A stretch of 64,000 nt of DNA, from positions 292,501-356,500 of the forward strand of contig NZ_VFOV01000001.1 of the NCBI RefSeq assembly GCF_006716315.1. Reading direction: 5' to 3'. The notes under the pieces are model-generated. The model did no database searches and was not told the origin of the DNA. It saw only the letters and a program-made list of their open reading frames with translations. Shown here in pieces: positions 1 to 64,000 of this stretch. How positions within the stretch are numbered: position 1 is the first letter of the stretch; each line of letters starts with the position of its first letter. The stretch is from Nocardioides albertanoniae. GTDB lineage: Bacteria; Actinomycetota; Actinomycetes; Propionibacteriales; Nocardioidaceae. Made by a program: the position numbers and the translations under genes.

Positions 1-1391
<1,391 letters not shown>

Positions 1392-1499
1392 TCTTTCATA
1401 AACCCTCAACAAAAACAACAAACGAAGACCGTTAATGTCTCGCGTCCACAACCAACTGTTGTAACACAGGTTTGGTCACCCCATGAGGTGATCTCTAGA

Positions 1500-1617
1500 G
1501 TTACGGCGGCCATAGCGAAGGGGAAATACCCGGTCCCATCCCGAACCCGGAAGTCAAGCCCTTCAGCGCCGATGGTACTGCAACCGAGAGGCTGTGGGAG
1601 AGTAGGACGCCGCCGGA
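1500..1617 (+). rRNA. rrf: 5S ribosomal RNA
   Basis: A roughly 118-nt RNA lies about 110 nt after the 23S end. It has the typical actinobacterial 5S start (GTTACGGCGGCCATAGCG), the CCCGGTCCCATCCCGAAC core, and a 3' strand ending in GCCGCCGGAC that pairs with the 5' end. It completes the rRNA operon and is followed by a strong terminator. The 23S-5S spacer (1392-1499) carries no gene. Confidence 0.96.
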
Positions 1618-1630
1618 CATATCTTTGCGC

Positions 1631-1656
1631 AGGGCCACCCCTTCGGGGGTGGCCCT
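1631..1656 (+). terminator. rRNA operon terminator hairpin
   Basis: An 11-bp perfect stem, AGGGCCACCCC / GGGGTGGCCCT, closes a TTCG tetraloop directly after the 5S gene. There is no long T-run, which is usual for high-GC actinobacterial terminators. Its place after the last rRNA gene makes it the rrn terminator. Confidence 0.9.
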
Positions 1657-1702
1657 GCTGCCATTTACAGACAATGTGGCGGCCTCTTCACGGCACGCCC
1701 GG

Positions 1703-1731
1703 TTGACGTAACCGGGAACCCGGGGTGCAAT
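1703..1731 (+). promoter_or_regulatory. Candidate sigma-A promoter for the small membrane peptide gene
   Basis: A -35 hexamer TTGACG (1703-1708) is followed after 17 bp by TGCAAT (1726-1731), a 4/6 match to the -10 consensus. It lies about 45 nt upstream of a small ORF with a good ribosome binding site. The call rests only on hexamer match and spacing. Confidence 0.45.
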
Positions 1732-1775
1732 GTCATAGTTGCAGTCCCAATCATCATCACGTACTAGGAGTTCCC

Positions 1776-1853
1776 ATGGTCAAGAAGCTGCTCATCGCTG
1801 CCGTCATCGCCGCGGGTCTCGGTGTGGCCATCAAGCTGGCCACCAGCCGCTGA
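1776..1853 (+). CDS. 25-residue single-pass membrane peptide, unknown function
   Basis: A 25-codon ORF encodes a peptide with a basic N-terminus (MVKK), one alanine-rich hydrophobic helix (about residues 5-19) and a basic tail (KLATSR). An AGGAG ribosome binding site lies 5-6 nt before the ATG, a plausible promoter lies upstream and a strong hairpin follows, so it looks like a complete transcription unit despite its size. I do not recognise the family. The topology suggests a small inner-membrane peptide or regulator, but this is inference. Confidence 0.6.
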   Translation: MVKKLLIAAVIAAGLGVAIKLATSR

Positions 1854-1867
1854 TCCAGAGCTTCTCC

Positions 1868-1899
1868 AGCTGCCCGGTGCCTCTCGGTGCCGGGCAGCT
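1868..1899. terminator. Bidirectional hairpin between convergent genes
   Basis: The stem AGCTGCCCGG / CCGGGCAGCT is extended by two wobble and two GC pairs around a TCTC loop. It sits between the end of the small membrane peptide gene and the end of the MFS gene on the other strand, so it can terminate both. Confidence 0.75.
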
Positions 1900-1914
1900 G
1901 TCATTTGTGAACCG

Positions 1915-3195
1915 TTACGCAGCCTCGTCATCGGGCGTGATTGGTGAGGAGGCGTCCTGATCCGCGACCGGAAGATCGACCTCGGCGAGGGAACGACGTG
2001 CACCGGGGATGGCCAAGATGCCGGCCACCACGATGAACAGCAGCATCCCGGCGGCGACGAGGAGAGTCTCCACGGAGAACTGGTCGGCCAAGGGACCGAA
2101 GACCACCATCGACATCGGCATCGCGACGGACATGACGATGCCTACGATCCCGAAGACCCGGCCCTGCATCTCGGGCTCGACGCGCTCCTGCAAGATCGTC
2201 ATCGCGGGTGCGCTCAGGGCCGAGAAGGACAGACCGATGAGCAGGCCGATGACGAAGAAGAGCCACATGTTCGTCGAGATGCCGAGCCCGACGACGAGCA
2301 GGCCGATGAGGACGACCGCTCCCACCATCAGCCGCATCCGGTGCGTGATCCGAGGTCCGAACGTCGCCATCGCGGCCCCGCCGGCCAGCATCCCGAACCC
2401 CCAGAAGAGCTCGTTGGCGGTGAGCTTCCAGACCTCGTCGCCGAAGGTGCGCGTGACCATGAGCGGGGTCAGGTAGGAGGGTGCTCCGACCATCACCATC
2501 ACAAGGGTGAAGAGGATGAGCACCCAGCGGACGTGCGCATGGCCGGCGACGTACCTCAGGCCCGCGCGCAGGTCTCCGAAGTAGGACGCCTGACCCTGGT
2601 CGGGGCGCACCAGGCGCGCGACCGGCACCAGCGCGAGGAGACCCACGCCGATCAGTGCGGTGGCGGCGTCGACGAAGAACACGGCCACGATGTCCATGCT
2701 GGCGTAGATGACCGCGGCCACGGCGGGCGCGAGGAGTGCCATCGCGGACTGGATGGTCTGGAACGCTCCGTTGATCCGGAGGAGCTGCGACGTCGGCACG
2801 ATCTGCGGGATCATCGCGGTCACCGCCGGCATCTGGATGCCCGCGAAGACGGACCGGACAGCCAGGGCCAGATAGATGATCCAGAGATCGTCGATGCCGC
2901 TCGCCATCAAGCCGGCCAGGATCAGGGTCGCCACGGCGATCGTGGTGTCCGCTCCCATGATCAGGAACTTGCGGTGGTGTCGATCTGCCCAGACGCCGCC
3001 GAAGATCGACATGAACGCCTGCGGGAGCATGCCGAAGACGAGGCTCAGCATCAGCACGGATCCGGACTGCGTCTCGATGGTGAGGTGCCACATGACGGCG
3101 AACATCACCAGCATCGATCCCAGCAGCGAGACCGTCTGCCCTGCCAGGAAGATCACTGCGTTGCGCTTCCAGCCCGGAAGCTCCTCTGCGGACAT
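1915..3195 (-). CDS. MFS transporter, EntS-like exporter family
   Basis: A roughly 426-residue major facilitator with about 12 hydrophobic segments. The loop between TM2 and TM3 carries the family signature GGVWADRHHRK (the GxxxDRxxRR motif A). Overall form resembles the MFS_3 group that includes the enterobactin exporter EntS. It diverges from a siderophore-interacting protein gene, and a DtxR/IdeR-like box lies between them, so export of a siderophore or another metallophore is a reasonable inference; a drug exporter is the alternative. The ATG at 3195 is preferred because AAAGGGTGG precedes it; an upstream GTG at 3204 is also possible. Confidence 0.85.
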   Translation of the reverse strand: MSAEELPGWKRNAVIFLAGQTVSLLGSMLVMFAVMWHLTIETQSGSVLMLSLVFGMLPQAFMSIFGGVWADRHHRKFLIMGADTTIAVATLILAGLMASGIDDLWIIYLALAVRSVFAGIQMPAVTAMIPQIVPTSQLLRINGAFQTIQSAMALLAPAVAAVIYASMDIVAVFFVDAATALIGVGLLALVPVARLVRPDQGQASYFGDLRAGLRYVAGHAHVRWVLILFTLVMVMVGAPSYLTPLMVTRTFGDEVWKLTANELFWGFGMLAGGAAMATFGPRITHRMRLMVGAVVLIGLLVVGLGISTNMWLFFVIGLLIGLSFSALSAPAMTILQERVEPEMQGRVFGIVGIVMSVAMPMSMVVFGPLADQFSVETLLVAAGMLLFIVVAGILAIPGARRSLAEVDLPVADQDASSPITPDDEAA

Positions 3196-3260
3196 GGCGT
3201 CCACCCTTTACCTGGCCGAGGGACCAGTCAACCGACTTTGGCCCACCTGACCCCTCGCCG

Positions 3261-3279
3261 AGTAAGGTAACCCTAACTT
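3261..3279. promoter_or_regulatory. Candidate DtxR/IdeR iron box
   Basis: The sequence AGGTAACCCTAAC matches 11 of 13 core bases of the known DtxR/IdeR operator (core AGGTTAGCCTAAC). It lies in the short gap between the divergent MFS exporter and siderophore-interacting protein genes. Iron-dependent repression of both genes is inferred from the motif and the context. Confidence 0.6.
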
Positions 3280-3294
3280 TCGATGGGAGCGGGT

Positions 3295-4104
3295 ATGGGG
3301 TTCGATGACGGCCGGAAGCTGAAGGGCGCGTACGCAGCAGAGGTCGTGCGTACGAAGCAGGTGACGCCGCACATGGTGCGGGTCACCTTCGGGGGAGGTG
3401 ACGTCGGCCAGTTCCCACAGCGCGGCTTCGATCAGTGGTTCCGGCTCTTCCTCCCGCGACCGGGTGGCGAGGACACCAACTTCGCTGTGGTGCCCGAGAA
3501 GCTCGGGATGATCGACTATCTCAAGTTCATGACGCACGGCGACCGGCCGCCGCTGCGCAACTACACGGTGCGTGAGCACCGGCCGGATCTGGGCGAGATC
3601 GACGTCGACTTCGTCGTCCACGGCGACCTCGGGATCGCCGGCCCGTGGGCCGGCAGGGCGCAGCCCGGTGACCGGGTCGTGCTGATGGACCAGGGCAAGG
3701 GGTTCGATCTCGCCCCGGATGCGACCTTCCACCTGCTGGTCGGCGACGAGTCGGCCCTTCCGGCGATCCTCGGGATCCTCCGCGACCTCCCGCCTCACGC
3801 GCGAGGGCTGGCCATCATGGAGATTCCCGACCTGGCCGACGTACAGGATGTCTCTGGGCCCGACGGCGTCGAGGTGCGATGGCTGTCGCGCTCAGCGGAG
3901 GGGGCCGCGGCCGGTCAGCCGGGTGCGCTGGCGCTCGCGGAGCTGAGGTCGTTCACGCCCGAGGAGCCGGCGACGCTGTCGGCCTACCTTGTCGGCGAGC
4001 GCACGATCCCCGCGGAGGGGCGCCGCCATCTGGTCGCGGCCGGGGTGCCGAAGTCGCGGATCACGTTCGTCGGCTACTGGCGGATCGGCAAGGCCCAGGC
4101 GTAG
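3295..4104 (+). CDS. Siderophore-interacting protein (ViuB-like FAD ferric-siderophore reductase)
   Basis: The roughly 269-residue protein has the SIP layout: an N-terminal FAD-binding beta-barrel with the flavin motif LRNYTVRE (near residue 82) and a C-terminal NAD(P)H-binding half ending in FVGYWRIGKA. Members reduce ferric siderophores in the cytoplasm to release iron. ATG 3295 is chosen because GGGAG lies 5 nt upstream; an in-frame ATG at 3283 would abut the iron box. It is divergent from the MFS exporter, and together they form a small iron-transport pair with no siderophore synthesis genes beside them. Confidence 0.9.
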   Translation: MGFDDGRKLKGAYAAEVVRTKQVTPHMVRVTFGGGDVGQFPQRGFDQWFRLFLPRPGGEDTNFAVVPEKLGMIDYLKFMTHGDRPPLRNYTVREHRPDLGEIDVDFVVHGDLGIAGPWAGRAQPGDRVVLMDQGKGFDLAPDATFHLLVGDESALPAILGILRDLPPHARGLAIMEIPDLADVQDVSGPDGVEVRWLSRSAEGAAAGQPGALALAELRSFTPEEPATLSAYLVGERTIPAEGRRHLVAAGVPKSRITFVGYWRIGKAQA

Positions 4105-4133
4105 GTCCCGGCCGATCCGCCGTCGCTCGAGCC

Positions 4134-5399
4134 TCAGCCGAACAGGTCCGTGATCGACGTGCGCACCTGGTCGAACGCGAGCCAGGCGAAGAGCAGGGCG
4201 CAGACGATCAGGCCGATGTTGGAGACCCACTTGTTGCGCCACTCCGCCGGGGTGTGGCTCGTGTTGAGGAGCCAGAGCAGGGTGACCGCCAGGAACGGCA
4301 TGAAGAAGGCCCCCAGCACTCCGTAGATGAGGATCAGCCAGGCGGGCTCGTCGGCCAGCAGCAGCCAGAGCATCGGGGGGAAGGTGAGCCAGAGGATGTA
4401 GGACCGGTACCAGATGCCGCCGGACTTGGCCTCGGGCTCGTCGGCACGACCACGCAGGGTGCCGACGAAGTCGGCGAACATCAGGCTGACACCGTTCCAG
4501 ACACCGACCAGCGACGACATCGCGGCGGCCCAGAAGCCGATCAGGAAGAGCTTGCCGAACCAGTTGCCGTAGCGATCGGCGAGCACGTTGGACAGGTCGA
4601 GCATCCCCTTGTCGCCGGTGCCGATGGCGATGTTGGCCGAGTAGAGCAGCTCGGCGCCGACGATGAGGGTCGCGATCACGAAGATGCCGGTGACGACGTA
4701 CGCGGTGGTGTTGTCGATCCGCATCACGCGCATGAACTGTGGGGTGTGCCAGCCCTTCTCGCGCAGCCAGTAGCCGTAGGCAGCGAGGGTGATCGTGCCG
4801 CCGACGCCGCCGGCGACCGAGAGGATGTTGACCAGAGAGCCCTCGGGGATGGTCGGCACCAGGCCCTTGAGGAGGTCGGGAAGGTTGGGCAGCGTCACGA
4901 GCGCGGCAGCGACCATCGTCACGAACATGATGCCCACCAGAACGGCGAGGAACTTCTCGAAGAGGCCATAGCGGCCGGCCCACACGATGGCGAGCCCGAT
5001 CAGCCCGGACAGGATGCCCCAGAACTTCACCGACGCGAACGAGAACAGCGCCGCCAGCGAGAGACCGGTGCCGGCCATGGCGGCGGCGCCGTAGATGAAG
5101 CCCCAGATGACGATGTAGGGGCCGAAGTAGATCGTCGTCCAGATGCCCAGACGCCGCCAGCCCTGGAAGATCGTCTCGCCGGTCGCGAGGCTGTAGCGCC
5201 CCGCGCCCTCGACCAGCACGACCTTCAGCGCGCAGCCGATGACCACGGCCCACAGCAGGGCATAGCCGTACTTGCTGCCTGCGATCAGCGTGGCGACCAG
5301 GTCGGCCGCGCCGACGCCGGTCGCGGCGACCACGAGGCCGGGCCCCAGGATGCGCCAGCGGGGAGTGCCGGACGGCGCCGTTCTGCTTGCATGTGACAT
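4134..5399 (-). CDS. Nramp-family-like membrane transporter lacking canonical metal motifs
   Basis: The 421-residue, roughly 11-TM protein starts with the typical Nramp opening (RILGPGLVV) and keeps the AGSKYGYALLW block after TM1. By alignment by eye, the TM1 metal motif DPGN reads GAAD and the TM6 motif MPHN reads TLAA, so the classic aspartate, asparagine and methionine ligands for Mn2+/Fe2+ are absent. Some Nramp relatives with altered motifs move other ions, such as Mg2+ or Al3+. The substrate here is therefore open. It stands alone on the minus strand, next to iron genes. Confidence 0.8.
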   Translation of the reverse strand: MSHASRTAPSGTPRWRILGPGLVVAATGVGAADLVATLIAGSKYGYALLWAVVIGCALKVVLVEGAGRYSLATGETIFQGWRRLGIWTTIYFGPYIVIWGFIYGAAAMAGTGLSLAALFSFASVKFWGILSGLIGLAIVWAGRYGLFEKFLAVLVGIMFVTMVAAALVTLPNLPDLLKGLVPTIPEGSLVNILSVAGGVGGTITLAAYGYWLREKGWHTPQFMRVMRIDNTTAYVVTGIFVIATLIVGAELLYSANIAIGTGDKGMLDLSNVLADRYGNWFGKLFLIGFWAAAMSSLVGVWNGVSLMFADFVGTLRGRADEPEAKSGGIWYRSYILWLTFPPMLWLLLADEPAWLILIYGVLGAFFMPFLAVTLLWLLNTSHTPAEWRNKWVSNIGLIVCALLFAWLAFDQVRTSITDLFG

Positions 5400-5420
5400 G
5401 GGGCACAGGTATACCCCGTT

Positions 5421-6650
5421 TTAGGTGAGCTCCGCGATCTTTTGTCTGAGTACGACTCGCTCGCGGTCGTTGGTGCACATCTCCGCGGCCCGCTCGAGCT
5501 CCTTGCGCGCCTCGGCACTGCGCCCGAGACGACGCAGCAGCTCGCCGCGTACGGTCGGGAGGAGGTGGGTGTGGTCGAGCCGCTTGTCGTCGGCGAGCCG
5601 ATCGACGAGCTCCAGCGCGGGCAGCGGGCCGTGAGCCATCGCCACGGCGACGGCTCGGTTGAGGTCGACGATCGGGTTCGGTGCGATGCGGCCCAGCGCC
5701 TCGTAGAGCACGATGATCCGCTCCCAGTCGGTCTGCTCGACCGACTCGGCGACCGCATGGGTGCCGGCGATGGCGGCCTGCAGCCCGTAGGGGCCCAGCC
5801 CGCGCGGGGTCGCCTGCTCGAGGGCAGCCATGCCCCGCTTGATCGCGCCCCGGTCCCAACGGGTGCGGTCCTGATCCTCGAGGAGGATGGGATCGCCGCT
5901 CGCGTCGATGCGTGCGGGGAAGCGAGAGGCGGTCAGCTCCATGAGCGCCAGCAGGCCGTACGCCTCCGGCTCCTCGGGCAGGACGCCGATCAGCACCCGC
6001 GTCAGTCTGCGCGCCTCACGCGCGAGGTCGGTGCGGATCAGCTCGTCGCCCGACGTCGCGGTGGAGCCCTCGGTGAAGATCAGGTAGAGCACGCTGAGCA
6101 CGCCGGGGAGCCGCTCTCGGCGCTCGTCCGGGGGCGGTGCCTCGAAGGGCACCTGCGCGGCTGCGATCGTCTTCTTCGCGCGGGTGATCCGCGCCTGGAT
6201 CGTCGCCACCGGCACCAGGAAAGCGCGCGCGATCTCCTCGCTGCTGAGACCGCCGACGACCCTGAGCGTGAGCGCCACCCGCGCCTCTTTCGACAGCACG
6301 GGGTGGCAGGAGACGAACATCAGAGCCAGGATGTCGTCGTCGATCCGCTCGACATCCACGTCGTCGTCGTACGCCTCGTCCTGGTCGTGGGCGATGGCCG
6401 CGTACTTCTCCCGCTGGACCCCCGCACGCCGGATGGTGTCGATGGCACGCCGCTTGGCGGTGGTCATCAGCCAGCCGGTCGGGTTGGCCGGCCGACCGTG
6501 CTCGGGCCAGGAGACCAGCGCCTCGGCGAGGGCCTCCTGGGCGGCGTCCTCGGCGAGGGCGAAGTCGCCGGTGAAGCGCGCGAGCGCGCCGACGATGCGG
6601 GCGGACTCGATCCGCCAGATCGCCTCGACGGCGCGCGTCGCGTCACTCAT
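5421..6650 (-). CDS. ECF42-type RNA polymerase sigma factor
   Basis: The 409-residue protein is much longer than a basic ECF sigma factor. Region 2 (about residues 10-75) includes the FALAEDAAQEALAEAL segment, and region 4 (about 115-165) carries LRVVGGLSSEEIARAF. A C-terminal extension with the DQDRTRWDR block and a helical TPR-like tail (DUF6596/ECF42 type) follows. ECF42 factors lack a membrane anti-sigma and are encoded with DGPF/YciI proteins, exactly as here: the DGPF gene lies 42 nt upstream on the same strand. A GAGGAG site precedes the ATG. Signal and targets are unknown. Confidence 0.9.
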   Translation of the reverse strand: MSDATRAVEAIWRIESARIVGALARFTGDFALAEDAAQEALAEALVSWPEHGRPANPTGWLMTTAKRRAIDTIRRAGVQREKYAAIAHDQDEAYDDDVDVERIDDDILALMFVSCHPVLSKEARVALTLRVVGGLSSEEIARAFLVPVATIQARITRAKKTIAAAQVPFEAPPPDERRERLPGVLSVLYLIFTEGSTATSGDELIRTDLAREARRLTRVLIGVLPEEPEAYGLLALMELTASRFPARIDASGDPILLEDQDRTRWDRGAIKRGMAALEQATPRGLGPYGLQAAIAGTHAVAESVEQTDWERIIVLYEALGRIAPNPIVDLNRAVAVAMAHGPLPALELVDRLADDKRLDHTHLLPTVRGELLRRLGRSAEARKELERAAEMCTNDRERVVLRQKIAELT

Positions 6651-6692
6651 CGGTGTCTCCTCGACCGGAGTCTCGACCGGCTCGGGCGCCGG

Positions 6693-7118
6693 TCAGAGCT
6701 GACCGTTCTTGGTGCGCCACTCGAGCTCCTTCTGGATCCACGGGTTGTCCTGCGGGAACTCGTCGATCGTCGGCACCCGGCGCACCTCGACGGCGCTGCC
6801 GGGGAAGTAGGTCAACCGCTTGGCCCACTCGACGGCCTCCTGCTTCGAGGCGACCGAGAGCAGGTAGAAGCCCCCGAACAGCTCCTTGGTCTCGCCGTAG
6901 GGGCCGTCGGTGACGACCGGCTGCTCGCCGTCGGCGTAGGTGACGACCGTGTGTTCCTCGGGGTCGAGGCCCTCCATGGCGAGCACGACGCCCGACTTGA
7001 TGAGCTCGTCGTTGAGCTTGCCCATCGTCTCGAGCATCTGCTCGAAGGGGATGTCGGCCATCGCGGCGTTCTGCTTCTCCTCGTCGATGGTGCGCCAGAT
7101 CAGCATGTACTTCGGCAT
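6693..7118 (-). CDS. YciI-related DGPF-domain protein
   Basis: The 141-residue protein has the DGPF-family signature TDGPYGETKE (near residue 70), followed by LFGGFYLLSV and an alternating strand/helix fold like the YciI dimer. An AGGAGC ribosome binding site precedes the ATG. It is transcribed with the downstream ECF42 sigma factor gene. Such pairs are common in actinobacteria; the DGPF protein has been proposed as a sensor or accessory factor, but its biochemical role is not established. Confidence 0.9.
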   Translation of the reverse strand: MPKYMLIWRTIDEEKQNAAMADIPFEQMLETMGKLNDELIKSGVVLAMEGLDPEEHTVVTYADGEQPVVTDGPYGETKELFGGFYLLSVASKQEAVEWAKRLTYFPGSAVEVRRVPTIDEFPQDNPWIQKELEWRTKNGQL

Positions 7119-7250
7119 ATCGGTTGCTCCTGTGTCGGTCGGGCCGCTTTGCCGGCCCGTTCACCCCTTGGTCGAACGAGGCGTGCGCGGGATCGACAAC
7201 CCGACGAGAAATGTTTCGAGGGAAGTTTCGGGCGTGGGTAGATTGGCCGG

Positions 7251-8144
7251 GTGAAGATCTCGCTGTGGCCCAACCTCGTCTTCCCCACTGCCGACATCCT
7301 TGCCGAGGCGCAGGCGGCTGACCAGGCCGGCTGGTTCGGCGTGTGGGTCGCCGACCACTACATGCCCAACACCGGCACCGACGAGGTCGACGACGGGCCG
7401 ATGCACGAGGTCTGGGGAATCCTGCCCGCGCTGGCCGCGACGACCCAGAACGTACGCATCGGGCCCCTCGTCTCGCCGACGACGATCCACCACCCGGCGC
7501 TGCTCGCGAACCGGGCGGCGACGATCGACCACATCGCCCGCGGGCGGTTCGTGCTCGGCCTGGGCGCCGGCTGGCAGATCAACGAGCACAACGCCTACGG
7601 CATCGAGCTGCCCCCGGCCAAGGTGCTCGTCGATCGCTTCGAGGAGGCCATCGAGGTCACCCGGTCGCTGCTCGACAAGCCGCGCACGACCTTCGAGGGC
7701 ACCTACTTCCAGGTGGCCGACGCGCCCTGCGAGCCCAAGCCGGTGGCGTCGCCGCTCCCGATCCTCGTCGGCGCCAAGGGGCCGAGGATGCTCCGCGTCG
7801 TCGCTCAGCACGCCGACGAGTGGAACACCTGGGGCACGCCGGAGAAGGCCGGTGCCGTGCGGGCCAAGCTGCTCGAGGCGTGCGAGCAGGTGGGCCGTGA
7901 TCCTGGCACGATGCGCACGACCACCAACCTCCACCTCGACCTCGACGGCGCCAACCCGGCCGTGCCGGCGATGACCCAGACCGGGTCGGTGGACGAATTG
8001 CAGGACCTGATCGGGCGCTACGTCGAGGCCGGCTTCGACGAATACATCCTGCCGACCCGCAACCTCGGCGCCACCGGCGCCGAGCGGATCGAGCGGGCCG
8101 CCCAGCTCAAGGCCGAGATCATCGACCCCGTGCTCGCTCGTTAG
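7251..8144 (+). CDS. LLM-class flavin (probably F420-dependent) oxidoreductase
   Basis: The 297-residue protein is a luciferase-like monooxygenase TIM barrel. Visible signatures include VWVADHYM, LATTxNVRIGPLVS and RFVLGLGAGWQINEHNAYGI. The family uses F420H2 or FMN; the actinobacterial TIGR03560-like members are usually assigned to F420. The start is GTG. It is divergent from the DGPF gene and its stop overlaps the stop of the convergent nicotianamine-synthase-like gene by 3 nt. The substrate is unknown. Confidence 0.88.
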   Translation: MKISLWPNLVFPTADILAEAQAADQAGWFGVWVADHYMPNTGTDEVDDGPMHEVWGILPALAATTQNVRIGPLVSPTTIHHPALLANRAATIDHIARGRFVLGLGAGWQINEHNAYGIELPPAKVLVDRFEEAIEVTRSLLDKPRTTFEGTYFQVADAPCEPKPVASPLPILVGAKGPRMLRVVAQHADEWNTWGTPEKAGAVRAKLLEACEQVGRDPGTMRTTTNLHLDLDGANPAVPAMTQTGSVDELQDLIGRYVEAGFDEYILPTRNLGATGAERIERAAQLKAEIIDPVLAR

Positions 8145-8965
8145 GCACTCGGCCGGGCGAGGATGGCGCTGTTGATGACGTCGGTGCCCGGCGCGTCGAT
8201 CTCAGGGATCGCTTCGGCGACGACCCTCAAGCCGGCGAACGCGGCCGGACCGACCGGCGGATAGAGCAGCGTACGCAGCCCCCGGGCGCTCCGCGCCAGC
8301 ACGAGGCCGCCCGGCGCGAGGTGGGTGACGGCACCGCCGAGCACGGCCGCCTTGGCCGCATCGTCGACGCCGACCAGGCCGGCGAGGAGCACGACGTCGA
8401 CGGGTCGCGGCGGTGTGGCGGCCGCGGCGTCGGCGTGCTCGAAGGTCACCCCGACGGCGCCCAGGCGACCGAACGCGGCCGACGAGAGCCGGATCGCCTC
8501 GGCGTCGTGATCGACGCAGTGCACGGTGATCCCGTGCTCTGCCAGGCAGAGGGCGGTCAGGGGGAGCGGACCCGAGCCGAGGAGCAGGACGTGTCGAGCC
8601 TCCGTGCCCTCGCGGCGTACGGCCTCCAGCTCCATCTCGACGAGGAGCCGATAGTTCTCGCGATAGGGAAAGTGGGCGAACGTCCCGACGGGATCGGAGG
8701 AGTGCACGATCCGGTCGGCCCAGGACCGCTCGAGCGCGTGCTCGCCGGTGGAGGCCACCGAGCGGAAGACGGCTGGGTGATGCGACGGCGGCAGCGCGGC
8801 GAGCACAGCGTCGGCCGCAGGCTCGGGCACGCTCAGGATCGCCGTCACCAGCCGGTTGAAGAGGGCGTCGACGACGATCCCGGGATCGAGCGACGCCTGG
8901 CCGAGCAGGTCGTCGAGGGTGGAGGTCAGACGGTCGTCAACAGCTTCGAAGGCACCCGGATCCAC
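8141..8965 (-). CDS. Nicotianamine synthase-like protein
   Basis: The 274-residue protein has an N-terminal helical part and a C-terminal Rossmann-type SAM-binding domain. Its glycine-rich loop LLLGSGPLPLTALCLAEHG (near residue 127) matches the nicotianamine synthase hallmark GSGPLPLT, and HCVDHDAEAIRLS fits the ribose-binding acidic strand. Length suits the short archaeal/bacterial enzymes (about 270 residues), which join aminobutyrate from SAM to form opine metallophores such as staphylopine precursors. The GTG start lies 50 nt after the MerR gene on the same strand, so the two may be co-transcribed. No opine dehydrogenase is present in the window. A plain methyltransferase is the alternative. 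Confidence 0.72.
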   Translation of the reverse strand: MDPGAFEAVDDRLTSTLDDLLGQASLDPGIVVDALFNRLVTAILSVPEPAADAVLAALPPSHHPAVFRSVASTGEHALERSWADRIVHSSDPVGTFAHFPYRENYRLLVEMELEAVRREGTEARHVLLLGSGPLPLTALCLAEHGITVHCVDHDAEAIRLSSAAFGRLGAVGVTFEHADAAAATPPRPVDVVLLAGLVGVDDAAKAAVLGGAVTHLAPGGLVLARSARGLRTLLYPPVGPAAFAGLRVVAEAIPEIDAPGTDVINSAILARPSA

Positions 8966-9015
8966 AACGGGTCACGATCCCACAGCCGCGGCGCCAGTCG
9001 CACGTTGTTGTTCGA

Positions 9016-9375
9016 TCAGGCGGTCGCCCGGTAGCCACGGTTGAGCTCGATGAGCTCGTCGAGGGAGTCGCGGGTGCGGAGCAGCTCCTCGATGTGGGCG
9101 CTGAGGCGCTCGCGCTCGATGAGCATCCGGTCGAAGGCGGCGTCGGCCGCCTCGGCGCTCGGGGTGTCGACGCAGGGGAGCACCTCGGCGATGGTGCGGC
9201 TGGAGAGGCCGCCGGCGTAGAGGCGCTGCACGAAGATGACGCGGTCGACCGCCTCGTCGCGATAGTGACGTTGGCCGCTCGGGCTGCGCTCGCTGTGCAG
9301 CAGCCCCTGCTCCTCGTAGTAGCGCAGCGAGCGCACGCTCACGCCCGCTCGCGCGGCGAGCTCTCCGATCCGCAT
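9016..9375 (-). CDS. MerR-family transcriptional regulator
   Basis: The 119-residue protein begins with the MerR winged helix MRIGELAARAGVSVRSLRYY, followed by the second wing region and a coiled coil (about residues 80-112, LIERERLSAHIEELL). No cysteine cluster for metal sensing is visible apart from one cysteine near residue 68. The reading frame stays open far upstream, but the domain and ATG place the start at 9375. It is divergent from an Old Yellow Enzyme gene with a MerR-type promoter between them, which is its likely target. Confidence 0.9.
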   Translation of the reverse strand: MRIGELAARAGVSVRSLRYYEEQGLLHSERSPSGQRHYRDEAVDRVIFVQRLYAGGLSSRTIAEVLPCVDTPSAEAADAAFDRMLIERERLSAHIEELLRTRDSLDELIELNRGYRATA

Positions 9376-9436
9376 CCGTGCCTCCGTTTCGTGGCGAGCA
9401 GACGTGTGAGCGGGCCTGTGACCTCGCCCACAAGAC

Positions 9437-9468
9437 TTGCCTCTGACGTCAGTGTCAGGTTCTAGCGT
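9437..9468 (+). promoter_or_regulatory. MerR-type promoter/operator for the ene-reductase gene
   Basis: A -35 TTGCCT (9437-9442) and a weak -10 TAGCGT (9463-9468) are 20 bp apart, the over-long spacing typical of MerR-activated promoters. The spacer contains the perfect palindrome CTGACGTCAG (9443-9452), with a further CTGAC/GTCAG dyad. It faces the Old Yellow Enzyme gene and lies upstream of the divergent MerR gene. Confidence 0.65.
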
Positions 9469-9499
9469 AGTCGACGAGACCTCAACCAAGGAGAACAGC

Positions 9500-10609
9500 G
9501 TGTCCAACCTCTTCGAGAGCCACCGGATCGGCGACCTGACCCTGCCCAACCGGGTGGTGATGGCGCCGATGACGCGGGCTCGTGGCACCGCCGACGGCCT
9601 GGCGACCGAGTCCATGGCGACGTACTTCGCCCAGCGCGCGAGCGCTGGTCTGCTGATCAGCGACGGGATCCCGCCCAACCTGGTCGGCACCGCCAGCGCC
9701 GGCATCGCCGGCCTGCGGAACGACGCCGAGGCCGAGTCGTGGCGTCAGGTGACCGACGCCGTGCACGCGGGCGGCGGGCGGATCTTCGCCCAGATCATGC
9801 ACGGCGGCCGGATGGGTCACGAGACCACCACGGGCCTGCGGCCGGTCGGGCCCTCGGTGGTCGCTGCGGACTCGCAGGTCTTCACCGCGGCCGGCTTCGT
9901 GCCGGCACCCGAGCCGCGCGAGCTCGCGGCCGGCGAGGTGACCGAGCAGGCCGAGGCGTACGCGGCCGCTTCACGTCGCGCGGTGGACGCCGGCTTCGAC
10001 GGCGTCGAGCTGCACGGCGCCAACGGCTACCTCATCAACCAGTTCCTCTCCTCCAACGCCAACCTGCGCACCGACCGCTACGGCGGCACGATCGCCAACC
10101 GGATCCGCTTCGCCGTCGAGGCGGCTGCGGCGACGGTCGATGCCGTGGGCGCCGGCCGGGTCGGCATCCGGCTCTCACCCGGTGCCGGGCTGGGCGACAT
10201 CGTCGAGGACGAGATGCCGGAGCTCTACGGTGCACTGCTCGACGAGCTCGGCCGCCTCGACCTCGCGTACGTCCACCTCGTCGCCTCCGCCGAGGAGGAG
10301 ATCCTGCTCGACCTGCGTCGCCGGTGGGGGCAGACGCTGATCATCAACCCGAGCTCCTGGCTGACCCGCGGCGACTCCGTGTTCGGTGCGAGCTCCACCG
10401 ACCTGGCCTCGGCCGACCACTGGCTCGGGCTGGGCGCAGACCTGATCAGCTTCGGGCGGCCCTACCTGGCCAACCCCGATCTCGTCGAGCGGCTGCGGCT
10501 CGGGCTCCCGCTCGCGGAGGCGGACGTGGCGACCTACTACGCCGGCGGGGACAGCGGGTTCATCGACTATCCGGCCCACGCGGACACCGGGCAGGAGGAC
10601 GTCGCCTGA
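9500..10609 (+). CDS. Old Yellow Enzyme family ene-reductase
   Basis: The 369-residue FMN TIM barrel has the OYE landmarks: NRVVMAPMTRAR at the N-terminus, the substrate-binding pair in HGANGYLINQFLS (His and Asn near residues 173-176) and a late SFGRPYLANPDLV phosphate-binding loop. It fits the NemA/alkene reductase group that reduces activated C=C bonds and nitro compounds with NAD(P)H. The GTG at 9500 follows AAGGAG by 6 nt. Divergent MerR control suggests induction by electrophiles. Confidence 0.92.
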   Translation: MSNLFESHRIGDLTLPNRVVMAPMTRARGTADGLATESMATYFAQRASAGLLISDGIPPNLVGTASAGIAGLRNDAEAESWRQVTDAVHAGGGRIFAQIMHGGRMGHETTTGLRPVGPSVVAADSQVFTAAGFVPAPEPRELAAGEVTEQAEAYAAASRRAVDAGFDGVELHGANGYLINQFLSSNANLRTDRYGGTIANRIRFAVEAAAATVDAVGAGRVGIRLSPGAGLGDIVEDEMPELYGALLDELGRLDLAYVHLVASAEEEILLDLRRRWGQTLIINPSSWLTRGDSVFGASSTDLASADHWLGLGADLISFGRPYLANPDLVERLRLGLPLAEADVATYYAGGDSGFIDYPAHADTGQEDVA

Positions 10610-10741
10610 GGTTGGCCGATCCAGCGACTTCCCGAGCCGCTTCTGGGACGATGTAGAACGACGCCGATCGGCTCCGACGTATCCCCCGTAAGCACGCCTA
10701 CGGATGGCGCCCGCGACCGGCGCCGATGAAAGGGAAGAGCC

Positions 10742-11119
10742 ATGAAGTACGTCATCCTCATCCACTCCAACCCGCAACCGTGGGGCCACCCGACCGGTGA
10801 CTTCATCCCCGAGGTGAAGTCGCTCCCGCAGGCCACTCAGGACGAGCTGATGGGTGCGTGGGAGGCGGTGATGGAGGAGCTCTCGGCCAACGGCGAGCTG
10901 CTCGGCGGCCAGGCCCTCGCGGACCCCGTCTCCGCGAAGCTCTATCGCTGGGATGCCGGCGAACCGGTCGTCACCGACGGCCCCTACTCCGAGGCCAAAG
11001 AGCACTTGGCCGGCTTCTTCCTGATCGACGTCGAGTCGCAGGAGCGGGCCGAAGAGGTGGTGCGCAGCTTCGCCGGACCCGGTGAGACGGTCGAGCTGCG
11101 GCCGGTGGCAACCTACTGA
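10742..11119 (+). CDS. YciI-related DGPF-domain protein (second copy)
   Basis: A 125-residue paralogue of the DGPF protein at 6693-7118, with the signature TDGPYSEAKEHLAGFFLID (near residue 79). It starts MKYVILIHSN after a GGAAGAG site and ends 1 nt before the ATG of an ECF42 sigma factor. The order is DGPF then sigma, as in the first pair, but on the opposite strand. The role of the DGPF partner is not established. Confidence 0.9.
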   Translation: MKYVILIHSNPQPWGHPTGDFIPEVKSLPQATQDELMGAWEAVMEELSANGELLGGQALADPVSAKLYRWDAGEPVVTDGPYSEAKEHLAGFFLIDVESQERAEEVVRSFAGPGETVELRPVATY

Positions 11120-11120
11120 C

Positions 11121-12353
11121 ATGACGGTGACGGGAGTCGAGGACGTGTGGCGGCAGGAGTCCGCCCACGTCCTCGGCGCCCTGCTGCGGGTCCACTCCGA
11201 CCTCCCCGACTGCGAGGACGCCGCGCAGGAGGCGCTGATCGCCGCCAGCCAGCGATGGTCGTACGACGGGGTGCCGGCCAACCCGCGAGCCTGGCTGATC
11301 CGGGTGGCGCATCGTCGCCTGATCGACCAGCTGCGGGCCGACGCGTCGCGCACCCGTCGCGAGGTCGCCGACGGGATCGCCCGGCGGCTCGACGAGCCCG
11401 AACCGGCGGCGGTGGAGATCGCCTCGGCCTACGACGACTCGCTGCGGCTGATGATGATGTGCGCCCATCCCGCGTTGCGCCGTCCCTCTCAGGTGGCGAT
11501 CACGCTGCGGTGCGTGGGTGGCCTGACGACCTCGGAGATCGCCGCCGCCTATCTGGTGCCGGAGGCGACGATGGGCCAACGGATCAGCCGAGCCCGATCG
11601 ACTTTGAAGAACGAGCTGTTCTGCTCTCCGGCACCTGACGAGCTGCCGGAGCGGATCGCGTCCGTGCTCGACGTGTGTCATCTGATCTTCAACGAGGGAC
11701 ACACCCGCACCAGCGGCCCCGACCTCCAGGGTGTCGAGCTCACCGAGGAGGCCGTGCGGCTGACCCGGATCGTGCGTGGTGTGCTCCCTGAGCACGACGA
11801 GGCCACCGGCCTGCTCGCGCTCATGCTGCTCACCCAGGCCCGCTCGGCCGGGCGGGTCGACCATCTCGGCGACCTGATCCCGCTCGCCGACCAGGACCGC
11901 ACCCAGTGGGACCGCGACCTGGTCGGCGAAGGTGTCGCGCTGCTCGAGGACGTACTGCCGGAGGGGCCGGTCGGCCGCTACCAGCTGCAGGCGGCGATCG
12001 CGGCCGTCCATGCCGAGGCCGAGTCGTACGCCGCCACCGACTGGCTCCAGATCAACCTGCTCTACGGGATGCTCGCCCAGGTGGCGCCATCGCCCGCGGT
12101 CACGCTCAACCGCGCGGTGGCGGTGGCGATGAGCCTCGGCCCCGAGCACGGGATCGAGATCGTACGCGACCTGTTGGAGCACCCGGCGATGCAGCGCCAC
12201 CACCGGGCACATGCCGTGCTGGCGCACCTGCTCGAGCAGTCCGGCGACGTCGTGGGAGCTCGGGAGCACTACGTGCTCGCGGCCCGGCTGACTCAGAGCG
12301 TGCCGGAGCAGCGCTACCTGAACCGACGGGTCGAGGCGCTCGACGGTCGCTGA
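11121..12353 (+). CDS. ECF42-type RNA polymerase sigma factor (second copy)
   Basis: The 410-residue protein is the second ECF42 factor in the window. Region 2 carries LPDCEDAAQEALIAA and region 4 LRCVGGLTTSEIAAAYLVPEA. The DQDRTQWDR block and the helical C-terminal extension match the first copy at 5421-6650. ATG 11121 lies 1 nt after the DGPF stop, so translation is probably coupled; the frame is open further upstream but that part overlaps the DGPF gene. Sequence divergence from the first copy suggests an old duplication or separate acquisition rather than a recent event. Confidence 0.9.
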   Translation: MTVTGVEDVWRQESAHVLGALLRVHSDLPDCEDAAQEALIAASQRWSYDGVPANPRAWLIRVAHRRLIDQLRADASRTRREVADGIARRLDEPEPAAVEIASAYDDSLRLMMMCAHPALRRPSQVAITLRCVGGLTTSEIAAAYLVPEATMGQRISRARSTLKNELFCSPAPDELPERIASVLDVCHLIFNEGHTRTSGPDLQGVELTEEAVRLTRIVRGVLPEHDEATGLLALMLLTQARSAGRVDHLGDLIPLADQDRTQWDRDLVGEGVALLEDVLPEGPVGRYQLQAAIAAVHAEAESYAATDWLQINLLYGMLAQVAPSPAVTLNRAVAVAMSLGPEHGIEIVRDLLEHPAMQRHHRAHAVLAHLLEQSGDVVGAREHYVLAARLTQSVPEQRYLNRRVEALDGR

Positions 12354-12383
12354 GGCATGGCTGATGCCGACGTCCGGTCGAGC

Positions 12384-13232
12384 TCAGCCGGTCGCCGTCG
12401 CCTCGGCGAGGGCAGCGACCTTGGCGGTGCGCGCGCCGGTGCGCCAGCACAGCACCCATCGCACCGGGGGAAGCCCGGGCTCGAACGGCACCATGGCCAA
12501 CGTGGGCCGGGCGAAGTAGTCGGCCGCGTGTGCGGCCAACGGGCAGACTCCTTCGCCGGCGGCGACTCGTGCCATCAGGTCGAGCAGGGTCGCGACCTCG
12601 GGCTCGGGCTCTCTCCGGTAGGGCGCCGCTCGCCTGCCGGCCCGGAAGACCGCCTCGCCGTCCAGGTGGTCGAGGTCGTCGAGCGTCACCGTGGACCGGC
12701 CGGCCAGAGGATGGTCTCGGGCGACGGCCAGCACGACCGGCTCCTCGAGCACGACCGGTCCTTCGTCGAACCCGTCGGCCTCGACCGGGCCGTTGGTGAT
12801 GGTGACGTCGACCTCGCCGGCACGCAGCAGATCGAGCGGATCGACGAACCCGGTCTCACGGAAGACCACCTCGGTGCCGGGGTTGCGCCGGCGGAAGCGG
12901 GCGAACACCGGGGCGGCGAGCTCGGCCACCGCGGGTGCCTCGAGACCCACCGAGAGAGTGCCGGTGACACCCTTCCCGGCTGCCGTCGCGGCGGCGATCC
13001 CGCGCTCGATGCGGTCGTGGCCGGCGCGGAGGTCTGCGTAGAGGGCCGCGCCGACCGGGGTGATCGCGACACGTCGGCTGGTGCGGTCGAACAGGGACAC
13101 CCCGAAGCGGCGCTCCAGCTTCTTGATCGTCTGGCTCACCCGGGCCTGCGAGACCAGCAGGCGCTCGGCGGTGCGACCGAAGTGGAGCTCTTCGGCGAGA
13201 GTCAAGAAGATCTCGATCTCGCGCCGTTCCAT
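12384..13232 (-). CDS. LysR-family transcriptional regulator
   Basis: The 282-residue LTTR has an N-terminal winged helix (ERREIEIFLTLAEELHFGRTAERL..SQARVSQTIKKLE) and a C-terminal periplasmic-binding-like effector domain. The ATG at 13232 gives the canonical LTTR N-terminus; the frame extends 12 codons further. It diverges from an FAD-linked oxidase gene across a 70-bp gap, the usual arrangement for a regulator and its target. The effector is unknown. Confidence 0.9.
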   Translation of the reverse strand: MERREIEIFLTLAEELHFGRTAERLLVSQARVSQTIKKLERRFGVSLFDRTSRRVAITPVGAALYADLRAGHDRIERGIAAATAAGKGVTGTLSVGLEAPAVAELAAPVFARFRRRNPGTEVVFRETGFVDPLDLLRAGEVDVTITNGPVEADGFDEGPVVLEEPVVLAVARDHPLAGRSTVTLDDLDHLDGEAVFRAGRRAAPYRREPEPEVATLLDLMARVAAGEGVCPLAAHAADYFARPTLAMVPFEPGLPPVRWVLCWRTGARTAKVAALAEATATG

Positions 13233-13302
13233 AACTCTCACATTATCAGTCGATGCACGAAGCGTCATTGTTCGCCCAGGTCAGAACCGAGATCCTCGAA
13301 CC

Positions 13303-14628
13303 ATGACTGATTACCTCTTCCCGCATGATTCCAGCTACGACACCGAGCGCACCGGCTACAACCTGTCCGTCGACCACAAGCCCGAGGTCGTCGTCGTGGC
13401 GACGTCGGCCGCCGCCGTGGTCGACGCGGTCCGCTACGCCACCGGGCGCGGACTCGGCGTGGCCGTCCAGGCGACGGGCCACGGCGTATCGGTGCCTGCC
13501 GACGGCCAGGTGCTGATCAACACCTCGCGGATGGACGGCGTCACCATCGACCCGGCCACACGCACGGCGAAGGTCGAGGCCGGCGTGCGCGGTGGGGCGC
13601 TCGTGCGCGCCGCGGCCGAGCACGGTCTCGCGCCGGTGAACGGCTCCTCGCCCGAGGTAGGAGTGGTGTCCTACCACCTCGGTGGCGGCATCGGCGTGCT
13701 CGGTCGCCAGCTCGGCTGGGCCGTCGACCACGTACGCAGCCTGGACATCGTGACAGCCGACGGGCAGCTGCGTCATGTCACGGCGACCTCGGAGCCCGAG
13801 CTCTTCTGGGCGCTGCGCGGTGGCGGCAAGGGCAACCTCGGAGTCGTGGTGGCCCTCGAGATCGACCTGCACCCGATCGCCCGGCTGTACGGCGGCGGCC
13901 TGCACTTCGATGCCACCGATCCTGCCGAGGCCGAGCGAGTGCTCACGACCTGGGGAGCCTGGACGCGGACCACCCCCGAGACCATGGGTACGTCGGTGCT
14001 GCTGATCCAGATGCCCGACCTGCCTGTCCTGCCCGAGCCGATCCGCGGGAAGCGCGTCATCCATGTGCGCGTCGCGTTCACCGGCCAGGCTGCCGACGGG
14101 GAGCGGCAGATCGCTCCGCTCCGCGAGCTCGGACCGGTCACCGACAGCGTCACCGAGATGCCCTACTCGCGGATCGGCACCATCCACGCCGAGCCGACGG
14201 CCCCGGCGGCGTTCCATGCCCGCAACGCGATGTTGCACTCGTTCGACCAGGACACCGCCGCCGAGATCGTGGCCGAGGCCGACTCGGCTCGTTTCCTGGT
14301 GGAGGTGCGCCACATGGGCGGTGCGTTCGCGCGTCCTGGTGCGATGCCGAGCGCGCTCGGCAGGCGCGACGGTGACTACGTGATCTATGCGGGCGGCGTC
14401 GCGGACGGCGAGGCAGCGGCGAGCCTCACCGCAGACCTCGACCGGCTGGTGACGAGCATGGAGCCGTGGGCCACCGGCGGGCCGGCGGTCAACTTCCTCT
14501 CCGGTCCGGAGGTGAGCGCGGCTCGGCTCGGTGCCGGCTATCGGCCGGTCGATCTCGAGCGCCTCGCCGCGATCAAGCGCGCCGTCGACCCGGCCGACGT
14601 CTTTCGGACTCATCACGGCCGGGCGTGA
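13303..14628 (+). CDS. FAD-linked oxidase, berberine-bridge-enzyme-like
   Basis: The 441-residue protein has an N-terminal PCMH-type FAD domain and a C-terminal substrate cap ending in IKRAVDPADVFRTHHG. A histidine in QATGHGVSV occupies the position of the 8-alpha FAD-linking histidine. The cysteine used for bicovalent attachment in many BBE enzymes (CPxVGVGG) is replaced by serine (SSPEVGVVSYHLGGGIG), so attachment is probably through histidine only. The substrate is unknown; oligosaccharides and aromatic or alkaloid-like compounds are known for the family. The divergent LysR regulator probably controls it. Confidence 0.85.
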   Translation: MTDYLFPHDSSYDTERTGYNLSVDHKPEVVVVATSAAAVVDAVRYATGRGLGVAVQATGHGVSVPADGQVLINTSRMDGVTIDPATRTAKVEAGVRGGALVRAAAEHGLAPVNGSSPEVGVVSYHLGGGIGVLGRQLGWAVDHVRSLDIVTADGQLRHVTATSEPELFWALRGGGKGNLGVVVALEIDLHPIARLYGGGLHFDATDPAEAERVLTTWGAWTRTTPETMGTSVLLIQMPDLPVLPEPIRGKRVIHVRVAFTGQAADGERQIAPLRELGPVTDSVTEMPYSRIGTIHAEPTAPAAFHARNAMLHSFDQDTAAEIVAEADSARFLVEVRHMGGAFARPGAMPSALGRRDGDYVIYAGGVADGEAAASLTADLDRLVTSMEPWATGGPAVNFLSGPEVSAARLGAGYRPVDLERLAAIKRAVDPADVFRTHHGRA

Positions 14629-14717
14629 CCGAGGGTTTGCGTCGGGTTCGGCCGCCGCACGGCTGCGATGGTGGCGAAGTCCCCCGGGACGGATTCGAAC
14701 GTGGCTAGGCTGAGGTC

Positions 14718-15476
14718 ATGGACGAGGGAGGCGTGCGCGCAGTCCTCTTCGACCTGCACGACACTCTCGTCCCGAGCGGACACCCGGCCGAGCACGATGC
14801 CGTGGCCAGGGCGATGGGTGCAGACCTCGGGGTCGATCCCGACGCGTTCGCGACCGTCGTCTCCGAGACGTTCGACGAGCGCGTACGCGGCCTGATGGCC
14901 GAAATGCACCACACCGTGCGTTATCTGGCCCGTCAGGTGGGCGGCTCGCCCACCGAGTCGCAGGTGGAGAGCGCGATCAGGCGCCGTCTCGACTACTCGC
15001 TCTCGCTGCACGGCGCGACCTGGGCGCTGCCGGCGCTGAAGGCGCTGCGCAAGCGGGGCTTCAGACTCGGCGTGGTGGCCGACTGCTCCGCCGAGACGAT
15101 CGCGATCTGGCCGCAGAGCCCGCTCGCCGAGCATCTCGACGGTGTCTCGTTCTCCTGCCAGACCGGGGTGCGCAAGCCCGACTCGGGCGCCTATCTCGTC
15201 GCCGCGGCCGCCCTCGAGGTGAGCACCAACGACTGCGTCTACGTCGGCGACGGGATGGATCATGAGCTGAGCGGTGCCGAGGCGGTCGGGATGCGAGCCG
15301 TCCGGTTCCAGGCGCCGGCGGCCGGCCGCGATCCGGACTGGAGCGGTCCGACCATCGACGACCTGGGCGAGCTCGTCGGGATGATCGGCGTGCCGATGCA
15401 GCGCGATCAGTCCGCATCGCGGACCTTCGTCTCCGGAAACGTGGTGCCCTGGGGGTCGAAGCGATCGCCCCGATGA
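14718..15476 (+). CDS. HAD-superfamily hydrolase
   Basis: The 252-residue protein shows the HAD motifs in order: motif I FDLHDTLV (residues 10-17), motif II VVADCS, motif III lysine in GVRKPDSGAY and motif IV YVGDGMDHE. In motif I the second acid is displaced as in the DLYDTL subgroup, so phosphatase activity is likely but not certain. The cap is helical (residues 20-95). It stands alone, followed by the control region of the carboxylase operon. Confidence 0.85.
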   Translation: MDEGGVRAVLFDLHDTLVPSGHPAEHDAVARAMGADLGVDPDAFATVVSETFDERVRGLMAEMHHTVRYLARQVGGSPTESQVESAIRRRLDYSLSLHGATWALPALKALRKRGFRLGVVADCSAETIAIWPQSPLAEHLDGVSFSCQTGVRKPDSGAYLVAAAALEVSTNDCVYVGDGMDHELSGAEAVGMRAVRFQAPAAGRDPDWSGPTIDDLGELVGMIGVPMQRDQSASRTFVSGNVVPWGSKRSPR

Positions 15477-15647
15477 ACCCTCGCTGAGGAGCCGGGCCTC
15501 GGCGTGTGGTCACCTCGTGCGGCCTGCTGGTCGGGGGTCAGCGTCCCACTGTCATGGGTCGATGTCAGCCGATGATCGGATCCTCCGGGGGTATCGGTCC
15601 ACTCTTCGGCACGGTTCCGGTGGGTCTTCGGAATGGTGTCTGATATC

Positions 15648-15684
15648 GCCATCTTCTGTTACCTGTCCTGTGACAGAAGATGGC
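15648..15684. repeat. 12-bp perfect inverted repeat overlapping operator copy 1
   Basis: GCCATCTTCTGT (15648-15659) and ACAGAAGATGGC (15673-15684) flank a 13-nt centre. It could be the terminator of the HAD gene or part of a regulator-binding site, because the motif TTACCTGTCNNNTGACAG sits across its centre. Confidence 0.7.
15659..15676 (+). promoter_or_regulatory. Operator-like motif, copy 1
   Basis: TTACCTGTCCTGTGACAG matches the second copy at 15903-15920 at 15 of 15 fixed positions (TTACCTGTCNNNTGACAG). It is a candidate binding site for the TetR regulator encoded downstream of the carboxylase or for a GntR-type factor. Confidence 0.55.
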
Positions 15685-15902
15685 CCGGCCGGGCGGCGAG
15701 CACGGCAACCCCGTCCGATCCGTCAGGCGGAACCGTGAGCGTGAAATTGGCACGAAATGGCCTTTCACCCCTAGCCAGTGCGCGCGGAAAACGATAAGAA
15801 TCGATCGACCGACAGGGACGAATTTTTCCGTATCCGACCCCACGTTTCGGATACAGGTTCTTAACAGTCATGGTTTGCCGCCAATGCCCTTGACCGACAT
15901 GC

Positions 15903-15920
15903 TTACCTGTCAGTTGACAG
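15903..15920 (+). promoter_or_regulatory. Operator-like motif, copy 2
   Basis: TTACCTGTCAGTTGACAG contains the dyad CTGTCA-GT-TGACAG and ends 27 nt before the GTG of the first DUF1989 gene, a position suitable for repression. It repeats the motif found 244 bp upstream. Confidence 0.6.
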
Positions 15921-15946
15921 TTACATCATGCTCGAGGAGGAACCGG

Positions 15947-16801
15947 GTGGCGCCAGCTGCAAACCACAGCACCGACACCGTGCTGAACGCACGAGAAGAC
16001 GCTCGTGCGCAAGGGGGACAGGTCAGCGACTGGATGCCCTACCTGCCGGCCTCGGCGAGCCCGTTCTGCCCGAGCGACGTCGACCCCGACAGCCTGACCT
16101 GGGCCGAGACGGTCGCGCCCGGCAACTACACGCACAAGGTCGTCGCCCGAGGCACGCGGATCCGTCTCGAGGACCCGACCGGCGAGGCCTGTGCCCACAC
16201 GCTGGTCTACAACGCGCTCGAACCGACCGAGCGGCTCAACGTCGCCGACACCCAGAAGATCCCGTGGCAGGCCTATCTCGGCCCCGGCCACCCACTGCTC
16301 TCCGGCGACGGACGGGTGCTCGCCACGATGCTCACCGACAGCTCTGGCCGCCACGACGCCTTCTGCGGCACCAGCACCGGCGCCTGGAACGCCCTGCGCT
16401 ACGGCACCGCGCTGCCCGAGGGCCCCGCTCCCGCCGGCCGTGATCTCTTCGTGAAGGCGGCCGCCAAGCACGGGCTCGGCCCGGCCGACGTGCCGCCGTC
16501 GGTCTCGTTCTTCCAAGGAGTGCGCGTCACCGCCGACGGGAGCTTCGACTGGCTCGGCTCGTCAGGGGCCGGCACCGCGGTCGACCTCGTCGCCGAGATC
16601 CCGCTCATCGTGCTGATCGCCAACGTCCCGCACCCCCGCGACCCGCGACCGGAATACATCGTCGGGCCGCTGCGCGTGCACGCGTGGCGTACGCCGTCAA
16701 CGACTCCCACCGGTCCGGGAGACGAGCGCTTCGGCGCCTCTCCCGAGATCCAGCGGGCGTATCTGAACACACTCGACTATGCGGAGGCTCGGGGCCTGTG
16801 A
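15947..16801 (+). CDS. DUF1989 protein, urea-carboxylase-associated (UAAP1 / CgdA-type)
   Basis: The 284-residue protein belongs to the DUF1989 family found beside urea carboxylases. Recognisable blocks are GEACAHTLVYNA, the ERLNVADTQKIPWQAYLGPGHPLLS segment and SSGRHDAFCGTSTG, with conserved Cys, His and Asp. In guanidine-degrading bacteria two such proteins form carboxyguanidine deiminase (CgdAB), which turns carboxyguanidine into allophanate. The GTG at 15947 has AGGAGG 6 nt upstream; the frame is open for 89 codons before it but without coding support. It overlaps the next gene by 4 nt (GTGA). Confidence 0.87.
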   Translation: MAPAANHSTDTVLNAREDARAQGGQVSDWMPYLPASASPFCPSDVDPDSLTWAETVAPGNYTHKVVARGTRIRLEDPTGEACAHTLVYNALEPTERLNVADTQKIPWQAYLGPGHPLLSGDGRVLATMLTDSSGRHDAFCGTSTGAWNALRYGTALPEGPAPAGRDLFVKAAAKHGLGPADVPPSVSFFQGVRVTADGSFDWLGSSGAGTAVDLVAEIPLIVLIANVPHPRDPRPEYIVGPLRVHAWRTPSTTPTGPGDERFGASPEIQRAYLNTLDYAEARGL

Positions 16802-17595
16802 CAACCACGATCGACAACCCGGTGATGAGGCCTGTGACGACCATTCCTGTCCCGTTGACCACCCATCTGACCCCGGACGGGCAGCTGATCTCCAGCGTCC
16901 CTGTCGGCGCCTCCTATACCGAAGGCAGTCCGCTCGACTGGTCGGGTCCGCTGGTGCCGGGTGCTGTCGTGCTGGACGAGCAGGTGGCGCCGCGCGCGTC
17001 GTGGTCGGGTGTGGTGCGTGCCGGGCAGGTGCTGACGATCGTCGATGTCGGGGGCAACCAGTCGGGCGACTGCCTGCTCTACAACGCCGGCGACACCGAC
17101 GAGCGCTACAGCGCGCCGGACACGCTCGCCTGGCAGAACAACGCCTACATCCGCACCGGGACGGTGCTGCGCAGCAACCTCGGTCGCCCGCTGATGACGG
17201 TCGTCGGCAACGAGATCGACCGGCAGGACACGATCGGTGGTGCGTGCTCGCGCGAGTCGAACACGCTGCGCTACGGACACCACGTGATGTATCACCACGG
17301 CTGCCGGGAGAACTTCCTGACCGAGGGCGCCGAGCACGGTCTCGGCATGCGTGACGTCGTGTCCAACATCAACTGGTTCATGAACGTGCCCATCGAGGAG
17401 GACGGCGCGCTCGGCATCGTCGACGGGATGTCCGCGCCCGGCAAGCGGGTCGCGCTGCGCGCCGAGACCGACACGCTCGTGCTGATCTCGAACTGCCCGC
17501 AGATGAACAACCCCTGCAACGCGTTCAACCCGACGCCGCTGCGGATGGTCGTCACCGAGCCCGCGGACGACGTCGACTACGAGGGCGACGCATGA
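16798..17595 (+). CDS. DUF1989 protein, urea-carboxylase-associated (UAAP2 / CgdB-type)
   Basis: The 265-residue second DUF1989 subunit has GNQSGDCLLYNAGDTDERYSAPDTLAWQNN, DTIGGACSRESNTLRYG and NCPQMNNPCNAFNPTP, the latter typical of UAAP2. The GTG at 16798 overlaps the stop of the first DUF1989 gene by 4 nt, and its own stop overlaps the carboxylase ATG by 4 nt, so the three proteins are translationally coupled and probably form one pathway. The proposed role is as the second half of a carboxyguanidine deiminase, or an unexplained partner of urea carboxylase under the older name. Confidence 0.87.
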   Translation: MTTTIDNPVMRPVTTIPVPLTTHLTPDGQLISSVPVGASYTEGSPLDWSGPLVPGAVVLDEQVAPRASWSGVVRAGQVLTIVDVGGNQSGDCLLYNAGDTDERYSAPDTLAWQNNAYIRTGTVLRSNLGRPLMTVVGNEIDRQDTIGGACSRESNTLRYGHHVMYHHGCRENFLTEGAEHGLGMRDVVSNINWFMNVPIEEDGALGIVDGMSAPGKRVALRAETDTLVLISNCPQMNNPCNAFNPTPLRMVVTEPADDVDYEGDA

Positions 17596-20500
17596 CGCTT
17601 GGTGCATCTCTTGGCACTGTTCTTGTCGCCAACCGGGGGGAGATCGCCCGTCGAGTGATGCGCTCGGCGCACGAGCTCGGGCTGCGTACGGTCGCGGTCT
17701 TCTCCGAGGCCGACCGAGCGGCTCCACACGTGCGCGAGGCCGACGAGTCGGTCTGTCTGGGCTCCGCGCCCGCACGCGACTCCTACCTCCGCGGAGACCT
17801 GATCATCGCAGCAGCCCTGCGCACCGGCGCGGGGCTGATCCATCCCGGCTACGGCTTCCTCTCCGAGAGCGCTGCCTTCGCCAGGGATGTGGAGGCAGCG
17901 GGTCTGCGCTTCGTCGGGCCGACCGCCGACCAGATCAGCGCCTTCGGCGAGAAGCACTCGGCCCGCAGGCTCGCCGAGATCGCCGGGGTGCCGATGCTCG
18001 CCGGCTCCGGCCTGCTCGCCGGCCCCGAGGACGCCGCCGAGGAGGCGGCCCGGATCGGGCTGCCGGTGATGGTCAAGGCGACCGGCGGCGGTGGCGGCAT
18101 CGGGATGACGGCGTGCAGCTCGGAGGACGACGTGCGCGTCGCGTTCGAGCGGGTCTCGCGGCTCGCCCAGACCAGCTTCGGCACCGCCGGCGTCTTCCTG
18201 GAGCGGCTGGTGCGGCCCGCCCGCCACGTCGAGGTGCAGATCTTCGGCGACGGCCAGGGGCAGGTCGCCGTGCTCGGAGACCGCGACTGCTCGCTGCAGC
18301 GCCGCAACCAGAAGGTGATCGAGGAGGCGCCCGCGCCCGCCCTCCCCGAAGCGGTGCGCACGGTCATGCACGACTCCGCGCGCCAGCTCGCGAAGTCGGT
18401 CTCGTACCGGTCGGCCGGCACCGTGGAGTTCGTCTACGACCCGGCGCGCGAGCAGGTCTCGTTCCTCGAGGTGAACACGCGCCTCCAGGTCGAGCACGCC
18501 GTGACCGAGCAGGTGATGGGCATCGACATCGTCGCGCTCATGCTGCAGCTGGCCCGCGACGGCGTCGACGCACTGCCGGACGAGCTCTTCCGCCGCTGCG
18601 CGGCACCCGAGGCGTACGCCGTCGAGGCACGTGTCTACGCCGAGGACCCGGGCAAGGACTCGATGCCCTCGTCGGGTCTGGTCACGCGCGCCGTGCTCCC
18701 GGCCGAGACCGCGAACGTCCGCGTCGACTCCTGGATCGAGTCGGGCCTCGAGGTCTCGCCGCACTACGACCCGTTGCTCGCCAAGGTGATCGCGACCGGC
18801 GCGAGCCGTGACGAGGCGCTCTCGACGCTGGCCGACGCGCTCGGCGAGACCCACATCGACGGCATCGTCACCAACGTCTCCGCGCTGCGCGCGATGACGG
18901 CGTACGCCGAGCTCCGATCGGCCACCCACTCGACCTCGACGCTGGCCGAGCGCACCAAGGAGAGCTACGCCCGCGGCAGGAGCGGCGACCCGGATGCTCG
19001 CATCGACGTGCTCGACCCGGGCGTGCTCACCACTGTGCAGGACCTGCCCGGCCGGGTGGGCTACTGGCAGGTCGGCGTGCCGCCCTCGGGGCCGTTCGAC
19101 CCGGTCTCCTTCGCGGAGGCCAACCTGGCCGTCGGCAACCGTCGCGGCGCCCCGGGCCTCGAGGTCACCGTGCCGTTGTCGACGGGACGGGCGACGTCCG
19201 GCGGACCGGTCCTGGTCTTCTCCGACGCCGCTGTCGTCTGTGTGGCCGGGGCGCCCATGCCGGTCACCGTCGACGACGTCGCGGTGCCGCAGTGGGAGCC
19301 GGTCGAGATCCCCGCGGGCGCCACGCTGAGGCTGGGCCGCTGCGACGGCCCGGGCCTGCGGACCTACGTCGCGGTGCGGGGCGGTCTGGACGTGCCCGAC
19401 TACCTGGGCAGCGCCTCGACCTTCACGCTCGGTGGTTTCGGCGGGCACGCCGGCCGTGCTCTCCAGCGCGGCGACGTGCTCCGGCCCGGCACCGCGACCG
19501 ACCCGGAGATCGAGCCCGGCGCCACCCCCGTCTCCCGGAGACTCACCCTGACCAGCACCTGGGAGATCGGTGTCACCGAGGGGCCGCACGCCGCCCCGGA
19601 GTTCTTCACGCGCGAGGACATCGACCAGCTCTACGCGGCCAGCTATCAGGTGCACCACAACTCGGCGCGCACCGGCGTACGCCTGATCGGGCCGCGGCCG
19701 ACGTGGGCTCGTGCCGACGGCGGCGAGGCGGGCCTGCACCCCTCGAACATCCACGACACCGCCTACACGGTGGGGTCGCTCGACTTCACCGGAGACACCC
19801 CGATCATCCTCGGCCCGGACGGACCGTCGCTGGGAGGGTTCGTCTGCCCGGCGGTCGTCGCCAGCGGCGAGCTGTGGAAGATCGGGCAGCTGCGGCCCGG
19901 CGACACGGTGCGCTTCGTGCCGGTGCGCGAGAGCAAGGCCGCCGGCCTGGTCAACCACCGTGCTTCCCCTACGGTGGCCCGCGGGTCGGGCGGCGACGGC
20001 GACGACGGTGTGCTGGGCAGGATGCCCGAGACCAGCGCGCGGCCGGAGGTCACCTATCGACGCAGCGGCGACAACTCCGTGCTGGTCGAATACGGCCCGA
20101 TGACCCTCGACCTCGGTCTTCGGATGCGGGTGCACGCGCTGCAGTCGGCGCTCGCCGAGCACGCGCCGGCGGGGATCATCGACGTCACCCCCGGGATCAG
20201 GTCGCTGCAGGTGCACACCGACTCCTCCGTGCTGCGCGCTGGCCAGGTCGCCGGGCTGCTGCGTGAGCTCGAGGAGCACCTGCCCGCGACCTCCGAGCTG
20301 ACCGTGCCGTCCCGGCGGGTGCGGCTGCCGCTGTCGTGGGACGACCCCGCGACCCGTGAGGCGATCGAGCGATACACCGCCGGCGTACGCGACGACGCGC
20401 CGTGGGCGCCGTGGAACATCGAGTTCATCCGCCGGATCAACGGGCTCGACTCGATCGAGGACGTCCACCGGACCGTCTTCGACGCGACGTACCTCGTGCT

Positions 20501-21272
20501 CGGTCTGGGTGACGTCTATCTGGGCGCTCCGGTCTCGACGCCGCTGGACCCGCGGCACCGGCTGGTCACGACGAAGTACAACCCTGCGCGCACCTGGACG
20601 GCGGAGAACTCGGTCGGCATCGGTGGCGCCTACATGTGCATCTACGGCATGGAGGGGCCGGGCGGCTATCAGCTGGTCGGTCGGACGACGCAGGTGTTCA
20701 ACCGCTTCCGGCGTTCGGTGGGCCCTGGGGGGCTCTTCCAGGACGACCCCTGGGCGCTGCGTTTCTTCGACCGGATCGAGTGGTATCCCGTCTCCGCCGA
20801 CGAGCTCCTGGAGCTGCGGGCGGAGGTCGACGCCGGCCGTGGCGAGTTCGAGACCGAGGAAGGCACCTTCTCGATCAAGGAGTACGACCGGTTCCTGCGT
20901 GCCAACGAGGAGTCGATCTCGGCCTTCCGGCAGCGCCAGTCGACGGCCTTCGACGAAGAGCGCGAACGCTGGGAGGCGAACGGCGAGTTCGACATCGGCG
21001 ACCGCATCGGCGCCCACGCCGATCCGTCGCAGATCGAGGTGCCGCAGGGGTGCGTCGAGGTGACCGCACCGTTCACCTCGACGGTCTGGAAGGTCGTGGC
21101 CGACCTCGGCGCCCGGCTGGCGGAGGACGATCCGCTGATGGTCGTCGAGGCGATGAAGATGGAGGCGAGCGTGCCCGTGCCCGTCGCGGGTGAGGTGGTC
21201 GAGATCTACGTGAAGCCGGGCGAGCAGATCGCGCCGGGGCAGGTGATCGCCGCGGTGCGCCCTCTCGGTTAG
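17592..21272 (+). CDS. Urea carboxylase family, urea or guanidine carboxylase
   Basis: The 1226-residue biotin enzyme contains a biotin carboxylase domain (residues about 8-450; ATP-grasp loop TGGGGGIGM near 163 and EVNTRLQVEH near 293), a KipA-like and a KipI-like carboxyltransferase part (about 475-1030), and a C-terminal biotinyl domain with the lysine in EAMKMEAS near 1190. It carboxylates urea to allophanate or guanidine to carboxyguanidine. The two coupled DUF1989 genes point to guanidine. No allophanate hydrolase is fused or adjacent; the next gene is a TetR regulator. The ATG overlaps the preceding stop (ATGA). Confidence 0.92.
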   Translation: MTLGASLGTVLVANRGEIARRVMRSAHELGLRTVAVFSEADRAAPHVREADESVCLGSAPARDSYLRGDLIIAAALRTGAGLIHPGYGFLSESAAFARDVEAAGLRFVGPTADQISAFGEKHSARRLAEIAGVPMLAGSGLLAGPEDAAEEAARIGLPVMVKATGGGGGIGMTACSSEDDVRVAFERVSRLAQTSFGTAGVFLERLVRPARHVEVQIFGDGQGQVAVLGDRDCSLQRRNQKVIEEAPAPALPEAVRTVMHDSARQLAKSVSYRSAGTVEFVYDPAREQVSFLEVNTRLQVEHAVTEQVMGIDIVALMLQLARDGVDALPDELFRRCAAPEAYAVEARVYAEDPGKDSMPSSGLVTRAVLPAETANVRVDSWIESGLEVSPHYDPLLAKVIATGASRDEALSTLADALGETHIDGIVTNVSALRAMTAYAELRSATHSTSTLAERTKESYARGRSGDPDARIDVLDPGVLTTVQDLPGRVGYWQVGVPPSGPFDPVSFAEANLAVGNRRGAPGLEVTVPLSTGRATSGGPVLVFSDAAVVCVAGAPMPVTVDDVAVPQWEPVEIPAGATLRLGRCDGPGLRTYVAVRGGLDVPDYLGSASTFTLGGFGGHAGRALQRGDVLRPGTATDPEIEPGATPVSRRLTLTSTWEIGVTEGPHAAPEFFTREDIDQLYAASYQVHHNSARTGVRLIGPRPTWARADGGEAGLHPSNIHDTAYTVGSLDFTGDTPIILGPDGPSLGGFVCPAVVASGELWKIGQLRPGDTVRFVPVRESKAAGLVNHRASPTVARGSGGDGDDGVLGRMPETSARPEVTYRRSGDNSVLVEYGPMTLDLGLRMRVHALQSALAEHAPAGIIDVTPGIRSLQVHTDSSVLRAGQVAGLLRELEEHLPATSELTVPSRRVRLPLSWDDPATREAIERYTAGVRDDAPWAPWNIEFIRRINGLDSIEDVHRTVFDATYLVLGLGDVYLGAPVSTPLDPRHRLVTTKYNPARTWTAENSVGIGGAYMCIYGMEGPGGYQLVGRTTQVFNRFRRSVGPGGLFQDDPWALRFFDRIEWYPVSADELLELRAEVDAGRGEFETEEGTFSIKEYDRFLRANEESISAFRQRQSTAFDEERERWEANGEFDIGDRIGAHADPSQIEVPQGCVEVTAPFTSTVWKVVADLGARLAEDDPLMVVEAMKMEASVPVPVAGEVVEIYVKPGEQIAPGQVIAAVRPLG

Positions 21273-21480
21273 GCGGCGACGTACGCGGCATTCCTCCCGG
21301 CGGCACACGGCTCTGTTCAGGTGCGTCTCGCGTTGTCACACTGAGAGGCCCGCCAGCATTTATCGCCCCAGGAGGATGCTGTGCCACGTAGGAGAGCGAC
21401 ACGTCCGCGAGCGCATCGCGCCATACACGTTGTCGACGGAGTCTTCAACCCCTCTGTGGGACTTTCGGCCCTATTCTTTA

Positions 21481-21509
21481 GGGGAAGAATGCTCTTTCGA
21501 TTCTTCCCC
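21481..21509. repeat. 10-bp inverted repeat before the TetR gene
   Basis: GGGGAAGAAT (21481-21490) and ATTCTTCCCC (21500-21509) flank a 9-nt loop, ending 21 nt before the TetR start. It may be an autoregulatory operator or an attenuator between the carboxylase operon and the regulator gene. It does not match the upstream TTACCTGTC motif. Confidence 0.6.
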
Positions 21510-21530
21510 GAAACTCGGGAGGCCGCTTAG

Positions 21531-22253
21531 ATGGCATACATGACAACTAGGCGTTCTCGGCCCGGCCGCCCCAGGCATGTGCCCGATTCGGGCACCGCCT
21601 CACCACGTGATCAGATCCTCGATGCGTCTGCGCGCCTCTTCGTGTCGCAGGGCTTCGCGGCAACGTCCACCCGCGAGATCGCCGACCAGGTCGGCATCCG
21701 TCAGGCCTCTCTCTACTACCACTTCGCGGGCAAGGACGAGATCCTCGTCGAGCTGCTCCGGAAGTCGGTGCGGCCGACCACCGACAAGGTCGAGAAGATC
21801 CTCGGCCAGGTGCCGCCGCTCGACTACGAGACGGCTCTCTACCTGCTCGTGCTGGTCGACGTACGCACGCTCGCTGACGTGCCGCACAACGTCGGCATGC
21901 TCTACCAGCTGCCCGACGTGACCAACGGCGAGGTCTACAACGAGTTCCGCGACGAGCGTGAAGAGCTGGCCGATCACTATGCGGACATCGCCAGCCAGGT
22001 GGCATCCGAGACCGTGCTGGCGACGGTGCCCAAGAAGCAGCTGGGTGACCTGCTGATCCAGCTCGTCGAGGGCGTCATCAACATGCGCACCGAAGACCCC
22101 GACCGCCACATCCCGTGCTCGGAGGCCTGGGCGATCGCGGCGTCGTGCCTGCGGGTCTGCGGGGTGAGCCAGGACCGGATCGACGCCGCCTCGCCGGTCG
22201 CCATCGACATGCTCCAGGACTTCCTGGAGGACAAGGTCCCTCAGCCTGCCTGA
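21531..22253 (+). CDS. TetR-family transcriptional regulator
   Basis: The 240-residue protein has a TetR DNA-binding domain (about residues 25-75, with FVSQGFAATSTREIADQVGIRQASLYYHFAGKDEILVELL) and a helical ligand domain. GGGAGG lies 8 nt before the ATG at 21531. It follows the carboxylase on the same strand after 258 nt and is the best candidate for the regulator of that operon. The ligand is unknown; guanidine, urea or a nitrogen signal would fit the context. Confidence 0.9.
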   Translation: MAYMTTRRSRPGRPRHVPDSGTASPRDQILDASARLFVSQGFAATSTREIADQVGIRQASLYYHFAGKDEILVELLRKSVRPTTDKVEKILGQVPPLDYETALYLLVLVDVRTLADVPHNVGMLYQLPDVTNGEVYNEFRDEREELADHYADIASQVASETVLATVPKKQLGDLLIQLVEGVINMRTEDPDRHIPCSEAWAIAASCLRVCGVSQDRIDAASPVAIDMLQDFLEDKVPQPA

Positions 22254-22404
22254 CCAGCTGGCGGGCAAACGGTAAATGGTGTGCGCGGCACGCGCGTGTG
22301 AGTTGCCCAGATGAGGCTTGACCGACACACTTTCCGAGCCCCTTGCCCGCTTCCCCAGCAACGAGGACCCCACACGTGCGCAACGACCCTTCCGGAGGCC
22401 GCTG

Positions 22405-23655
22405 ATGGCCCGGAAGCAGACAGCCATCCTTTCCGTCACCCGCGGGGTGACGACGCTCAACGGCCTCGTGGTCGAACGTCCCTGGGGAGACGACCCGCAT
22501 CAAGCAGGCGTACGCGCCGTGCGGGAGCAGCTCGCCGAGCCCGCTCGTAGGCCCGTCGAGGTCGTCGCCACCGACGACGACGCCCGCGTGCGGATGCTCG
22601 TGCACCCCGACGGCCAGGTCACCGACGTCGAGACGCTCGAGGTCTTCGGAGCCCACACATCGCCGTACGACGTGCCCGGAGCGGCGTGGCTGCCCGGCGC
22701 CGCTGGTGCTGACCTGGTCATCGAAGCAGAGCCGGCCGGGGGAGCCGGCGGGGCTTCCGATCAACCGCGCGAGGAGCCCGCGGAGCCGGAGGCGGCGCCG
22801 GATCTGGGTGTTCCGGCTCCTGTCGAGCCGGCCGAGCCTCCTCCGGCTGCTCCTGCTCCGCCGCCTGCTGCTGCGCTCGTGCCGGATCCCGAGCCTGCGC
22901 CGGAACCCGCGCCCGCACCCGAGCCGGAACCCGCGCCCGCGCCGCTGCCTCCGGTGGCCCCGCCGCCGTCGACGCCTCCGCCGGCTGCTGCCCCTCCGAC
23001 CGCCGGACCGCCGGCTGCCGGACCGGCTGAGGCCGGACCACTCGTTCCGATGCACCACATGGGCCCCGGGCCGTACCAGCGATCTCGGGTGACGCGTCGC
23101 GGCCGGATCGTGCTGGTCGTCGTCGGTGTGCTGCTGCTGATCCTGCTCTATGTGGTGCTGCGCGGGTGTGCGGCCGGATCTGATCCGGGCTCCGCCGACA
23201 AGCGGGAGCCACGGAGCCAGGAGTCGACGCCGAGCGCGCCGGCCAGCGAGGACGTCATCGAGCCACCGTCGACGAAGCCCTCGCCCAGCGGGTCGGCGTC
23301 GTCGGCTCCGGTCACGCCCACCCCGACCCCGACGTCCGCCCCGACCAGGAAGCCGAAGCCGGATCCCGGTCCGACCCGGACACTGTCGGTCGACGCGATC
23401 GCGATGACCGAGGCGATCGGGCTGCGGATCGACGCCAGCCGGCTGCCGGTGACCGCCACCATCACGATGGACCCGTGGGGTGATCCGGAGAAGTTCACGC
23501 GCACGGTCACCATCACCGAGCCGAACCAGCTGGTGAAGGTCAGGCCGGTCGGCTCCGGCCACGCGAAGTGGTCGGTCAGGGTTGCCGGCGCCGACAAGGT
23601 CACCGGCTACACCCACTCCTGGCCCAAGGGCGATCGGGAGTTCGTCCGGCGCTGA
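22405..23655 (+). CDS. Proline-rich single-pass membrane protein, unknown function
   Basis: The roughly 416-residue protein has three parts. An N-terminal globular segment (residues 1-115) contains TRGVTTLNGLVVERPWG and a VRMLVHPDGQVTDVE block. A long Pro/Ala/Glu-rich linker (about 120-220) includes repeated PEPAPEPAPAPEPEP. One transmembrane helix (VLVVVGVLLLILLYVVL, about 235-252) precedes a Ser/Thr/Pro-rich and beta-like C-terminus, presumably outside. ATG 22405 follows GGAGG by 6 nt; the frame extends to 22318 without support. The linker suggests a cell-wall-spanning protein. I do not recognise a family. Confidence 0.75.
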   Translation: MARKQTAILSVTRGVTTLNGLVVERPWGDDPHQAGVRAVREQLAEPARRPVEVVATDDDARVRMLVHPDGQVTDVETLEVFGAHTSPYDVPGAAWLPGAAGADLVIEAEPAGGAGGASDQPREEPAEPEAAPDLGVPAPVEPAEPPPAAPAPPPAAALVPDPEPAPEPAPAPEPEPAPAPLPPVAPPPSTPPPAAAPPTAGPPAAGPAEAGPLVPMHHMGPGPYQRSRVTRRGRIVLVVVGVLLLILLYVVLRGCAAGSDPGSADKREPRSQESTPSAPASEDVIEPPSTKPSPSGSASSAPVTPTPTPTSAPTRKPKPDPGPTRTLSVDAIAMTEAIGLRIDASRLPVTATITMDPWGDPEKFTRTVTITEPNQLVKVRPVGSGHAKWSVRVAGADKVTGYTHSWPKGDREFVRR

Positions 23656-23751
23656 TTCACCGGGACGAATTTGCTACCACGGTCGGATGTGGCTGCGATC
23701 ACGCCCGGCGTACGCTGCACGAGAACGTGTTCCTGTGCTCGGAGGTCCCGT

Positions 23752-25131
23752 ATGCCGTTCAAGATCATGCCGCCGGTCGGCCCGCGCAAGATGGCCGGCC
23801 GCACGCTGGGAAAGGCCGAGCGCACTGCCAAGCAAGGCGTGCGCTGGGCGTTGGGTCATGGGCTGCCGCGTACGGCCATCGTGCGTTCTGCCCGCAAGGG
23901 TGACCTGCAGGGTGACCTGATCCTCAGCGGACCCGGGTCGCACACCTTCGACCTGGTCGACCTCTTCGAGGAGTTCCGCGCGCGGGGGCCGCTCTACCAG
24001 GGCGGTTTCAGCCATCTCGCGGTCGACCACGAGGTCATCAAGGAGGTGCTGACCAGCAACGACTTCATCACCGGCTTCTTCGCGCCCGACGAGTCGGGCA
24101 CGGGGCTGTTCGCGCGGGCGGCCGCCTGGTCGGCCAGCGACGTCTTCGCGCCGCTCCAGCCGCCCTCGCTGCTGGCGACCGAACCGCCGGAGCACACCCG
24201 CTATCGCAAGCTCGTCACCCGTGTCTTCACGGTGCGCGCGGTCGAGAAGCTGCGCGCCCGCACCGAGGAGATCGCCCGAGAGCTGCTCGACGACCTGGAG
24301 AAGGAGGCTGCCTCCGGAGGCAGCGTCGACCTGGTCACCCGCTATTGCGGGCTGCTGCCGATCACGGTGATCTCCGAGGTGCTCGGAGTGCCCGTCGAGC
24401 TGCGCGAACGCATGCTCGAGCTCGGCAAGGGTGCTGCCCTGAGCCTCGATATCGGGCTCGAATGGCGCACCTTCCGCGACATGGAGGCCTCGCTGGAGGA
24501 GTTCGACCACTGGCTGCGCGGCCACCTCGAGTACCTCGCCGAGCACCCGGGCGACGACCTGCTCAGCCAGCTCGTCGCGCTCCGTGACGACGGTGACCGG
24601 CTCAGCGAACGGGAGCTGCGCGCCGTCGCCGGCCTGGTCTTCGCCGCCGGTTTCGAGACCACCGTGAACCTCATCGGCAACGGCATCGCGCTGCTCCACG
24701 ACAACCCCGAGCAGCTCGAGAAGCTCACGGCACAACCCGACCTGTGGTCGAACGCGGCCGACGAGATCCTGCGGCTCGACCCGCCCGTGCTCCTCACCGG
24801 CCGCGTCGCCCGGCGCGACTCCACCATCGCCGGCCAGGAGATCCCGCGCGGCACGATCATCAACACCGTGCTGGCCGCCGCCAACCGCGACCCGGCCGTG
24901 TTCACCGACCCGGCCACCTTCGACGTCACCCGCGAGAACGCCCGCGACCACCTCTCCTTCTCCAGCGGCCGACACTTCTGCCTCGGCGCCGCCCTGGCCC
25001 GGATGGAAGGCGAGATCGGCCTCCGCCTGCTCTTCGAGCGCTTCCCCGACCTCCAACTCCTCGACGGCCGCGAACGCCACCCCACCCGCATCCTCCGCGG
25101 CTACTCCCACCTCCCCGCCCGGCTCTCCTGA
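23752..25131 (+). CDS. Cytochrome P450
   Basis: The 459-residue P450 shows the I-helix motif AGFETTVN (oxygen activation), the ExxR motif in DEILRLDPPV and the heme-binding loop FSSGRHFCLGAAL with the axial cysteine near residue 411. GGAGG lies 6 nt before ATG 23752; the upstream frame is not supported. No dedicated ferredoxin or reductase is next to it, so the redox partner is elsewhere. The substrate is not evident. The 21-bp repeat cluster begins 5 nt after its stop. Confidence 0.92.
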   Translation: MPFKIMPPVGPRKMAGRTLGKAERTAKQGVRWALGHGLPRTAIVRSARKGDLQGDLILSGPGSHTFDLVDLFEEFRARGPLYQGGFSHLAVDHEVIKEVLTSNDFITGFFAPDESGTGLFARAAAWSASDVFAPLQPPSLLATEPPEHTRYRKLVTRVFTVRAVEKLRARTEEIARELLDDLEKEAASGGSVDLVTRYCGLLPITVISEVLGVPVELRERMLELGKGAALSLDIGLEWRTFRDMEASLEEFDHWLRGHLEYLAEHPGDDLLSQLVALRDDGDRLSERELRAVAGLVFAAGFETTVNLIGNGIALLHDNPEQLEKLTAQPDLWSNAADEILRLDPPVLLTGRVARRDSTIAGQEIPRGTIINTVLAAANRDPAVFTDPATFDVTRENARDHLSFSSGRHFCLGAALARMEGEIGLRLLFERFPDLQLLDGRERHPTRILRGYSHLPARLS

Positions 25132-25136
25132 CCCTG

Positions 25137-25248
25137 CCGAGGAGTCACGTCTGCAGGTCGAGACGTCACTCCTGCAGGTCGAGATGGCACCTCGGTGCCA
25201 TCTCGACCTGCACAACTGACGCTTCGACCTGCACAACCGACGTCTCGG
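25137..25248. repeat. Palindromic cluster of 21-bp repeats, with a 19-bp perfect core
   Basis: The centre is a perfect inverted repeat: 19-bp arms at 25173-25191 and 25194-25212 around TC, with arm TGCAGGTCGAGATGGCACC. Each side continues with tandem 21-bp units of the type TGACGTCTCGACCTGCANNAC, so the whole 112 bp is an imperfect palindrome. It lies between the convergent P450 and WYL genes. Related units occur at 26261-26318 on the other side of the WYL gene. Confidence 0.85.
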
Positions 25249-25264
25249 CGGGAAGGGAGGTACG

Positions 25265-26215
25265 TCAGTGCTCGGCGGCGTCGAGGAGGCGGCGGCCGAG
25301 GGTGGCGACGCAGCGGCGTACTTCGTCGCCTTCGATGACGTGGAACGGGACGGCGCGACCGGCGAGCTCGTGGGCGTACCAGTCCGGGCTGTTGGTGCTC
25401 CCGACGAGCCGGCAGTGCGTGTCGTCGATGGGTTCGAGGCGTCCGAGCACGCGGGGGAGGTAGCGATCGATCTGCGCGAACGGGGCGTCGAAGACGACCT
25501 CCACCGGATAGGCCCAGCCTTCGCCGAGATGCTCCTCGACCTCGGTGAGCGGATCGATCTCGGGGCGTACGAACGTGGTCTCCTCGATGTCGACCGCGCT
25601 CATCCTGTCGACGCGCAGCACGCGGCGGGCGTCGGCGGTGTGCGACCAGCAGAGCAGATACCAGCGGGCGTGGCGCACGACGACGGCCCACGGGTCGACC
25701 ACCATCTTGCGCTCGTTGCCGTGCTCGGTCGTGTAGGCGATCGTCGTGCGGCGCCGGGAGTCGCAGGCCTGCACGAGGCTGGTGGTGATGTCCGGCTCGG
25801 GGGAGACGGCACTCCGGTCGGGCACCGCCGAGATCGTACGCCGCACTGCGGCCACCGTCTGCGACAGCGACTCCGGCAGCACGCGGCCGATCTTGCCGAC
25901 GGCGCTGCCCACCGGGCCGGTGGCGTCGGAGATGTCGTGGTGGCCGTCGAGCAGCGCCATCACCAGGCCGAGCGCCTCCGCGGTGGTGAAGATCAGCGGC
26001 GTACGCATGCCGCGACCGAGCCGATAGCCGCCGTAGGGGCCGCGTTCGGACTCGACCGGGATGCCCGCCTCGCGCAGGATCGCGATGTAGCGGCGTGCGG
26101 CGCGCTCGGTGACCCGTAGCCTCTCGCCCAGCCGTTCGGCGGTGATGCCGGGGGAGGACTGCAGCAGCTCCAAGGTGAGCAGTGCCCGCGCGGTCGGGCT
26201 CTCGTCATGTGCCAT
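25265..26215 (-). CDS. WYL-domain transcriptional regulator
   Basis: The 316-residue protein has an N-terminal HTH (about residues 10-65, with ERLGERLRVTERAARRYIAILREAGIPV and a wing RGPYGGYRL) and a C-terminal WYL domain (WYLLCWSHTADARRVLRVDRM, about 185-205, plus a WCX-like end). It resembles the YafY/PafC regulators. WYL proteins often sense nucleotides or DNA damage products. The gene is flanked on both sides by clusters of the same 21-bp repeat, one in its promoter region. Confidence 0.9.
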   Translation of the reverse strand: MAHDESPTARALLTLELLQSSPGITAERLGERLRVTERAARRYIAILREAGIPVESERGPYGGYRLGRGMRTPLIFTTAEALGLVMALLDGHHDISDATGPVGSAVGKIGRVLPESLSQTVAAVRRTISAVPDRSAVSPEPDITTSLVQACDSRRRTTIAYTTEHGNERKMVVDPWAVVVRHARWYLLCWSHTADARRVLRVDRMSAVDIEETTFVRPEIDPLTEVEEHLGEGWAYPVEVVFDAPFAQIDRYLPRVLGRLEPIDDTHCRLVGSTNSPDWYAHELAGRAVPFHVIEGDEVRRCVATLGRRLLDAAEH

Positions 26216-26260
26216 CGCAGCGGCTCCCGGAAGTAGTTCGTCCGGATTCCAGATTATCCG

Positions 26261-26318
26261 TGACCTCTCGACCTGCGCGAGTGACTTCTCGGCCTGCAGG
26301 AGTGACTTCTCGGCGGGG
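26261..26318. repeat. Second cluster of the 21-bp repeat
   Basis: Two adjacent 21-bp units (26261-26281 and 26282-26302) share TGACNTCTCGNCCTGCNNGAG, followed by a partial unit TGACTTCTCGGCGGG. The sequence matches units of the cluster at 25137-25248. It lies between the divergent WYL regulator and histidine phosphatase genes, where regulatory sites would be expected. Confidence 0.8.
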
Positions 26319-26343
26319 GTGGGTCCCGTACCCTGGCCCGCAT

Positions 26344-26979
26344 ATGAGAATTCTGCTGATCCGCCACGGCCAGACCCCCAGCAACGTCAGTGGGGCGCTC
26401 GACACCGCCTTCCCGGGGGCAGGGCTCACCGACCTCGGGCTGTCCCAGGCGGCGGCGGTGCCCGATGCGCTGGAGGGGGAGGGGATCGCCGGGCTCTACG
26501 CCTCCCGCCTCGTGCGTACGCAGCTGACCGCTCAGCCGCTCGCGACCCGGCTCGGGCTGCCGGTGGTCGTGCAGGAGGGGCTCGAGGAGATCAATGCCGG
26601 CGACCTGGAGATGGCGACCGGCAAGGAGGCCGTGACGGCCTACCTGGAGGCGCTGGCCGACTGGATCGACGGCACCCTCGAGACCCCGGTGCCGGGCGGC
26701 GAGGCCGGCCACGAGTTCCTGGCGCGGTTCGACGCGGCGGTGCGGGCCGTGGCCGACAAGCACGACGCCGACGACACGGTCGCGATCGTCACGCACGGCG
26801 CCGCGATCCGGATGTGGACCGGGCTGCGCACCAAGGAGTCGCCCGCGTTCGGCGACGAGAACCGCATCCGCAACACCGGCCTCGCGATCGTCGAGGGTGA
26901 CCCCGACGGCGGCTGGGTGACGACCTCGTGGAACAACGACCCGCTCGGCGGCGCGCATCTGATCGGTGAAGGATTTTGA
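26344..26979 (+). CDS. Histidine phosphatase family protein
   Basis: The 211-residue protein begins with the catalytic motif [11 protein letters not shown] (His near residue 7), continues with the arginine block [15 protein letters not shown], the acid in [10 protein letters not shown], and the second histidine in [13 protein letters not shown]. It fits the phosphoglycerate-mutase-like acid phosphatases. ATG 26344 starts the domain; the frame upstream runs through the repeat cluster and is rejected. The stop overlaps the TTG start of the YnfA gene. Confidence 0.88.
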
Positions 26980-27305
26980 TCCTCCGTTCCCTGCTCCTCT
27001 TCGTCCTGGCCGCGCTCGCCGAGATCGGCGGAGCCTGGCTGGTCTGGCAGGGGCTGCGCGAGCACCGCGGCTGGCTCTGGGTGGGTGCCGGCGTCATCGC
27101 GCTCGGTCTCTACGGCGCCATCGCGACGCTGCAGCCCGACGCTCATTTCGGGCGGATCCTGGCGGCGTACGGTGGTGTCTTCGTGGTCGGCTCGATCGCC
27201 TGGGGGATGGCGGTCGACGGCTATCGGCCCGACCGGTGGGACATCACCGGCGCCGCGCTCTGCCTGGCCGGGATGGGCGTGATCATGTACGCCCCGCGTG
27301 GGTGA
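26976..27305 (+). CDS. YnfA family (UPF0060) small membrane protein
   Basis: The 109-residue protein has four hydrophobic segments and the UPF0060 landmarks [51 protein letters not shown] and a C-terminal [20 protein letters not shown]. It is related to small multidrug resistance-like transporters; the physiological substrate is unknown. It starts with TTG overlapping the preceding stop (TTGA), with GAAGG just upstream. Confidence 0.88.
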
Positions 27306-27324
27306 GGATGTGGAGGATGTGGAC

Positions 27325-27897
27325 ATGGGCTTCGAGGAAGAAGAGTCACCACGCACGTTCGTCGCGGTGCCCCCGGCGCAGCGACCTCGGCGCACCCGCC
27401 GCACGGCACGTGTGCTGCTGATCGACGACCGCGACCGGATCCTGCTCTTCGCCGACTCCGACCCCGGCATCTCGGGGTCGCGCTGGTGGATCACCCCCGG
27501 CGGTGGCATCGACCCCGGCGAGAGCGACGCGGCCGCCGCGGTGCGTGAGGTCGAGGAGGAGACCGGGCTCCGCATCACCGAGACCGACCTGCTCGGCCCG
27601 ACGATGCGACGCGCCGTCGTGCACGGCTACAGCGATGTCGTCATCGAGCAGGAGGACGTCTTCTACGCGTGCTGGGTGCCGGCCTTCGAGGTCTCCACCG
27701 CCGGCCACACCGAGGACGAGCTGCTCACGATGGCTGATCATCGTTGGTGGGCGCGGAGCGAGCTGGCGGAGACCGACGAGGAGATCTGGCCGGCGGTGCT
27801 CCTGGACCTGTGGCGCGACGCCGATCTGCGCCGCGGCGCGGGGGAGGCCGATCCTGCCGACGGAGGTTCGGTCGAGGAGTCGTCCGTCCCCGCCTGA
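27325..27897 (+). CDS. NUDIX hydrolase
   Basis: The 190-residue protein contains a full Nudix box, GGIDPGESDAAAAVREVEEE followed by TGL (about residues 56-78), preceded by WWITPGG. It should hydrolyse a nucleoside diphosphate linked to another group; the substrate cannot be told from sequence. ATG 27325 has GGAGGA 7 nt upstream; a GTG at 27298 that overlaps the YnfA stop is an alternative. It is last in a three-gene unit with the histidine phosphatase and YnfA. Confidence 0.88.
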   Translation: MGFEEEESPRTFVAVPPAQRPRRTRRTARVLLIDDRDRILLFADSDPGISGSRWWITPGGGIDPGESDAAAAVREVEEETGLRITETDLLGPTMRRAVVHGYSDVVIEQEDVFYACWVPAFEVSTAGHTEDELLTMADHRWWARSELAETDEEIWPAVLLDLWRDADLRRGAGEADPADGGSVEESSVPA

Positions 27898-27939
27898 GCG
27901 CCGGCCCGATGCGCACCGCGGTGCAGCGTACGAGATGCG

Positions 27940-27977
27940 CCGCGGCCGACCATCCCCCTCACGATGGTCGGCCGCGG
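27940..27977 (+). terminator. Hairpin terminator after the NUDIX gene
   Basis: A 15-bp perfect stem, CCGCGGCCGACCATC / GATGGTCGGCCGCGG, with an 8-nt loop lies 43 nt after the stop. The remaining sequence to 28189 shows nothing recognisable. Confidence 0.8.
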
Positions 27978-28189
27978 CATTGGCGAGATCTCGTCGACAT
28001 CCCCCGGTTGGACGGATCTCTGGCAGGTGCCACCCGCTCGAGCGGAATCCCCCGATTCGCTCGAGCGCGATGACACTCAGTCGGTGGTGCGGTGCTGTGG
28101 TCGTGCCCTGCGCCTGCCCCTCAGCCGGCCCACTGCGTCCACCCACAGCACAACCGTGTGGACCAAGGACCGAAGATGGAGACGCATGG

Positions 28190-28405
28190 TCAGCGGAGAG
28201 CGCCGAGCGCGATGATGCCGGTCGCGGCCACGACCGCGACGCCGAACATCGCGGTGTCGGTGGCCGGCGGCATGCCGTCACGGTGCTTGTGGTCGGTGGT
28301 GTCGCTCTTGCGGAGGCTGCGGACAGCGTCGAGCACGTCGTTGCGGAGCGACTCGATGGCGCTCAGGTCACTGCGGTGACGGGCGGTGATCGTGGTGGTG
28401 GCCAT
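28190..28405 (-). CDS. Small membrane protein, 71 residues, unknown function
   Basis: The N-terminal part is charged and helical (HRSDLSAIESLRNDVLDAVRSLRKSD), followed by a His/Lys-rich stretch and one C-terminal transmembrane helix (MFGVAVVAATGIIALGAL, about residues 53-70). GAGGA lies 5 nt before the ATG. The tail-anchored layout and the good start signal support a real gene. I do not recognise a family. It diverges from the ChrA gene. Confidence 0.6.
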   Translation of the reverse strand: MATTTITARHRSDLSAIESLRNDVLDAVRSLRKSDTTDHKHRDGMPPATDTAMFGVAVVAATGIIALGALR

Positions 28406-28566
28406 GGTGTTCCTCTTCTCGGCGGTAGTGCTGACCGCCCACTTCCGGCGGCTTCGTGTGGATGAAACGGGCCCGTGACGCGGTCATGACGCAGAGTTTT
28501 GCCACTTTGTGGTGACAGAAAGTCCACAAATAAGAAACATCAATCCGACCCCGTACGCTGCGCCCC

Positions 28567-29700
28567 ATGACCACGCTGGTGGAGATCACTCGGGAGTGGG
28601 GCCGGATCGGGTGCCTCGGGTTCGGCGGGCCTCCCGCCCACATCCGGTTGCTCCGTGAGACGGTCGTCGAACGCCGCGGGTGGGTGGAGCCGGACGAGTT
28701 CGAGGACGCGATCGCGACCTGCAACCTGCTTCCCGGGCCCTCCTCCACCCAGCTGGCGATCTTCACCGCCTGGCGGGTGCGCGGCGCGGCCGGTGCGTTG
28801 GTCGGCGGCCTCGCGTTCATCCTCCCCGGCCTCGTGCTGATCCTCGCCCTGGCCGCCCTGTTTCTCGGAGACCCGCCCGCATGGGTGCTGGGCGCCGGAG
28901 CCGGCGCCGGCGCGGCCGTTGCCGCGGTGGCGGTCCAGGCCGGCTGGGCGCTCGTGCCGTCCTCGTATGCGCGCACCCCGTCACGTGCGCGCTGGATCCT
29001 CTACGCCGTCATCGGCACCGTCGCCGCCGCGACCACCGGCGCCTGGGTGGTCCTCGTGCTCGTCGGGGCGGGGCTCGTCGAGGTAGCGGTGCGGCGGCCG
29101 CGGCGTACGAGCTCGTTCCAGTCGGTGCTCACCCTCCCGCTGCTGGCACAGGGTGCGCTCACCGCCACGGTCGCCGCTCCGCTCGCGTGGACGGCTTTCA
29201 AGGTGGGCGCGCTGTCCTACGGTGGCGGGTTCGTGATCATCCCGCTGATGCAGTCCGACGCGGTCGAGCGCTACAGGTGGATGAGCGACGCCGAGTTCCT
29301 CAACGCGGTGGCGCTCGGACAGATCACGCCGGGGCCGGTGGTCCACACCGTCGCGGTCGTGGGCTTCGCCGCCGCGGGGCTCCTCGGCGCCCTGGCTGCC
29401 GCGCTGATCGCCTTCGGGCCCTCGTTCGTGCTGATCATCGCCGGTGGACCCCACTTCGAAGCGCTGCGCTCGTCGCCGCTGGCTCGCGCCTTCCTCGACG
29501 GTGCCGGCCCGGCCGCGATCGGCGCCATCCTCGGCTCCGCCGTGCCGCTCGCGACGGCGACGAGCGAATGGTGGCAGTGGACGGTGCTGGCTGCTGCGGG
29601 CGTACTCCTGCTGGCGTTGAGGCGCGGCGTCGTGCTCACCCTCCTGCTCGCGGCAGGGGTCGGTGTCGTCGTCGCGCTCGCGGGCGGGCCGTTGCCGTGA
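28567..29700 (+). CDS. chrA: Chromate transporter (CHR family)
   Basis: The 377-residue protein is a two-domain (long) CHR transporter. Each half has the family signatures: GCLGFGGPPAHIRLL and CNLLPGPSSTQLAIF in the first, and FKVGALSYGGGFVIIPLMQSD and ALGQITPGPVVHTVAVVGF in the second. Members export chromate, with sulfate as an analogue. No chrB-type regulator is adjacent. Confidence 0.93.
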   Translation: MTTLVEITREWGRIGCLGFGGPPAHIRLLRETVVERRGWVEPDEFEDAIATCNLLPGPSSTQLAIFTAWRVRGAAGALVGGLAFILPGLVLILALAALFLGDPPAWVLGAGAGAGAAVAAVAVQAGWALVPSSYARTPSRARWILYAVIGTVAAATTGAWVVLVLVGAGLVEVAVRRPRRTSSFQSVLTLPLLAQGALTATVAAPLAWTAFKVGALSYGGGFVIIPLMQSDAVERYRWMSDAEFLNAVALGQITPGPVVHTVAVVGFAAAGLLGALAAALIAFGPSFVLIIAGGPHFEALRSSPLARAFLDGAGPAAIGAILGSAVPLATATSEWWQWTVLAAAGVLLLALRRGVVLTLLLAAGVGVVVALAGGPLP

Positions 29701-29739
29701 ATGCTGACCGAGGTAGCTCGGTCAACATCCACCCGGACC

Positions 29740-30324
29740 TCACAGGTAGAGGCCGCCCGAGGAGTCGCCGTGGTCCTGGTGGTCGCCCTGAGCGGGGGAG
29801 CCGGGGGCGGGAGTGCCGTCCGGGGTGAGGCTCACGCCCGGCGGCAGGCCCTTGCGGATCTGCTCGAACTGGGCGCGGGCCGCGACCTGCTGGGCGTAGA
29901 TGGCGGTCTGGATGCCGTGGAAGAGACCCTCGAGCCAGCCGACCAGCTGTGCCTGGGCGATCCGGAGCTCGCCGTCGGAGGGCACCTGCTCCTCGGTGAA
30001 CGGGAGCGAGAGCCGCTCCAGCTCCTCGACCAGCTCGGGCGCGAGCCCGGACTCGAGCTCCTTTATCGAGGCGTGGTGGATCTCGCGGAGACGGTTGCGG
30101 GATGCCTCGTCGAGCGGGGCAGCCTTCACCTCCTCGAGCAGCTGACGGATCATCGACCCGATCCGCATCACCTTCGCAGGCTGCTCCACGAGATCGGTCA
30201 CGTCGCGCTCTTCGGCGTCGGGAGCCTGCGCTTCGGTGGCGTCCTTGAGTACGTCGGCGGGCACCGAGATCGGCTTCCCGTCCGGCCCGATGACCACGAC
30301 TTCCCCGGTGTGCTCCTGCGTCAT
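29740..30324 (-). CDS. bpa: Bacterial proteasome activator (Bpa/PafE family)
   Basis: The 194-residue protein has the helical core of Bpa (about residues 40-150, with VMRIGSMIRQLLEEVK and the AQAQLVGWLEGLFHGIQTAI helix) between disordered ends. Bpa forms a dodecameric ring that binds the 20S proteasome without ATP and opens it for unfolded substrates such as HspR. The C-terminus here is GGLYL, a variant of the GQYL motif that docks on the proteasome. It implies the organism has a 20S proteasome. It lies 27 nt from the quinone oxidoreductase gene on the same strand. Confidence 0.9.
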   Translation of the reverse strand: MTQEHTGEVVVIGPDGKPISVPADVLKDATEAQAPDAEERDVTDLVEQPAKVMRIGSMIRQLLEEVKAAPLDEASRNRLREIHHASIKELESGLAPELVEELERLSLPFTEEQVPSDGELRIAQAQLVGWLEGLFHGIQTAIYAQQVAARAQFEQIRKGLPPGVSLTPDGTPAPGSPAQGDHQDHGDSSGGLYL

Positions 30325-30351
30325 GCGCCCACCCTACCCAGCCTGTGGTGC

Positions 30352-31326
30352 CTAGCCTGCGGTGGTCAGCAGGATCTTGCCGGTGTGGGTGCCCGACTCC
30401 ATGAGCCGGTGTGCCTCGGCGGCCTCCGCGAGCGGGAGCCTGTCCTGCACGATCGCCTTGACCCCGCCGGACTCGACCAGCGGCCAGACGTGCTCGACGA
30501 CCGCGGCGCAGATCGACGCCTTCTGCTCGACCGGGCGCCCGCGCAGGTTGGTCGCGATGACCGCGGCCCGCTTGCGCAGCAGGGAGCTGATGTCGAGCTC
30601 GGTCTTGGTGCCGCCCTGCATGCCGATGATGACCAGGCGTCCCTCGGGGTTGAGGGCGTCGATGTTGCGGGCCAGATACTTCGCGCCCATGTTGTCGAGG
30701 ATGACGTCGGCGCCGCCGTAGACCTTGGCGACCTCGACGAAGTCGTCGTCCTTGTAGCTGATCGCCACCTCGGCACCGAGCGACTTGGCCAGCTCGGCCT
30801 TCTCGGGCGAACCGACCGTGGTGAGCACCCGCGCCCCCATCTGGCTGGCCAGCTGGATCGCCATCGTGCCGATCCCGCCGGCGCCTCCGTGCACGAGGAA
30901 CGTCTCGTCGGGGGTCAGGCCGCCGACCATGAACACGTTGGACCACACCGTCGCGGCGACCTCGGGCAGCGCGGCCGCGGTGACCAGGTCGACGCCCTGC
31001 GGGACCGGCATCAGCTGTCCGGCCGGCACGGCGACCTTCGTGGCATAGCCGCCGCCGGCCAGGAGGGCGCACACCTCGTCGCCCACCTGCCACCGGTCGA
31101 CACCCTCGCCGACCGCGGAGACGGTGCCGCTGCACTCCATCCCGATGACGTCGCTGGCGCCCTTCGGCGGCGGGTAGAAGCCCTGGCGCTGCAACAGGTC
31201 GGCCCGGTTGAGCCCCGCGGCGGCGACGTCGATCACGACCTCGCCAGGTGCCGGCTCCGGGTCGGGGAGCTCGGTGACGGCGAGGACATCGGGTCCTCCG
31301 GGCTGCTCGGCTACGACTGCTCGCAT
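30352..31326 (-). CDS. NAD(P)H-quinone oxidoreductase, PIG3 family
   Basis: The 324-residue zinc-less MDR protein shows GLNRADLLQRQGFYPPPKGASDVIGMECSG, characteristic of the PIG3 subgroup, and the nucleotide-binding segment FLVHGGAGGIGTMAIQLA. It probably reduces quinones with NADPH. The ATG at 31326 (MRAVVAEQPG) is preferred over an in-frame GTG at 31335. It shares a direction with bpa and the MobA-like gene. Confidence 0.92.
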   Translation of the reverse strand: MRAVVAEQPGGPDVLAVTELPDPEPAPGEVVIDVAAAGLNRADLLQRQGFYPPPKGASDVIGMECSGTVSAVGEGVDRWQVGDEVCALLAGGGYATKVAVPAGQLMPVPQGVDLVTAAALPEVAATVWSNVFMVGGLTPDETFLVHGGAGGIGTMAIQLASQMGARVLTTVGSPEKAELAKSLGAEVAISYKDDDFVEVAKVYGGADVILDNMGAKYLARNIDALNPEGRLVIIGMQGGTKTELDISSLLRKRAAVIATNLRGRPVEQKASICAAVVEHVWPLVESGGVKAIVQDRLPLAEAAEAHRLMESGTHTGKILLTTAG

Positions 31327-31336
31327 GCGACCCACA

Positions 31337-31906
31337 CTAGAGCGACTTCAAATCCGTCCAGGTGTCGACGTCACGGTGCTCGTCGCCCTCGGAGGCGACC
31401 TCGACCAGCTCCAGATCGGCCAGCAGCGTGCGCAGCGGCATCCCGTGCTGGCCCTCGTGGTCGGGCCGGATCTCGGCGAGCCGTGCCGTCGAGAGCACGT
31501 ACGCCAGCTGCCGGCGTCCGTCGGGGCCGACGAGCACCGCGCCGTCCCGCCCGAAGGCCGCCTCGCGGAGCCGCGACAGGGTGCGCGGGCGCAGGAACGG
31601 CATGTCGACAGCGGTCACGCCGACGTACGCCCGGGGTCTGAGCAGCGCGTCGACGCCGGTCAGCAGCGCGGCGACCGGTCCGCCGAAGCGCGGGTCCTCG
31701 CGGACGAAGGTGACCGGGCGCTCCGTCATCACCGGGTCACCCACGACGACGACCTCCATGGCGTCGACGACTGCGTCGAGCGCCCAGGCCAGCATGGTGC
31801 GGCCGCCGAGCTCGATCCCGGACTTGTCGATCCCGTCGAGTCGGGAGCTGCGACCCCCGGCGAGCAGCACCGCGGCGTACGGCTCCCATTCGTCCCACTC
31901 GCTCAC
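31337..31906 (-). CDS. mobA: MobA-like NTP transferase (molybdenum cofactor guanylyltransferase)
   Basis: The 189-residue protein has the nucleotidyltransferase signature AVLLAGGRSSRLDGIDKSGIELGG (residues 11-34) and the metal-binding aspartate in GVTAVDMPFLRP. This is the MobA/NTP_transf_3 fold that attaches GMP to molybdopterin; a related cytidylyl- or guanylyltransferase is possible. The GTG at 31906 begins just before the first strand; the upstream open frame is rejected because it overlaps the divergent nitrilase gene. Confidence 0.82.
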   Translation of the reverse strand: MSEWDEWEPYAAVLLAGGRSSRLDGIDKSGIELGGRTMLAWALDAVVDAMEVVVVGDPVMTERPVTFVREDPRFGGPVAALLTGVDALLRPRAYVGVTAVDMPFLRPRTLSRLREAAFGRDGAVLVGPDGRRQLAYVLSTARLAEIRPDHEGQHGMPLRTLLADLELVEVASEGDEHRDVDTWTDLKSL

Positions 31907-31930
31907 GCACCCAGACCCTACGCTGGAACC

Positions 31931-32707
31931 ATGAGCAGCTGGGACACCCTCTCGATCAGCCTCGTGCAGCGCGCGTCCGGTCTGGACCCCGCCGCCAACC
32001 GGGCGCTGCTGGCCGAGCTGACGCCGCCCGACAGCGACCTGGTCGTCTTCCCCGAGGTCTTCGCGCGCGACTTCGGCAAGCCCGGGTCCGACCTGAGCCC
32101 CTATGCGGAGGCGCAGGACGGGCCGTTCGGCACCGAGCTGGCGCGGGTCGCGGGGGAGCGTGGGGCGACGGTGGTGGCCGGCATGCTCGAGATCAGCGGT
32201 GATCCCGACGGCCGGCCGTTCAACACCCTGCTCGTGCGGGGCGGTGCGAAGGCGTCTTATCGCAAGATCCACCTCTATGACTCCTTCGGCTACAAGGAGT
32301 CGGATGCGCTGGTCGCGGGCGAGACCGAGCCCGTGGTCGTCGACATCGACGGCGTCCCGACCGGGCTGATGACCTGCTACGACCTGCGCTTTCCCGAGCT
32401 CACGCGGCGCCTCGTCGACCAGGGCGCGGAGCTGATCGTGCTGCCGGCGGCATGGGTGGCGGGGCCGCGCAAGGTCGACCACTGGCAGACGCTCGTGCGG
32501 GCGCGCGCGATCGAGAACACCGTCTTCATCGCGGCCGCCGCCCAGTCGGCGCCGCGCTACAGCGGTCACTCCATGGTCGTCGACCCGCTCGGCGACGTGC
32601 TGGTCGAGGCCGGTGACGACGACGAGACCGTCGCCGCGACGATCGAGCGGTCGGTGCTCGAGGAGGCGCGCCGCACCAATCCATCCCTGGTCAACCGCAG
32701 AATGTGA
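31931..32707 (+). CDS. Carbon-nitrogen hydrolase (nitrilase superfamily)
   Basis: The 258-residue protein has the complete Glu-Lys-Cys triad: Glu in VVFPEVFA (near residue 42), Lys in YRKIHLYDSFG (near 116) and Cys in GLMTCYDLRFPE (near 149). The pattern resembles the Nit1/omega-amidase and deaminated-glutathione amidase branch. It is divergent from the MobA-like gene with 24 nt between starts. The exact amide substrate is unknown. Confidence 0.9.
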   Translation: MSSWDTLSISLVQRASGLDPAANRALLAELTPPDSDLVVFPEVFARDFGKPGSDLSPYAEAQDGPFGTELARVAGERGATVVAGMLEISGDPDGRPFNTLLVRGGAKASYRKIHLYDSFGYKESDALVAGETEPVVVDIDGVPTGLMTCYDLRFPELTRRLVDQGAELIVLPAAWVAGPRKVDHWQTLVRARAIENTVFIAAAAQSAPRYSGHSMVVDPLGDVLVEAGDDDETVAATIERSVLEEARRTNPSLVNRRM

Positions 32708-32792
32708 CCCTGGTCAACAACTCTGCGTCACAGCGGTAACCGGATATCGATGACTCGTTAGGTTCACCCCGACCCCGGTATCCTCGTCTGCT

Positions 32793-34586
32793 ATGGACCG
32801 AGCCCCCCGCCGTCGCGCTGACAAGAGCAAGCGTGGCCGTCGTGCAGCCGGTCGTAGCGAGCCCACACCCGCATACGTCGAGCCGACCTCCAGCGAGGCG
32901 CTCGCGTATGACCAGTGGGCCGAGAACGACTGGTCGTCCTACCAGGAGACCGGTTGGGACGACGAGGCTTGGTACGACGACCACCAGTCACCTCAGGAGA
33001 CGCCCGCTCCGGGCGGTGGCCGCCGGATCGCCGGCGGCGCCCAGCCCGAGCCGCAGCGACCCGAGCCCCGACGTCCTGAGCCGCGACGTCCTGAGCCGCG
33101 ACGTCCTGAGCCGCGTCAGCCCCAGTCTCGTGAGCCCCAGGCGCCCGGCTACTCCGGCAGGCGAGCAGCCCGCTCGGCGCCGCCGGCACCCGAGGAGACC
33201 TACGGTGGCTATCCCGAGCCGGCGCCCGCGCTCAGCTCGCAGCGCACACCGGCGTACTCCTCGCAGGGGCCCTACGCCGGGTCTCCCGGCTTCGCGCAGG
33301 CACCGCACCAGACCCAGCAGCCCGCCTACCAGCCTGATCCTTATCAGGCCGATCCCTACCAGGCAGACGCTTACCAGGCAGATCCGTACCAGCCCGACGC
33401 CTACCAGCGCGACCCCTATCAGGCTGATCCCTATCAGTCCGACCGTTTCGAGCCGGTCGGCGCCGAGCCGGCCGTCGACCCCAACGGTGACTACGGTCCG
33501 CAGCCGACCCGTCGCGGTGCCACCGCGGCGAAGGTGACGGCCTTCCTGGCTCAGCCACGAGTGCCCAGTGCCGCCCGGGCTGGCCTCGGGATCATCGAGA
33601 GCCTGACCGCTGGCACGGTCCGGGTGATCTGGGTGGCCGCGCTCGTCGTCGGCCTCGCCGGCCTCGCGATCAGCGCCTTCGACCTCGGACCGCAGATCTT
33701 CGGCAGCCTCGGCGCCGCCGTCGTCGGCACCGCCTACACCTTCGCGCTCGCCCACCGCACCGGTGGCCGGCCGCTGATCTTCGGTCTGCTGGCGGCGGTG
33801 GCAGGCCTCGTCGTGGTGGTCACCGACAACGAGGCGCTGCGCACAGGGGCGTCGGTCCTGGTCGCCTCCGTGGCCGCGGTCCTCGCCGTGATGGCCACCG
33901 TGCCCGGGCGCCGGTTCCTGCAGGTGACCCGTGAGGCCTTCATCGCCGTCGGCATCGCCGCGGTGGGCAGCTTCGCCGCGCTCGGGTTCGAGCCCGTGGT
34001 GACGGTCTCGCGGTTCGAGTACGCCACCCTCGCCTGCGCGCTCGCGGTCGCCTTCTTCGCCGTCTACCGCCTCGGCGCGGGGCTGCACGGCCTCGGCCGC
34101 CGCGGAGCGATCGTGGTGGGCATCGGCGGTCTGATGCTCGCGCTCACCCTCATCTACGCCGAGATGCTGCGCCGCTACGGCAGCACCGGTCTGCTCGACT
34201 CGGTCGACGACATCCAGCACTGGTGCCGGCTGCACATCGGCGGCTACCCGCACCCGATCCAGGCGCTGTTCGGTGTCCCGGCGCTGGTCTGGGGCACCCA
34301 CATGCGTGCCCGCCGCCGTCAGGGCTGGTGGGTCTGCCTCTTCGGCGTCACGCTCACCGCGCCGGTCGCGAGCACGTTCCTCAACCCCGACATCGGCCTC
34401 GCCGAGGCCGGCCTCTCGGTCATCTACAGCATCGCGGTCGGGCTGGTGCTCGCCTTCATCATCATCCGCATCGACCTCGCGTTCACCGGCTCGCAGGCGG
34501 CCGGTGGTGGCCGCAGGGCCGCTCGTGAGATCGACGAGTCCAGTGCCGTACGACCTGAGCCCAGCCGCACCCGTGCGCTGCTCTGA
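32793..34586 (+). CDS. Polytopic membrane protein with a repetitive Pro/Gln/Tyr-rich N-terminus
   Basis: The 597-residue protein has a disordered cytoplasmic half (residues 1-270) and about ten transmembrane segments (about 275-570). The N-terminal half contains four PEPRR-type units (near residues 89-110) and a run of DPYQA/DAYQA pentapeptides (near 180-217). The membrane half has no motif I can assign. Repetitive Tyr/Gln/Pro tails in actinobacteria often scaffold proteins at the cell pole or are phosphorylated, but this is only a suggestion. Confidence 0.8.
   Translation: MDRAPRRRADKSKRGRRAAGRSEPTPAYVEPTSSEALAYDQWAENDWSSYQETGWDDEAWYDDHQSPQETPAPGGGRRIAGGAQPEPQRPEPRRPEPRRPEPRRPEPRQPQSREPQAPGYSGRRAARSAPPAPEETYGGYPEPAPALSSQRTPAYSSQGPYAGSPGFAQAPHQTQQPAYQPDPYQADPYQADAYQADPYQPDAYQRDPYQADPYQSDRFEPVGAEPAVDPNGDYGPQPTRRGATAAKVTAFLAQPRVPSAARAGLGIIESLTAGTVRVIWVAALVVGLAGLAISAFDLGPQIFGSLGAAVVGTAYTFALAHRTGGRPLIFGLLAAVAGLVVVVTDNEALRTGASVLVASVAAVLAVMATVPGRRFLQVTREAFIAVGIAAVGSFAALGFEPVVTVSRFEYATLACALAVAFFAVYRLGAGLHGLGRRGAIVVGIGGLMLALTLIYAEMLRRYGSTGLLDSVDDIQHWCRLHIGGYPHPIQALFGVPALVWGTHMRARRRQGWWVCLFGVTLTAPVASTFLNPDIGLAEAGLSVIYSIAVGLVLAFIIIRIDLAFTGSQAAGGGRRAAREIDESSAVRPEPSRTRALL
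33069..33113 (+). repeat. Three perfect 15-bp tandem repeats inside the membrane protein gene
   Basis: CGACGTCCTGAGCCG is repeated three times without change (33069-33083, 33084-33098, 33099-33113), coding for RRPEP units. Identity at the DNA level indicates recent expansion. A second, diverged 15-bp repeat region coding for DPYQA-like units spans about 33325-33443. Confidence 0.85.
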
Positions 34587-34640
34587 GCCTGGCCTCCTGG
34601 TCCGCTAGGGATACCCCTCGGTAACGCGTACGTTCTGGAT

Positions 34641-34871
34641 ATGAGCCGCAGACCCCCCACCACGATCGCTGCCGAGATGGTCGCCAACGTCATCAACGTC
34701 GGCGTCCAGCCGGGAGACAAGATCGCTGTCGGTGACACCGTCATGCTCCTGGAGTCGATGAAGATGGAGATCCCCGTGCTCGCGGAGACGCCCGGCACCG
34801 TCGTGGCGGTCAAGGTCGCCTCGGGCGACGTCGTCCAGGAGGGCGACGTCCTGGTGGAGCTGAGCGTCTGA
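34641..34871 (+). CDS. Biotin/lipoyl-binding carrier protein (TB7.3-like)
   Basis: The 76-residue protein is a complete biotinyl domain with the attachment lysine in LLESMKMEIPV (near residue 41), flanked by two half-repeats of the flattened barrel. It matches in size and motif the free-standing actinobacterial biotinylated protein known as TB7.3 in Mycobacterium, whose partner enzyme is unclear. It precedes tRNA-Ser(UGA). Confidence 0.88.
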   Translation: MSRRPPTTIAAEMVANVINVGVQPGDKIAVGDTVMLLESMKMEIPVLAETPGTVVAVKVASGDVVQEGDVLVELSV

Positions 34872-34945
34872 GCGTCTGAGCGACGGGGCGTGTCGCGGAC
34901 ACGCCCTGCCTCCACTACACTCCGTAGACGCGCCCACGGGTGCAT

Positions 34946-35033
34946 GGAGAGGTGCCGGAGCGGCCGATCGGAACCGCCTTGAAAGCGGTCGTAGGGAGAC
35001 CTACCGCGGGTTCGAATCCCGCCCTCTCTGCCA
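34946..35033 (+). tRNA. tRNA-Ser (anticodon UGA)
   Basis: The acceptor GGAGAGG pairs with CCTCTCT near the 3' end, followed by G and an encoded CCA. The anticodon loop CTTGAAA (34978-34984) gives TGA at 34980-34982, on stem ACCGC/GCGGT. A long variable arm (GTAGGGAGACCTAC) is typical of class II tRNA-Ser. The T loop is TTCGAAT. Confidence 0.96.
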
Positions 35034-35061
35034 GATGAGCGCCAGCGAAAGCTGGCGGACC

Positions 35062-35388
35062 TCACACTTCGCGCAGGTGACGGTTCACGTCGACCATCAA
35101 CCGCCGAAGCTCGAGGAGAAGGTCTTCGAGATCGGTGCGATCGAGCACGTCGTCGGCGAGCACGGCCAGCCGGCTCAGCAGCGTGCCGCGGTCGCGGAGC
35201 GCGCCGACGTCGGTCAGGGAGTGCCACTCCTGGCCCGTGTCGAGGATCTGAAGCGCCGAACGTACGCCGCCGAGCCGCTGACGCACCGACCAACGCCATA
35301 GCCCGACGTTGACCCCAGGACGGGGAGCGGCGATTGCGGTATCCAGGGCCCGAAGAGCATCCGTCATAGTGGGAAGCACACCTGTCAT
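35062..35388 (-). CDS. Hypothetical small helical protein
   Basis: The roughly 108-residue protein is predominantly helical, with GLWRWSVRQRLGGVRSALQIL and a C-terminal LEDLLLELRRLMVDVNRHLREV helix. I do not recognise the family. Either ATG 35388 or ATG 35367 could be the start; neither has a strong ribosome binding site. A CRP/GlxR-like palindrome lies 10 nt upstream, between this gene and the divergent PH-like membrane protein gene. Confidence 0.7.
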   Translation of the reverse strand: MTGVLPTMTDALRALDTAIAAPRPGVNVGLWRWSVRQRLGGVRSALQILDTGQEWHSLTDVGALRDRGTLLSRLAVLADDVLDRTDLEDLLLELRRLMVDVNRHLREV

Positions 35389-35396
35389 GAACAGAT

Positions 35397-35412
35397 TGTG
35401 ACCTAGGTCACG
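35397..35412. promoter_or_regulatory. CRP/GlxR-type binding site
   Basis: TGTGACCTAGGTCACG contains the perfect 14-bp palindrome GTGACCTAGGTCAC and matches the actinobacterial Crp/GlxR consensus TGTGA-N6-TCACA at 9 of 10 fixed positions. It lies between two divergent genes and could control both in response to cAMP. Confidence 0.65.
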
Positions 35413-35457
35413 TCGAGGGGCAAGCCGATGCGGCTCCGGCCGTTCGTGTCGGTCACA

Positions 35458-35952
35458 ATGGTGTGCGTGTCGTCCGCTGAACCCACCTTCTACCGCCTCG
35501 CTCCCGCCGTGCAGGCACGCCTTCTCGGCGCTGCAGTCGTCGGCCTGGCACTCCTCGTCTTCGTCGGCACCGCCGTCGTCATCCTGGCCCGGATCGACTT
35601 CGCCTGGCTCTTCCTCCCGCTCGTGGTCGGCGCCGTCGGAGTGATCGGCTTCGGGTGGTGGCTCCGCAACAAGGCGTACGTCGTGCGCGCCAGCGCCCAG
35701 GGTTACCGGGTTGCGTTCGTGCGGGGTGCCGGGGTGCGCGAGGCCCGGTGGGTCGACATCCAGGAGGCCGTGACCACCATGCCCGGCGGCTCGCCGTGCC
35801 TGGAGCTGCGGCTCAAGAAGGGTGGCGCGACGATCATCCCCGTGACCATCCTGAGCATCGACCGCGAGCAGTTCGTCCGCGAGCTCCAGGGCCATCTCAA
35901 GGCCACGATCAAGCCCCTCGATCCCACCCCTGGGCCCGCTGAACCCTCCTGA
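35458..35952 (+). CDS. PH-domain-like two-TM membrane protein
   Basis: The roughly 164-residue protein starts with two hydrophobic helices (AVVGLALLVFVGTAVVIL and FAWLFLPLVVGAVGVIGFG) followed by a soluble beta-rich domain (about residues 70-150; YVVRASAQGYRVAFVRGAGVREARWVDIQEAV), the layout of actinobacterial PH-domain membrane proteins. Function is unknown. Start choice is uncertain between ATG 35458 and GTG 35467. A CRP-like site lies about 45 nt upstream. Confidence 0.75.
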   Translation: MVCVSSAEPTFYRLAPAVQARLLGAAVVGLALLVFVGTAVVILARIDFAWLFLPLVVGAVGVIGFGWWLRNKAYVVRASAQGYRVAFVRGAGVREARWVDIQEAVTTMPGGSPCLELRLKKGGATIIPVTILSIDREQFVRELQGHLKATIKPLDPTPGPAEPS

Positions 35953-35996
35953 TTGGGCCCAGGCGCGCAGGTGTTGCTAGCCTGTTCGCGCGGTAT

Positions 35997-36088
35997 GGAG
36001 GCGTCGCCTAGTCTGGTCTATGGCGCTCGACTGCTAATCGAGTTTGGGGTCAAACCCATCGAGGGTTCAAATCCCTCCGCCTCCGCCA
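35997..36088 (+). tRNA. tRNA-Ser (anticodon GCU)
   Basis: The acceptor GGAGGCG pairs with CGCCTCC, followed by G and an encoded CCA. The anticodon loop CTGCTAA (36031-36037) gives GCT at 36033-36035 on stem CTCGA/TCGAG. A long variable arm (TTTGGGGTCAAACCCATC) is typical of tRNA-Ser. A strong terminator follows. Confidence 0.96.
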
Positions 36089-36098
36089 GTTTCATTGT

Positions 36099-36128
36099 GT
36101 TTGGCCCCCTTTACGAAGGGGGCCAAAC
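36099..36128 (+). terminator. Intrinsic terminator after tRNA-Ser(GCU)
   Basis: A 13-bp perfect stem, GTTTGGCCCCCTT / AAGGGGGCCAAAC, with a TACG loop is followed by CTTTT, giving a classic rho-independent terminator. The rest of the gap to 36269 is the leader of the small peptide gene. Confidence 0.92.
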
Positions 36129-36269
36129 CTTTTCTGACCTGCATCTTTACGCACTGCCCAATTCCGTACGGCGGAACCTGGGTTGGCTGTTACATGCGGC
36201 AGGCACCATACTTCTTGACGCAGGCCTCTCGGCGACATTCTCGGCCTCGAGACCACGAAGGGAAATTCT

Positions 36270-36452
36270 ATGAAGCTCGTACGCTCTGCGGCGGCTCTTG
36301 CTCTGGCCTCCGCCGCCATGACTGTCGGTCTGTTCGCGGCGTCCGCCCCTGCCCAGGCCGACACCAGCTGGATCGCCGGCCAAGACGACACCAGCTGGTT
36401 CGCTGCGAACGACACCAGCTGGATCACTGCTGGCGGCGACACCAGCTGGTGA
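36270..36452 (+). CDS. Secreted 60-residue peptide with four DTSW repeats
   Basis: The peptide has a typical signal sequence (MKLVRSAAALALASAAMTVGLFAASAPAQA, residues 1-30, with an AQA cleavage site), leaving a mature part of about 30 residues that is four DTSW tetrapeptides separated by 4-5 residues (linkers IAGQD, FAAN, ITAGG). The last DTSW is the C-terminus. All four are encoded by the identical 12-mer GACACCAGCTGG. AAGGGAAA lies 7 nt before the ATG. I do not recognise a described family. It faces a LuxR-like regulator gene. A role as signal or modified peptide is inference. Confidence 0.75.
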   Translation: MKLVRSAAALALASAAMTVGLFAASAPAQADTSWIAGQDDTSWFAANDTSWITAGGDTSW

Positions 36453-36458
36453 AGTCCA

Positions 36459-36508
36459 GCGGCTGACGGTGGTGATCCGTGGCGACACGGATCACCAGCA
36501 TCAGCCGC
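36459..36508. terminator. Hairpin between the DTSW peptide and LuxR-like genes
   Basis: The stem GGTGATCCGTG / CACGGATCACC (36471-36481 and 36486-36496) with a GCGA loop is extended by GCGGCTGA / TCAGCCGC. It lies between convergent genes and overlaps the last codons of the regulator. Confidence 0.75.
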
Positions 36509-37571
36509 GTGGCGGAGGTGTGTTGCCGCCTAGCTCGTCGGCTTCGGCGTCGCTGCGGCCGATCTCGTAGCCCAGCTGGAAACGGGTGTCTGCTCCGAAC
36601 TCGTCCTTGAGGTCGGAGACATAGCCGGCGTACGTACGCGGGCTCACGCCGAGGCGTTTCGAAGCCGCAGGGTCGGAGTGTCCTTCGACCAGCATGCGCA
36701 AGGTCATGGACCTCTGCTCGCCGGCGACTTCCTTCATCGTCGACGTGTCGGCCGCGGAGAACGGACGTGCCCGTTCCCAGGATCGTTCGTAGACATCGAC
36801 CAGATAGGCCACGACGGCAGGCTCGCGCACCGCGATCGCGGTGTCGATCCCGTCGGGTCCCGGGATGACGGCGACCCGGCGGTCGAAGATGAGGATCTTG
36901 TTGAAGAACTCGTCCAGCGTCCGGACTTCACCGCCCGCCTCCGAGACGGCAGAGACGTAGTCCCGAGTCGCCGCGTTGCGGCGGGCCGCATGCTGATAGA
37001 GCGTACGCATCGCCACGCCCCGCCCGAGGAGGGCAGCGTCCTTACGGGCGGTCTCTGCGAGCACGCTCGGATCGCGCGTGGCCTGGGGCTGAGCGGTGAG
37101 CGCCTCGAACTCGCACTCCGCAGCCAGGGAGTCGATGAACGGCTGGATCTGTGGCCGGTGGATGTTGGTGACGGCGGCGTGCTGATCGTCCGGCGCCGAT
37201 CGGCGCCAGGCGCCGTGCAGGGCGGTGAAGTCGTTCGCCCACTCCGCCGACTCGTGGAGGAGCCTGATCCCTTCTTGGGTCATGGGTGTGACGATCTGCG
37301 CCTGCACCGTTGTCGGGTCGACAGTCACCCAGGTGCCAGGATTCTCGTCGGGGTTGCGGACGAGACCGAGCTCCTCGAGCGCAGCCAGCGCGTCGGCGTA
37401 CTCTCCGCCCTCGCTGACCCGTGGGTCGGACACGGGGATCCCGCCCTGGTCCGAGATGAGTTCGAAGAGCTCGATGCCCTTGGCCTCGAACACTGCGCGC
37501 GTCTCGGACGCGTGCCCTCCGTCGGTCACGTTCTTCTCCTCGCCGGACGGCGTGGGTTGACGCTTGCTCAC
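36501..37571 (-). CDS. LuxR-type HTH regulator with a large N-terminal domain
   Basis: The 356-residue protein ends in a LuxR/GerE-like HTH (TLRMLVEGHSDPAASKRLGVSPRTYAGYVSDLKDEFGADTRFQLGYEIGRSD, about residues 290-340). The N-terminal part has a winged-helix-like segment (ELFELISDQGGIPVSD..YADALAALEELGLV, about 35-72) and a middle domain resembling the phospholipase-D-like region of some actinobacterial regulators (about 180-270, FFNKILIFDRRVAVIPG). The GTG at 37571 follows GGGGAGG. It converges on the DTSW peptide gene, which makes that peptide a candidate partner or target; this is inferred from proximity only. Confidence 0.82.
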   Translation of the reverse strand: MSKRQPTPSGEEKNVTDGGHASETRAVFEAKGIELFELISDQGGIPVSDPRVSEGGEYADALAALEELGLVRNPDENPGTWVTVDPTTVQAQIVTPMTQEGIRLLHESAEWANDFTALHGAWRRSAPDDQHAAVTNIHRPQIQPFIDSLAAECEFEALTAQPQATRDPSVLAETARKDAALLGRGVAMRTLYQHAARRNAATRDYVSAVSEAGGEVRTLDEFFNKILIFDRRVAVIPGPDGIDTAIAVREPAVVAYLVDVYERSWERARPFSAADTSTMKEVAGEQRSMTLRMLVEGHSDPAASKRLGVSPRTYAGYVSDLKDEFGADTRFQLGYEIGRSDAEADELGGNTPPPRG

Positions 37572-37679
37572 GCTCCACCTCCCCGATGCTGTGGCTGGCG
37601 CCAGATCCTCTCACACGTGAGGATTTCTGGTCACGCACCATCATCCGCTAGTGTTTCTACACGTTGCTCCGGTAACACT

Positions 37680-37752
37680 GCGCCTGTAGCTCAACGGATA
37701 GAGCATCTGACTACGGATCAGAAGGTTTGGGGTTCGAATCCCTACAGGCGCG
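37680..37752 (+). tRNA. tRNA-Arg (anticodon ACG)
   Basis: The acceptor GCGCCTG pairs with CAGGCGC (37745-37751). The anticodon loop CTACGGA (37711-37717) gives ACG at 37713-37715, which is read as ICG. The T arm is TGGGG-TTCGAAT-CCCTA. CCA is not encoded, unlike the two serine tRNAs. No integrase lies nearby. Confidence 0.96.
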
Positions 37753-37764
37753 CAAGTGAGAGAC

Positions 37765-37801
37765 AGGCCCCTGACCAGGCGATGAGCCCGGTGAGGGGCC
37801 T
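37765..37801 (+). terminator. Hairpin terminator after tRNA-Arg
   Basis: AGGCCCCT (37765-37772) pairs with AGGGGCCT (37794-37801) and is followed by TCTT. The loop is 21 nt and may contain an inner stem. Confidence 0.65.
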
Positions 37802-37887
37802 TCTTCATGTCCGCAAAGAGCCTCGACATCAGGGCGCTTGCTCTCACTTTGCTCTCATCAGCATGTCAGACGCCCTCTCCGGAGTCG

Positions 37888-39066
37888 TCACGCCAGATCG
37901 GAGCGGTCCCCTCCACGCGCGGCTCTGACGCGGGCGACGGCCCCGAGGATCTCTGGCCGTGCCCGCCGGATGAACCGCGTCACCACGTGGTCCGCCCCAT
38001 ACCGTGTCTCGATCTCGTCCAGCCGATCCGCAGCGTCCACAGTCGTCCCGTCGGGGCCCGTCGTCATATCGCAGAAGCACACCGCGTCCTCGTAGTCCGT
38101 GGGAGGGCTCGCGAACTCGGAAAGCTCTGTGCTCAGGCCGCGTTCCTCTGCCTCCAGCACAGCGTAGGAATGGTGAGCCACCATCGATACGATCCGCTCG
38201 TCCCAACCTTCGCGTCGTAGGTGGCGTGCGCCATCGATCGCGTGCATTCCGGTGTCCACGAGTTCGGGGGCGTACCCGATGTCGTGAAGCCAGCATGCGG
38301 CCGCCAGGAGCTCGACGTCCAGCCGGAGATCCTCCCCAAGAGCCTCCGCCTTCTCTCCGACCGCCGACAGGTGTTGCCATCTACGGCCCAGCGGCTCAAC
38401 CAGCCGGCCGGCCTCATCCTTTGCCGCGCTCAGTAGGTCGGGCACTCGGCCAACGTCGGTGCTCGGCCATGATGCGTGCCTACGCTTCGCATGCCGAGAG
38501 GTGAGGCGCAGCATGCGCTGCATCGCAGGCAGCAAGCCACGGAGATGCTCTCGCTGGGTGAAGATCGTCCACGCCAAGCCCGCCGCAGCAACGATCGAGG
38601 TCAGCCCAGCAAAAAACAACGTCAGCCAGGTCGCCGGGCTCGACTCTCGAGTCTCGCTTGAGTCAACGGTCACGCTTTGACGCTCGACCTCGGCGTCGTC
38701 GTCATTCATCTGCGCGATCGCTTCCTTGATTCGTCGATCGACCTCATCCTCGGTCACGTTGTCGTCGCCAACTGGGATGTAGCAGGCCATCCGGGCCTTC
38801 GCCTCGTCGCTCGGCAGGCAGAGCCACTCGGGAGGAGTCTCGACATCGACATCGACTTCAACAGGCACATGGTGGATGCCCTCAGCGTCGGTCACGTAGC
38901 CGACGCCGGTCTCCACCTCCTTGTTCGGCCCCGTCTTGTTGCCATCGGCGTACGACGTCGTGATGCCGACGACGACGGCCGCCCCGACTGCCGCGCCGAC
39001 CAGGATCGATGCCGTGATCGCGACGACGTTGCCGAGGCTCGGTGGACCGTTTCGGCTGGGTGCCAT
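37888..39066 (-). CDS. Membrane-anchored HD-domain phosphohydrolase
   Basis: The 392-residue protein has an N-terminal TM (about residues 13-37), an acidic extracytoplasmic segment of about 100 residues containing two cysteines, a second TM (about 145-165), and a cytoplasmic HD domain. The metal ligands are all visible: HLSAVG, CWLHDIGYAP, MHAIDGARHL, MVAHHSY and CFCDMTTGPDG. HDIG-type proteins hydrolyse nucleotides or cyclic dinucleotides; the substrate is unknown. ATG 39066 has AAGG upstream; GTG 39096 is an alternative. The layout suggests an external signal controls an internal phosphohydrolase. Confidence 0.82.
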   Translation of the reverse strand: MAPSRNGPPSLGNVVAITASILVGAAVGAAVVVGITTSYADGNKTGPNKEVETGVGYVTDAEGIHHVPVEVDVDVETPPEWLCLPSDEAKARMACYIPVGDDNVTEDEVDRRIKEAIAQMNDDDAEVERQSVTVDSSETRESSPATWLTLFFAGLTSIVAAAGLAWTIFTQREHLRGLLPAMQRMLRLTSRHAKRRHASWPSTDVGRVPDLLSAAKDEAGRLVEPLGRRWQHLSAVGEKAEALGEDLRLDVELLAAACWLHDIGYAPELVDTGMHAIDGARHLRREGWDERIVSMVAHHSYAVLEAEERGLSTELSEFASPPTDYEDAVCFCDMTTGPDGTTVDAADRLDEIETRYGADHVVTRFIRRARPEILGAVARVRAARGGDRSDLA

Positions 39067-39171
39067 GATGCGGACCTTACGACCGCCGACACTCACCGCT
39101 GGCGGTTTCGTGAGAACTTTCGCTACTGACTCGAGGCGGGCCTTCGGCCGCGAGCGCGGCCTCCGGGGTAT

Positions 39172-40431
39172 CTACGGATCGGAACGGTTGGAGGCGCCTC
39201 CGTCGTCGTCCTTGACGATCTTGGGCGGGCCGGAGGGGGTGGCTTCGCCGCGCTCGACGGCGGCGGTGTGGCTGGCGAGAGCGCGCTCGAGGAGCTCCAT
39301 GAGGGGTGTCTCCTGGCGAGCGATCTTCGTGTACTTCGGTCCGAGGGAGACGATCGTGTCGCGCTCGGCCAGGAGCGCGTTGTGGATGCGCTCGCGCTCG
39401 GCGGGGTCGGAGGTGTATTCGGAGTCGAGGTAGGAGGCGGCGTGGCGGCGGGCGTTGGCGATGGCGTTCTCGGCGCGGCCGCGCTTGCTGAAGAGCGAGG
39501 CGGCGATGGTGATCACGAGCACGCCGAGGATGACGGAGAGGGAGAGGCCGGTGCTGACCTCGGCGACGTGCACGGGCTCTCCGTCGTTGACGAACGGGAT
39601 GTTGTTCTCGTGGAGCGCGTGCAGGATCAGCTTCACGCCGATGAAGGCGAGGATGGCGGCCAGCCCGTAGGACAGGTAGATGAGCCGGTCGAGGAGGCCG
39701 TCGAGCAGGAAGTAGAGCTGGCGCAGTCCGAGGAGCGAGAACGCGGTCGCGGTGAAGACGAGGTAGACGTTCTGCGTCAGGCCGAAGATCGCGGGGATCG
39801 AGTCGAGCGCGAAGAGGATGTCGGTGCCGCCGATGGCCACCATCACCAGCAGCATGGGGGTGAGGATGCGCTTGCCGTTCTCGACGGTGAAGAGCTTGTC
39901 GCCGTCGAAGTGCTCGCTGACGTGGAAGAGCCTGCGGGTGAGGCGTACGACGAAGTTCTCCTTGTCGCCGGAGTCGTCGTCGGGTTTGAGCATGTTGCCG
40001 GCCGTGAGCAGCAGAATCAGCCCGAACAGGTAGAACACCCACGCGAAGGTGTTGATCAGCGCGGCGCCCACGAAGATGAAGCCGGTGCGCGCGACCAGCG
40101 AGAAGGCGATCCCGAAGAGCAGCACCTTCTGCTGGTCGTCGCGGGGCACATGGAAGCTGGCGATGATGATCAGGAAGACGAACAGGTTGTCGACCGAGAG
40201 CGCCTTCTCGGTGACGTAGCCGGCGAAGTATTCGCCGCCCATCGCCCCGCCGCCGAAGACCAGCACACCCACGCCGAACACGAGCGCGATGCCCACGTAG
40301 ATCGACGACCAGATCGCGGCCTCACGCAGCGTGGGCGTGTGGGCCTTGCGTACGTGGAAGAAGTAGTCGAACGCGAGCAGCCCGACGATCCCGATCACCG
40401 TGAGCAGCCATACCCATGCTGGTGCACCCAT
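39172..40431 (-). CDS. TerC family integral membrane protein (Alx-like)
   Basis: The roughly 419-residue protein has about nine TMs and the TerC hallmarks EKALSVDNLFVFLIIIASF (acidic residue in TM near 80) and GGTDILFALDSIPAIFG. A charged C-terminal tail follows. Homologues export Mn2+ or are linked to tellurite and pH responses. No yybP-ykoY Mn riboswitch fits upstream, since the TetR gene ends 47 nt before the start. ATG 40431 is preferred over TTG 40446. Confidence 0.9.
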   Translation of the reverse strand: MGAPAWVWLLTVIGIVGLLAFDYFFHVRKAHTPTLREAAIWSSIYVGIALVFGVGVLVFGGGAMGGEYFAGYVTEKALSVDNLFVFLIIIASFHVPRDDQQKVLLFGIAFSLVARTGFIFVGAALINTFAWVFYLFGLILLLTAGNMLKPDDDSGDKENFVVRLTRRLFHVSEHFDGDKLFTVENGKRILTPMLLVMVAIGGTDILFALDSIPAIFGLTQNVYLVFTATAFSLLGLRQLYFLLDGLLDRLIYLSYGLAAILAFIGVKLILHALHENNIPFVNDGEPVHVAEVSTGLSLSVILGVLVITIAASLFSKRGRAENAIANARRHAASYLDSEYTSDPAERERIHNALLAERDTIVSLGPKYTKIARQETPLMELLERALASHTAAVERGEATPSGPPKIVKDDDGGASNRSDP

Positions 40432-40478
40432 ACTGACAACCCCCAAGAGCTGATCTGCGAGTTCGGCCTTGCCTCAGC

Positions 40479-41099
40479 CTATGCGGGTGCCTTCGGCACA
40501 GACACCCCATCGAGGATCTGGGGGAGCGCTTCGTCGAGAAGTTTGTCGGCACGCGGGTCGTCGGGGTTGATCGCGCGCATCGTGAGGCTGTGCAGGAACA
40601 CGCCCATCATCGTCTGGGCGAGGAGGTCGGTCGGCATCGTGGACGTGCAGTCGAGCCGGTCCAGAGCGAGCTCGACGACCTCGACGAGCTGCTCGCTGAG
40701 CGCGGCGAAGGTGGCCGAGCTGATCTCTCGCGCATCGGGGTCGCGGAGGCTCTGCAGGACGACCTCGCTCTGCAGCACGAACCACCGATCCTGCATGGGG
40801 CGCAGCGCGTCGAAGGCGGTCGCGATCAGCGACCCGCTCGACTCGGTCTCCCCGTGGGCGCCGATGGCGGAGCGTACGGACTCGATCAGGGCCTCCGACT
40901 CCTCCTTGAAGGCTTCGAGGAGCACCTCCTCGACGGTGCCGAAGTTGGAGTAGAACGCGCCGCGTGTGTAGCCGGCGGCGCTGACGAGGTCGTCGACGGT
41001 GACCCTGCGCGCTCCACGCTCGACGAAGACGTCGACGGCTGCGGTGAGCAGTCGGGCGCGGGTGTTCGTACGTCGCCTGGGGGCCTTCACTTCCGTCAT
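40479..41099 (-). CDS. TetR-family regulator, probable repressor of the MMPL export genes
   Basis: The 206-residue protein has a TetR HTH (about residues 12-60, with FVERGARRVTVDDLVSAAGYTRGAFYSNFGTVEEVLLEAF) and a helical ligand domain. GAGGA lies 7 nt before ATG 41099. It diverges from the MMPL transporter gene across 61 bp that contain a dyad, the standard layout of a local efflux repressor. Confidence 0.9.
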   Translation of the reverse strand: MTEVKAPRRRTNTRARLLTAAVDVFVERGARRVTVDDLVSAAGYTRGAFYSNFGTVEEVLLEAFKEESEALIESVRSAIGAHGETESSGSLIATAFDALRPMQDRWFVLQSEVVLQSLRDPDAREISSATFAALSEQLVEVVELALDRLDCTSTMPTDLLAQTMMGVFLHSLTMRAINPDDPRADKLLDEALPQILDGVSVPKAPA

Positions 41100-41123
41100 G
41101 TAGTCATCCTCACACAATCCGAT

Positions 41124-41156
41124 GATACATTTTTGAATCCAATGCATTAATGTATC
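41124..41156. promoter_or_regulatory. Candidate TetR operator between regulator and MMPL genes
   Basis: GATACAT (41124-41130) and ATGTATC (41150-41156) form an inverted repeat around an AT-rich 19-bp centre that contains AATGCATT. The site ends 4 nt before the GTG of the MMPL gene, so binding would block its expression. Confidence 0.6.
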
Positions 41157-41160
41157 GAAT

Positions 41161-43860
41161 GTGTCCTCCTACCTCTACCGCCTCGGCCGCCAGGTCGCTC
41201 GCCACGCCAAGAGCGTGCTGGCCCTCTGGCTGCTGATCGCCGTGCTCCTCGGAGTGCTGACCGTGTCGCTCGGCGGCAAGCTGCAGAACGACTTCACGAT
41301 CCCCGGCACCGAGTCGCAACAGGGCCTCGACTCGCTCACCCAGCGCTTCCCGGAGGTCTCCGGCACCTCGGCGCAGCTGGTGTTCGTCGCCCCCGACGGG
41401 GAGAAGATCACCGACCACCGCAAGGAGGTCGAAGCGGTGCTCGCCGAGGTCGAGAAGGTCGACCACGTCAGCACGGTCACCGACCCGCTGGCCAAGGCGA
41501 CCAGGACCGTGAGCGACAACGGCAGGGACGCGCTGGCGACCGTGCAGTTCGATCTCGGCATCGACGAGCTGCCCGAGAGCGCGACCGAGCAGCTGGAGCG
41601 CGTCGCGGTCACGCCCGACGGATCGGACCTCGACATCAACATCGGCGGGGATGCGTACGCCGCCACCGGGGTGCACGTCAGCGCGACCGAAGGCATCGGG
41701 GTGCTGATCGCCCTGCTGGTGCTGGCGATCACCTTCGGCTCGCTGCTGGCTGCCGGTCTGCCGATCCTGACCGCGCTGCTCGGGGTGGGGATCGCGATGG
41801 CGGGCATCCTCTCGACCGCGGCGTTCACCACCATCTCGGCCACGACCCCGACCCTGGCGCTGATGATCGGGCTCGCGGTCGGCATCGACTACGCCCTGTT
41901 CGTCATCGCCCGGCACCGTAGCCAGCTCGCCAACGGGCTGGGGGTGGAGGAGTCGATCGCGCGGGCGGTCGCGACCGCCGGCAGCGCGGTCATCTTCGCC
42001 GGTGTCACGGTCATCATCGCGCTCTGCGGCCTCGTGGTCGCCGGCATCCCGTTCCTGGCGGTGATGGGCTACGCCGCGGCCTCGGCCGTGCTGGTCGCGG
42101 TGGCCGTGGCGCTCACCGCCGTGCCGGCGCTCCTCGCGATCGCGGGTGAGCGACTGCGTCCCAAGCGTGGGTCTCGGGCCCATCGGCGTGAGGCTGCTGC
42201 GGAGGGGCGGCCTCACGCCATCACTCTCGGAACCCGGTGGGTGCGGCTGGTGACCAAGGTGCCTGCCGTGACCGTCGTGATCTCCCTGCTGGTGATCGCC
42301 GTCCTGGCGATCCCGGCCAAAGACCTCACCCTGGGGCTCAACGACAACGGCAGTGCGGACCCCGGAAGCAGCGAGCGGGAGACGTACGACCTGATCAGCC
42401 GTGACTTCGGCCCGGGCTACAACGCTCCGCTCTTCGTGACGGCCGAGATCATCGACACCACCGACCCGATCGGTGTGATGGACGATCTGGGGAAGGTGCT
42501 CGGCGGCTACGAAGGCGTGCAGAAGGTGGCGCTGGCCACGCCGAACCAGACCGCCGACCTTGGGCTGGTGGTGATCTACCCGACCACGGAGAAGAGCGAC
42601 CCGGCGACCGCCGACCTGGTCGAGGCGATCCGCGGCGACCATGCCGAGCTCGAGAAGCGGTTCGGCATCGACGACGTGATGGTGACCGGCCAGACCGCGG
42701 TCGCCATCGATGTCAGCGAACGCCTCTCGGGCGCGATCCTGCCGTTCGGTGCCGTCGTCGTCGGGCTCTCGCTGATCCTGCTGGCGCTGGTGTTCCGCTC
42801 GATCGCCGTGCCGCTGAAGGCGACGCTGGGCTACGTGCTCTCCGTGGGTGCCTCGTTCGGCGTCGTCGCGGCCGTCTTCGAGTGGGGCTGGGGCGCCGAG
42901 CTGCTCAACGTGGCGAAGGTCGGGCCGGTGATCGCGTTCTTCCCGATCATCTTGATGGGCGTGCTCTTCGGGCTCGCGATGGACTACGAGGTGTTCCTGG
43001 TCTCCAGGATGCGCGAGGACTTCGTGCACACCGGCGACGCGCGCGGGTCGGTCGACACCGGGTTCGCGGCCAGCGCCCGCGTCGTGACCGCCGCTGCCAT
43101 CATCATGATCGCCGTCTTCGCCGCCTTCATCCCCGAAGGCGACCCGATCGTGAAACCGATGGCGCTCGGCCTCGCCGTGGGTGTGCTCGTGGACGCCTTC
43201 CTGGTGCGGATGACGCTGGTGCCGGCCGTGCTCGCCATGCTCGGCCGCGGTGCCTGGTGGCTGCCGCGCTGGCTCGATCGACGGATGCCGGTGCTCGACA
43301 TCGAGGGCGAGGCACTCGTCCACCACCTCGAGCATGCCGACTACGTCGCCGCGCACGGTGAGGTCGCCGTCCGGGCGCGGGGCGTGCAGGTGACCGGCGC
43401 GCTCGCACCGCTCGACCTCACCCTCCCGCCGGCCGGTCTCGGCATCGTCCACGGCACGGATCCGGTGGCCCGCTCGGCAGCGCTGGCGGCCATCACCGGA
43501 CGCCTCGGCTTCGACGGGCAGCTGGCCGTGCTCGACCGGCTGCTGCCCGAGGAGTCCGCAGGCGTACGCCGCCGGGCGGCTCTGGTGGACAGCGTCGAGG
43601 CCGCGCTCGAGATGAGCGGACGCGCGCTCGGGCTGGTCGCGATCGACAGCCCCGCCGACCTCGACAGCGGTCAGGTGGCGGCGTTGTCCGCGCTGACCTC
43701 TCGCGGCATCACGGTGCTCCTCGGAGTGCCCCACCCGCCTCGCGTCACCCAGGTCGCCGACGCGCTCGCGCATGCCGCACCGCCCGCCGGTGACCGACCC
43801 CAGACCGAGATCACCGAGCCGGCCGACAACACGGTCGGCGTCCTGGAGACAGTCCGATGA
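41161..43860 (+). CDS. MMPL-family RND transporter with a C-terminal degenerate ABC-ATPase-like domain
   Basis: The 899-residue protein has two six-TM RND halves with MMPL motifs (GLAVGIDYALFVIARHR near residue 238 and LFGLAMDYEVFLVSRMRED near 604) and two extracellular loops. After the last TM, about 200 residues (about 710-899) read like an ABC nucleotide-binding domain remnant, VRARGVQVTGALAPLDLTLP then GIVHGTDPVARSAALAAITG, but the Walker A GxxGxGKS/T is missing. The start is GTG. It overlaps the YhgE gene by 4 nt (ATGA) and is controlled by the divergent TetR. Confidence 0.9.
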   Translation: MSSYLYRLGRQVARHAKSVLALWLLIAVLLGVLTVSLGGKLQNDFTIPGTESQQGLDSLTQRFPEVSGTSAQLVFVAPDGEKITDHRKEVEAVLAEVEKVDHVSTVTDPLAKATRTVSDNGRDALATVQFDLGIDELPESATEQLERVAVTPDGSDLDINIGGDAYAATGVHVSATEGIGVLIALLVLAITFGSLLAAGLPILTALLGVGIAMAGILSTAAFTTISATTPTLALMIGLAVGIDYALFVIARHRSQLANGLGVEESIARAVATAGSAVIFAGVTVIIALCGLVVAGIPFLAVMGYAAASAVLVAVAVALTAVPALLAIAGERLRPKRGSRAHRREAAAEGRPHAITLGTRWVRLVTKVPAVTVVISLLVIAVLAIPAKDLTLGLNDNGSADPGSSERETYDLISRDFGPGYNAPLFVTAEIIDTTDPIGVMDDLGKVLGGYEGVQKVALATPNQTADLGLVVIYPTTEKSDPATADLVEAIRGDHAELEKRFGIDDVMVTGQTAVAIDVSERLSGAILPFGAVVVGLSLILLALVFRSIAVPLKATLGYVLSVGASFGVVAAVFEWGWGAELLNVAKVGPVIAFFPIILMGVLFGLAMDYEVFLVSRMREDFVHTGDARGSVDTGFAASARVVTAAAIIMIAVFAAFIPEGDPIVKPMALGLAVGVLVDAFLVRMTLVPAVLAMLGRGAWWLPRWLDRRMPVLDIEGEALVHHLEHADYVAAHGEVAVRARGVQVTGALAPLDLTLPPAGLGIVHGTDPVARSAALAAITGRLGFDGQLAVLDRLLPEESAGVRRRAALVDSVEAALEMSGRALGLVAIDSPADLDSGQVAALSALTSRGITVLLGVPHPPRVTQVADALAHAAPPAGDRPQTEITEPADNTVGVLETVR

Positions 43861-45989
43861 AACGTACGAACGTCCGTTCAGCCGCCCGCGCCACTCGTGC
43901 CCAGATCACGCCTGGCCGCAGTCTGGTGGCGGCCGTGATCCTGCTGCCCGTCATCGTGACGGCGCTCGCCCTGGTCTCGCTCGGTGACCGCGCCGACAAC
44001 CTCGACAAGGTGCCTGCCGCGGTGGTCAACCTCGACGAACCCGTCACCACCGGGAAGGGGAAGGACAAGCAGACCGTGTTCGCCGGGCGCGCACTCGCGG
44101 CCGACCTGGTCTCCTCGTCCGGTTCCTCCAGGTCGTCGGAGGGCCCCACCCTCGGGTGGGCGCTCACCGACGAGGAGGACGCGCGTGAGGGCTACGCCGA
44201 CGGGAGCTACGCGGCGGTCATCACGATCCCCGAGGACCTCTCACGAACCCTCTCCGGCATCCCGGGCAGCGACCCCGCCGCCGGCAGGGTGGATGTGGAA
44301 GCCTCCGACGCCTCCAGCGAGGTGACCGCCGAGATCGCGCGGCAGGTCGCGCGCCAGTCGGCGGACACGCTGGGCCGCACCGTCACCACCACCTATCTCG
44401 ACGGGGTCAGGGACCAGACCGGAAAGCTCAAGAAGAGCCTCGGCTCGGCAGCCGATGGCGCCGGCAAGCTCGCCGACGGCTCTGCCGCCGCCGACGACGG
44501 CGCCGGGAAGGTCGCCGACGGGGCACGCTCGCTCAGCGACGGCGCGTCCGGCGCTGCCGATGGGGCCTCCCAGGTGGCCGGCGGCCTCGGCGAGCTCGCC
44601 TCCGGCACCGACCGGCTCGAGGCCGGCGCCGGGCGGCTGGCCGGGGGAGCGGGCAAGGCCTCGCGGGGCGCCGACGAGCTGGCCGACGGTGCCGGCGAGC
44701 TCAGCGGTGGTCTCGGGCAGCTCGAGCGTTCGACCGCGGGCCTTCCGGGCCAGGCCGATTCGCTCGCCGCCGGTGCCAGCCAGGTGTCCGAGGGTGTGGC
44801 CGGCTACACGCAGCTCGCCAAGGGGTGGGCGCAGGCCTGCGCCACCGACCCGGTGCTGGCGGCGGCCCGGCCGCAGCTGTGCGGTGGCACCGCTGCGGCC
44901 GTCGGTGAGGGCGGCGCTCAGGCAGACCAGCTCGCCGCTGGCGCGTCGCAGGTCGCCGACGGTGCTGGTGTGCTGTCGCAGTCCGCACCCAAGCTGGCGG
45001 GCGGGATCTCCTCTGCCGCGTCCGGGGCCGACCAGGTCGCGACCGGTGCCGACCGGCTCGCCGGAGCCAACGCAGACATCGCCCAGGGAGCCGGTGCCCT
45101 CCAGGACGGTCTGACGAAGACGAACGACGGCGCGACCGCGCTCTCCGCGGGTGCTGACGAGCTGGCCGACGGCACCGGGCGACTCTCGAGCGGTTCGGCC
45201 GAGCTCGCGAACGGGGCCGACGAGCTCTCCTCCGGCACCTCATCGCTGAGCAAGGGCGCCGGCGACCTCGCCACCGGTCTCGACGACGGCGCCGAGCAGA
45301 TCACGGTGCCCGACAAGAAGCAGACCGACGTCGTCGCCGACCCCGTGCGCGTCGACGTCGCGTCGACATCGTCCACGTCGGGGATCACTCGGCTGGCGCC
45401 CGCGGTGATCGCCCTGGCGCTGTGGATCGGCGCGCTGGCGATCTACCTGCTCCGGCCCGCCTTCCCCGTGCGACGGCTGCGCGAGGCGATCACGGCTCGC
45501 CGGCTCACGCTCCTGGGCCTGTGGCCGGCCGTGGTCGTCGGGCTCGCGCAGGCGGTGCTCCTCGTCGTCGCAGCCAGTGTGCTGGGCGCCGACCTCGACC
45601 GGCCCGTCGCCGCTGCCGGCATCGCGGGGCTCGCCGGCGTCGTCTTCGTCGCGGTGCACCAGACCACCGTCGCGCTCGCCGGGCAGCGGCGCGGCTGGCT
45701 CTTCTCGCTCGCCTTCCTCGCCCTGCAGGTGGTCTCCCTCGGCGGACTGCTGCCGACCGCCACCGCGTCCGGACCGTTCGCTGCGCTCTCCGGCGTCCTC
45801 CCGGTGCCGCTCGCCGCCGAGGCGTTGAGCGGCGTCTCGATCGCCCAGAGCGGCGCGGCCGTCGGTGGCCCCGTGGCCGGCCTGGTCCTCTGGCTCATCG
45901 GTGCGTCGGCGCTCAGCGTCTTCGCGGCGAGCCGGGCGCAGCGTACGTCGGTGGCGGAGATCCGGGGCGGCGTGGCTGCCGTCTCGTGA
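43857..45989 (+). CDS. YhgE/Pip-family membrane protein with heptad repeats
   Basis: The 710-residue protein has one N-terminal TM, a long extracytoplasmic region and five to six C-terminal TMs of ABC-2 type (about residues 510-695). Between them, residues about 195-475 contain many repeats of the LxxGxxx heptad class (LADGAGELSGGLGQL, LAAGASQVSEGV), a known hallmark of Pip/YhgE proteins. Members support export or phage infection. Coupling to the MMPL gene by a 4-nt overlap suggests one export complex. Confidence 0.9.
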   Translation: MKRTNVRSAARATRAQITPGRSLVAAVILLPVIVTALALVSLGDRADNLDKVPAAVVNLDEPVTTGKGKDKQTVFAGRALAADLVSSSGSSRSSEGPTLGWALTDEEDAREGYADGSYAAVITIPEDLSRTLSGIPGSDPAAGRVDVEASDASSEVTAEIARQVARQSADTLGRTVTTTYLDGVRDQTGKLKKSLGSAADGAGKLADGSAAADDGAGKVADGARSLSDGASGAADGASQVAGGLGELASGTDRLEAGAGRLAGGAGKASRGADELADGAGELSGGLGQLERSTAGLPGQADSLAAGASQVSEGVAGYTQLAKGWAQACATDPVLAAARPQLCGGTAAAVGEGGAQADQLAAGASQVADGAGVLSQSAPKLAGGISSAASGADQVATGADRLAGANADIAQGAGALQDGLTKTNDGATALSAGADELADGTGRLSSGSAELANGADELSSGTSSLSKGAGDLATGLDDGAEQITVPDKKQTDVVADPVRVDVASTSSTSGITRLAPAVIALALWIGALAIYLLRPAFPVRRLREAITARRLTLLGLWPAVVVGLAQAVLLVVAASVLGADLDRPVAAAGIAGLAGVVFVAVHQTTVALAGQRRGWLFSLAFLALQVVSLGGLLPTATASGPFAALSGVLPVPLAAEALSGVSIAQSGAAVGGPVAGLVLWLIGASALSVFAASRAQRTSVAEIRGGVAAVS

Positions 45990-46001
45990 GCCGGTCGGAC
46001 G

Positions 46002-46072
46002 TGTAACACGTCGTTCGCAGGACTTTCCGGTCGTTCAGATAGGGCGAGTAGTCCTACGAACGACGTGTTACA
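46002..46072. repeat. Long inverted repeat between convergent genes (element copy 1)
   Basis: Arms of 23 bp (46002-46024 and 46050-46072) pair with one mismatch; the outer part is TGTAACACGTCGTTCG. The centre contains AGATAGGGCGAGTAGTC, which is also found in the element at 49992-50064. It lies between the ends of the YhgE gene and the nitroreductase gene. Confidence 0.88.
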
Positions 46073-46101
46073 GCTCGCGCGGCGCTCAGCTCGAGGGACC
46101 C

Positions 46102-46791
46102 TCAGAGGCGGGTGTCGTGCAGCACGATGTGCTCCTCCAGCGGCGCGCGGCCGATGTCGAGGCGGTTCACGGCGGCGTCGGGGTCGGCGGTGCCGAAGGA
46201 GATGCCGTAGAGCAGCTTGAGGTCGGCGGGGAGCCCGAGGTGGGCGCGGACGGCGTCGGCGAACAGGCCGTGCATGCCCTGCGGGACGCCGTGGTAGCCG
46301 CGGGCGGTGAGCGAGAGCAGGAAGTTCTGGGCATACATGCCGACGTCGTTGGCAGCGCGTACGACATCGCCGAGCTCCGGCACGAAGAGCAGTGCCACGT
46401 GGGGCGCGCCGTAGAAGCGGAGGTTCTCCGCGACCGCCTTGGTGCGGCCGTCGACGTCGTCGCGGGCGATGCCCATGGCGCCGTAGAGGACGGCGCCGGC
46501 CTGCTGCGACCGCTGGGTGTGGACGCTGTCGTCGGCGCCGTACGTCGTGGTGAAGTCGGGGCTCATCTGGCCGGCCTCGAACGCCTTGAGCATCGCCTCG
46601 GCGAGGAGGTCGCGGGCGTCACCGGAGAAGACATGGACCTCCCAGGGCTGCGTGTTGCTGTGCGACGGGGCGCGCTGAGCGTCCTCGAGCACACCGCGGA
46701 TGTCGTCGGCAGGCACCGGATCGGGCAGGAAGGCCCGGGTGGACCGTCGGGAGCGGATCACGTCGGTGAAGAGCTGCGCAGGGGACGTCAA
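46102..46791 (-). CDS. Nitroreductase family protein
   Basis: The roughly 229-residue FMN enzyme shows the N-terminal RRSTRAFLPDPVPADDIR motif, the APSHSNTQPWEVHVF block and a C-terminal GISFGTADPDAAVNRLDIGR, typical of oxygen-insensitive nitroreductases. It probably reduces nitro compounds or quinones with NAD(P)H. The TTG at 46791 has AGAGGA 8 nt upstream; the frame is open to 46848, but without a better start. Confidence 0.87.
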   Translation of the reverse strand: MTSPAQLFTDVIRSRRSTRAFLPDPVPADDIRGVLEDAQRAPSHSNTQPWEVHVFSGDARDLLAEAMLKAFEAGQMSPDFTTTYGADDSVHTQRSQQAGAVLYGAMGIARDDVDGRTKAVAENLRFYGAPHVALLFVPELGDVVRAANDVGMYAQNFLLSLTARGYHGVPQGMHGLFADAVRAHLGLPADLKLLYGISFGTADPDAAVNRLDIGRAPLEEHIVLHDTRL

Positions 46792-47005
46792 GGGAGGTTC
46801 CTCTCGAGATTTCGCTGAGGTCGAAGACCACGGACTACGACCAAGCAAAGGCGGAGAGAGTCTCCGGTATTCCTTCTCCGGCGGCGCCGTGGCTCACGAC
46901 ACACCGTGTGCTCCTACCCGGTTCCGGTGATGGCCGGGCGTCGTCCCGGGCGTGGGGGTGGGGGCGTCGAAGACTCGAGGTCCGACCTACCCGAAGGGGA
47001 GACCC

Positions 47006-47908
47006 ATGATTCGAAAACTCGTCTGTGCGGCCGCGGCGGGGGTCGCCGCGGCCGCCCTCTGGGTGACGCCTTGGGCGTCGTCGCCGGCCACGGCGGCGCC
47101 GCTCCTGCAGCTCTCCGGTGCGATCTTTACCAGCGACGTCTCCGGTGCGCCCGTCAATCTCAACCACTACGCCGCCAAGGAGGACGTCTATCTCAACGGC
47201 GGCCCCGGCACCAACGCGCCCGTCGACGCGGCCGGTCTGCCCGCCGGGATCTACGCCTTCCAGGTGACCGACCCGTCCGGCAAGACGCTGCTCTCCACCG
47301 ACCCGGTCGCCTGCCGCCGGGTCGAGGTCGACGACAGCGGCCGCTTCGCCAGCGTCGCGTCGAGCGGCGCCTGCGCGCACGCGACCGGCACCGACGCCGA
47401 GGACGGCGGCATCACCGTGCAGCTGTTCCCCTTCCTCGACACCCCCAACAACGGTGGCGAGTACAAGGCCTGGCTGACGCCGTACGACGCGCTCGACCCC
47501 ACCGCTCCGGGCAACCGTCACGGCTTCGTCCCTGCGGACAGCAAGACCGACAACTTCAAGGTGCGCGCCCGGGCGATCGTCGAGATCGACACCCGGTTCT
47601 CCCGTGACGGCGGGCCGTTCATGGATGGCCTGGCCGCCGAGTGGACCGACACGCTGGGGGCGCACAACGTGAAGTACTCCGAGTACAACCCGGCGGTGCT
47701 CGCCTTCCACGAGGCGCACGTCGAGGCGGCGGAGGCGGGGCTGCACACGATCACCGTGACCGACCAGCCCGGCTGCGAGATCGACGACGTGCACCACGAC
47801 GGGCAGACGTTCTTCCCCGGCGCCACCGGCTCCGTCACCGTTCCGGTGGAGGTCAAGAAGCACATGAAGGGAGACCACACCTACTGGGTGGATGTGCACT
47901 GCGTCTGA
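47006..47908 (+). CDS. Secreted protein of unknown function, Ig-like
   Basis: The 300-residue protein has a signal peptide (MIRKLVCAAAAGVAAAALWVTPWASSPATA, cleavage near residue 30). The rest is beta-rich with prealbumin-like features (GLPAGIYAFQVTDPSGKTLLSTD, and HTITVTDQPGCEIDDVHHDGQ near the C-terminus) and several cysteines likely to form disulfides. ATG 47006 follows AAGGGGA. I do not recognise a family; a cell-surface or matrix protein is plausible. Confidence 0.8.
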   Translation: MIRKLVCAAAAGVAAAALWVTPWASSPATAAPLLQLSGAIFTSDVSGAPVNLNHYAAKEDVYLNGGPGTNAPVDAAGLPAGIYAFQVTDPSGKTLLSTDPVACRRVEVDDSGRFASVASSGACAHATGTDAEDGGITVQLFPFLDTPNNGGEYKAWLTPYDALDPTAPGNRHGFVPADSKTDNFKVRARAIVEIDTRFSRDGGPFMDGLAAEWTDTLGAHNVKYSEYNPAVLAFHEAHVEAAEAGLHTITVTDQPGCEIDDVHHDGQTFFPGATGSVTVPVEVKKHMKGDHTYWVDVHCV

Positions 47909-47938
47909 TCCGGGTGCCGGTCATCGCGACCTCAACCT

Positions 47939-47952
47939 AGCATTTGCTTGGT
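47939..47952. promoter_or_regulatory. KstR2-type operator, site A
   Basis: AGCATTTGCTTGGT matches the published KstR2 consensus AnCAAGnnCTTGnT at 8 of 10 fixed positions. It ends 21 nt before the ATG of the SDR gene, suggesting the SDR-thiolase pair belongs to the KstR2 regulon. The match is weaker than at the other two sites. Confidence 0.6.
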
Positions 47953-47973
47953 TTGACCCCTAGACTGCCGGAC

Positions 47974-48741
47974 ATGGCAGTCGAGATCGACTTCAGCGGC
48001 AAGGTGGTCGCGGTGACCGGTGGTGCCCGCGGAGTGGGCGCCGGCATCGTGGCGCGGTTCCTCGAGGCGGGGGCGGAGGTCGAGATCTGCGGTCGGAACG
48101 CGCCCGACGAGCTGCCCGTCGTCGACGGCCGCAAGCCGGTCTTCTCGCAGGTCGACGTGCGTGAGCCCGAGCAGGTCGCAGCCTGGATCGGTGCGATCAT
48201 CGAGCGCCACGGCCGGCTCGACGTGGTCGTCAACAATGCGGGCGGGGCGCCCTACGCCGACTTCGCTGCGGCGTCGCCGAGGTTCCACGAGAAGATCTCC
48301 GCCATCAACTTCCTGGCGACCGCCTACGTCTGCCAGGCGGCGTACGAGGCATTGAAGGTCTCGCAGGGGTCGATCGTCAACATCAGCTCGATCTCGGCAC
48401 GACGGCCGAGCCCCGGCACCGCGATCTACGGCGCCGCCAAGGCCGCCGTCGAGAGCCTGACCGGTTCGCTCGCGGTGGAGTGGGCGCCGGACGTACGCAT
48501 CAACGCAGTCTCCTGCGGGATCGTCGCCACGCCCGGATCCGAGGATCACTACGGCAGCCCCGAGCAACGGGCGGCGGTGGCCGCGACCATCCCACGCGGG
48601 GTCTTCGCGACGCCTGCGGAGATCGGGGACGCCTGCCTCCTGCTCGCTTCGCCGCTCGCCACGCACATCACCGGCGCGGTGCTCGACGTCGACGGCGGCG
48701 GCGAGTGGCCCGCCTTCCTCCAGCACACCCCCAACTCCTGA
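47974..48741 (+). CDS. Short-chain dehydrogenase/reductase in the steroid-catabolism cluster
   Basis: The 255-residue classical SDR has VVAVTGGARGVGAGI (cofactor loop), NNAGGAPYADF, the catalytic Ser in NISSISARR and YGAAKAAVESL (Tyr-x-x-x-Lys). It lies directly after a KstR2-like site and 9 nt upstream of a thiolase gene, so it probably oxidises a 3-hydroxyacyl-CoA in side-chain or ring degradation. ATG 47974 is used; there is little leader between operator and start. Confidence 0.85.
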   Translation: MAVEIDFSGKVVAVTGGARGVGAGIVARFLEAGAEVEICGRNAPDELPVVDGRKPVFSQVDVREPEQVAAWIGAIIERHGRLDVVVNNAGGAPYADFAAASPRFHEKISAINFLATAYVCQAAYEALKVSQGSIVNISSISARRPSPGTAIYGAAKAAVESLTGSLAVEWAPDVRINAVSCGIVATPGSEDHYGSPEQRAAVAATIPRGVFATPAEIGDACLLLASPLATHITGAVLDVDGGGEWPAFLQHTPNS

Positions 48742-48750
48742 GGAGAAACC

Positions 48751-49968
48751 GTGCCCGAAGCAGTCATCGTCTCTGCCGCCCGCTCGCCGATCGGCCGCGC
48801 CTTCAAGGGATCGCTCAAGGATCTGCGTCCCGACGAGCTGGCCGAGCAGATCGTACGCAGCGCCCTCGCGTTTGTTCCGGAGCTGGACCCGGCACAGCTC
48901 GACGACCTGATGATGGGCTGTGCGCAGCCCGCGGGAGAGCAGGGCTACAACATCGGCCGGGTCGTCGGCGTACGTCTGGGGCTCGACGCCGTGCCCGGCA
49001 CCACCGTGCACCGCTACTGCGCCTCGTCGCTGCAGACCACCCGGATGGCCTTCCACGCGATCCGCGCGGGCGAGGGGGACGCGTTCGTCTCCGCCGGGGT
49101 GGAGTGCGTCTCCCGTTACGAGCGCGGCAAGGCCGACGGGATGCCCGACACCAAGGCCGAGGAGTTCCTCGAGGCCGGCGAGCGCGGCGCCGCACGGGTG
49201 GCCGCGGGCGAGGCCTGGACAGACCCTCGTGAGACCGGCGACCTGCCCGACTATCACCTCGCGATGGGCGAGACCGCCGAGAACGTCGCCGAGATGTACG
49301 GCATCACGCGCGAGGCGCAGGACGAGTGGGGCGTACGTTCCCAGAACCGCGCCGAAGCTGCAGCCGCACGTGGTTTCTGGGAGCGCGACATCACGCCGGT
49401 GACGCTCCCCGACGGGACGGTCGTCGCTGCTGACGACGGGCCGCGGGCAGGCGTGACGCTGGAGAAGGTCTCCGGGCTGAAGCCGGTCTTCCGCGAGGAC
49501 GGCACCGTCACCGCCGGCAACTGCTGCCCGCTCAACGACGGCTCCGCGGCGCTGGTGATCATGAGTGACACCCGGGCGGCGGAGCTGGGGATCGAGCCGC
49601 TGGCGCGGATCGTGTCGACCGGAGTCTCCGGTCTCTCCCCCGAGATCATGGGGCTCGGCCCGGTCGAGGCCTCACGCCAGGCGCTCGCCCGTGCCGGCCT
49701 GACGCCCGGCGACATCGACCTGGTCGAGATGAACGAGGCGTTCGCGGCCCAGGTGCTTCCGAGCATCTCGCAGATCGGCCTCGACCCCGATCGGGTCAAC
49801 GTCAACGGCGGCGCCATCGCCCTCGGCCACCCGTTCGGTTCCACCGGGGCCAGGCTCGCGACCACGCTTCTTCACGGGCTCCAGGAGACCGGCGGGCGTT
49901 ACGGCCTGGAGACCATGTGTGCCGCCGGGGGTCAGGGGATGGCGCTGGTGATCGAGCGGCTGAGCTGA
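48751..49968 (+). CDS. Acetyl-CoA C-acyltransferase (thiolase)
   Basis: The 405-residue thiolase has the nucleophilic cysteine in VHRYCASSLQTTRM (near residue 91), NEAFAAQVLPS, GGAIALGHPFGSTGAR (catalytic His) and CAAGGQGMA (second Cys). GAGGAGA precedes the GTG start. It is a degradative-type thiolase different from the FadA6 homologue at 62488. Its pairing with an SDR gene behind a KstR2-like site suggests it ends a beta-oxidation round of steroid catabolism. Confidence 0.92.
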   Translation: MPEAVIVSAARSPIGRAFKGSLKDLRPDELAEQIVRSALAFVPELDPAQLDDLMMGCAQPAGEQGYNIGRVVGVRLGLDAVPGTTVHRYCASSLQTTRMAFHAIRAGEGDAFVSAGVECVSRYERGKADGMPDTKAEEFLEAGERGAARVAAGEAWTDPRETGDLPDYHLAMGETAENVAEMYGITREAQDEWGVRSQNRAEAAAARGFWERDITPVTLPDGTVVAADDGPRAGVTLEKVSGLKPVFREDGTVTAGNCCPLNDGSAALVIMSDTRAAELGIEPLARIVSTGVSGLSPEIMGLGPVEASRQALARAGLTPGDIDLVEMNEAFAAQVLPSISQIGLDPDRVNVNGGAIALGHPFGSTGARLATTLLHGLQETGGRYGLETMCAAGGQGMALVIERLS

Positions 49969-49991
49969 TCTGACTGGAGCCGCATCAGGCG

Positions 49992-50064
49992 GTGTAACAC
50001 GCTGTTCGAAGTACTACTCGCCCTATCAGATAGGGCGAGTAGTCGAACGAACAGCGTGTTACAC
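49992..50064. repeat. Long hairpin between convergent genes (element copy 2)
   Basis: The outer arms of 17 bp (49992-50008 and 50048-50064, GTGTAACACGCTGTTCG) and an inner perfect 15-bp stem with a 1-nt centre (50013-50027 and 50029-50043, ACTACTCGCCCTATC) form an almost continuous 73-nt hairpin. It shares the outer TGTAACACG..GTTCG and the inner GATAGGGCGAGTAGTC with the element at 46002-46072. It lies between the thiolase and toxin gene ends. Confidence 0.9.
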
Positions 50065-50087
50065 GGCCGCCGGTCGGCCAAGCGGGG

Positions 50088-50339
50088 CTAGACGCTGCGC
50101 CGCCCCAGGTGGATCACGGCGACCGTGACGTAGCGCTCCTCAACGATGTAGATGATCCGGTAGTGGCCGATGCGGAGCCGGTAGCGGTCCTTGCCCCAGG
50201 CGTAGGCGCCGGCGTCGCGCGGCGTCTCGGCCAGGGTGTCGACGGTGTCGAAGACCTGGATCAGGCCGACCGGGTCGTCGTCGACGTACGCCTCGGCCGA
50301 CTGCAGTGCTTCGTCGGCCCAGACGACCTCATAGCTCAC
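50088..50339 (-). CDS. RelE/ParE-family toxin
   Basis: The 83-residue basic protein has the RelE/ParE pattern: N-terminal helix EVVWADEALQSAEAYV, and a C-terminal beta sheet GKDRYRLRIGHYRIIYIVEERYVTVAVIHLGRR with the HLGRR end typical of mRNA-cleaving RelE. The GTG start overlaps the antitoxin stop by 4 nt (GTGA). With the upstream RHH protein it forms a type II toxin-antitoxin module. Confidence 0.9.
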   Translation of the reverse strand: MSYEVVWADEALQSAEAYVDDDPVGLIQVFDTVDTLAETPRDAGAYAWGKDRYRLRIGHYRIIYIVEERYVTVAVIHLGRRSV

Positions 50340-50596
50340 CCGTGAGCGGGACGGTCGAGGCCGAGGGTGCGGCGAGCCTCGGCGTGCCGGGTGTAGGTGA
50401 CCTCGCCGAGCTCACGACGCAGCGAGTAGCGGGCGACGGCCAGGTCGTCCTCGAGGTCTTCGATGCGCCGGTCCTGGTCGTTGAGGTAGGCGCGGATCGC
50501 CTCGCGGGCGATCTCCTGCTTGGAGCGGTTCTCCGTGCGCGCGCGATCGGTCAGCAGCCGGTCGTCGCTCTCGCTGAGTCGAAGTGTCATCGCCAT
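50336..50596 (-). CDS. Ribbon-helix-helix antitoxin
   Basis: The 86-residue protein begins with an RHH fold, MTLRLSESDDRLLTDRARTENRSKQEIAREAIRAYL (residues 3-38), which binds DNA, and ends in a charged tail that would wrap the toxin. It lies upstream of and overlaps the RelE-like toxin gene. Autoregulation by the RHH domain is expected from the family. Confidence 0.88.
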   Translation of the reverse strand: MAMTLRLSESDDRLLTDRARTENRSKQEIAREAIRAYLNDQDRRIEDLEDDLAVARYSLRRELGEVTYTRHAEARRTLGLDRPAHG

Positions 50597-50725
50597 ACAA
50601 CCCAGCGTAGCTCCGGGTTGGTATCAGCCGGTATCGTGCGAATGTCAAAGAATACGCCGAAATGTTTCAGCGACCTGCAGGGTTGACCCTGACGCCGAAC
50701 GTTTCAGCATGAGGAGAAGGACCAT

Positions 50726-52324
50726 ATGTCGCTGACCGCGCTCTATCTGCTTGTCGCACTAGGAGCGGGGTTGGTCGCAATGTTCCTCAAGCTGCCGCCC
50801 CTGGTCGGTTTCCTGGCCGCCGGGTTCGGGCTGCACGCCGCCGGCGTCGGCGAGCTCGAGGGCCTGCACACGCTGGCCGACCTCGGCGTCACGCTGCTGC
50901 TGTTCGGCATCGGTCTCAAGCTCGACGTGAGGTCGCTGCTGCGTCCTGACGTCTGGCTGAGCACCTTCGCCCACCTCGGGTTCAGCATCCTGATCGGTGT
51001 CGGGCTGCTGGCCGGCATCGCGCCGCTCGGTTTCGCGCTCCTCGCCGACGCCGACCTGGGCGAGATGGCGCTGATCGCGTTCGTGCTCTCCTTCTCTTCG
51101 ACCGTCTTCGCGATCAAGGTGCTCGACGAGCGTCACGACAACAACACGCTCTACGGCCGTATCGCGATCGGTGTGCTGGTCATGCAGGACATCGTCGCGG
51201 TGGTGTTCCTGACCATCTCCAAGGGCCACTGGCCCTCGCCGTGGGTGTTCGCGCTGGTGCTGCTGCTGCCGGGCGCCTGGCTCGCCCACCGGGTCTGGGA
51301 CAAGATCACCTCCGCCGAGCTGACCGCCCTCTTCGGCCTGGCGATCGCGCTCGTGCCCGGCCACTGGCTCTTCGAGGCCGTGGGTCTCAAGGGCGACCTC
51401 GGCGCCCTGATCGTGGGTGTGCTCCTGGGGTCGCACGCCAAGGCGCCGGCGCTGGCCAAGCTCCTGTTCAGCACCAAGGAGCTGCTCCTGATCGCGTTCT
51501 TCCTCAGCATCGGCCTGACCGGGGTGCCCTCGATCGAGGATCTCGCGCTGGCCTCGGTGCTGCAGATCCTGCTGCCGTTCCAGGCCGCGGCGTACGTGGC
51601 GGTCTTCGCGCTCATGGGCCTGCGCTACCGCACCGCGACGCTGGCCTCGTTCACGCTGACCAACTACTCCGAGTTCGGCCTCATCGTGATCGTCATCGCG
51701 GCCTCGACCGGGTTGGCGTCGGCCCAGTGGCAGACCGTGCTCGCGGTGGCGACCTCGCTCTCGTTCCTGGTCGCCGCCGTCTTCAACGCCTACGCGCCGA
51801 AGCTGATCAACCTGCTCAACCAGGTGTTGCCCACGCAGAACCCCAAGCGGCTCCAGGAGGCCGACCGGCCGATCAACCTCGGCAACGCCAAGGCGCTGGT
51901 GGTCGGGATGGGCCGGGTGGGGCGTACGACCTACGAGGAGCTCCACGACACCCAGGGCTACAACGTGCTCGCCATCGAGCACGACTCGTTGCGGGCCGAC
52001 TCGCTCAAGGCGGAGGGCTTCCGTGTGGTCGAGGCCGACGCCACCGACCAGGACTTCTGGGAGCGCGTCAAGAAGGGCGTCGGCATGGAGCTGGTCGTGC
52101 TCACGATGCCCTTCCACGGCGACAACCTGCTCGCGATGGACCTGCTCCGCAAGCTCGGGTTCACCGGCACGGTCGCGGCGATCGCGCTGCGGCCCGAGGA
52201 GCGCGACGAGCTCAAGAAGCGCGGCGCTCACGCCGTGCTGAACCTCTACGCCTCGGCCGGGTCCGACCTCGCCGAGAAGGCGCTCAGGATCAACCAGGAG
52301 CGCCAGACCGCCGCGGCCGGCTGA
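50726..52324 (+). CDS. CPA2-family cation:proton antiporter (KefB/C-like)
   Basis: The 532-residue protein has about twelve TMs with the CPA2 core (GFLAAGFGLHAAGVGELEGLHTLADLGVTLLLFGIGLKLD) and ends in an NAD-binding RCK/TrkA-N domain (about residues 385-520, ALVVGMGRVGRTTYEELHD). It most likely exchanges K+ or Na+ for H+ under nucleotide control. It sits inside the steroid cluster without an obvious KstR2 site and ends 7 nt from the convergent fadD3 gene. Confidence 0.9.
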   Translation: MSLTALYLLVALGAGLVAMFLKLPPLVGFLAAGFGLHAAGVGELEGLHTLADLGVTLLLFGIGLKLDVRSLLRPDVWLSTFAHLGFSILIGVGLLAGIAPLGFALLADADLGEMALIAFVLSFSSTVFAIKVLDERHDNNTLYGRIAIGVLVMQDIVAVVFLTISKGHWPSPWVFALVLLLPGAWLAHRVWDKITSAELTALFGLAIALVPGHWLFEAVGLKGDLGALIVGVLLGSHAKAPALAKLLFSTKELLLIAFFLSIGLTGVPSIEDLALASVLQILLPFQAAAYVAVFALMGLRYRTATLASFTLTNYSEFGLIVIVIAASTGLASAQWQTVLAVATSLSFLVAAVFNAYAPKLINLLNQVLPTQNPKRLQEADRPINLGNAKALVVGMGRVGRTTYEELHDTQGYNVLAIEHDSLRADSLKAEGFRVVEADATDQDFWERVKKGVGMELVVLTMPFHGDNLLAMDLLRKLGFTGTVAAIALRPEERDELKKRGAHAVLNLYASAGSDLAEKALRINQERQTAAAG

Positions 52325-52330
52325 TGCCGG

Positions 52331-53887
52331 TCATGACCTGAGCTCGGTCTTCAGGATCTTGCCGCTGGCGTTGCGAGGCAGCGCGTCCACGACGGCGTAC
52401 GTCTTGGGCCGCTTGTAGTTCGCGAGCCGGTCTTTTAACCAGGTGTCGATCTCGTCGGGCACCAGGTCGTTCCGTACGACGACGAATGCGCGTCCCACCG
52501 AACCGAGCCTGGCGTCGGGTACGCCGATGACCGCCGACTCGACGATGTCGGGGTGGTCGGCGAGGGCGTTCTCGACCTCGGCGGGATAGACGTTGAAGCC
52601 GCCGACGGTGAACATGTCCTTGATCCGGTCGGTGATCTTCAGACAGCCGTGCTCGTCGAGACGACCCACGTCGCCCGTGTGCAGCCAGCCGTCGGCGTCG
52701 ATCGCCTCCTGGGTGGCCTCCGGGTTCTCGAAGTAGCCGAGCATGACGTTGTCGCCGCGGATCCAGACCTCGCCGTCCTCGCCCTGGGCAGCATCCTCGC
52801 CGGACTCCGTGACGGTGCGGATCTCCAGCCCCTCGACCGCGGGGCCGACGACCTGGGCGACGTGGGCGGGGTCTTCACCCGGGCGGGTGGCGGTGGCGAC
52901 CATGCACTCGGTCAGGCCGTAGGCACCCTTGACCTCGTCGATCCCGAGGATGTCGAGCATGTCGGAGAAGAGGCTCTCCGGCACGCTGGCGGCGCCGGCG
53001 ATCGCGAACCGCAGCGAGGAGATGTCGTAGGTCTTCAGGTCGGGGTGGTTGATCAGCGTGGCGAAGATCGTCGGGGCGCCCGGGAGCACGGTGATCTGCT
53101 CGTCCTGGATCAGCTTCAGCGCCTGGGTCGGGTCGTACGTCGCGATCGGATGCACCGCTGCGCCCGAGGTGAAGGCCGCGATGAACCCGGCCTTGTAGCC
53201 GAAGCCGTGGAAGAACGGGTTGACGATGGCGTAGCGGTCTTCGGGCGTGAGTTCGGCGCCCCGGGCCCAGACGTCGGCGACCCCGATCGTCTGGCGCTGG
53301 GCGCTCATCACGCCCTTCGGCTTCCCGGTCGTGCCGGAGGTGAAGAGCAGGTCTGCGACGGTGTCGGGGGTCACCGATGCCTTGGCGCCGTCGAGGCGTT
53401 CGTCGGTGACCTCCTCGCCCTTGGCGAGGAACGCGGACCAGCCGACGACCGGAGCGGAGCTCGCGGCGTCGTCGCCGGACAGGTCGACGATCGCGATCAG
53501 GTGCTCGGGGAGAGGGCCGGCGTCGCGGAGCATCTGCACGTAGTCGGCGCCGAGGAAGCCGTTGAGGGTGATCAGCGCGGTCGCCCGTGACCGCTCGAGG
53601 ATCTCGCGCGCCTCGTGCCCCCGGTAGCGGGTGTTGAGCGGCACCACGGCCGCGCCGATCGTCTGCGCGCCGAGCACCGCGACCGGGAACTCCCAGCGGT
53701 TGGGGGCCCAGATCGCGACGCGGTCGCCGCTGCGTACGCCGGCGGCGAGGAATGCCCGCGCTGCGTTCTCCGCGGCCTCGGCCAGGTCTGTGTAGGTGAG
53801 CGTCGTCGCGCCGTCGACGATGGCCGGTCGGTCGGCGTAGGACTGCTTGGCCTTCTCGAGCAGAGCGGGGATCGTGCGGGGGGTCAT
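52331..53887 (-). CDS. fadD3: FadD3-like acyl-CoA synthetase (HIP-CoA ligase)
   Basis: The 518-residue ANL adenylate-forming enzyme has the P-loop LLFTSGTTGKPKGVMSAQRQ (near residue 179), the GAYGLTEC motif, the TGDVGRLDEHG hinge and a C-terminal catalytic lysine in NASGKILKTEL. Size and flanking genes fit FadD3, which activates the C/D-ring propionate HIP with CoA, the first step of the pathway. It diverges from kstR2, with a KstR2 site between them. ATG 53887 follows AGGAGGC; the upstream frame is rejected because it runs through the regulatory gap. Confidence 0.88.
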   Translation of the reverse strand: MTPRTIPALLEKAKQSYADRPAIVDGATTLTYTDLAEAAENAARAFLAAGVRSGDRVAIWAPNRWEFPVAVLGAQTIGAAVVPLNTRYRGHEAREILERSRATALITLNGFLGADYVQMLRDAGPLPEHLIAIVDLSGDDAASSAPVVGWSAFLAKGEEVTDERLDGAKASVTPDTVADLLFTSGTTGKPKGVMSAQRQTIGVADVWARGAELTPEDRYAIVNPFFHGFGYKAGFIAAFTSGAAVHPIATYDPTQALKLIQDEQITVLPGAPTIFATLINHPDLKTYDISSLRFAIAGAASVPESLFSDMLDILGIDEVKGAYGLTECMVATATRPGEDPAHVAQVVGPAVEGLEIRTVTESGEDAAQGEDGEVWIRGDNVMLGYFENPEATQEAIDADGWLHTGDVGRLDEHGCLKITDRIKDMFTVGGFNVYPAEVENALADHPDIVESAVIGVPDARLGSVGRAFVVVRNDLVPDEIDTWLKDRLANYKRPKTYAVVDALPRNASGKILKTELRS

Positions 53888-53938
53888 CGGATCGGTGCCT
53901 CCTGTGATGAGGCTCTTCAGCGTAGTTGAGCAACTGCT

Positions 53939-53952
53939 TGTTTGGTAGGGTT
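53939..53952. promoter_or_regulatory. KstR2-type operator, site B
   Basis: AGCAACTGCTTGTT matches AnCAAGnnCTTGnT at 9 of 10 fixed positions. It lies between the divergent fadD3 and kstR2 genes, so it can control both, giving autoregulation. Confidence 0.75.
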
Positions 53953-53957
53953 CGTCC

Positions 53958-54575
53958 ATGACTGACACGGGGGTTGCGCCGAGAAGACGAGGCACGGCGA
54001 CGGGGTCCACACGACGGGCCGAGCTGCTCACGTTGGCAGCGGAGATGTTCGCCACCAAGGGGTTCGCCCAGACGACCGTACGCGACATCGCGGACGGTGC
54101 CGGGATCCTCTCCGGCTCGCTCTACCACCACTTCCGCTCCAAGGAAGCGATGCTGACCGAGCTGCTCGCGGGCTTCCTCGACGGGCTCAACGCGCGGTTC
54201 ACCGAGATCGTCGAGTCCGGCGTCGACCCCCAGGCAGACCTCGACGGACTGATCACGGAGTCGTTCCAGACGATCCATCGGGAGCGGCTCGCCGTCGCGC
54301 TCTACCAGAACGAGGCGTCATTCCTCTCCACCGTCGAGGGCTTCGAGTTCGTCGCCGAGCGCTCGCGTGAGAACGAGGCGCTGTGGATCCGGGTCATCGA
54401 GGCCGGTCAGGCCGCGGGCGTCTTCCAGGCGTCCCTGGACCCGGCACTGACCTACCGCTTCATCCGTGACGGCGTCTGGTCCACCGTCGCCTGGTATCGC
54501 CCCGACGGGCGGCACACCCCCGAGACGCTCTCGGAGCAGTATCTGAAGCTGCTCCATGCTGGGATCCTGGCCTGA
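53958..54575 (+). CDS. kstR2: TetR-family repressor KstR2
   Basis: The 205-residue protein has a TetR HTH in which FATKGFAQTTVRDIADGAGILSGSLYHHFRSKEAML closely follows mycobacterial KstR2 as I remember it, and a C-terminal domain with YRFIRDGVWSTVAWYRPDG. KstR2 represses HIP-catabolism genes and is released by HIP-CoA. It diverges from fadD3 and shares site B. Context (ipdAB, fadE30, fadA6, ipdF) supports the identification. Confidence 0.92.
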   Translation: MTDTGVAPRRRGTATGSTRRAELLTLAAEMFATKGFAQTTVRDIADGAGILSGSLYHHFRSKEAMLTELLAGFLDGLNARFTEIVESGVDPQADLDGLITESFQTIHRERLAVALYQNEASFLSTVEGFEFVAERSRENEALWIRVIEAGQAAGVFQASLDPALTYRFIRDGVWSTVAWYRPDGRHTPETLSEQYLKLLHAGILA

Positions 54576-54585
54576 CGGGAGATCT

Positions 54586-54670
54586 CCCAGGGATACCCGG
54601 CCGACCGGGTATCCCTGGGGTTGACGGGCACTGGAACACCCGTCAACCCCATGAAGTGCCCGTCCAGTGC
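54586..54670. terminator. Compound hairpins between kstR2 and ipdB gene ends
   Basis: The first hairpin has 15-bp perfect arms (54586-54600 and 54605-54619, CCCAGGGATACCCGG, loop CCGA). The second has 12-bp arms (54617-54628 and 54639-54650, GGGGTTGACGGG). A third pairing joins GCACTGGA (54628-54635) with TCCAGTGC (54663-54670), so alternative folds are possible. It separates convergent genes and probably terminates both. Confidence 0.85.
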
Positions 54671-54681
54671 TCCCCGCCGTC

Positions 54682-55437
54682 TCAGGGTTCGGGCACCTCG
54701 CGGTGACGGAGACCCTTGGGATCTTCCGCCTCGATGATCGCCAGCTCGGCGGGGGTGGGCTCGCGGGTGAGGGGGGCGGACGAGGCGTCGATCTCGAAGC
54801 CGGTGGCCTCCTGGAGCTCCTCGGGAGTGACGCCGGGGTGGATCGAGTCGACCTTGATCAGGCCGTGCTCGTCGTAGCCGAAGACAGCCAGGTTGGTGAC
54901 GACGACGCCGAGGCCGTGATACTTCCCGGCCGGGCCGGTGGCGCGGTCGTTGCCGACGCCGCTGACCACGTCGACGTCGTCGACGAAGATGCGGGCGGAG
55001 TGCTTCGCGACCCAGTAGTCGACACGGTGGTTGACGGTGTTGCCCGGGGCGCCGCGTACGCCGATCAGCTGGCGCTTCGGCTTGCGCCAGTCGCCGATCG
55101 AGGAGATGTTCTGGTTGCCGTGGCGGTCGATCTGGCTGGCGCCCATCATCGAGTGGCGGCGGCCGCTGGCGACGATGTCGAAGATGCTGCGGAACGGCAC
55201 CCATGCCTCCGGGGTGCCGCCGGCCGCCGCGGACTTCAGCAGCGGGGGAGCCTCGGACATCATGAACGCCTCACCGTCGCTGAGCGCGAGCTCGGGGGTG
55301 TGGGTGGCCTTGGCCAGGCGTACGCCGATGGCCGGGACGATCCCGACGGCGTGGGCGAGCACCTCGCCGGAGCCCTTGAAGGCGTCGGAGACGGCGGCGA
55401 CGCAGATGTCTGCTCGGCTGATGGTCTGCACGGTCAC
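54682..55437 (-). CDS. ipdB: IpdB, beta subunit of the steroid ring-C hydrolase
   Basis: The 251-residue CoA-transferase-fold protein (FRSIFDIVASGRRHSMMGASQIDRHGNQNISSIGDW) matches the IpdB subunit. IpdAB is not a transferase: it opens the last steroid ring of COCHEA-CoA by a retro-Claisen hydrolysis. The GTG start overlaps the ipdA stop by 4 nt (GTGA). It is the last gene of the six-gene operon from echA. Confidence 0.92.
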   Translation of the reverse strand: MTVQTISRADICVAAVSDAFKGSGEVLAHAVGIVPAIGVRLAKATHTPELALSDGEAFMMSEAPPLLKSAAAGGTPEAWVPFRSIFDIVASGRRHSMMGASQIDRHGNQNISSIGDWRKPKRQLIGVRGAPGNTVNHRVDYWVAKHSARIFVDDVDVVSGVGNDRATGPAGKYHGLGVVVTNLAVFGYDEHGLIKVDSIHPGVTPEELQEATGFEIDASSAPLTREPTPAELAIIEAEDPKGLRHREVPEP

Positions 55438-56264
55438 AGGTAACGCTCCTCGAACTCGGTCCAGCCCTCGTTGGGTCCAGCGTCGGTCTCAGGGTCGGCC
55501 TTGGCTGCGGCGACGTACGCCTTCTGGAACTCCTCGTCGCGGCCGTAGTCGGGCTCGCAGGTGGTGAAGTGGGCGCCGCCCGGGGCCTCGACGACGTGGT
55601 TGACGAAGATCCGGGGGACCAAGAGGGTCTGCGGCGGGGCCTTGGCGGTCAGGTCGTCGGTGGAGACGATCTGCTCGACCGACATGATCGTGGTGTCGGC
55701 GGCCATCGCGAAGAGGTCGTCGAAGTAGGGGTCGGGGCCGAGGTACTGGCCGTTGCCGGCCGCGTCGGCGCGGTTGAGGTGGATCAGCGAGACGTCGAGG
55801 CGGAGGCCGGGCACGGCGACGTACTCCTCGTCGTCGTAGGGCGACCTCACCGTCTTGAGGTCGGGGTTCATCGCCATCACGTCGCTACCGAGGCCGGCCC
55901 GGATCGGCTGGAACGAGAGCCGGTTGGCGCCCGCCTTGAGGCCGGCGACGAACATGCCCTCGTCGTACTCGCTCGTCTCCGGGATCTCGCCCCGCTCGCG
56001 GGCGCGGGTGAAGTTGGGGTCGAGCGGGACCGAGTCGAGACTGACGAAGCCGTAGACCAGCTTGCGGATCTTCCCGGCGCGTGCCAGCAGACCGACGTCA
56101 GGGCCACCGAAGGCGACCACCGTCAGGTCGGTGATGTCGCTGCGGAGGATCTCCTTCACCAGGGCCATCGGCTTGCGGCGGGAGCCCCAGCCGCCGATCC
56201 CGATGGTCATCCCGGACTCGAGCTTGCTGGTCACCTCGGTGAGGGGGAGGGTTTTATCGAGCAT
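55434..56264 (-). CDS. ipdA: IpdA, alpha subunit of the steroid ring-C hydrolase
   Basis: The 276-residue class I CoA-transferase-like protein has KLESGMTIGIGGWGSRRKPMALVKEI (GIGG loop) and AFGGPDVGLLARAGKIRKL. With IpdB it forms the heteromer that cleaves ring C. ATG 56264 follows GGAAGGAC and overlaps the end of the preceding dehydrogenase gene by 11 nt. Confidence 0.92.
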   Translation of the reverse strand: MLDKTLPLTEVTSKLESGMTIGIGGWGSRRKPMALVKEILRSDITDLTVVAFGGPDVGLLARAGKIRKLVYGFVSLDSVPLDPNFTRARERGEIPETSEYDEGMFVAGLKAGANRLSFQPIRAGLGSDVMAMNPDLKTVRSPYDDEEYVAVPGLRLDVSLIHLNRADAAGNGQYLGPDPYFDDLFAMAADTTIMSVEQIVSTDDLTAKAPPQTLLVPRIFVNHVVEAPGGAHFTTCEPDYGRDEEFQKAYVAAAKADPETDAGPNEGWTEFEERYL

Positions 56265-57306
56265 GGACGTCCTTCCAGAGCTGGGCGGTCGCGTGGGCGC
56301 GCTTGAAGTAGAGGTGGGCGTCGTGCTCCCAGGTGATCGCCACGCCACCGTGGAGCTGGACCATCTCGGCTGCGACCTGCGAGAACGCGTCGGAGCACCA
56401 GGTCTTGGCGGCCTGGATGAGGCGTACGTCGGGGGTCTCCTGGGTCAGCTCCCAGGCCGCCGCCCAGCTCATCGTGCGAGCTGTCTCGACCTGCACCAGC
56501 AGGTCGGCGCAGCGGTGCTTGAGGGCCTGGAACGAGCCGAGTGGGCGGCCGAACTGGTGGCGCTCCTTGAGGTAGGCGACCGTACGCTCCAGCGCCTCCC
56601 GCGCAGCGCCGGCCTGAAGGGCGGTCATCATGGTCGCGCCGACCGTGGTGACGTACGCCGGGTCGACCGTGCCGATCGGATCTCCGGCGGTGTCGGGTGC
56701 CTGGGCGAGGGCGAGCGTCGCGAGCCGCATCGTCGGATCCAGGGCGGGCGCGGGGGTGATCTCCGCGGCGGCCGGGTCGACGGCGTAGAGACGGTCGTTC
56801 TCGACGAGCAGGAGGATCTCGGCGCCCGGGCCGTCGATGACCATCGGCCACGTCTGCGTGCTCGCGGTCGGGCTCGTGGCGGAGGGGTCTGTCTCTGATC
56901 TGACTGACCGGTCAGTCAGATCAGAACCAGCGGCGTTGGCCGCCAGCGCGGCCGCGGCACCGCCGGCGATCCGTTCGAGCAGCTCATGGGCCGCGGGGGT
57001 GTCCGCGGAGGCCAGGATCTGGGTCGCCAGCAGGGTGCCGACGAACGGCGAAGGCGCCAGGCCGGCGCCCAGCTCCTCCAGGACGAGATGTGCCTCGAGA
57101 TAGGTGCAGCCGACACCGCCGTGGGCCTCCGGGACGGCGAGCGCCGAGACACCGATCTGCTCGGTGAGCGTCTGCCAGAGCGAGGTGTCGTAGCCCTCCG
57201 GTGTGGCCAGCGCCGCACGCAGATCCATCGACGCGGCCCGCTTGGCGATCAGCGTGCGCACCGTCGCGACCAGGTCGGACTGTTCCTCGCTCAGCGCGAA
57301 CCTCAT
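56254..57306 (-). CDS. Acyl-CoA dehydrogenase, FadE33-like
   Basis: The 350-residue ACAD has the C-terminal flavin/active-site helices (RTVAYLKERHQFGRPLGSFQALKHRCADLLVQVETAR and MVQLHGGVAITWEHDAHLYFKRA). It corresponds by position to FadE33, part of the FadE31-32-33 set, and probably forms a heteromer with its neighbours. Residues about 128-138 (SDLTDRSVRSE) are encoded by a 32-bp perfect palindrome that looks like an insertion in a linker. The ATG overlaps the preceding stop by 4 nt. Confidence 0.87.
   Translation of the reverse strand: MRFALSEEQSDLVATVRTLIAKRAASMDLRAALATPEGYDTSLWQTLTEQIGVSALAVPEAHGGVGCTYLEAHLVLEELGAGLAPSPFVGTLLATQILASADTPAAHELLERIAGGAAAALAANAAGSDLTDRSVRSETDPSATSPTASTQTWPMVIDGPGAEILLLVENDRLYAVDPAAAEITPAPALDPTMRLATLALAQAPDTAGDPIGTVDPAYVTTVGATMMTALQAGAAREALERTVAYLKERHQFGRPLGSFQALKHRCADLLVQVETARTMSWAAAWELTQETPDVRLIQAAKTWCSDAFSQVAAEMVQLHGGVAITWEHDAHLYFKRAHATAQLWKDVHAR
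56894..56925. repeat. 32-bp perfect palindrome inside the acyl-CoA dehydrogenase gene
   Basis: Two 16-bp arms meet without a spacer: left arm TCTGATCTGACTGACC, right arm its exact complement. The core TGACTGACCGGTCAGTCA looks like a TetR-family operator. It is in frame in coding sequence and falls in a poorly conserved linker of the protein. Confidence 0.92.
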
Positions 57307-58280
57307 CGGGCCTCCACCAGCCCGTCGCTCGTCAGCACAGCGAGGATCCGGGCGCGGTGCTCGGCTGGGGTGCCCCAGGCGCCGACCAGTGCGCGCACCT
57401 TCAGGATCCACAGACTCAGGTCGAACTCCCGCGTGTAGCCGATCGCGCCGTGCACCTGGAGCGCGGTGCGCGAGGCGAGGTACGCCGCGTCACCGGCCGC
57501 GACCTTCGCGGCCGAGACCGAGCGGGGTGCCGTCGTGGTCCCGGCTTCGAGCTCGACCGCCGCGTTGTGCACCAGCGGAGCCGCGAAGTCCAGGGCGACG
57601 CGTACGTCGGCCAGCAGGTGCTTGACCGCCTGGAACTCGCCGATCGGGCGTCCGAACTGGGTCCGCTGCTTCACGTAGGAGACGGTGTCGTCGAGCAGCC
57701 TCAGCCCGGCGCCGTGCAGCATCGCGGAGCAGGCGAGGGTGCCCAGGTCCAGGGCGGTCGGATCGATCGTGGCGGCGACCTGCTCCCCGAGGGTCACCTC
57801 GAAGAGCCGGCGGCTCGGGTCGGCCGACGTCCGCTCGGCTCCGACCACCGCGTGGTGGAGCGCGTCGCCGAAGGCGTACGTCTGCTCGGCGACGTCGGCA
57901 TCGAGCGCCCGGCCCGAGGACGCCACCGACACCAGCGTCTCACCCGACGCGATGCGTCCGAGCGTCTCGACCTCAGGGGTGTCTGCGAGCAGCGCGGGCG
58001 CGACCGCGACGGACTCGATCCACGGGCCCGGGACACCGTGATACCCGAGGCGCTCGAAGGCGACGGCGAGGTCGGCAGGTGTCGCGCCGACGCCGCCGTG
58101 CTCCTCGGGCGCCAGCAGCCCGGTGACGCCGGTCTCGGCGAGCCGCTGCCACAGCTTGAGCCCTGCCGAGTGGTCACCGGCCGCCCAGCCGCGGGCGACA
58201 GCGGTGACGTCGGCGGCCTCGAGCAGGTCGTCGAGCGCCTCGGCGAAGGCGTGCTGCTCCGACGTACGTCCGAATCTCAC
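57303..58280 (-). CDS. Acyl-CoA dehydrogenase, FadE32-like
   Basis: The 325-residue ACAD is short for the family and has VSYVKQRTQFGRPIGEFQAVKHLLADVRVALD and ALQVHGAIGYTREFDLSLW at the C-terminus. It matches FadE32 in size and position and may supply only part of the FAD/active site of a heteromer. The GTG start overlaps the previous stop (GTGA) and its stop overlaps the next ATG. Confidence 0.87.
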   Translation of the reverse strand: MRFGRTSEQHAFAEALDDLLEAADVTAVARGWAAGDHSAGLKLWQRLAETGVTGLLAPEEHGGVGATPADLAVAFERLGYHGVPGPWIESVAVAPALLADTPEVETLGRIASGETLVSVASSGRALDADVAEQTYAFGDALHHAVVGAERTSADPSRRLFEVTLGEQVAATIDPTALDLGTLACSAMLHGAGLRLLDDTVSYVKQRTQFGRPIGEFQAVKHLLADVRVALDFAAPLVHNAAVELEAGTTTAPRSVSAAKVAAGDAAYLASRTALQVHGAIGYTREFDLSLWILKVRALVGAWGTPAEHRARILAVLTSDGLVEAR

Positions 58281-59434
58281 TGTGCTCCACCCTTCTGGCC
58301 GCCCCTCGGCAGGCCGAGCACGCGCTCGGCGACGATGTTGCGCTGGATCTGGTTGGTGCCGGCGTAGATCGGGCCGGAGAGGGAGAAGAGATAGTCGTCG
58401 AGCCATGGGCCCTCGAGCTCCGCGTCGGGGCCGAGGAGGTCGAGCGCCGTCTCGTGCAGCGCGAGATCGAGGTCGGACCACCACAGCTTGTTGATCGACC
58501 CCTCGGCGCCGACCGATCCGCCGGCCTCGACGTGGGTGACGGTGCCCCAGGTGTAGAGACGGTAGGCCTCGGCGCCGATCCAGGCGTCGACGACCTGGTC
58601 GCGCAGGTGCGGCTGCGGGTCGGTCGCCCACAGATCGAGCAGCCGGCCGGCGGCGGCGCAGAACCGTCCGGGCGAGCGCAGCGACAGACCGCGCTCGTTG
58701 CCGGCGGTCGACATCGCGACCTTCCAGCCGTCACCGACCCCGCCGAGCACGTCCTCGTCGGGCACGAAGACGTCATCGAAGAAGATCTCCGCGAACCCGG
58801 GGGTGCCGTCGAGCTGGTCGATCGGCCGCACCGTGACGCCGTCGGCGTGAAGGTCGAAGAGGAAGTACGTCAGACCCCGGTGCCGCTCGGCGGACGGATC
58901 CGACCGGAAGAGCCCGAAGCCGCGGTCGGCGAAGGGCGCCCGGCTGCTCCAGGTCTTCTGCCCGTTGAGCCGCCAACCGCCGTCGACCCGCGTCGCGGTC
59001 GCCCGCAACGAGGCCAGGTCCGACCCCGCCTCCGGCTCCGACCACGCCTGCGCCCAGACGAGCGTGCCGTCGGTCATGTCGCGGAGATAGCGCTCCTTCT
59101 GCGCCTCGGTGCCGTGCCCGAAGATGATCGGCGCGAGCAGCGAGATGCCGTTCTGGCTGATCCTCGTCGGCGCCCCGCTGAGGTAGTACTCCTCCTCGAA
59201 GATGACCCACTCGGTCAGCGACGCGTCCCGGCCGCCGTACGCCTCCGGCCAGGTGACCACCGACCAGCGGCCCGAGGCCAGGGTGCGCTCCCACTCGCGG
59301 TGCGCCGCGGCGCCCTCGGCGGTGTCCATCGACGGCAGCCGGCCGGGGTTGTTGGCGGCGAGCCACTCGCGGGCCTCGAGGCGGAAGGCCTCCTCGGCCT
59401 CGGTGAACTCCAGGGTCCCCTGTTGGAAAGTCAC
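58277..59434 (-). CDS. Acyl-CoA dehydrogenase, FadE31-like
   Basis: The 385-residue full-length ACAD has WAQAWSEPEAGSDLASLRATATRVDGGWRLNGQKTWSS (flavin-binding middle domain) and ends with YAGTNQIQRNIVAERVLGLPR. It corresponds to FadE31 in order. The GTG start overlaps the echA stop by 4 nt. With the two shorter dehydrogenases downstream it probably forms the complex that desaturates a ring-opened acyl-CoA. Confidence 0.88.
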   Translation of the reverse strand: MTFQQGTLEFTEAEEAFRLEAREWLAANNPGRLPSMDTAEGAAAHREWERTLASGRWSVVTWPEAYGGRDASLTEWVIFEEEYYLSGAPTRISQNGISLLAPIIFGHGTEAQKERYLRDMTDGTLVWAQAWSEPEAGSDLASLRATATRVDGGWRLNGQKTWSSRAPFADRGFGLFRSDPSAERHRGLTYFLFDLHADGVTVRPIDQLDGTPGFAEIFFDDVFVPDEDVLGGVGDGWKVAMSTAGNERGLSLRSPGRFCAAAGRLLDLWATDPQPHLRDQVVDAWIGAEAYRLYTWGTVTHVEAGGSVGAEGSINKLWWSDLDLALHETALDLLGPDAELEGPWLDDYLFSLSGPIYAGTNQIQRNIVAERVLGLPRGGQKGGAQ

Positions 59435-60276
59435 CGCTTCATCGACCTCGCGTCCATGCCGGAGAGCGAGTCCTTGCCGACCTCCGCGTTGTGGGCGTGG
59501 GCGGCGTGGTGGAGGCCGAAGACCGAGTCCATGCCGGTGCGCATGCCCATCAGGTCTTCGGCCTGGTTGACCGCCTTCTTGGCCAGGGCCAGCCCCAGGC
59601 GCGGCATCTCGGCGATCCTTCCGGCGAGCTCCAGCGTCTCGGTCTCGAGGTCGTCGCGGGGCACGACATGGTTGACCATGCCCCAGGTCTCCGCCTGCGC
59701 GGCCGAGAAGCGACCGCCGGTGAAGAGCATCTCCTTGGCGGCGCGCGGGTTGGTGACCCACGGGTGGGCGAAGTATTCGACGCCGGGGATGCCCATCTTG
59801 ACCACCGGGTCGGAGAAGAAGGCGTCGTCGGAGGCGACGATGAAGTCGCAGGACCAGGCCAGCATCAGGCCGCCGGCGATGCAGGCGCCCTGCACCATCG
59901 CGATCGTCGGCTTCGGCAGCTCTCGCCAGCGGCGGCACATGCCCAGGTAGACCTCGGACTCGCGCGCGAAGCGGGAGTCGACGCCCTCCTTGCCGACGTG
60001 GTCCCACCACATCACGGCCTTGCGCTCGAAGCTCTCGTCGACGTCGCGGCCCGGGGTGCCGATGTCGTGGCCGGCGCAGAAGTGCTTGCCGTTGCCGCCG
60101 AGCACGATCACCTTGATGTCGTCGTCGTTGGTGGCGCGGGTGAACGCCTCGTCCAACGCGTAGGTCACCTTCGAGTTCTGAGCGTTGCGGTAGTCGGGGC
60201 GGTTGAGCCGCACCACCGCGACGGGTCCGTGGGTCTCGTAGGTCACGACACTGGTCTCGGTTGGGGTGGCGCTCAT
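59431..60276 (-). CDS. Enoyl-CoA hydratase/isomerase family protein
   Basis: The 281-residue crotonase has the oxyanion-hole segments GNGKHFCAGHDIG and VQGACIAGGLMLAWSCD and the C-terminal helix LALAKKAVNQAEDL. It is the first gene of the ech-fadE-fadE-fadE-ipdA-ipdB operon, so it acts in HIP degradation. It does not look like the shorter EchA20 hydrolase, so its exact step is open. ATG 60276 lies just downstream of KstR2 site C. Confidence 0.88.
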   Translation of the reverse strand: MSATPTETSVVTYETHGPVAVVRLNRPDYRNAQNSKVTYALDEAFTRATNDDDIKVIVLGGNGKHFCAGHDIGTPGRDVDESFERKAVMWWDHVGKEGVDSRFARESEVYLGMCRRWRELPKPTIAMVQGACIAGGLMLAWSCDFIVASDDAFFSDPVVKMGIPGVEYFAHPWVTNPRAAKEMLFTGGRFSAAQAETWGMVNHVVPRDDLETETLELAGRIAEMPRLGLALAKKAVNQAEDLMGMRTGMDSVFGLHHAAHAHNAEVGKDSLSGMDARSMKR

Positions 60277-60292
60277 GCCGCAGACGCTACCA

Positions 60293-60306
60293 AACAAATG
60301 CTTGGT
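60293..60306. promoter_or_regulatory. KstR2-type operator, site C
   Basis: AACAAATGCTTGGT matches AnCAAGnnCTTGnT at 9 of 10 fixed positions and lies in a longer dyad from CCAAAC to GTTTGG (60290-60310). It is centred between the divergent echA operon and fadE30 operon and probably controls both. Confidence 0.8.
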
Positions 60307-60314
60307 TTGGTACG

Positions 60315-61529
60315 GTGATCGACGTGGATCTGACCTATTCAGCCGAGGACGAGGCCTTCCGGGCCGAGGTGCGCGCATGGCTGGCCGACCATCTCGTGGG
60401 GGAGTGGGCGGCCCTGCGTGGCACCGGCGGGAACGGCCGTGACCATGAGTCGTACGAGGGCCGGCTGGCGTGGAACCGCTACCTGGCCGAGCACGGGTGG
60501 ACCTGCCTGGGATGGCCCGAGGAGCACGGTGGCCGCGGCCTGCCGCTGTTCCAGCAGGTGATCTTCCACGAGGAGTACGCCCGGGCGGACGCTCCGGTGC
60601 GGGTGAACCACCTCGGCGAGGAGCTGCTCGGGCCGACCCTCATCGCCCACGGCACCACGGCCCAGCAGGAGCGCTTCCTGCCCAGGATCGTCGCGGCCGA
60701 CGAGCTGTGGTGTCAGGGCTACTCCGAGCCGGGCGCCGGCTCCGACCTGGCCGGTGTGCGCACTCGCGCGCGTCTCAAGGGTGACCAGTGGGTCGTCGAC
60801 GGCCAGAAGGTCTGGACGTCGAACGCCCACCTCTCCGACTGGTGCTTCGTCGTGTGCCGCACCGACGCCGGCTCGTCTCGCCATCACGGACTCTCCTACC
60901 TGCTGGTGCCGATGGACCAGCCCGGCGTCGAGGTGCGGCCGATCCAGCAGCTCACCGGCACCTCGGAGTTCAACGAGGTCTTCTTCGACGGCGCCGTGAC
61001 CGGTGCCGACATGGTGGTCGGCGAGCCCGGCGACGGCTGGAAGGTCGCGATGGCGACCCTCGGGTTCGAGCGCGGGGTGTCGACGATCGGCCAGCAGGTC
61101 GGCTTCGCGCGCGAGCTGGAGACCGTCGAGGAGGCAGCCCGGGCCAACGGGACCATCGACGACCCCGGGATAGCCGTCCGGCTCAGCCAGGCCCATGTCG
61201 GGCTGGAGGTGCTCCGGCTGCACGCGCTGCGCACCCTCTCGGCGTACGACTCCGGCTCCGAGGGGCCCGAGGCGAGCGTCTCGAAGCTGTTGTGGGCCAG
61301 GTGGCATCGCGACCTCGGCGAGCTGGCGATGGACGTCGTCGGGCTCGCCGGTCTGACCACCGGCGACGACTACGCCCTCGACCGGCTGCAGTCGCTCTTC
61401 CTCTTCTCCCGGGCCGACACGATCTACGGCGGCTCCGACGAGATCCAGCGAAACATCATCGCCGAGCGTGTGCTCGGCCTGCCCAGAGAACCACGCCCCC
61501 AGGAACCACGCAGAGAGGCCCGTGCATGA
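60315..61529 (+). CDS. fadE30: Acyl-CoA dehydrogenase FadE30
   Basis: The 404-residue ACAD closely follows mycobacterial FadE30 as I recall it: TCLGWPEEHGGRGL, the FHEEYARADAPVRVNHLGEELLGPTLIAHGT segment, ELWCQGYSEPGAGSDLAGV and the C-terminal SRADTIYGGSDEIQRNIIAERVLGLPRE. FadE30 acts in beta-oxidation of the HIP-CoA side chain. Start is GTG 60315 or 60324; neither has a ribosome binding site, so the mRNA may be leaderless. Its stop overlaps the ipdF ATG by 4 nt. Confidence 0.92.
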   Translation: MIDVDLTYSAEDEAFRAEVRAWLADHLVGEWAALRGTGGNGRDHESYEGRLAWNRYLAEHGWTCLGWPEEHGGRGLPLFQQVIFHEEYARADAPVRVNHLGEELLGPTLIAHGTTAQQERFLPRIVAADELWCQGYSEPGAGSDLAGVRTRARLKGDQWVVDGQKVWTSNAHLSDWCFVVCRTDAGSSRHHGLSYLLVPMDQPGVEVRPIQQLTGTSEFNEVFFDGAVTGADMVVGEPGDGWKVAMATLGFERGVSTIGQQVGFARELETVEEAARANGTIDDPGIAVRLSQAHVGLEVLRLHALRTLSAYDSGSEGPEASVSKLLWARWHRDLGELAMDVVGLAGLTTGDDYALDRLQSLFLFSRADTIYGGSDEIQRNIIAERVLGLPREPRPQEPRREARA

Positions 61530-62329
61530 GCACCCAGAAACCAGAGCAGCCAGCCCCCGCGTACGTCCCCGGCCACTCGCTCCTCGAGGGCCGAGTCGTC
61601 GTCGTGACTGCGGCCGCCGGTGCCGGGATCGGGGCGGCGGTGGTGCGCAAGGTGCTCGAGGAGGGGGCCAAGGCGGTCGTCGTCTCCGACACCCACGAGC
61701 GGAGGCTCAAGGAGGCCGCCGACGCCCTCGGGGAGGAGTTCGGGGCAGACCGGATCACAGCTGTGACCTGCGACGTCACCCAGCAGGAGCAGGTCGATGC
61801 GCTGCTCGATGCAGCCGATGCGTACGGCGGTGTCGACGTGCTGATCAACAACGCCGGACTCGGCGGCACCGCTTCGGTGCTGGAGATGACCGACGAGCAG
61901 TGGTCGAAGGTCCTCGACATCACCTTGACCGGCACCTTCCGGTGCGTCCGGGCCGTCGGAAAGCGGTTTGTCGCTGCCGGCAAGCGCGGGGTGATCGTCA
62001 ACAACGCCTCCGTCATCGGCTGGCGGGCGCAGGAGGGACAGGCGCACTACGCCGCCGCCAAGGCCGGCGTGATGGCGCTGACCCGCTCGGCCGCCGCCGA
62101 CCTCGCGCCGCACGGGATCCGCGTCAACGCCGTCTCGCCGTCGCTGGCGATGCACCCGTTCCTGGAGAAGGTCACCAGCCCCGAGCTGCTCGTCGAGCTC
62201 AAGGGCGGCGAGGCGTTCGGCCGCGCCGCCGAGCCCTGGGAGGTCGCCAACGTGATGGTCTTCCTGGCCAGCGACTACTCGTCCTACATGACCGGCGAGG
62301 TCGTCTCGGTCTCGAGTCAGCATGCGTAG
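61526..62329 (+). CDS. ipdF: IpdF-like short-chain dehydrogenase
   Basis: The 267-residue SDR has VVVVTAAAGAGIGAAVVRKVL (cofactor loop with an alanine-rich variant), INNAGLGGTASVLEM, VNNASVIGWRAQEGQAHYAAAKAG (Ser, Tyr, Lys). It lies between fadE30 and fadA6 as ipdF does in mycobacteria, where it oxidises a 5-hydroxy ring-C/D intermediate. ATGA overlap with fadE30 indicates coupling. Confidence 0.9.
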   Translation: MSTQKPEQPAPAYVPGHSLLEGRVVVVTAAAGAGIGAAVVRKVLEEGAKAVVVSDTHERRLKEAADALGEEFGADRITAVTCDVTQQEQVDALLDAADAYGGVDVLINNAGLGGTASVLEMTDEQWSKVLDITLTGTFRCVRAVGKRFVAAGKRGVIVNNASVIGWRAQEGQAHYAAAKAGVMALTRSAAADLAPHGIRVNAVSPSLAMHPFLEKVTSPELLVELKGGEAFGRAAEPWEVANVMVFLASDYSSYMTGEVVSVSSQHA

Positions 62330-62338
62330 CAGCACCCC

Positions 62339-62466
62339 GCTGGTCGAGCCGGGAGGCCGCCTGCGGCCGAGCGTGTCGAGACCAACGCAGTCCTATCGAG
62401 CGTCGACGGGACCGTGTTGGTCTCGACACGACGTCGCTCGTACCTCACGACGTCGGCTCGACCGGC
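62339..62466. repeat. Intergenic imperfect palindromic element between ipdF and fadA6
   Basis: Outer arms GCTGGTCGAGCCG (62339-62351) and CGGCTCGACCGGC (62454-62466) pair with one mismatch; inner arms CGTGTCGAGACCAAC (62372-62386) and GTTGGTCTCGACACG (62416-62430) pair perfectly. The layout resembles REP-like or MITE-like extragenic palindromes of related actinobacteria. It separates two otherwise adjoining genes of the operon. Confidence 0.82.
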
Positions 62467-62487
62467 GTGGGTCAAGGAGTCAGAACA

Positions 62488-63636
62488 ATGTCTGAGGCAT
62501 ACATCATCGACGCCGTCCGTACGCCGGTCGGCAAGCGCGGTGGCGCGCTCGCCGGCGTACATCCCGCTGATCTCGGCGCCCACTCGCTGGCCGCGCTCGT
62601 CGACCGGACCGGGGTCGACCCGGGCGCCGTCGACGACGTGATCATGGGCTGCTGCGACACCATCGGCGGACAGGCCGGCGACGTCGCGCGGACGGCGTGG
62701 TTGGTGGCCGGTCTGCCCGACCACGTGCCGGGTGTGACCATCGACCGGCAGTGCGGCTCCTCGCAGCAGGCGGTGCACTTCGCCGCGCAGGGCGTCATGT
62801 CCGGCACCCAGGACCTGGTGGTCGCCGGCGGGCTGCAGAACATGTCGGCGATCCCGATCTCCGCGGCGATGCTGGTGGGCCAGCAGTACGGGTTCACGAC
62901 TCCGTTCGCCGAGTCGCCCGGCTGGATGAAGCGTTACGGCGACCAGGAGGTCTCCCAGTTCCGCTCCGCCGAGATGATCGCCGAGAAGTGGGACGTCTCG
63001 CGCGAGGACATGGAGGCCTATGCCCTCGAATCGCACCAGCGTGCCAAGGCCGCGATCGCAGCAGGGCGGTTCGACCGCGAGATCGTCGCGGTCGGCGACT
63101 TCGACACCGACCAGTGCCCGCGCGAGACCTCGCTGGAGAAGATGGCCTCGCTCGACCCGCTGGCGCCCGGCGGACGGATCACCGCTGCCGTCGCATCTCA
63201 GATCTGCGATGCCTCCTCGGCGCTGCTGGTGGCGTCCGAGCAGGGCGTACGCAGCCACGATCTGACCCCGCGAGCCCGGATCCATCACCTCTCGGTGCGC
63301 GGCGACGACCCGGTGTGGATGCTCACCGGGCCGATCGAGGCGACTCGCCACGCCCTGGCGAAGACGGGCCTGTCGGTCGACGACATCGACCTGTTCGAGT
63401 GCAACGAGGCCTTCGCGAGCGTCGTGCTGGCGTGGATGAAGGAGCTCGACATCCCGCGCTCGAAGGTGAACGTGAACGGCGGCGGCATCGCCCTCGGCCA
63501 CCCCATCGGCGCCACCGGTGCCCGGCTGATGACAACTCTCCTCAACGAGCTCGAGCGCACCGGCGGCCGCTACGGCCTGCAGACCATGTGCGAGGGCGGC
63601 GGCCAGGCCAACGTGACGATCATCGAACGGCTCTGA
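62488..63636 (+). CDS. fadA6: FadA6 thiolase of HIP catabolism
   Basis: The 382-residue thiolase agrees with mycobacterial FadA6 as I remember it over most of its length: SEAYIIDAVRTPVGKRGGAL at the start, the cysteine in TIDRQCGSSQQAV, PISAAMLVGQQYGFTTP, and NELERTGGRYGLQTMCEGGG at the end. FadA6 thiolytically cleaves the ring-opened dioyl-CoA. AAGGAGT precedes the ATG. It is the third gene of the fadE30 operon, set apart by the palindromic element. Confidence 0.94.
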   Translation: MSEAYIIDAVRTPVGKRGGALAGVHPADLGAHSLAALVDRTGVDPGAVDDVIMGCCDTIGGQAGDVARTAWLVAGLPDHVPGVTIDRQCGSSQQAVHFAAQGVMSGTQDLVVAGGLQNMSAIPISAAMLVGQQYGFTTPFAESPGWMKRYGDQEVSQFRSAEMIAEKWDVSREDMEAYALESHQRAKAAIAAGRFDREIVAVGDFDTDQCPRETSLEKMASLDPLAPGGRITAAVASQICDASSALLVASEQGVRSHDLTPRARIHHLSVRGDDPVWMLTGPIEATRHALAKTGLSVDDIDLFECNEAFASVVLAWMKELDIPRSKVNVNGGGIALGHPIGATGARLMTTLLNELERTGGRYGLQTMCEGGGQANVTIIERL

Positions 63637-63643
63637 GGTCGGG

Positions 63644-63689
63644 GTTGTGAAGCTGAGAGTGGTCTAGAGGCCACGCTCAGCTTCACAAC
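63644..63689. terminator. Long hairpin between fadA6 and yidC-like gene ends
   Basis: Arms GTTGTGAAGCTGAG (63644-63657) and CTCAGCTTCACAAC (63676-63689) pair perfectly; an inner GTGG/CCAC stem follows after one mismatch. It starts 8 nt after the fadA6 stop and lies before the end of the convergent membrane insertase gene, so it can terminate both. Confidence 0.85.
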
Positions 63690-63703
63690 GTCCGGCGGCC
63701 AGA

Positions 63704-64000
63704 TCAGGCCGGCTGCAACCTGACCGTCCGGCGCTCGGCGGCAGGGGAGCCGGGCGTGGGGAACCAGTGGTGGATCACCGCCGCCTGCCCCGCGGTCCAC
63801 AGGCCGCTGATCACCCAGTAGACGAGCAGGGCGAGCGGCACGGTGCTGCCGGCGAGCAGCATCCCGCCCGCGGAGATGACAGGCATCAGCTCCTGGATGC
63901 GGATCATCGACTCGGGCATGTCGGCGCGCACCATGTTGGGCAGCACCCATAGCCGCTGGCTCAGGAAGCTGACCGCGGCCGCGGTGGCGGCGAGGCCGAG
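63704..64000 (-). CDS. YidC/Oxa1 family membrane protein insertase, C-terminal part
   Basis: The last 98 residues are present; the gene continues beyond the window end. The two hydrophobic segments with LGLAATAAAVSFLSQRLWVLPNM and LMPVISAGGMLLAGSTVPLALLVYWVISGLWTAGQAAVI match the last TMs of Oxa1/YidC proteins (the LMP..P...G...YW pattern). It inserts membrane proteins, with or without SecYEG. It is unrelated to the steroid cluster. Confidence 0.85.
   Translation of the reverse strand, partial: LGLAATAAAVSFLSQRLWVLPNMVRADMPESMIRIQELMPVISAGGMLLAGSTVPLALLVYWVISGLWTAGQAAVIHHWFPTPGSPAAERRTVRLQPA

Follow-up and report, generated by a model that had tools for sequence, protein, structure and literature searches.

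The closest described systems are those of the RRNPP group, in which, according to the part of PMC10075063 devoted to them, a small precursor exported through Sec adjoins a cytosolic receptor and regulator of 250-500 aa; the criteria given there are a precursor of 10-100 aa, adjacent genes, a TPR receptor and binding of the peptide in the cytosol, and intragenic duplications in the precursors are also mentioned (PMC10075063). PlcR activates its own gene together with papR, PapR being imported by Opp (PMC4701985). In the NprR regulon, an NRPS and an InhA-type protease are found along with degradative enzymes such as the metalloprotease NprA (PMC3325205). The signals of Actinomycetota are placed among enzyme-made small molecules in the excerpt that treats them (PMC10075063), butyrolactones and cyclic or modified peptides are named in the corresponding portion of a review that calls the LuxR proteins there intriguing (PMC4748050), and for Streptomyces the relevant part of a 2026 review names butyrolactones only (PMC13220807).

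The locus described here lies in a window of 64,000 nucleotides of Nocardioides albertanoniae, and its layout is like that of PlcR/PapR and NprR/NprX of the Bacillus cereus group, with a small peptide of the exported type that has a conserved core, a neighbouring regulator that is most likely cytosolic, a motif before the peptide gene and a predicted regulon that includes secreted proteases. The precursor of 60 aa, the receptor of 356 aa, the gap of 48 nt between them and the occurrence of the pair at 74 of 76 loci lie within the RRNPP sizes and adjacency. In contrast to RRNPP, the receptor has a TrmB-like core and a C-terminal HTH, the host phylum is Actinomycetota, and the core of the peptide is D-x-x-W in up to ten copies. 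To our knowledge, the operator here is unrelated to the RRNPP operators. Since no TPR appears in the Pfam list of the regulator at E up to 1, the circuit would work like RRNPP and not be a member of it, and the best reading is a circuit that operates in the manner of PlcR/PapR or NprR/NprX through a receptor unrelated to theirs. We consider it likely that the D-x-x-W peptide and regulator locus is an autoinducing peptide circuit acting on the peptide gene and on secreted proteases, and the precursor looks like an undescribed bacterial peptide signal. Neither a D-x-x-W peptide nor such a peptide-regulator pair is described among the literature matches listed (bioRxiv and most subscription papers lie outside this scope), and the peptide has no family above the Pfam and NCBIfam cut-offs; the initial annotation, too, knew of no described family of this structure.

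Precursor and regulator in the window

The peptide gene (36270..36452, + strand) encodes a secreted-type micropeptide precursor that translates as MKLVRSAAALALASAAMTVGLFAASAPAQA followed by DTSWIAGQDDTSWFAANDTSWITAGGDTSW and the stop codon, the cleavage point between the two parts having been placed by eye. The predicted signal peptide (36270..36359, +; MKLVRS..APAQA), read from the sequence, has an AxA site and then D, and cleavage is predicted directly 5' of the first DTSW, which leaves only 30 residues with four DTSW units. These cores (36360..36371, 36387..36398, 36411..36422 and 36438..36449, all +), the fourth of which is the C-terminus of the precursor, are each encoded by the 12-mer GACACCAGCTGG with a spacing of 27, 24 and 27 nt, just as the initial annotation had described. 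The 12-mer is absent elsewhere in the window on both strands, and the looser pattern GAYACNWSNTGG has 34 matches in the whole host genome of 4.97 Mb, of which only these four lie less than 100 bp from each other. By eye, a Shine-Dalgarno-like GAAGGGA is seen 5' of the ATG. Export of the precursors through Sec is predicted from hydropathy, N-terminal Lys/Arg and the AxA site. Most relatives of the window precursor are about 37-90 aa long, the exceptions above 100 aa being L160 (109 aa) and five class-level precursors (115-132 aa). A protein search with the peptide gave two relatives only.

Upstream, a terminator-like hairpin 3' of tRNA-Ser (36099..36128, +) may form the upstream boundary of the peptide promoter, one such site being expected here by chance, and a candidate bidirectional terminator hairpin (36459..36508), seen by eye and missed by the T-run terminator scan, lies between the convergent genes. 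A syntenic neighbour of 174 aa (35428..35952, +), free of Pfam matches, was used as an anchor. An HD-domain protein with a membrane-like segment (37888-39096) is also found in the window and is unrelated as far as seen; its gene is flanked by a tRNA-Arg and by a gene that we take to be TerC-like.

The regulator gene (36501..37571, - strand) is convergent with the peptide gene and, judging from Pfam and profile matches, would encode a TrmB-like one-component regulator with a C-terminal HTH. The Pfam matches, an HTH near the C-terminus and DUF7436, are weak and all under the cut-offs, and neither the TrmB model nor the autoinducer-binding (AHL) domain is in the Pfam list of the regulator at E up to 1. 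The profile built from 34 homologues gives a weak match (E 0.001) to archaeal TrmBL2 (PDB 5box) over positions 28-260, and the regulator has a C-terminal HTH in addition. Members of the TrmB family sense sugars, and we know of no member that senses peptides. The C-terminal HTH is shared with the LuxR-type solos of Actinobacteria, as is the 'LuxR family' annotation that many homologues carry in databases, where a few are annotated as TrmB; the regulator differs from these solos in the missing AHL domain and in its partner peptide gene. Calling it LuxR-like, as the initial annotation did, suits the C-terminal HTH; the larger part of the protein is TrmB-like. PADLOC gave nothing for the regulator. 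Since its best 19-residue hydropathy window is 1.18, it is most likely a cytosolic protein.

Conservation of the pair and of its cores

The pair is conserved, its precursor is of the secreted type, and the cores are specific to each precursor amid changing spacers. Of 215 genomes of the same genus, 200 gave a regulator match at E 1e-60 or better, and the records of N. luteus and N. albus also carry the regulator. A looser threshold of 1e-25 detects it in 202 out of the 294 genomes sampled from the family, in 8 of 26 genera. Seventy-six Nocardioides loci were read, the window among them, for the most part those where the regulator match is strongest; in 74, a small ORF of the secreted type that bears the motif lies on the 3' side of the regulator. 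D-x-x-W is present in 72 of these peptides, the other two (L087, L090) having only T/S-S-W-G or T-S-W-G. Two scans combined found the peptide in 29 of 30 loci of seven other genera of the family, the sole miss being a short DNA piece (L154). The scans set different length limits and chose starts differently, so that their counts are not equal: L157 and L172 were found by one of them and L160 by the other only. A lack of conservation of the ORF or of its link to the regulator had been named in the initial annotation as an outcome that would refute it. This outcome was not seen: the pair is kept across genus and family, and the link reappears at class level in another gene order, the genes being convergent in the Nocardioides family and mostly divergent at class level.

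Fifteen genomes of the genus gave no regulator match. Nine of them were checked and the anchor gene was found in seven, in six of which no peptide lies beside it (one, L114, being near a contig end), and the seventh (G127) has two weaker regulator matches and a peptide. The two of the 76 Nocardioides loci in which the peptide was missed show other states of the pair, as judged by eye: in L035 (G019) the regulator is kept and the peptide ORF, MKKLTRRALPVAAAGPDHGRDTSWGGGS, has DTSWGGGS and no hydrophobic stretch, perhaps a natural loss of export, and in L104 (G168) transposase-like, foreign-looking DNA occupies the peptide site beside an intact regulator.

Of 394 genomes searched at class level with a profile at 1e-30, at most five regulator candidates being scored per genome, 72 carry the regulator family, 39 of them from one large-genome genus. 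Since 105 of the 110 plasmid records with a regulator match are from Streptomyces, this genus is by inference taken as Streptomyces. In the class-level set of 69 regulators in 56 chosen loci, a divergent secreted-type D-x-x-W ORF accompanies 27 regulators by a filter count that includes the weak DDDW and DDQW, and no divergent D-x-x-W peptide was found for the other 42. Nineteen of the class-level precursors have two or more D-x-x-W copies, with ten tandem DSTW in L286, nine DIAW in L298, seven DVGW in L297, five DPGW/DPSW in L302 and four DPVW in L199. Tandem cores are also found in several lineages of the family, such as four DTGW in L151, three DSGW in L158 and six DTGW in L160.

The position of the core relative to the cleavage site varies. 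D-x-x-W starts at most three residues from an AxA-like site in 65 of the 74 peptides from Nocardioides, and the predicted remnant after cleavage is often very short (DFVWSRAGR, DTSWGRSTR, DYSWQTVTRR). Family members outside Nocardioides often have the core at the C-terminus, and other precursors have it at the N-terminus; many cores have further residues after them, and several precursors end with -D-x-x-W-COOH. Many relatives have two Cys after the core (DTSWGCGGYCR), and the cores of the window's clade are without Cys. The closest relatives, with a regulator identity of 89%, have DTSWIVQADTSWLTGNDTSW and DTSWITKADTSWIAGKADTSW, in which the cores are kept with synonymous changes and the spacers are not.

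In 316 kb of control DNA from this family (64 loci remote from the regulator) no secreted-type small ORF has at least two D-x-x-W, and five loci have one with a single D-x-x-W; ORFs with two or more were found in 11 of 76 Nocardioides, 13 of 30 other-genus and 19 of 56 class-level regulator loci. Order-level paralogue loci gave, under a loose filter, at least one D-x-x-W in seven of ten, with two in one locus, so a single D-x-x-W under this filter is less telling; these paralogues (L061-L070) were rejected as members, no peptide having been accepted for them, and the same applies to the two paralogues of the host genome (L057, L058). Among X-x-x-W patterns with at least three copies, D is on top with 7 of 76, 4 of 30 and 12 of 48 loci, and any other X reaches at most 1. 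In a comparison of all 400 residue pairs, D..W is not the most frequent, the counts being dominated by common residues.

Of 23 precursors with at least three copies, 22 have the same two middle residues throughout, and these residues vary from one precursor to the next; 23 of the 24 such precursors were entered, L160 and the two-copy precursors being left out. Exceptions to this homogeneity are L302, the two-copy L166 (DTSW/DTAW) and the database relative P0002 (DTNW/DTSW/DTSW). Over all copy pairs, D, x and x differ synonymously 163 times and nonsynonymously 4 times in 627 comparisons, and for the spacers the corresponding figures are 87 and 346 in 552, and 100 and 401 in 627; since D is fixed by the search, the weight of the synonymous excess rests on the two middle residues. 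The four cores of the window show no difference among themselves, synonymous ones included.

A tree of 102 regulators was used for trait tests on the class-level ones with 300 shuffles. The presence of a multi-copy peptide follows this tree, with 6 changes against a shuffled mean of 16.7 and no shuffle as low (0/300). For the 19 multi-copy precursors, core position 2 requires 8 changes (mean 11.1, 2/300) and the whole core 11 (mean 12.6, 13/300), and nothing was seen for core position 3 at class level.

The operator-like motif and secreted metalloproteases

A conserved motif precedes the peptide gene, co-occurs with the regulator and is present at secreted proteases. Searched for words, the DNA 5' of the peptide genes yielded TGCAATGCA and similar ones. 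Among the peptide promoters, TGCA-N6-TGCA-N-TGCA occurs, in either direction, in 37 of the 61 from Nocardioides and in 22 of the 27 from other genera, and the short TGCA-N-TGCA in 38 and 23 of them, where eight other tetramers of the same form reach 0-3. The short form starts 93-163 nt before the peptide ATG, and the typical distance of the motif to the peptide gene is about 110 nt. In the window, the operator-like site TGCATCTTTACGCACTGCC (36140..36158, +) starts 130 nt before the ATG and has 2 mismatches in 12 to the long motif. A matrix of 68 peptide-promoter sites was run over 54 loci, cut into 914 windows. Of its 22 top-scoring windows, 21 were at the 5' end of M4/M10-like genes, 7 of these 21 protease loci having been found through the motif and 14 independently of it; the window site scores 11.6, exceeded by 20 of the 914 background windows, all in protease loci.

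The palindrome TTCCGTACGGCGGAA (36162..36176, +) adjoins the operator-like site and is kept in the window's clade; TTCCGTACGGCGGAA(C) has one more exact copy in the host genome (G000:C1:165123) and is also found in relatives. The palindrome GTCCGTACGNCGGAAC was tried as the operator of this clade; with no more than 2 mismatches allowed, it has 24 matches in the host genome where the control has 12, and the ORFs next to the other 1-mismatch site that was opened (L425) were not recognised as proteases. At class level, TGCA-N-TGCA (TGCANTGCA) was found in 0 of 27 peptide promoters, and CAGGAACATGATGCA is present in 14 of 27 peptide-bearing intergenic regions. Its left part, CAGGAACATG, is in 15 of these 27 regions against 0 of 42 regulators without peptide, the 15 carriers being largely one regulator clade. 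A Nocardioidaceae form, TGCAGGAA-N2-TGCA-N-TGCA, occurs in 15 of 101 promoters there and resembles the CAGGAACATG type; since the spacing differs, a relationship between the class-level and Nocardioidaceae motifs is offered as a suggestion only.

The exact long motif has 66 matches in 24 regulator-bearing genomes, mostly chosen for a motif at the peptide promoter, against 20 for the reversed pattern, overlapping sites being counted singly; by our assignment from coordinates, 31 of the matches belong to the peptide gene, which has one or more in 23 of these genomes, and the other 35 fall outside it. Twenty-four family genomes with no regulator match have only 3 matches, confined to 2 genomes, while the reversed pattern has 14 there. 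Because the motif co-occurs with the regulator, we infer that the regulator is the protein that binds it.

Twenty motif places away from the peptide gene were read. Eight of them precede secreted metallopeptidase genes, the motif lying about 95-116 nt before matrixin/astacin-like (L363, L364, L366, L367), M4 thermolysin (L370, L372) and M43 (L373) genes and about 166 nt before an immune-inhibitor-A M6 gene (L375), and one more (L369) is behind an M43 gene. The motif also precedes a PhoD phosphatase gene (L377), stands beside a GTPase gene where relatives have a matrixin-like gene (L365, L368), and in L371, L374 and L380 adjoins DUF4439-like genes that are related to each other and are not secreted proteases, a HAD-like gene being present at two of these places; no obvious target was seen at L361, L362 (host genome), L376, L378 and L379. 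Of the 41 M4/M10-like protease genes, 14 are preceded by TGCANTGCA, where 0.08 would be expected, 7 of these 14 not being motif-found; since this concerns only 14 of 41 loci, the regulon would vary. The host genome has three exact long-motif matches at two places, none upstream of secreted proteases, and its M4 gene (G000:C1:83766-85316) has only the short TGCAATGCA, 138 nt upstream. One of the two places (L361, G000:C1:2097765-2097793) is an exact overlapping double motif between two convergent genes and adjoins methionine aminopeptidase.

The proposed circuit, its alternatives and its wider distribution

In the proposed circuit, the precursor would be exported through Sec, and signal peptidase, in multi-core precursors together with extracellular proteases, would free short D-x-x-W peptides that build up outside and re-enter the cell, probably by an oligopeptide permease. 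Inside, the peptide would bind the cytosolic TrmB-like/HTH regulator, and the loaded regulator would act at TGCA-N6-TGCA-N-TGCA operators, with the peptide gene itself as one target, closing a feedback loop, and the secreted metallopeptidase genes (M4, M6, M10/M12-like, M43) as another in a number of species. Tandem cores may serve as a higher dose per precursor. Export, maturation and uptake are predicted from the features of the sequences, as is the sign of regulation, and binding of the peptide to the regulator is suggested by the pairing, the homogeneity of the cores and the regulator tree. The interpretation in the initial annotation is supported in part: the idea of a signal that the regulator would read agrees with the evidence from operator, feedback and regulon.

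The motif before the peptide gene would also be consistent with plain regulation of a secreted effector (antimicrobial, adhesin or structural) by a regulator that senses nothing, and multivalent repeats could serve extracellular binding; this reading has a small but appreciable chance. However, one peptide gene per regulator is found across two gene arrangements, both genes are missing together in six genomes, homogeneous and precursor-specific cores are not expected of a generic effector, and precursors leaving 9-10 residues give little room for a structural role. The motif common to the peptide genes and the M4, M6, M10-like and M43 peptidase genes would also suit peptides that act as endogenous inhibitors of these metalloproteases, protecting the cell or timing protease activity. 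Snake venom Trp tripeptides inhibit venom metalloproteinases, and their precursors have a tandem layout; as here, short Trp peptides are linked with metalloproteases, without homology, the link here being a shared promoter motif, and the precursors ending with the core at the free carboxyl terminus would fit such a role. Core position 2, in turn, follows the class-level regulator tree and not a common protease target, further residues follow many cores, and no secreted metalloprotease stands beside the regulator in eight annotated plasmid loci (one has a prolyl aminopeptidase). We regard inhibition as unlikely.

The initial annotation had also considered cutting or cross-linking at Trp, Asp or Thr, for which no support was found at the window locus. 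A RiPP core, cross-linked or otherwise modified, for instance at Trp or at a Cys pair where relatives have one, would account for the repeated Trp and for the two Cys, but no modification enzyme was noticed among the ORFs at the window locus and the window's clade has Cys-free cores, which makes this explanation quite improbable; as to cutting inside the Nocardioides peptides, signal peptidase alone would leave about 9-15 residues in many of them. The single 12-mer behind all four window cores could finally be read as a functionless repeat array, a chance or recently amplified ORF, which is hardly credible given that the closest relatives keep DTSW with synonymous changes between different spacers; a chance ORF is ruled out by the controls, the core synonymy and the counterpart in 74 of 76 loci.

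We lean slightly towards a broader peptide language of Actinobacteria, with TrmB-like/HTH receptors, many of them paired with tandem D-x-x-W precursors whose two middle residues would be the address, with TGCA- or CAGGAACATG-type operators, and with public goods (the secreted metalloproteases of Nocardioidaceae) and perhaps Streptomyces antibiotic clusters under its control. Such a linear code, gene-encoded and widespread, with its receptors next to it and its operator predicted, would lend itself directly to testing, and simple synthetic triggers could be made for the proteases and possibly for silent antibiotic clusters. Streptomyces-like genomes have several such receptors per genome (up to five were scored in each). 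Since about two fifths of the class-level regulators have a peptide, and 42 of the 69 as well as the ten order-level paralogues have no accepted one, the fold need not sense such peptides and may sense other things as well.

A link to antibiotic clusters is suggested by one plasmid pair beside NRPS and one beside beta-methylarginine genes. The first, WP_114059216.1 of Streptomyces globosus, has three DTGWGAP and adjoins MbtH and NRPS; the second, WP_327687178.1 of Streptomyces sp. NBC_00467, has DSAWG and lies on the strand of the regulator in front of the beta-methylarginine genes; and WP_327136189.1 of NBC_01343 has DTSWG, all three being annotated as 'hypothetical protein'. At two plasmid loci an AfsA-related gene adjoins the regulator. 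Streptomyces gamma-butyrolactone signalling is cell-cell signalling in the same phylum, as the circuit here would be; the signal here would be ribosomal and not the product of an enzyme.

In eight class-level loci (L283-L287, L290, L297, L310) two to four paralogous regulators stand side by side, one member of the set having a D-x-x-W peptide gene and the others belonging to separate clades with no accepted peptide. Possible variant cores were seen in a 65-aa ORF of a Streptomyces yangpuensis plasmid (L323, 658-855), which has no D-x-x-W and ends with TTSW, and in a divergent secreted-type ORF (L316, 3290-3562) that ends with STIWG.
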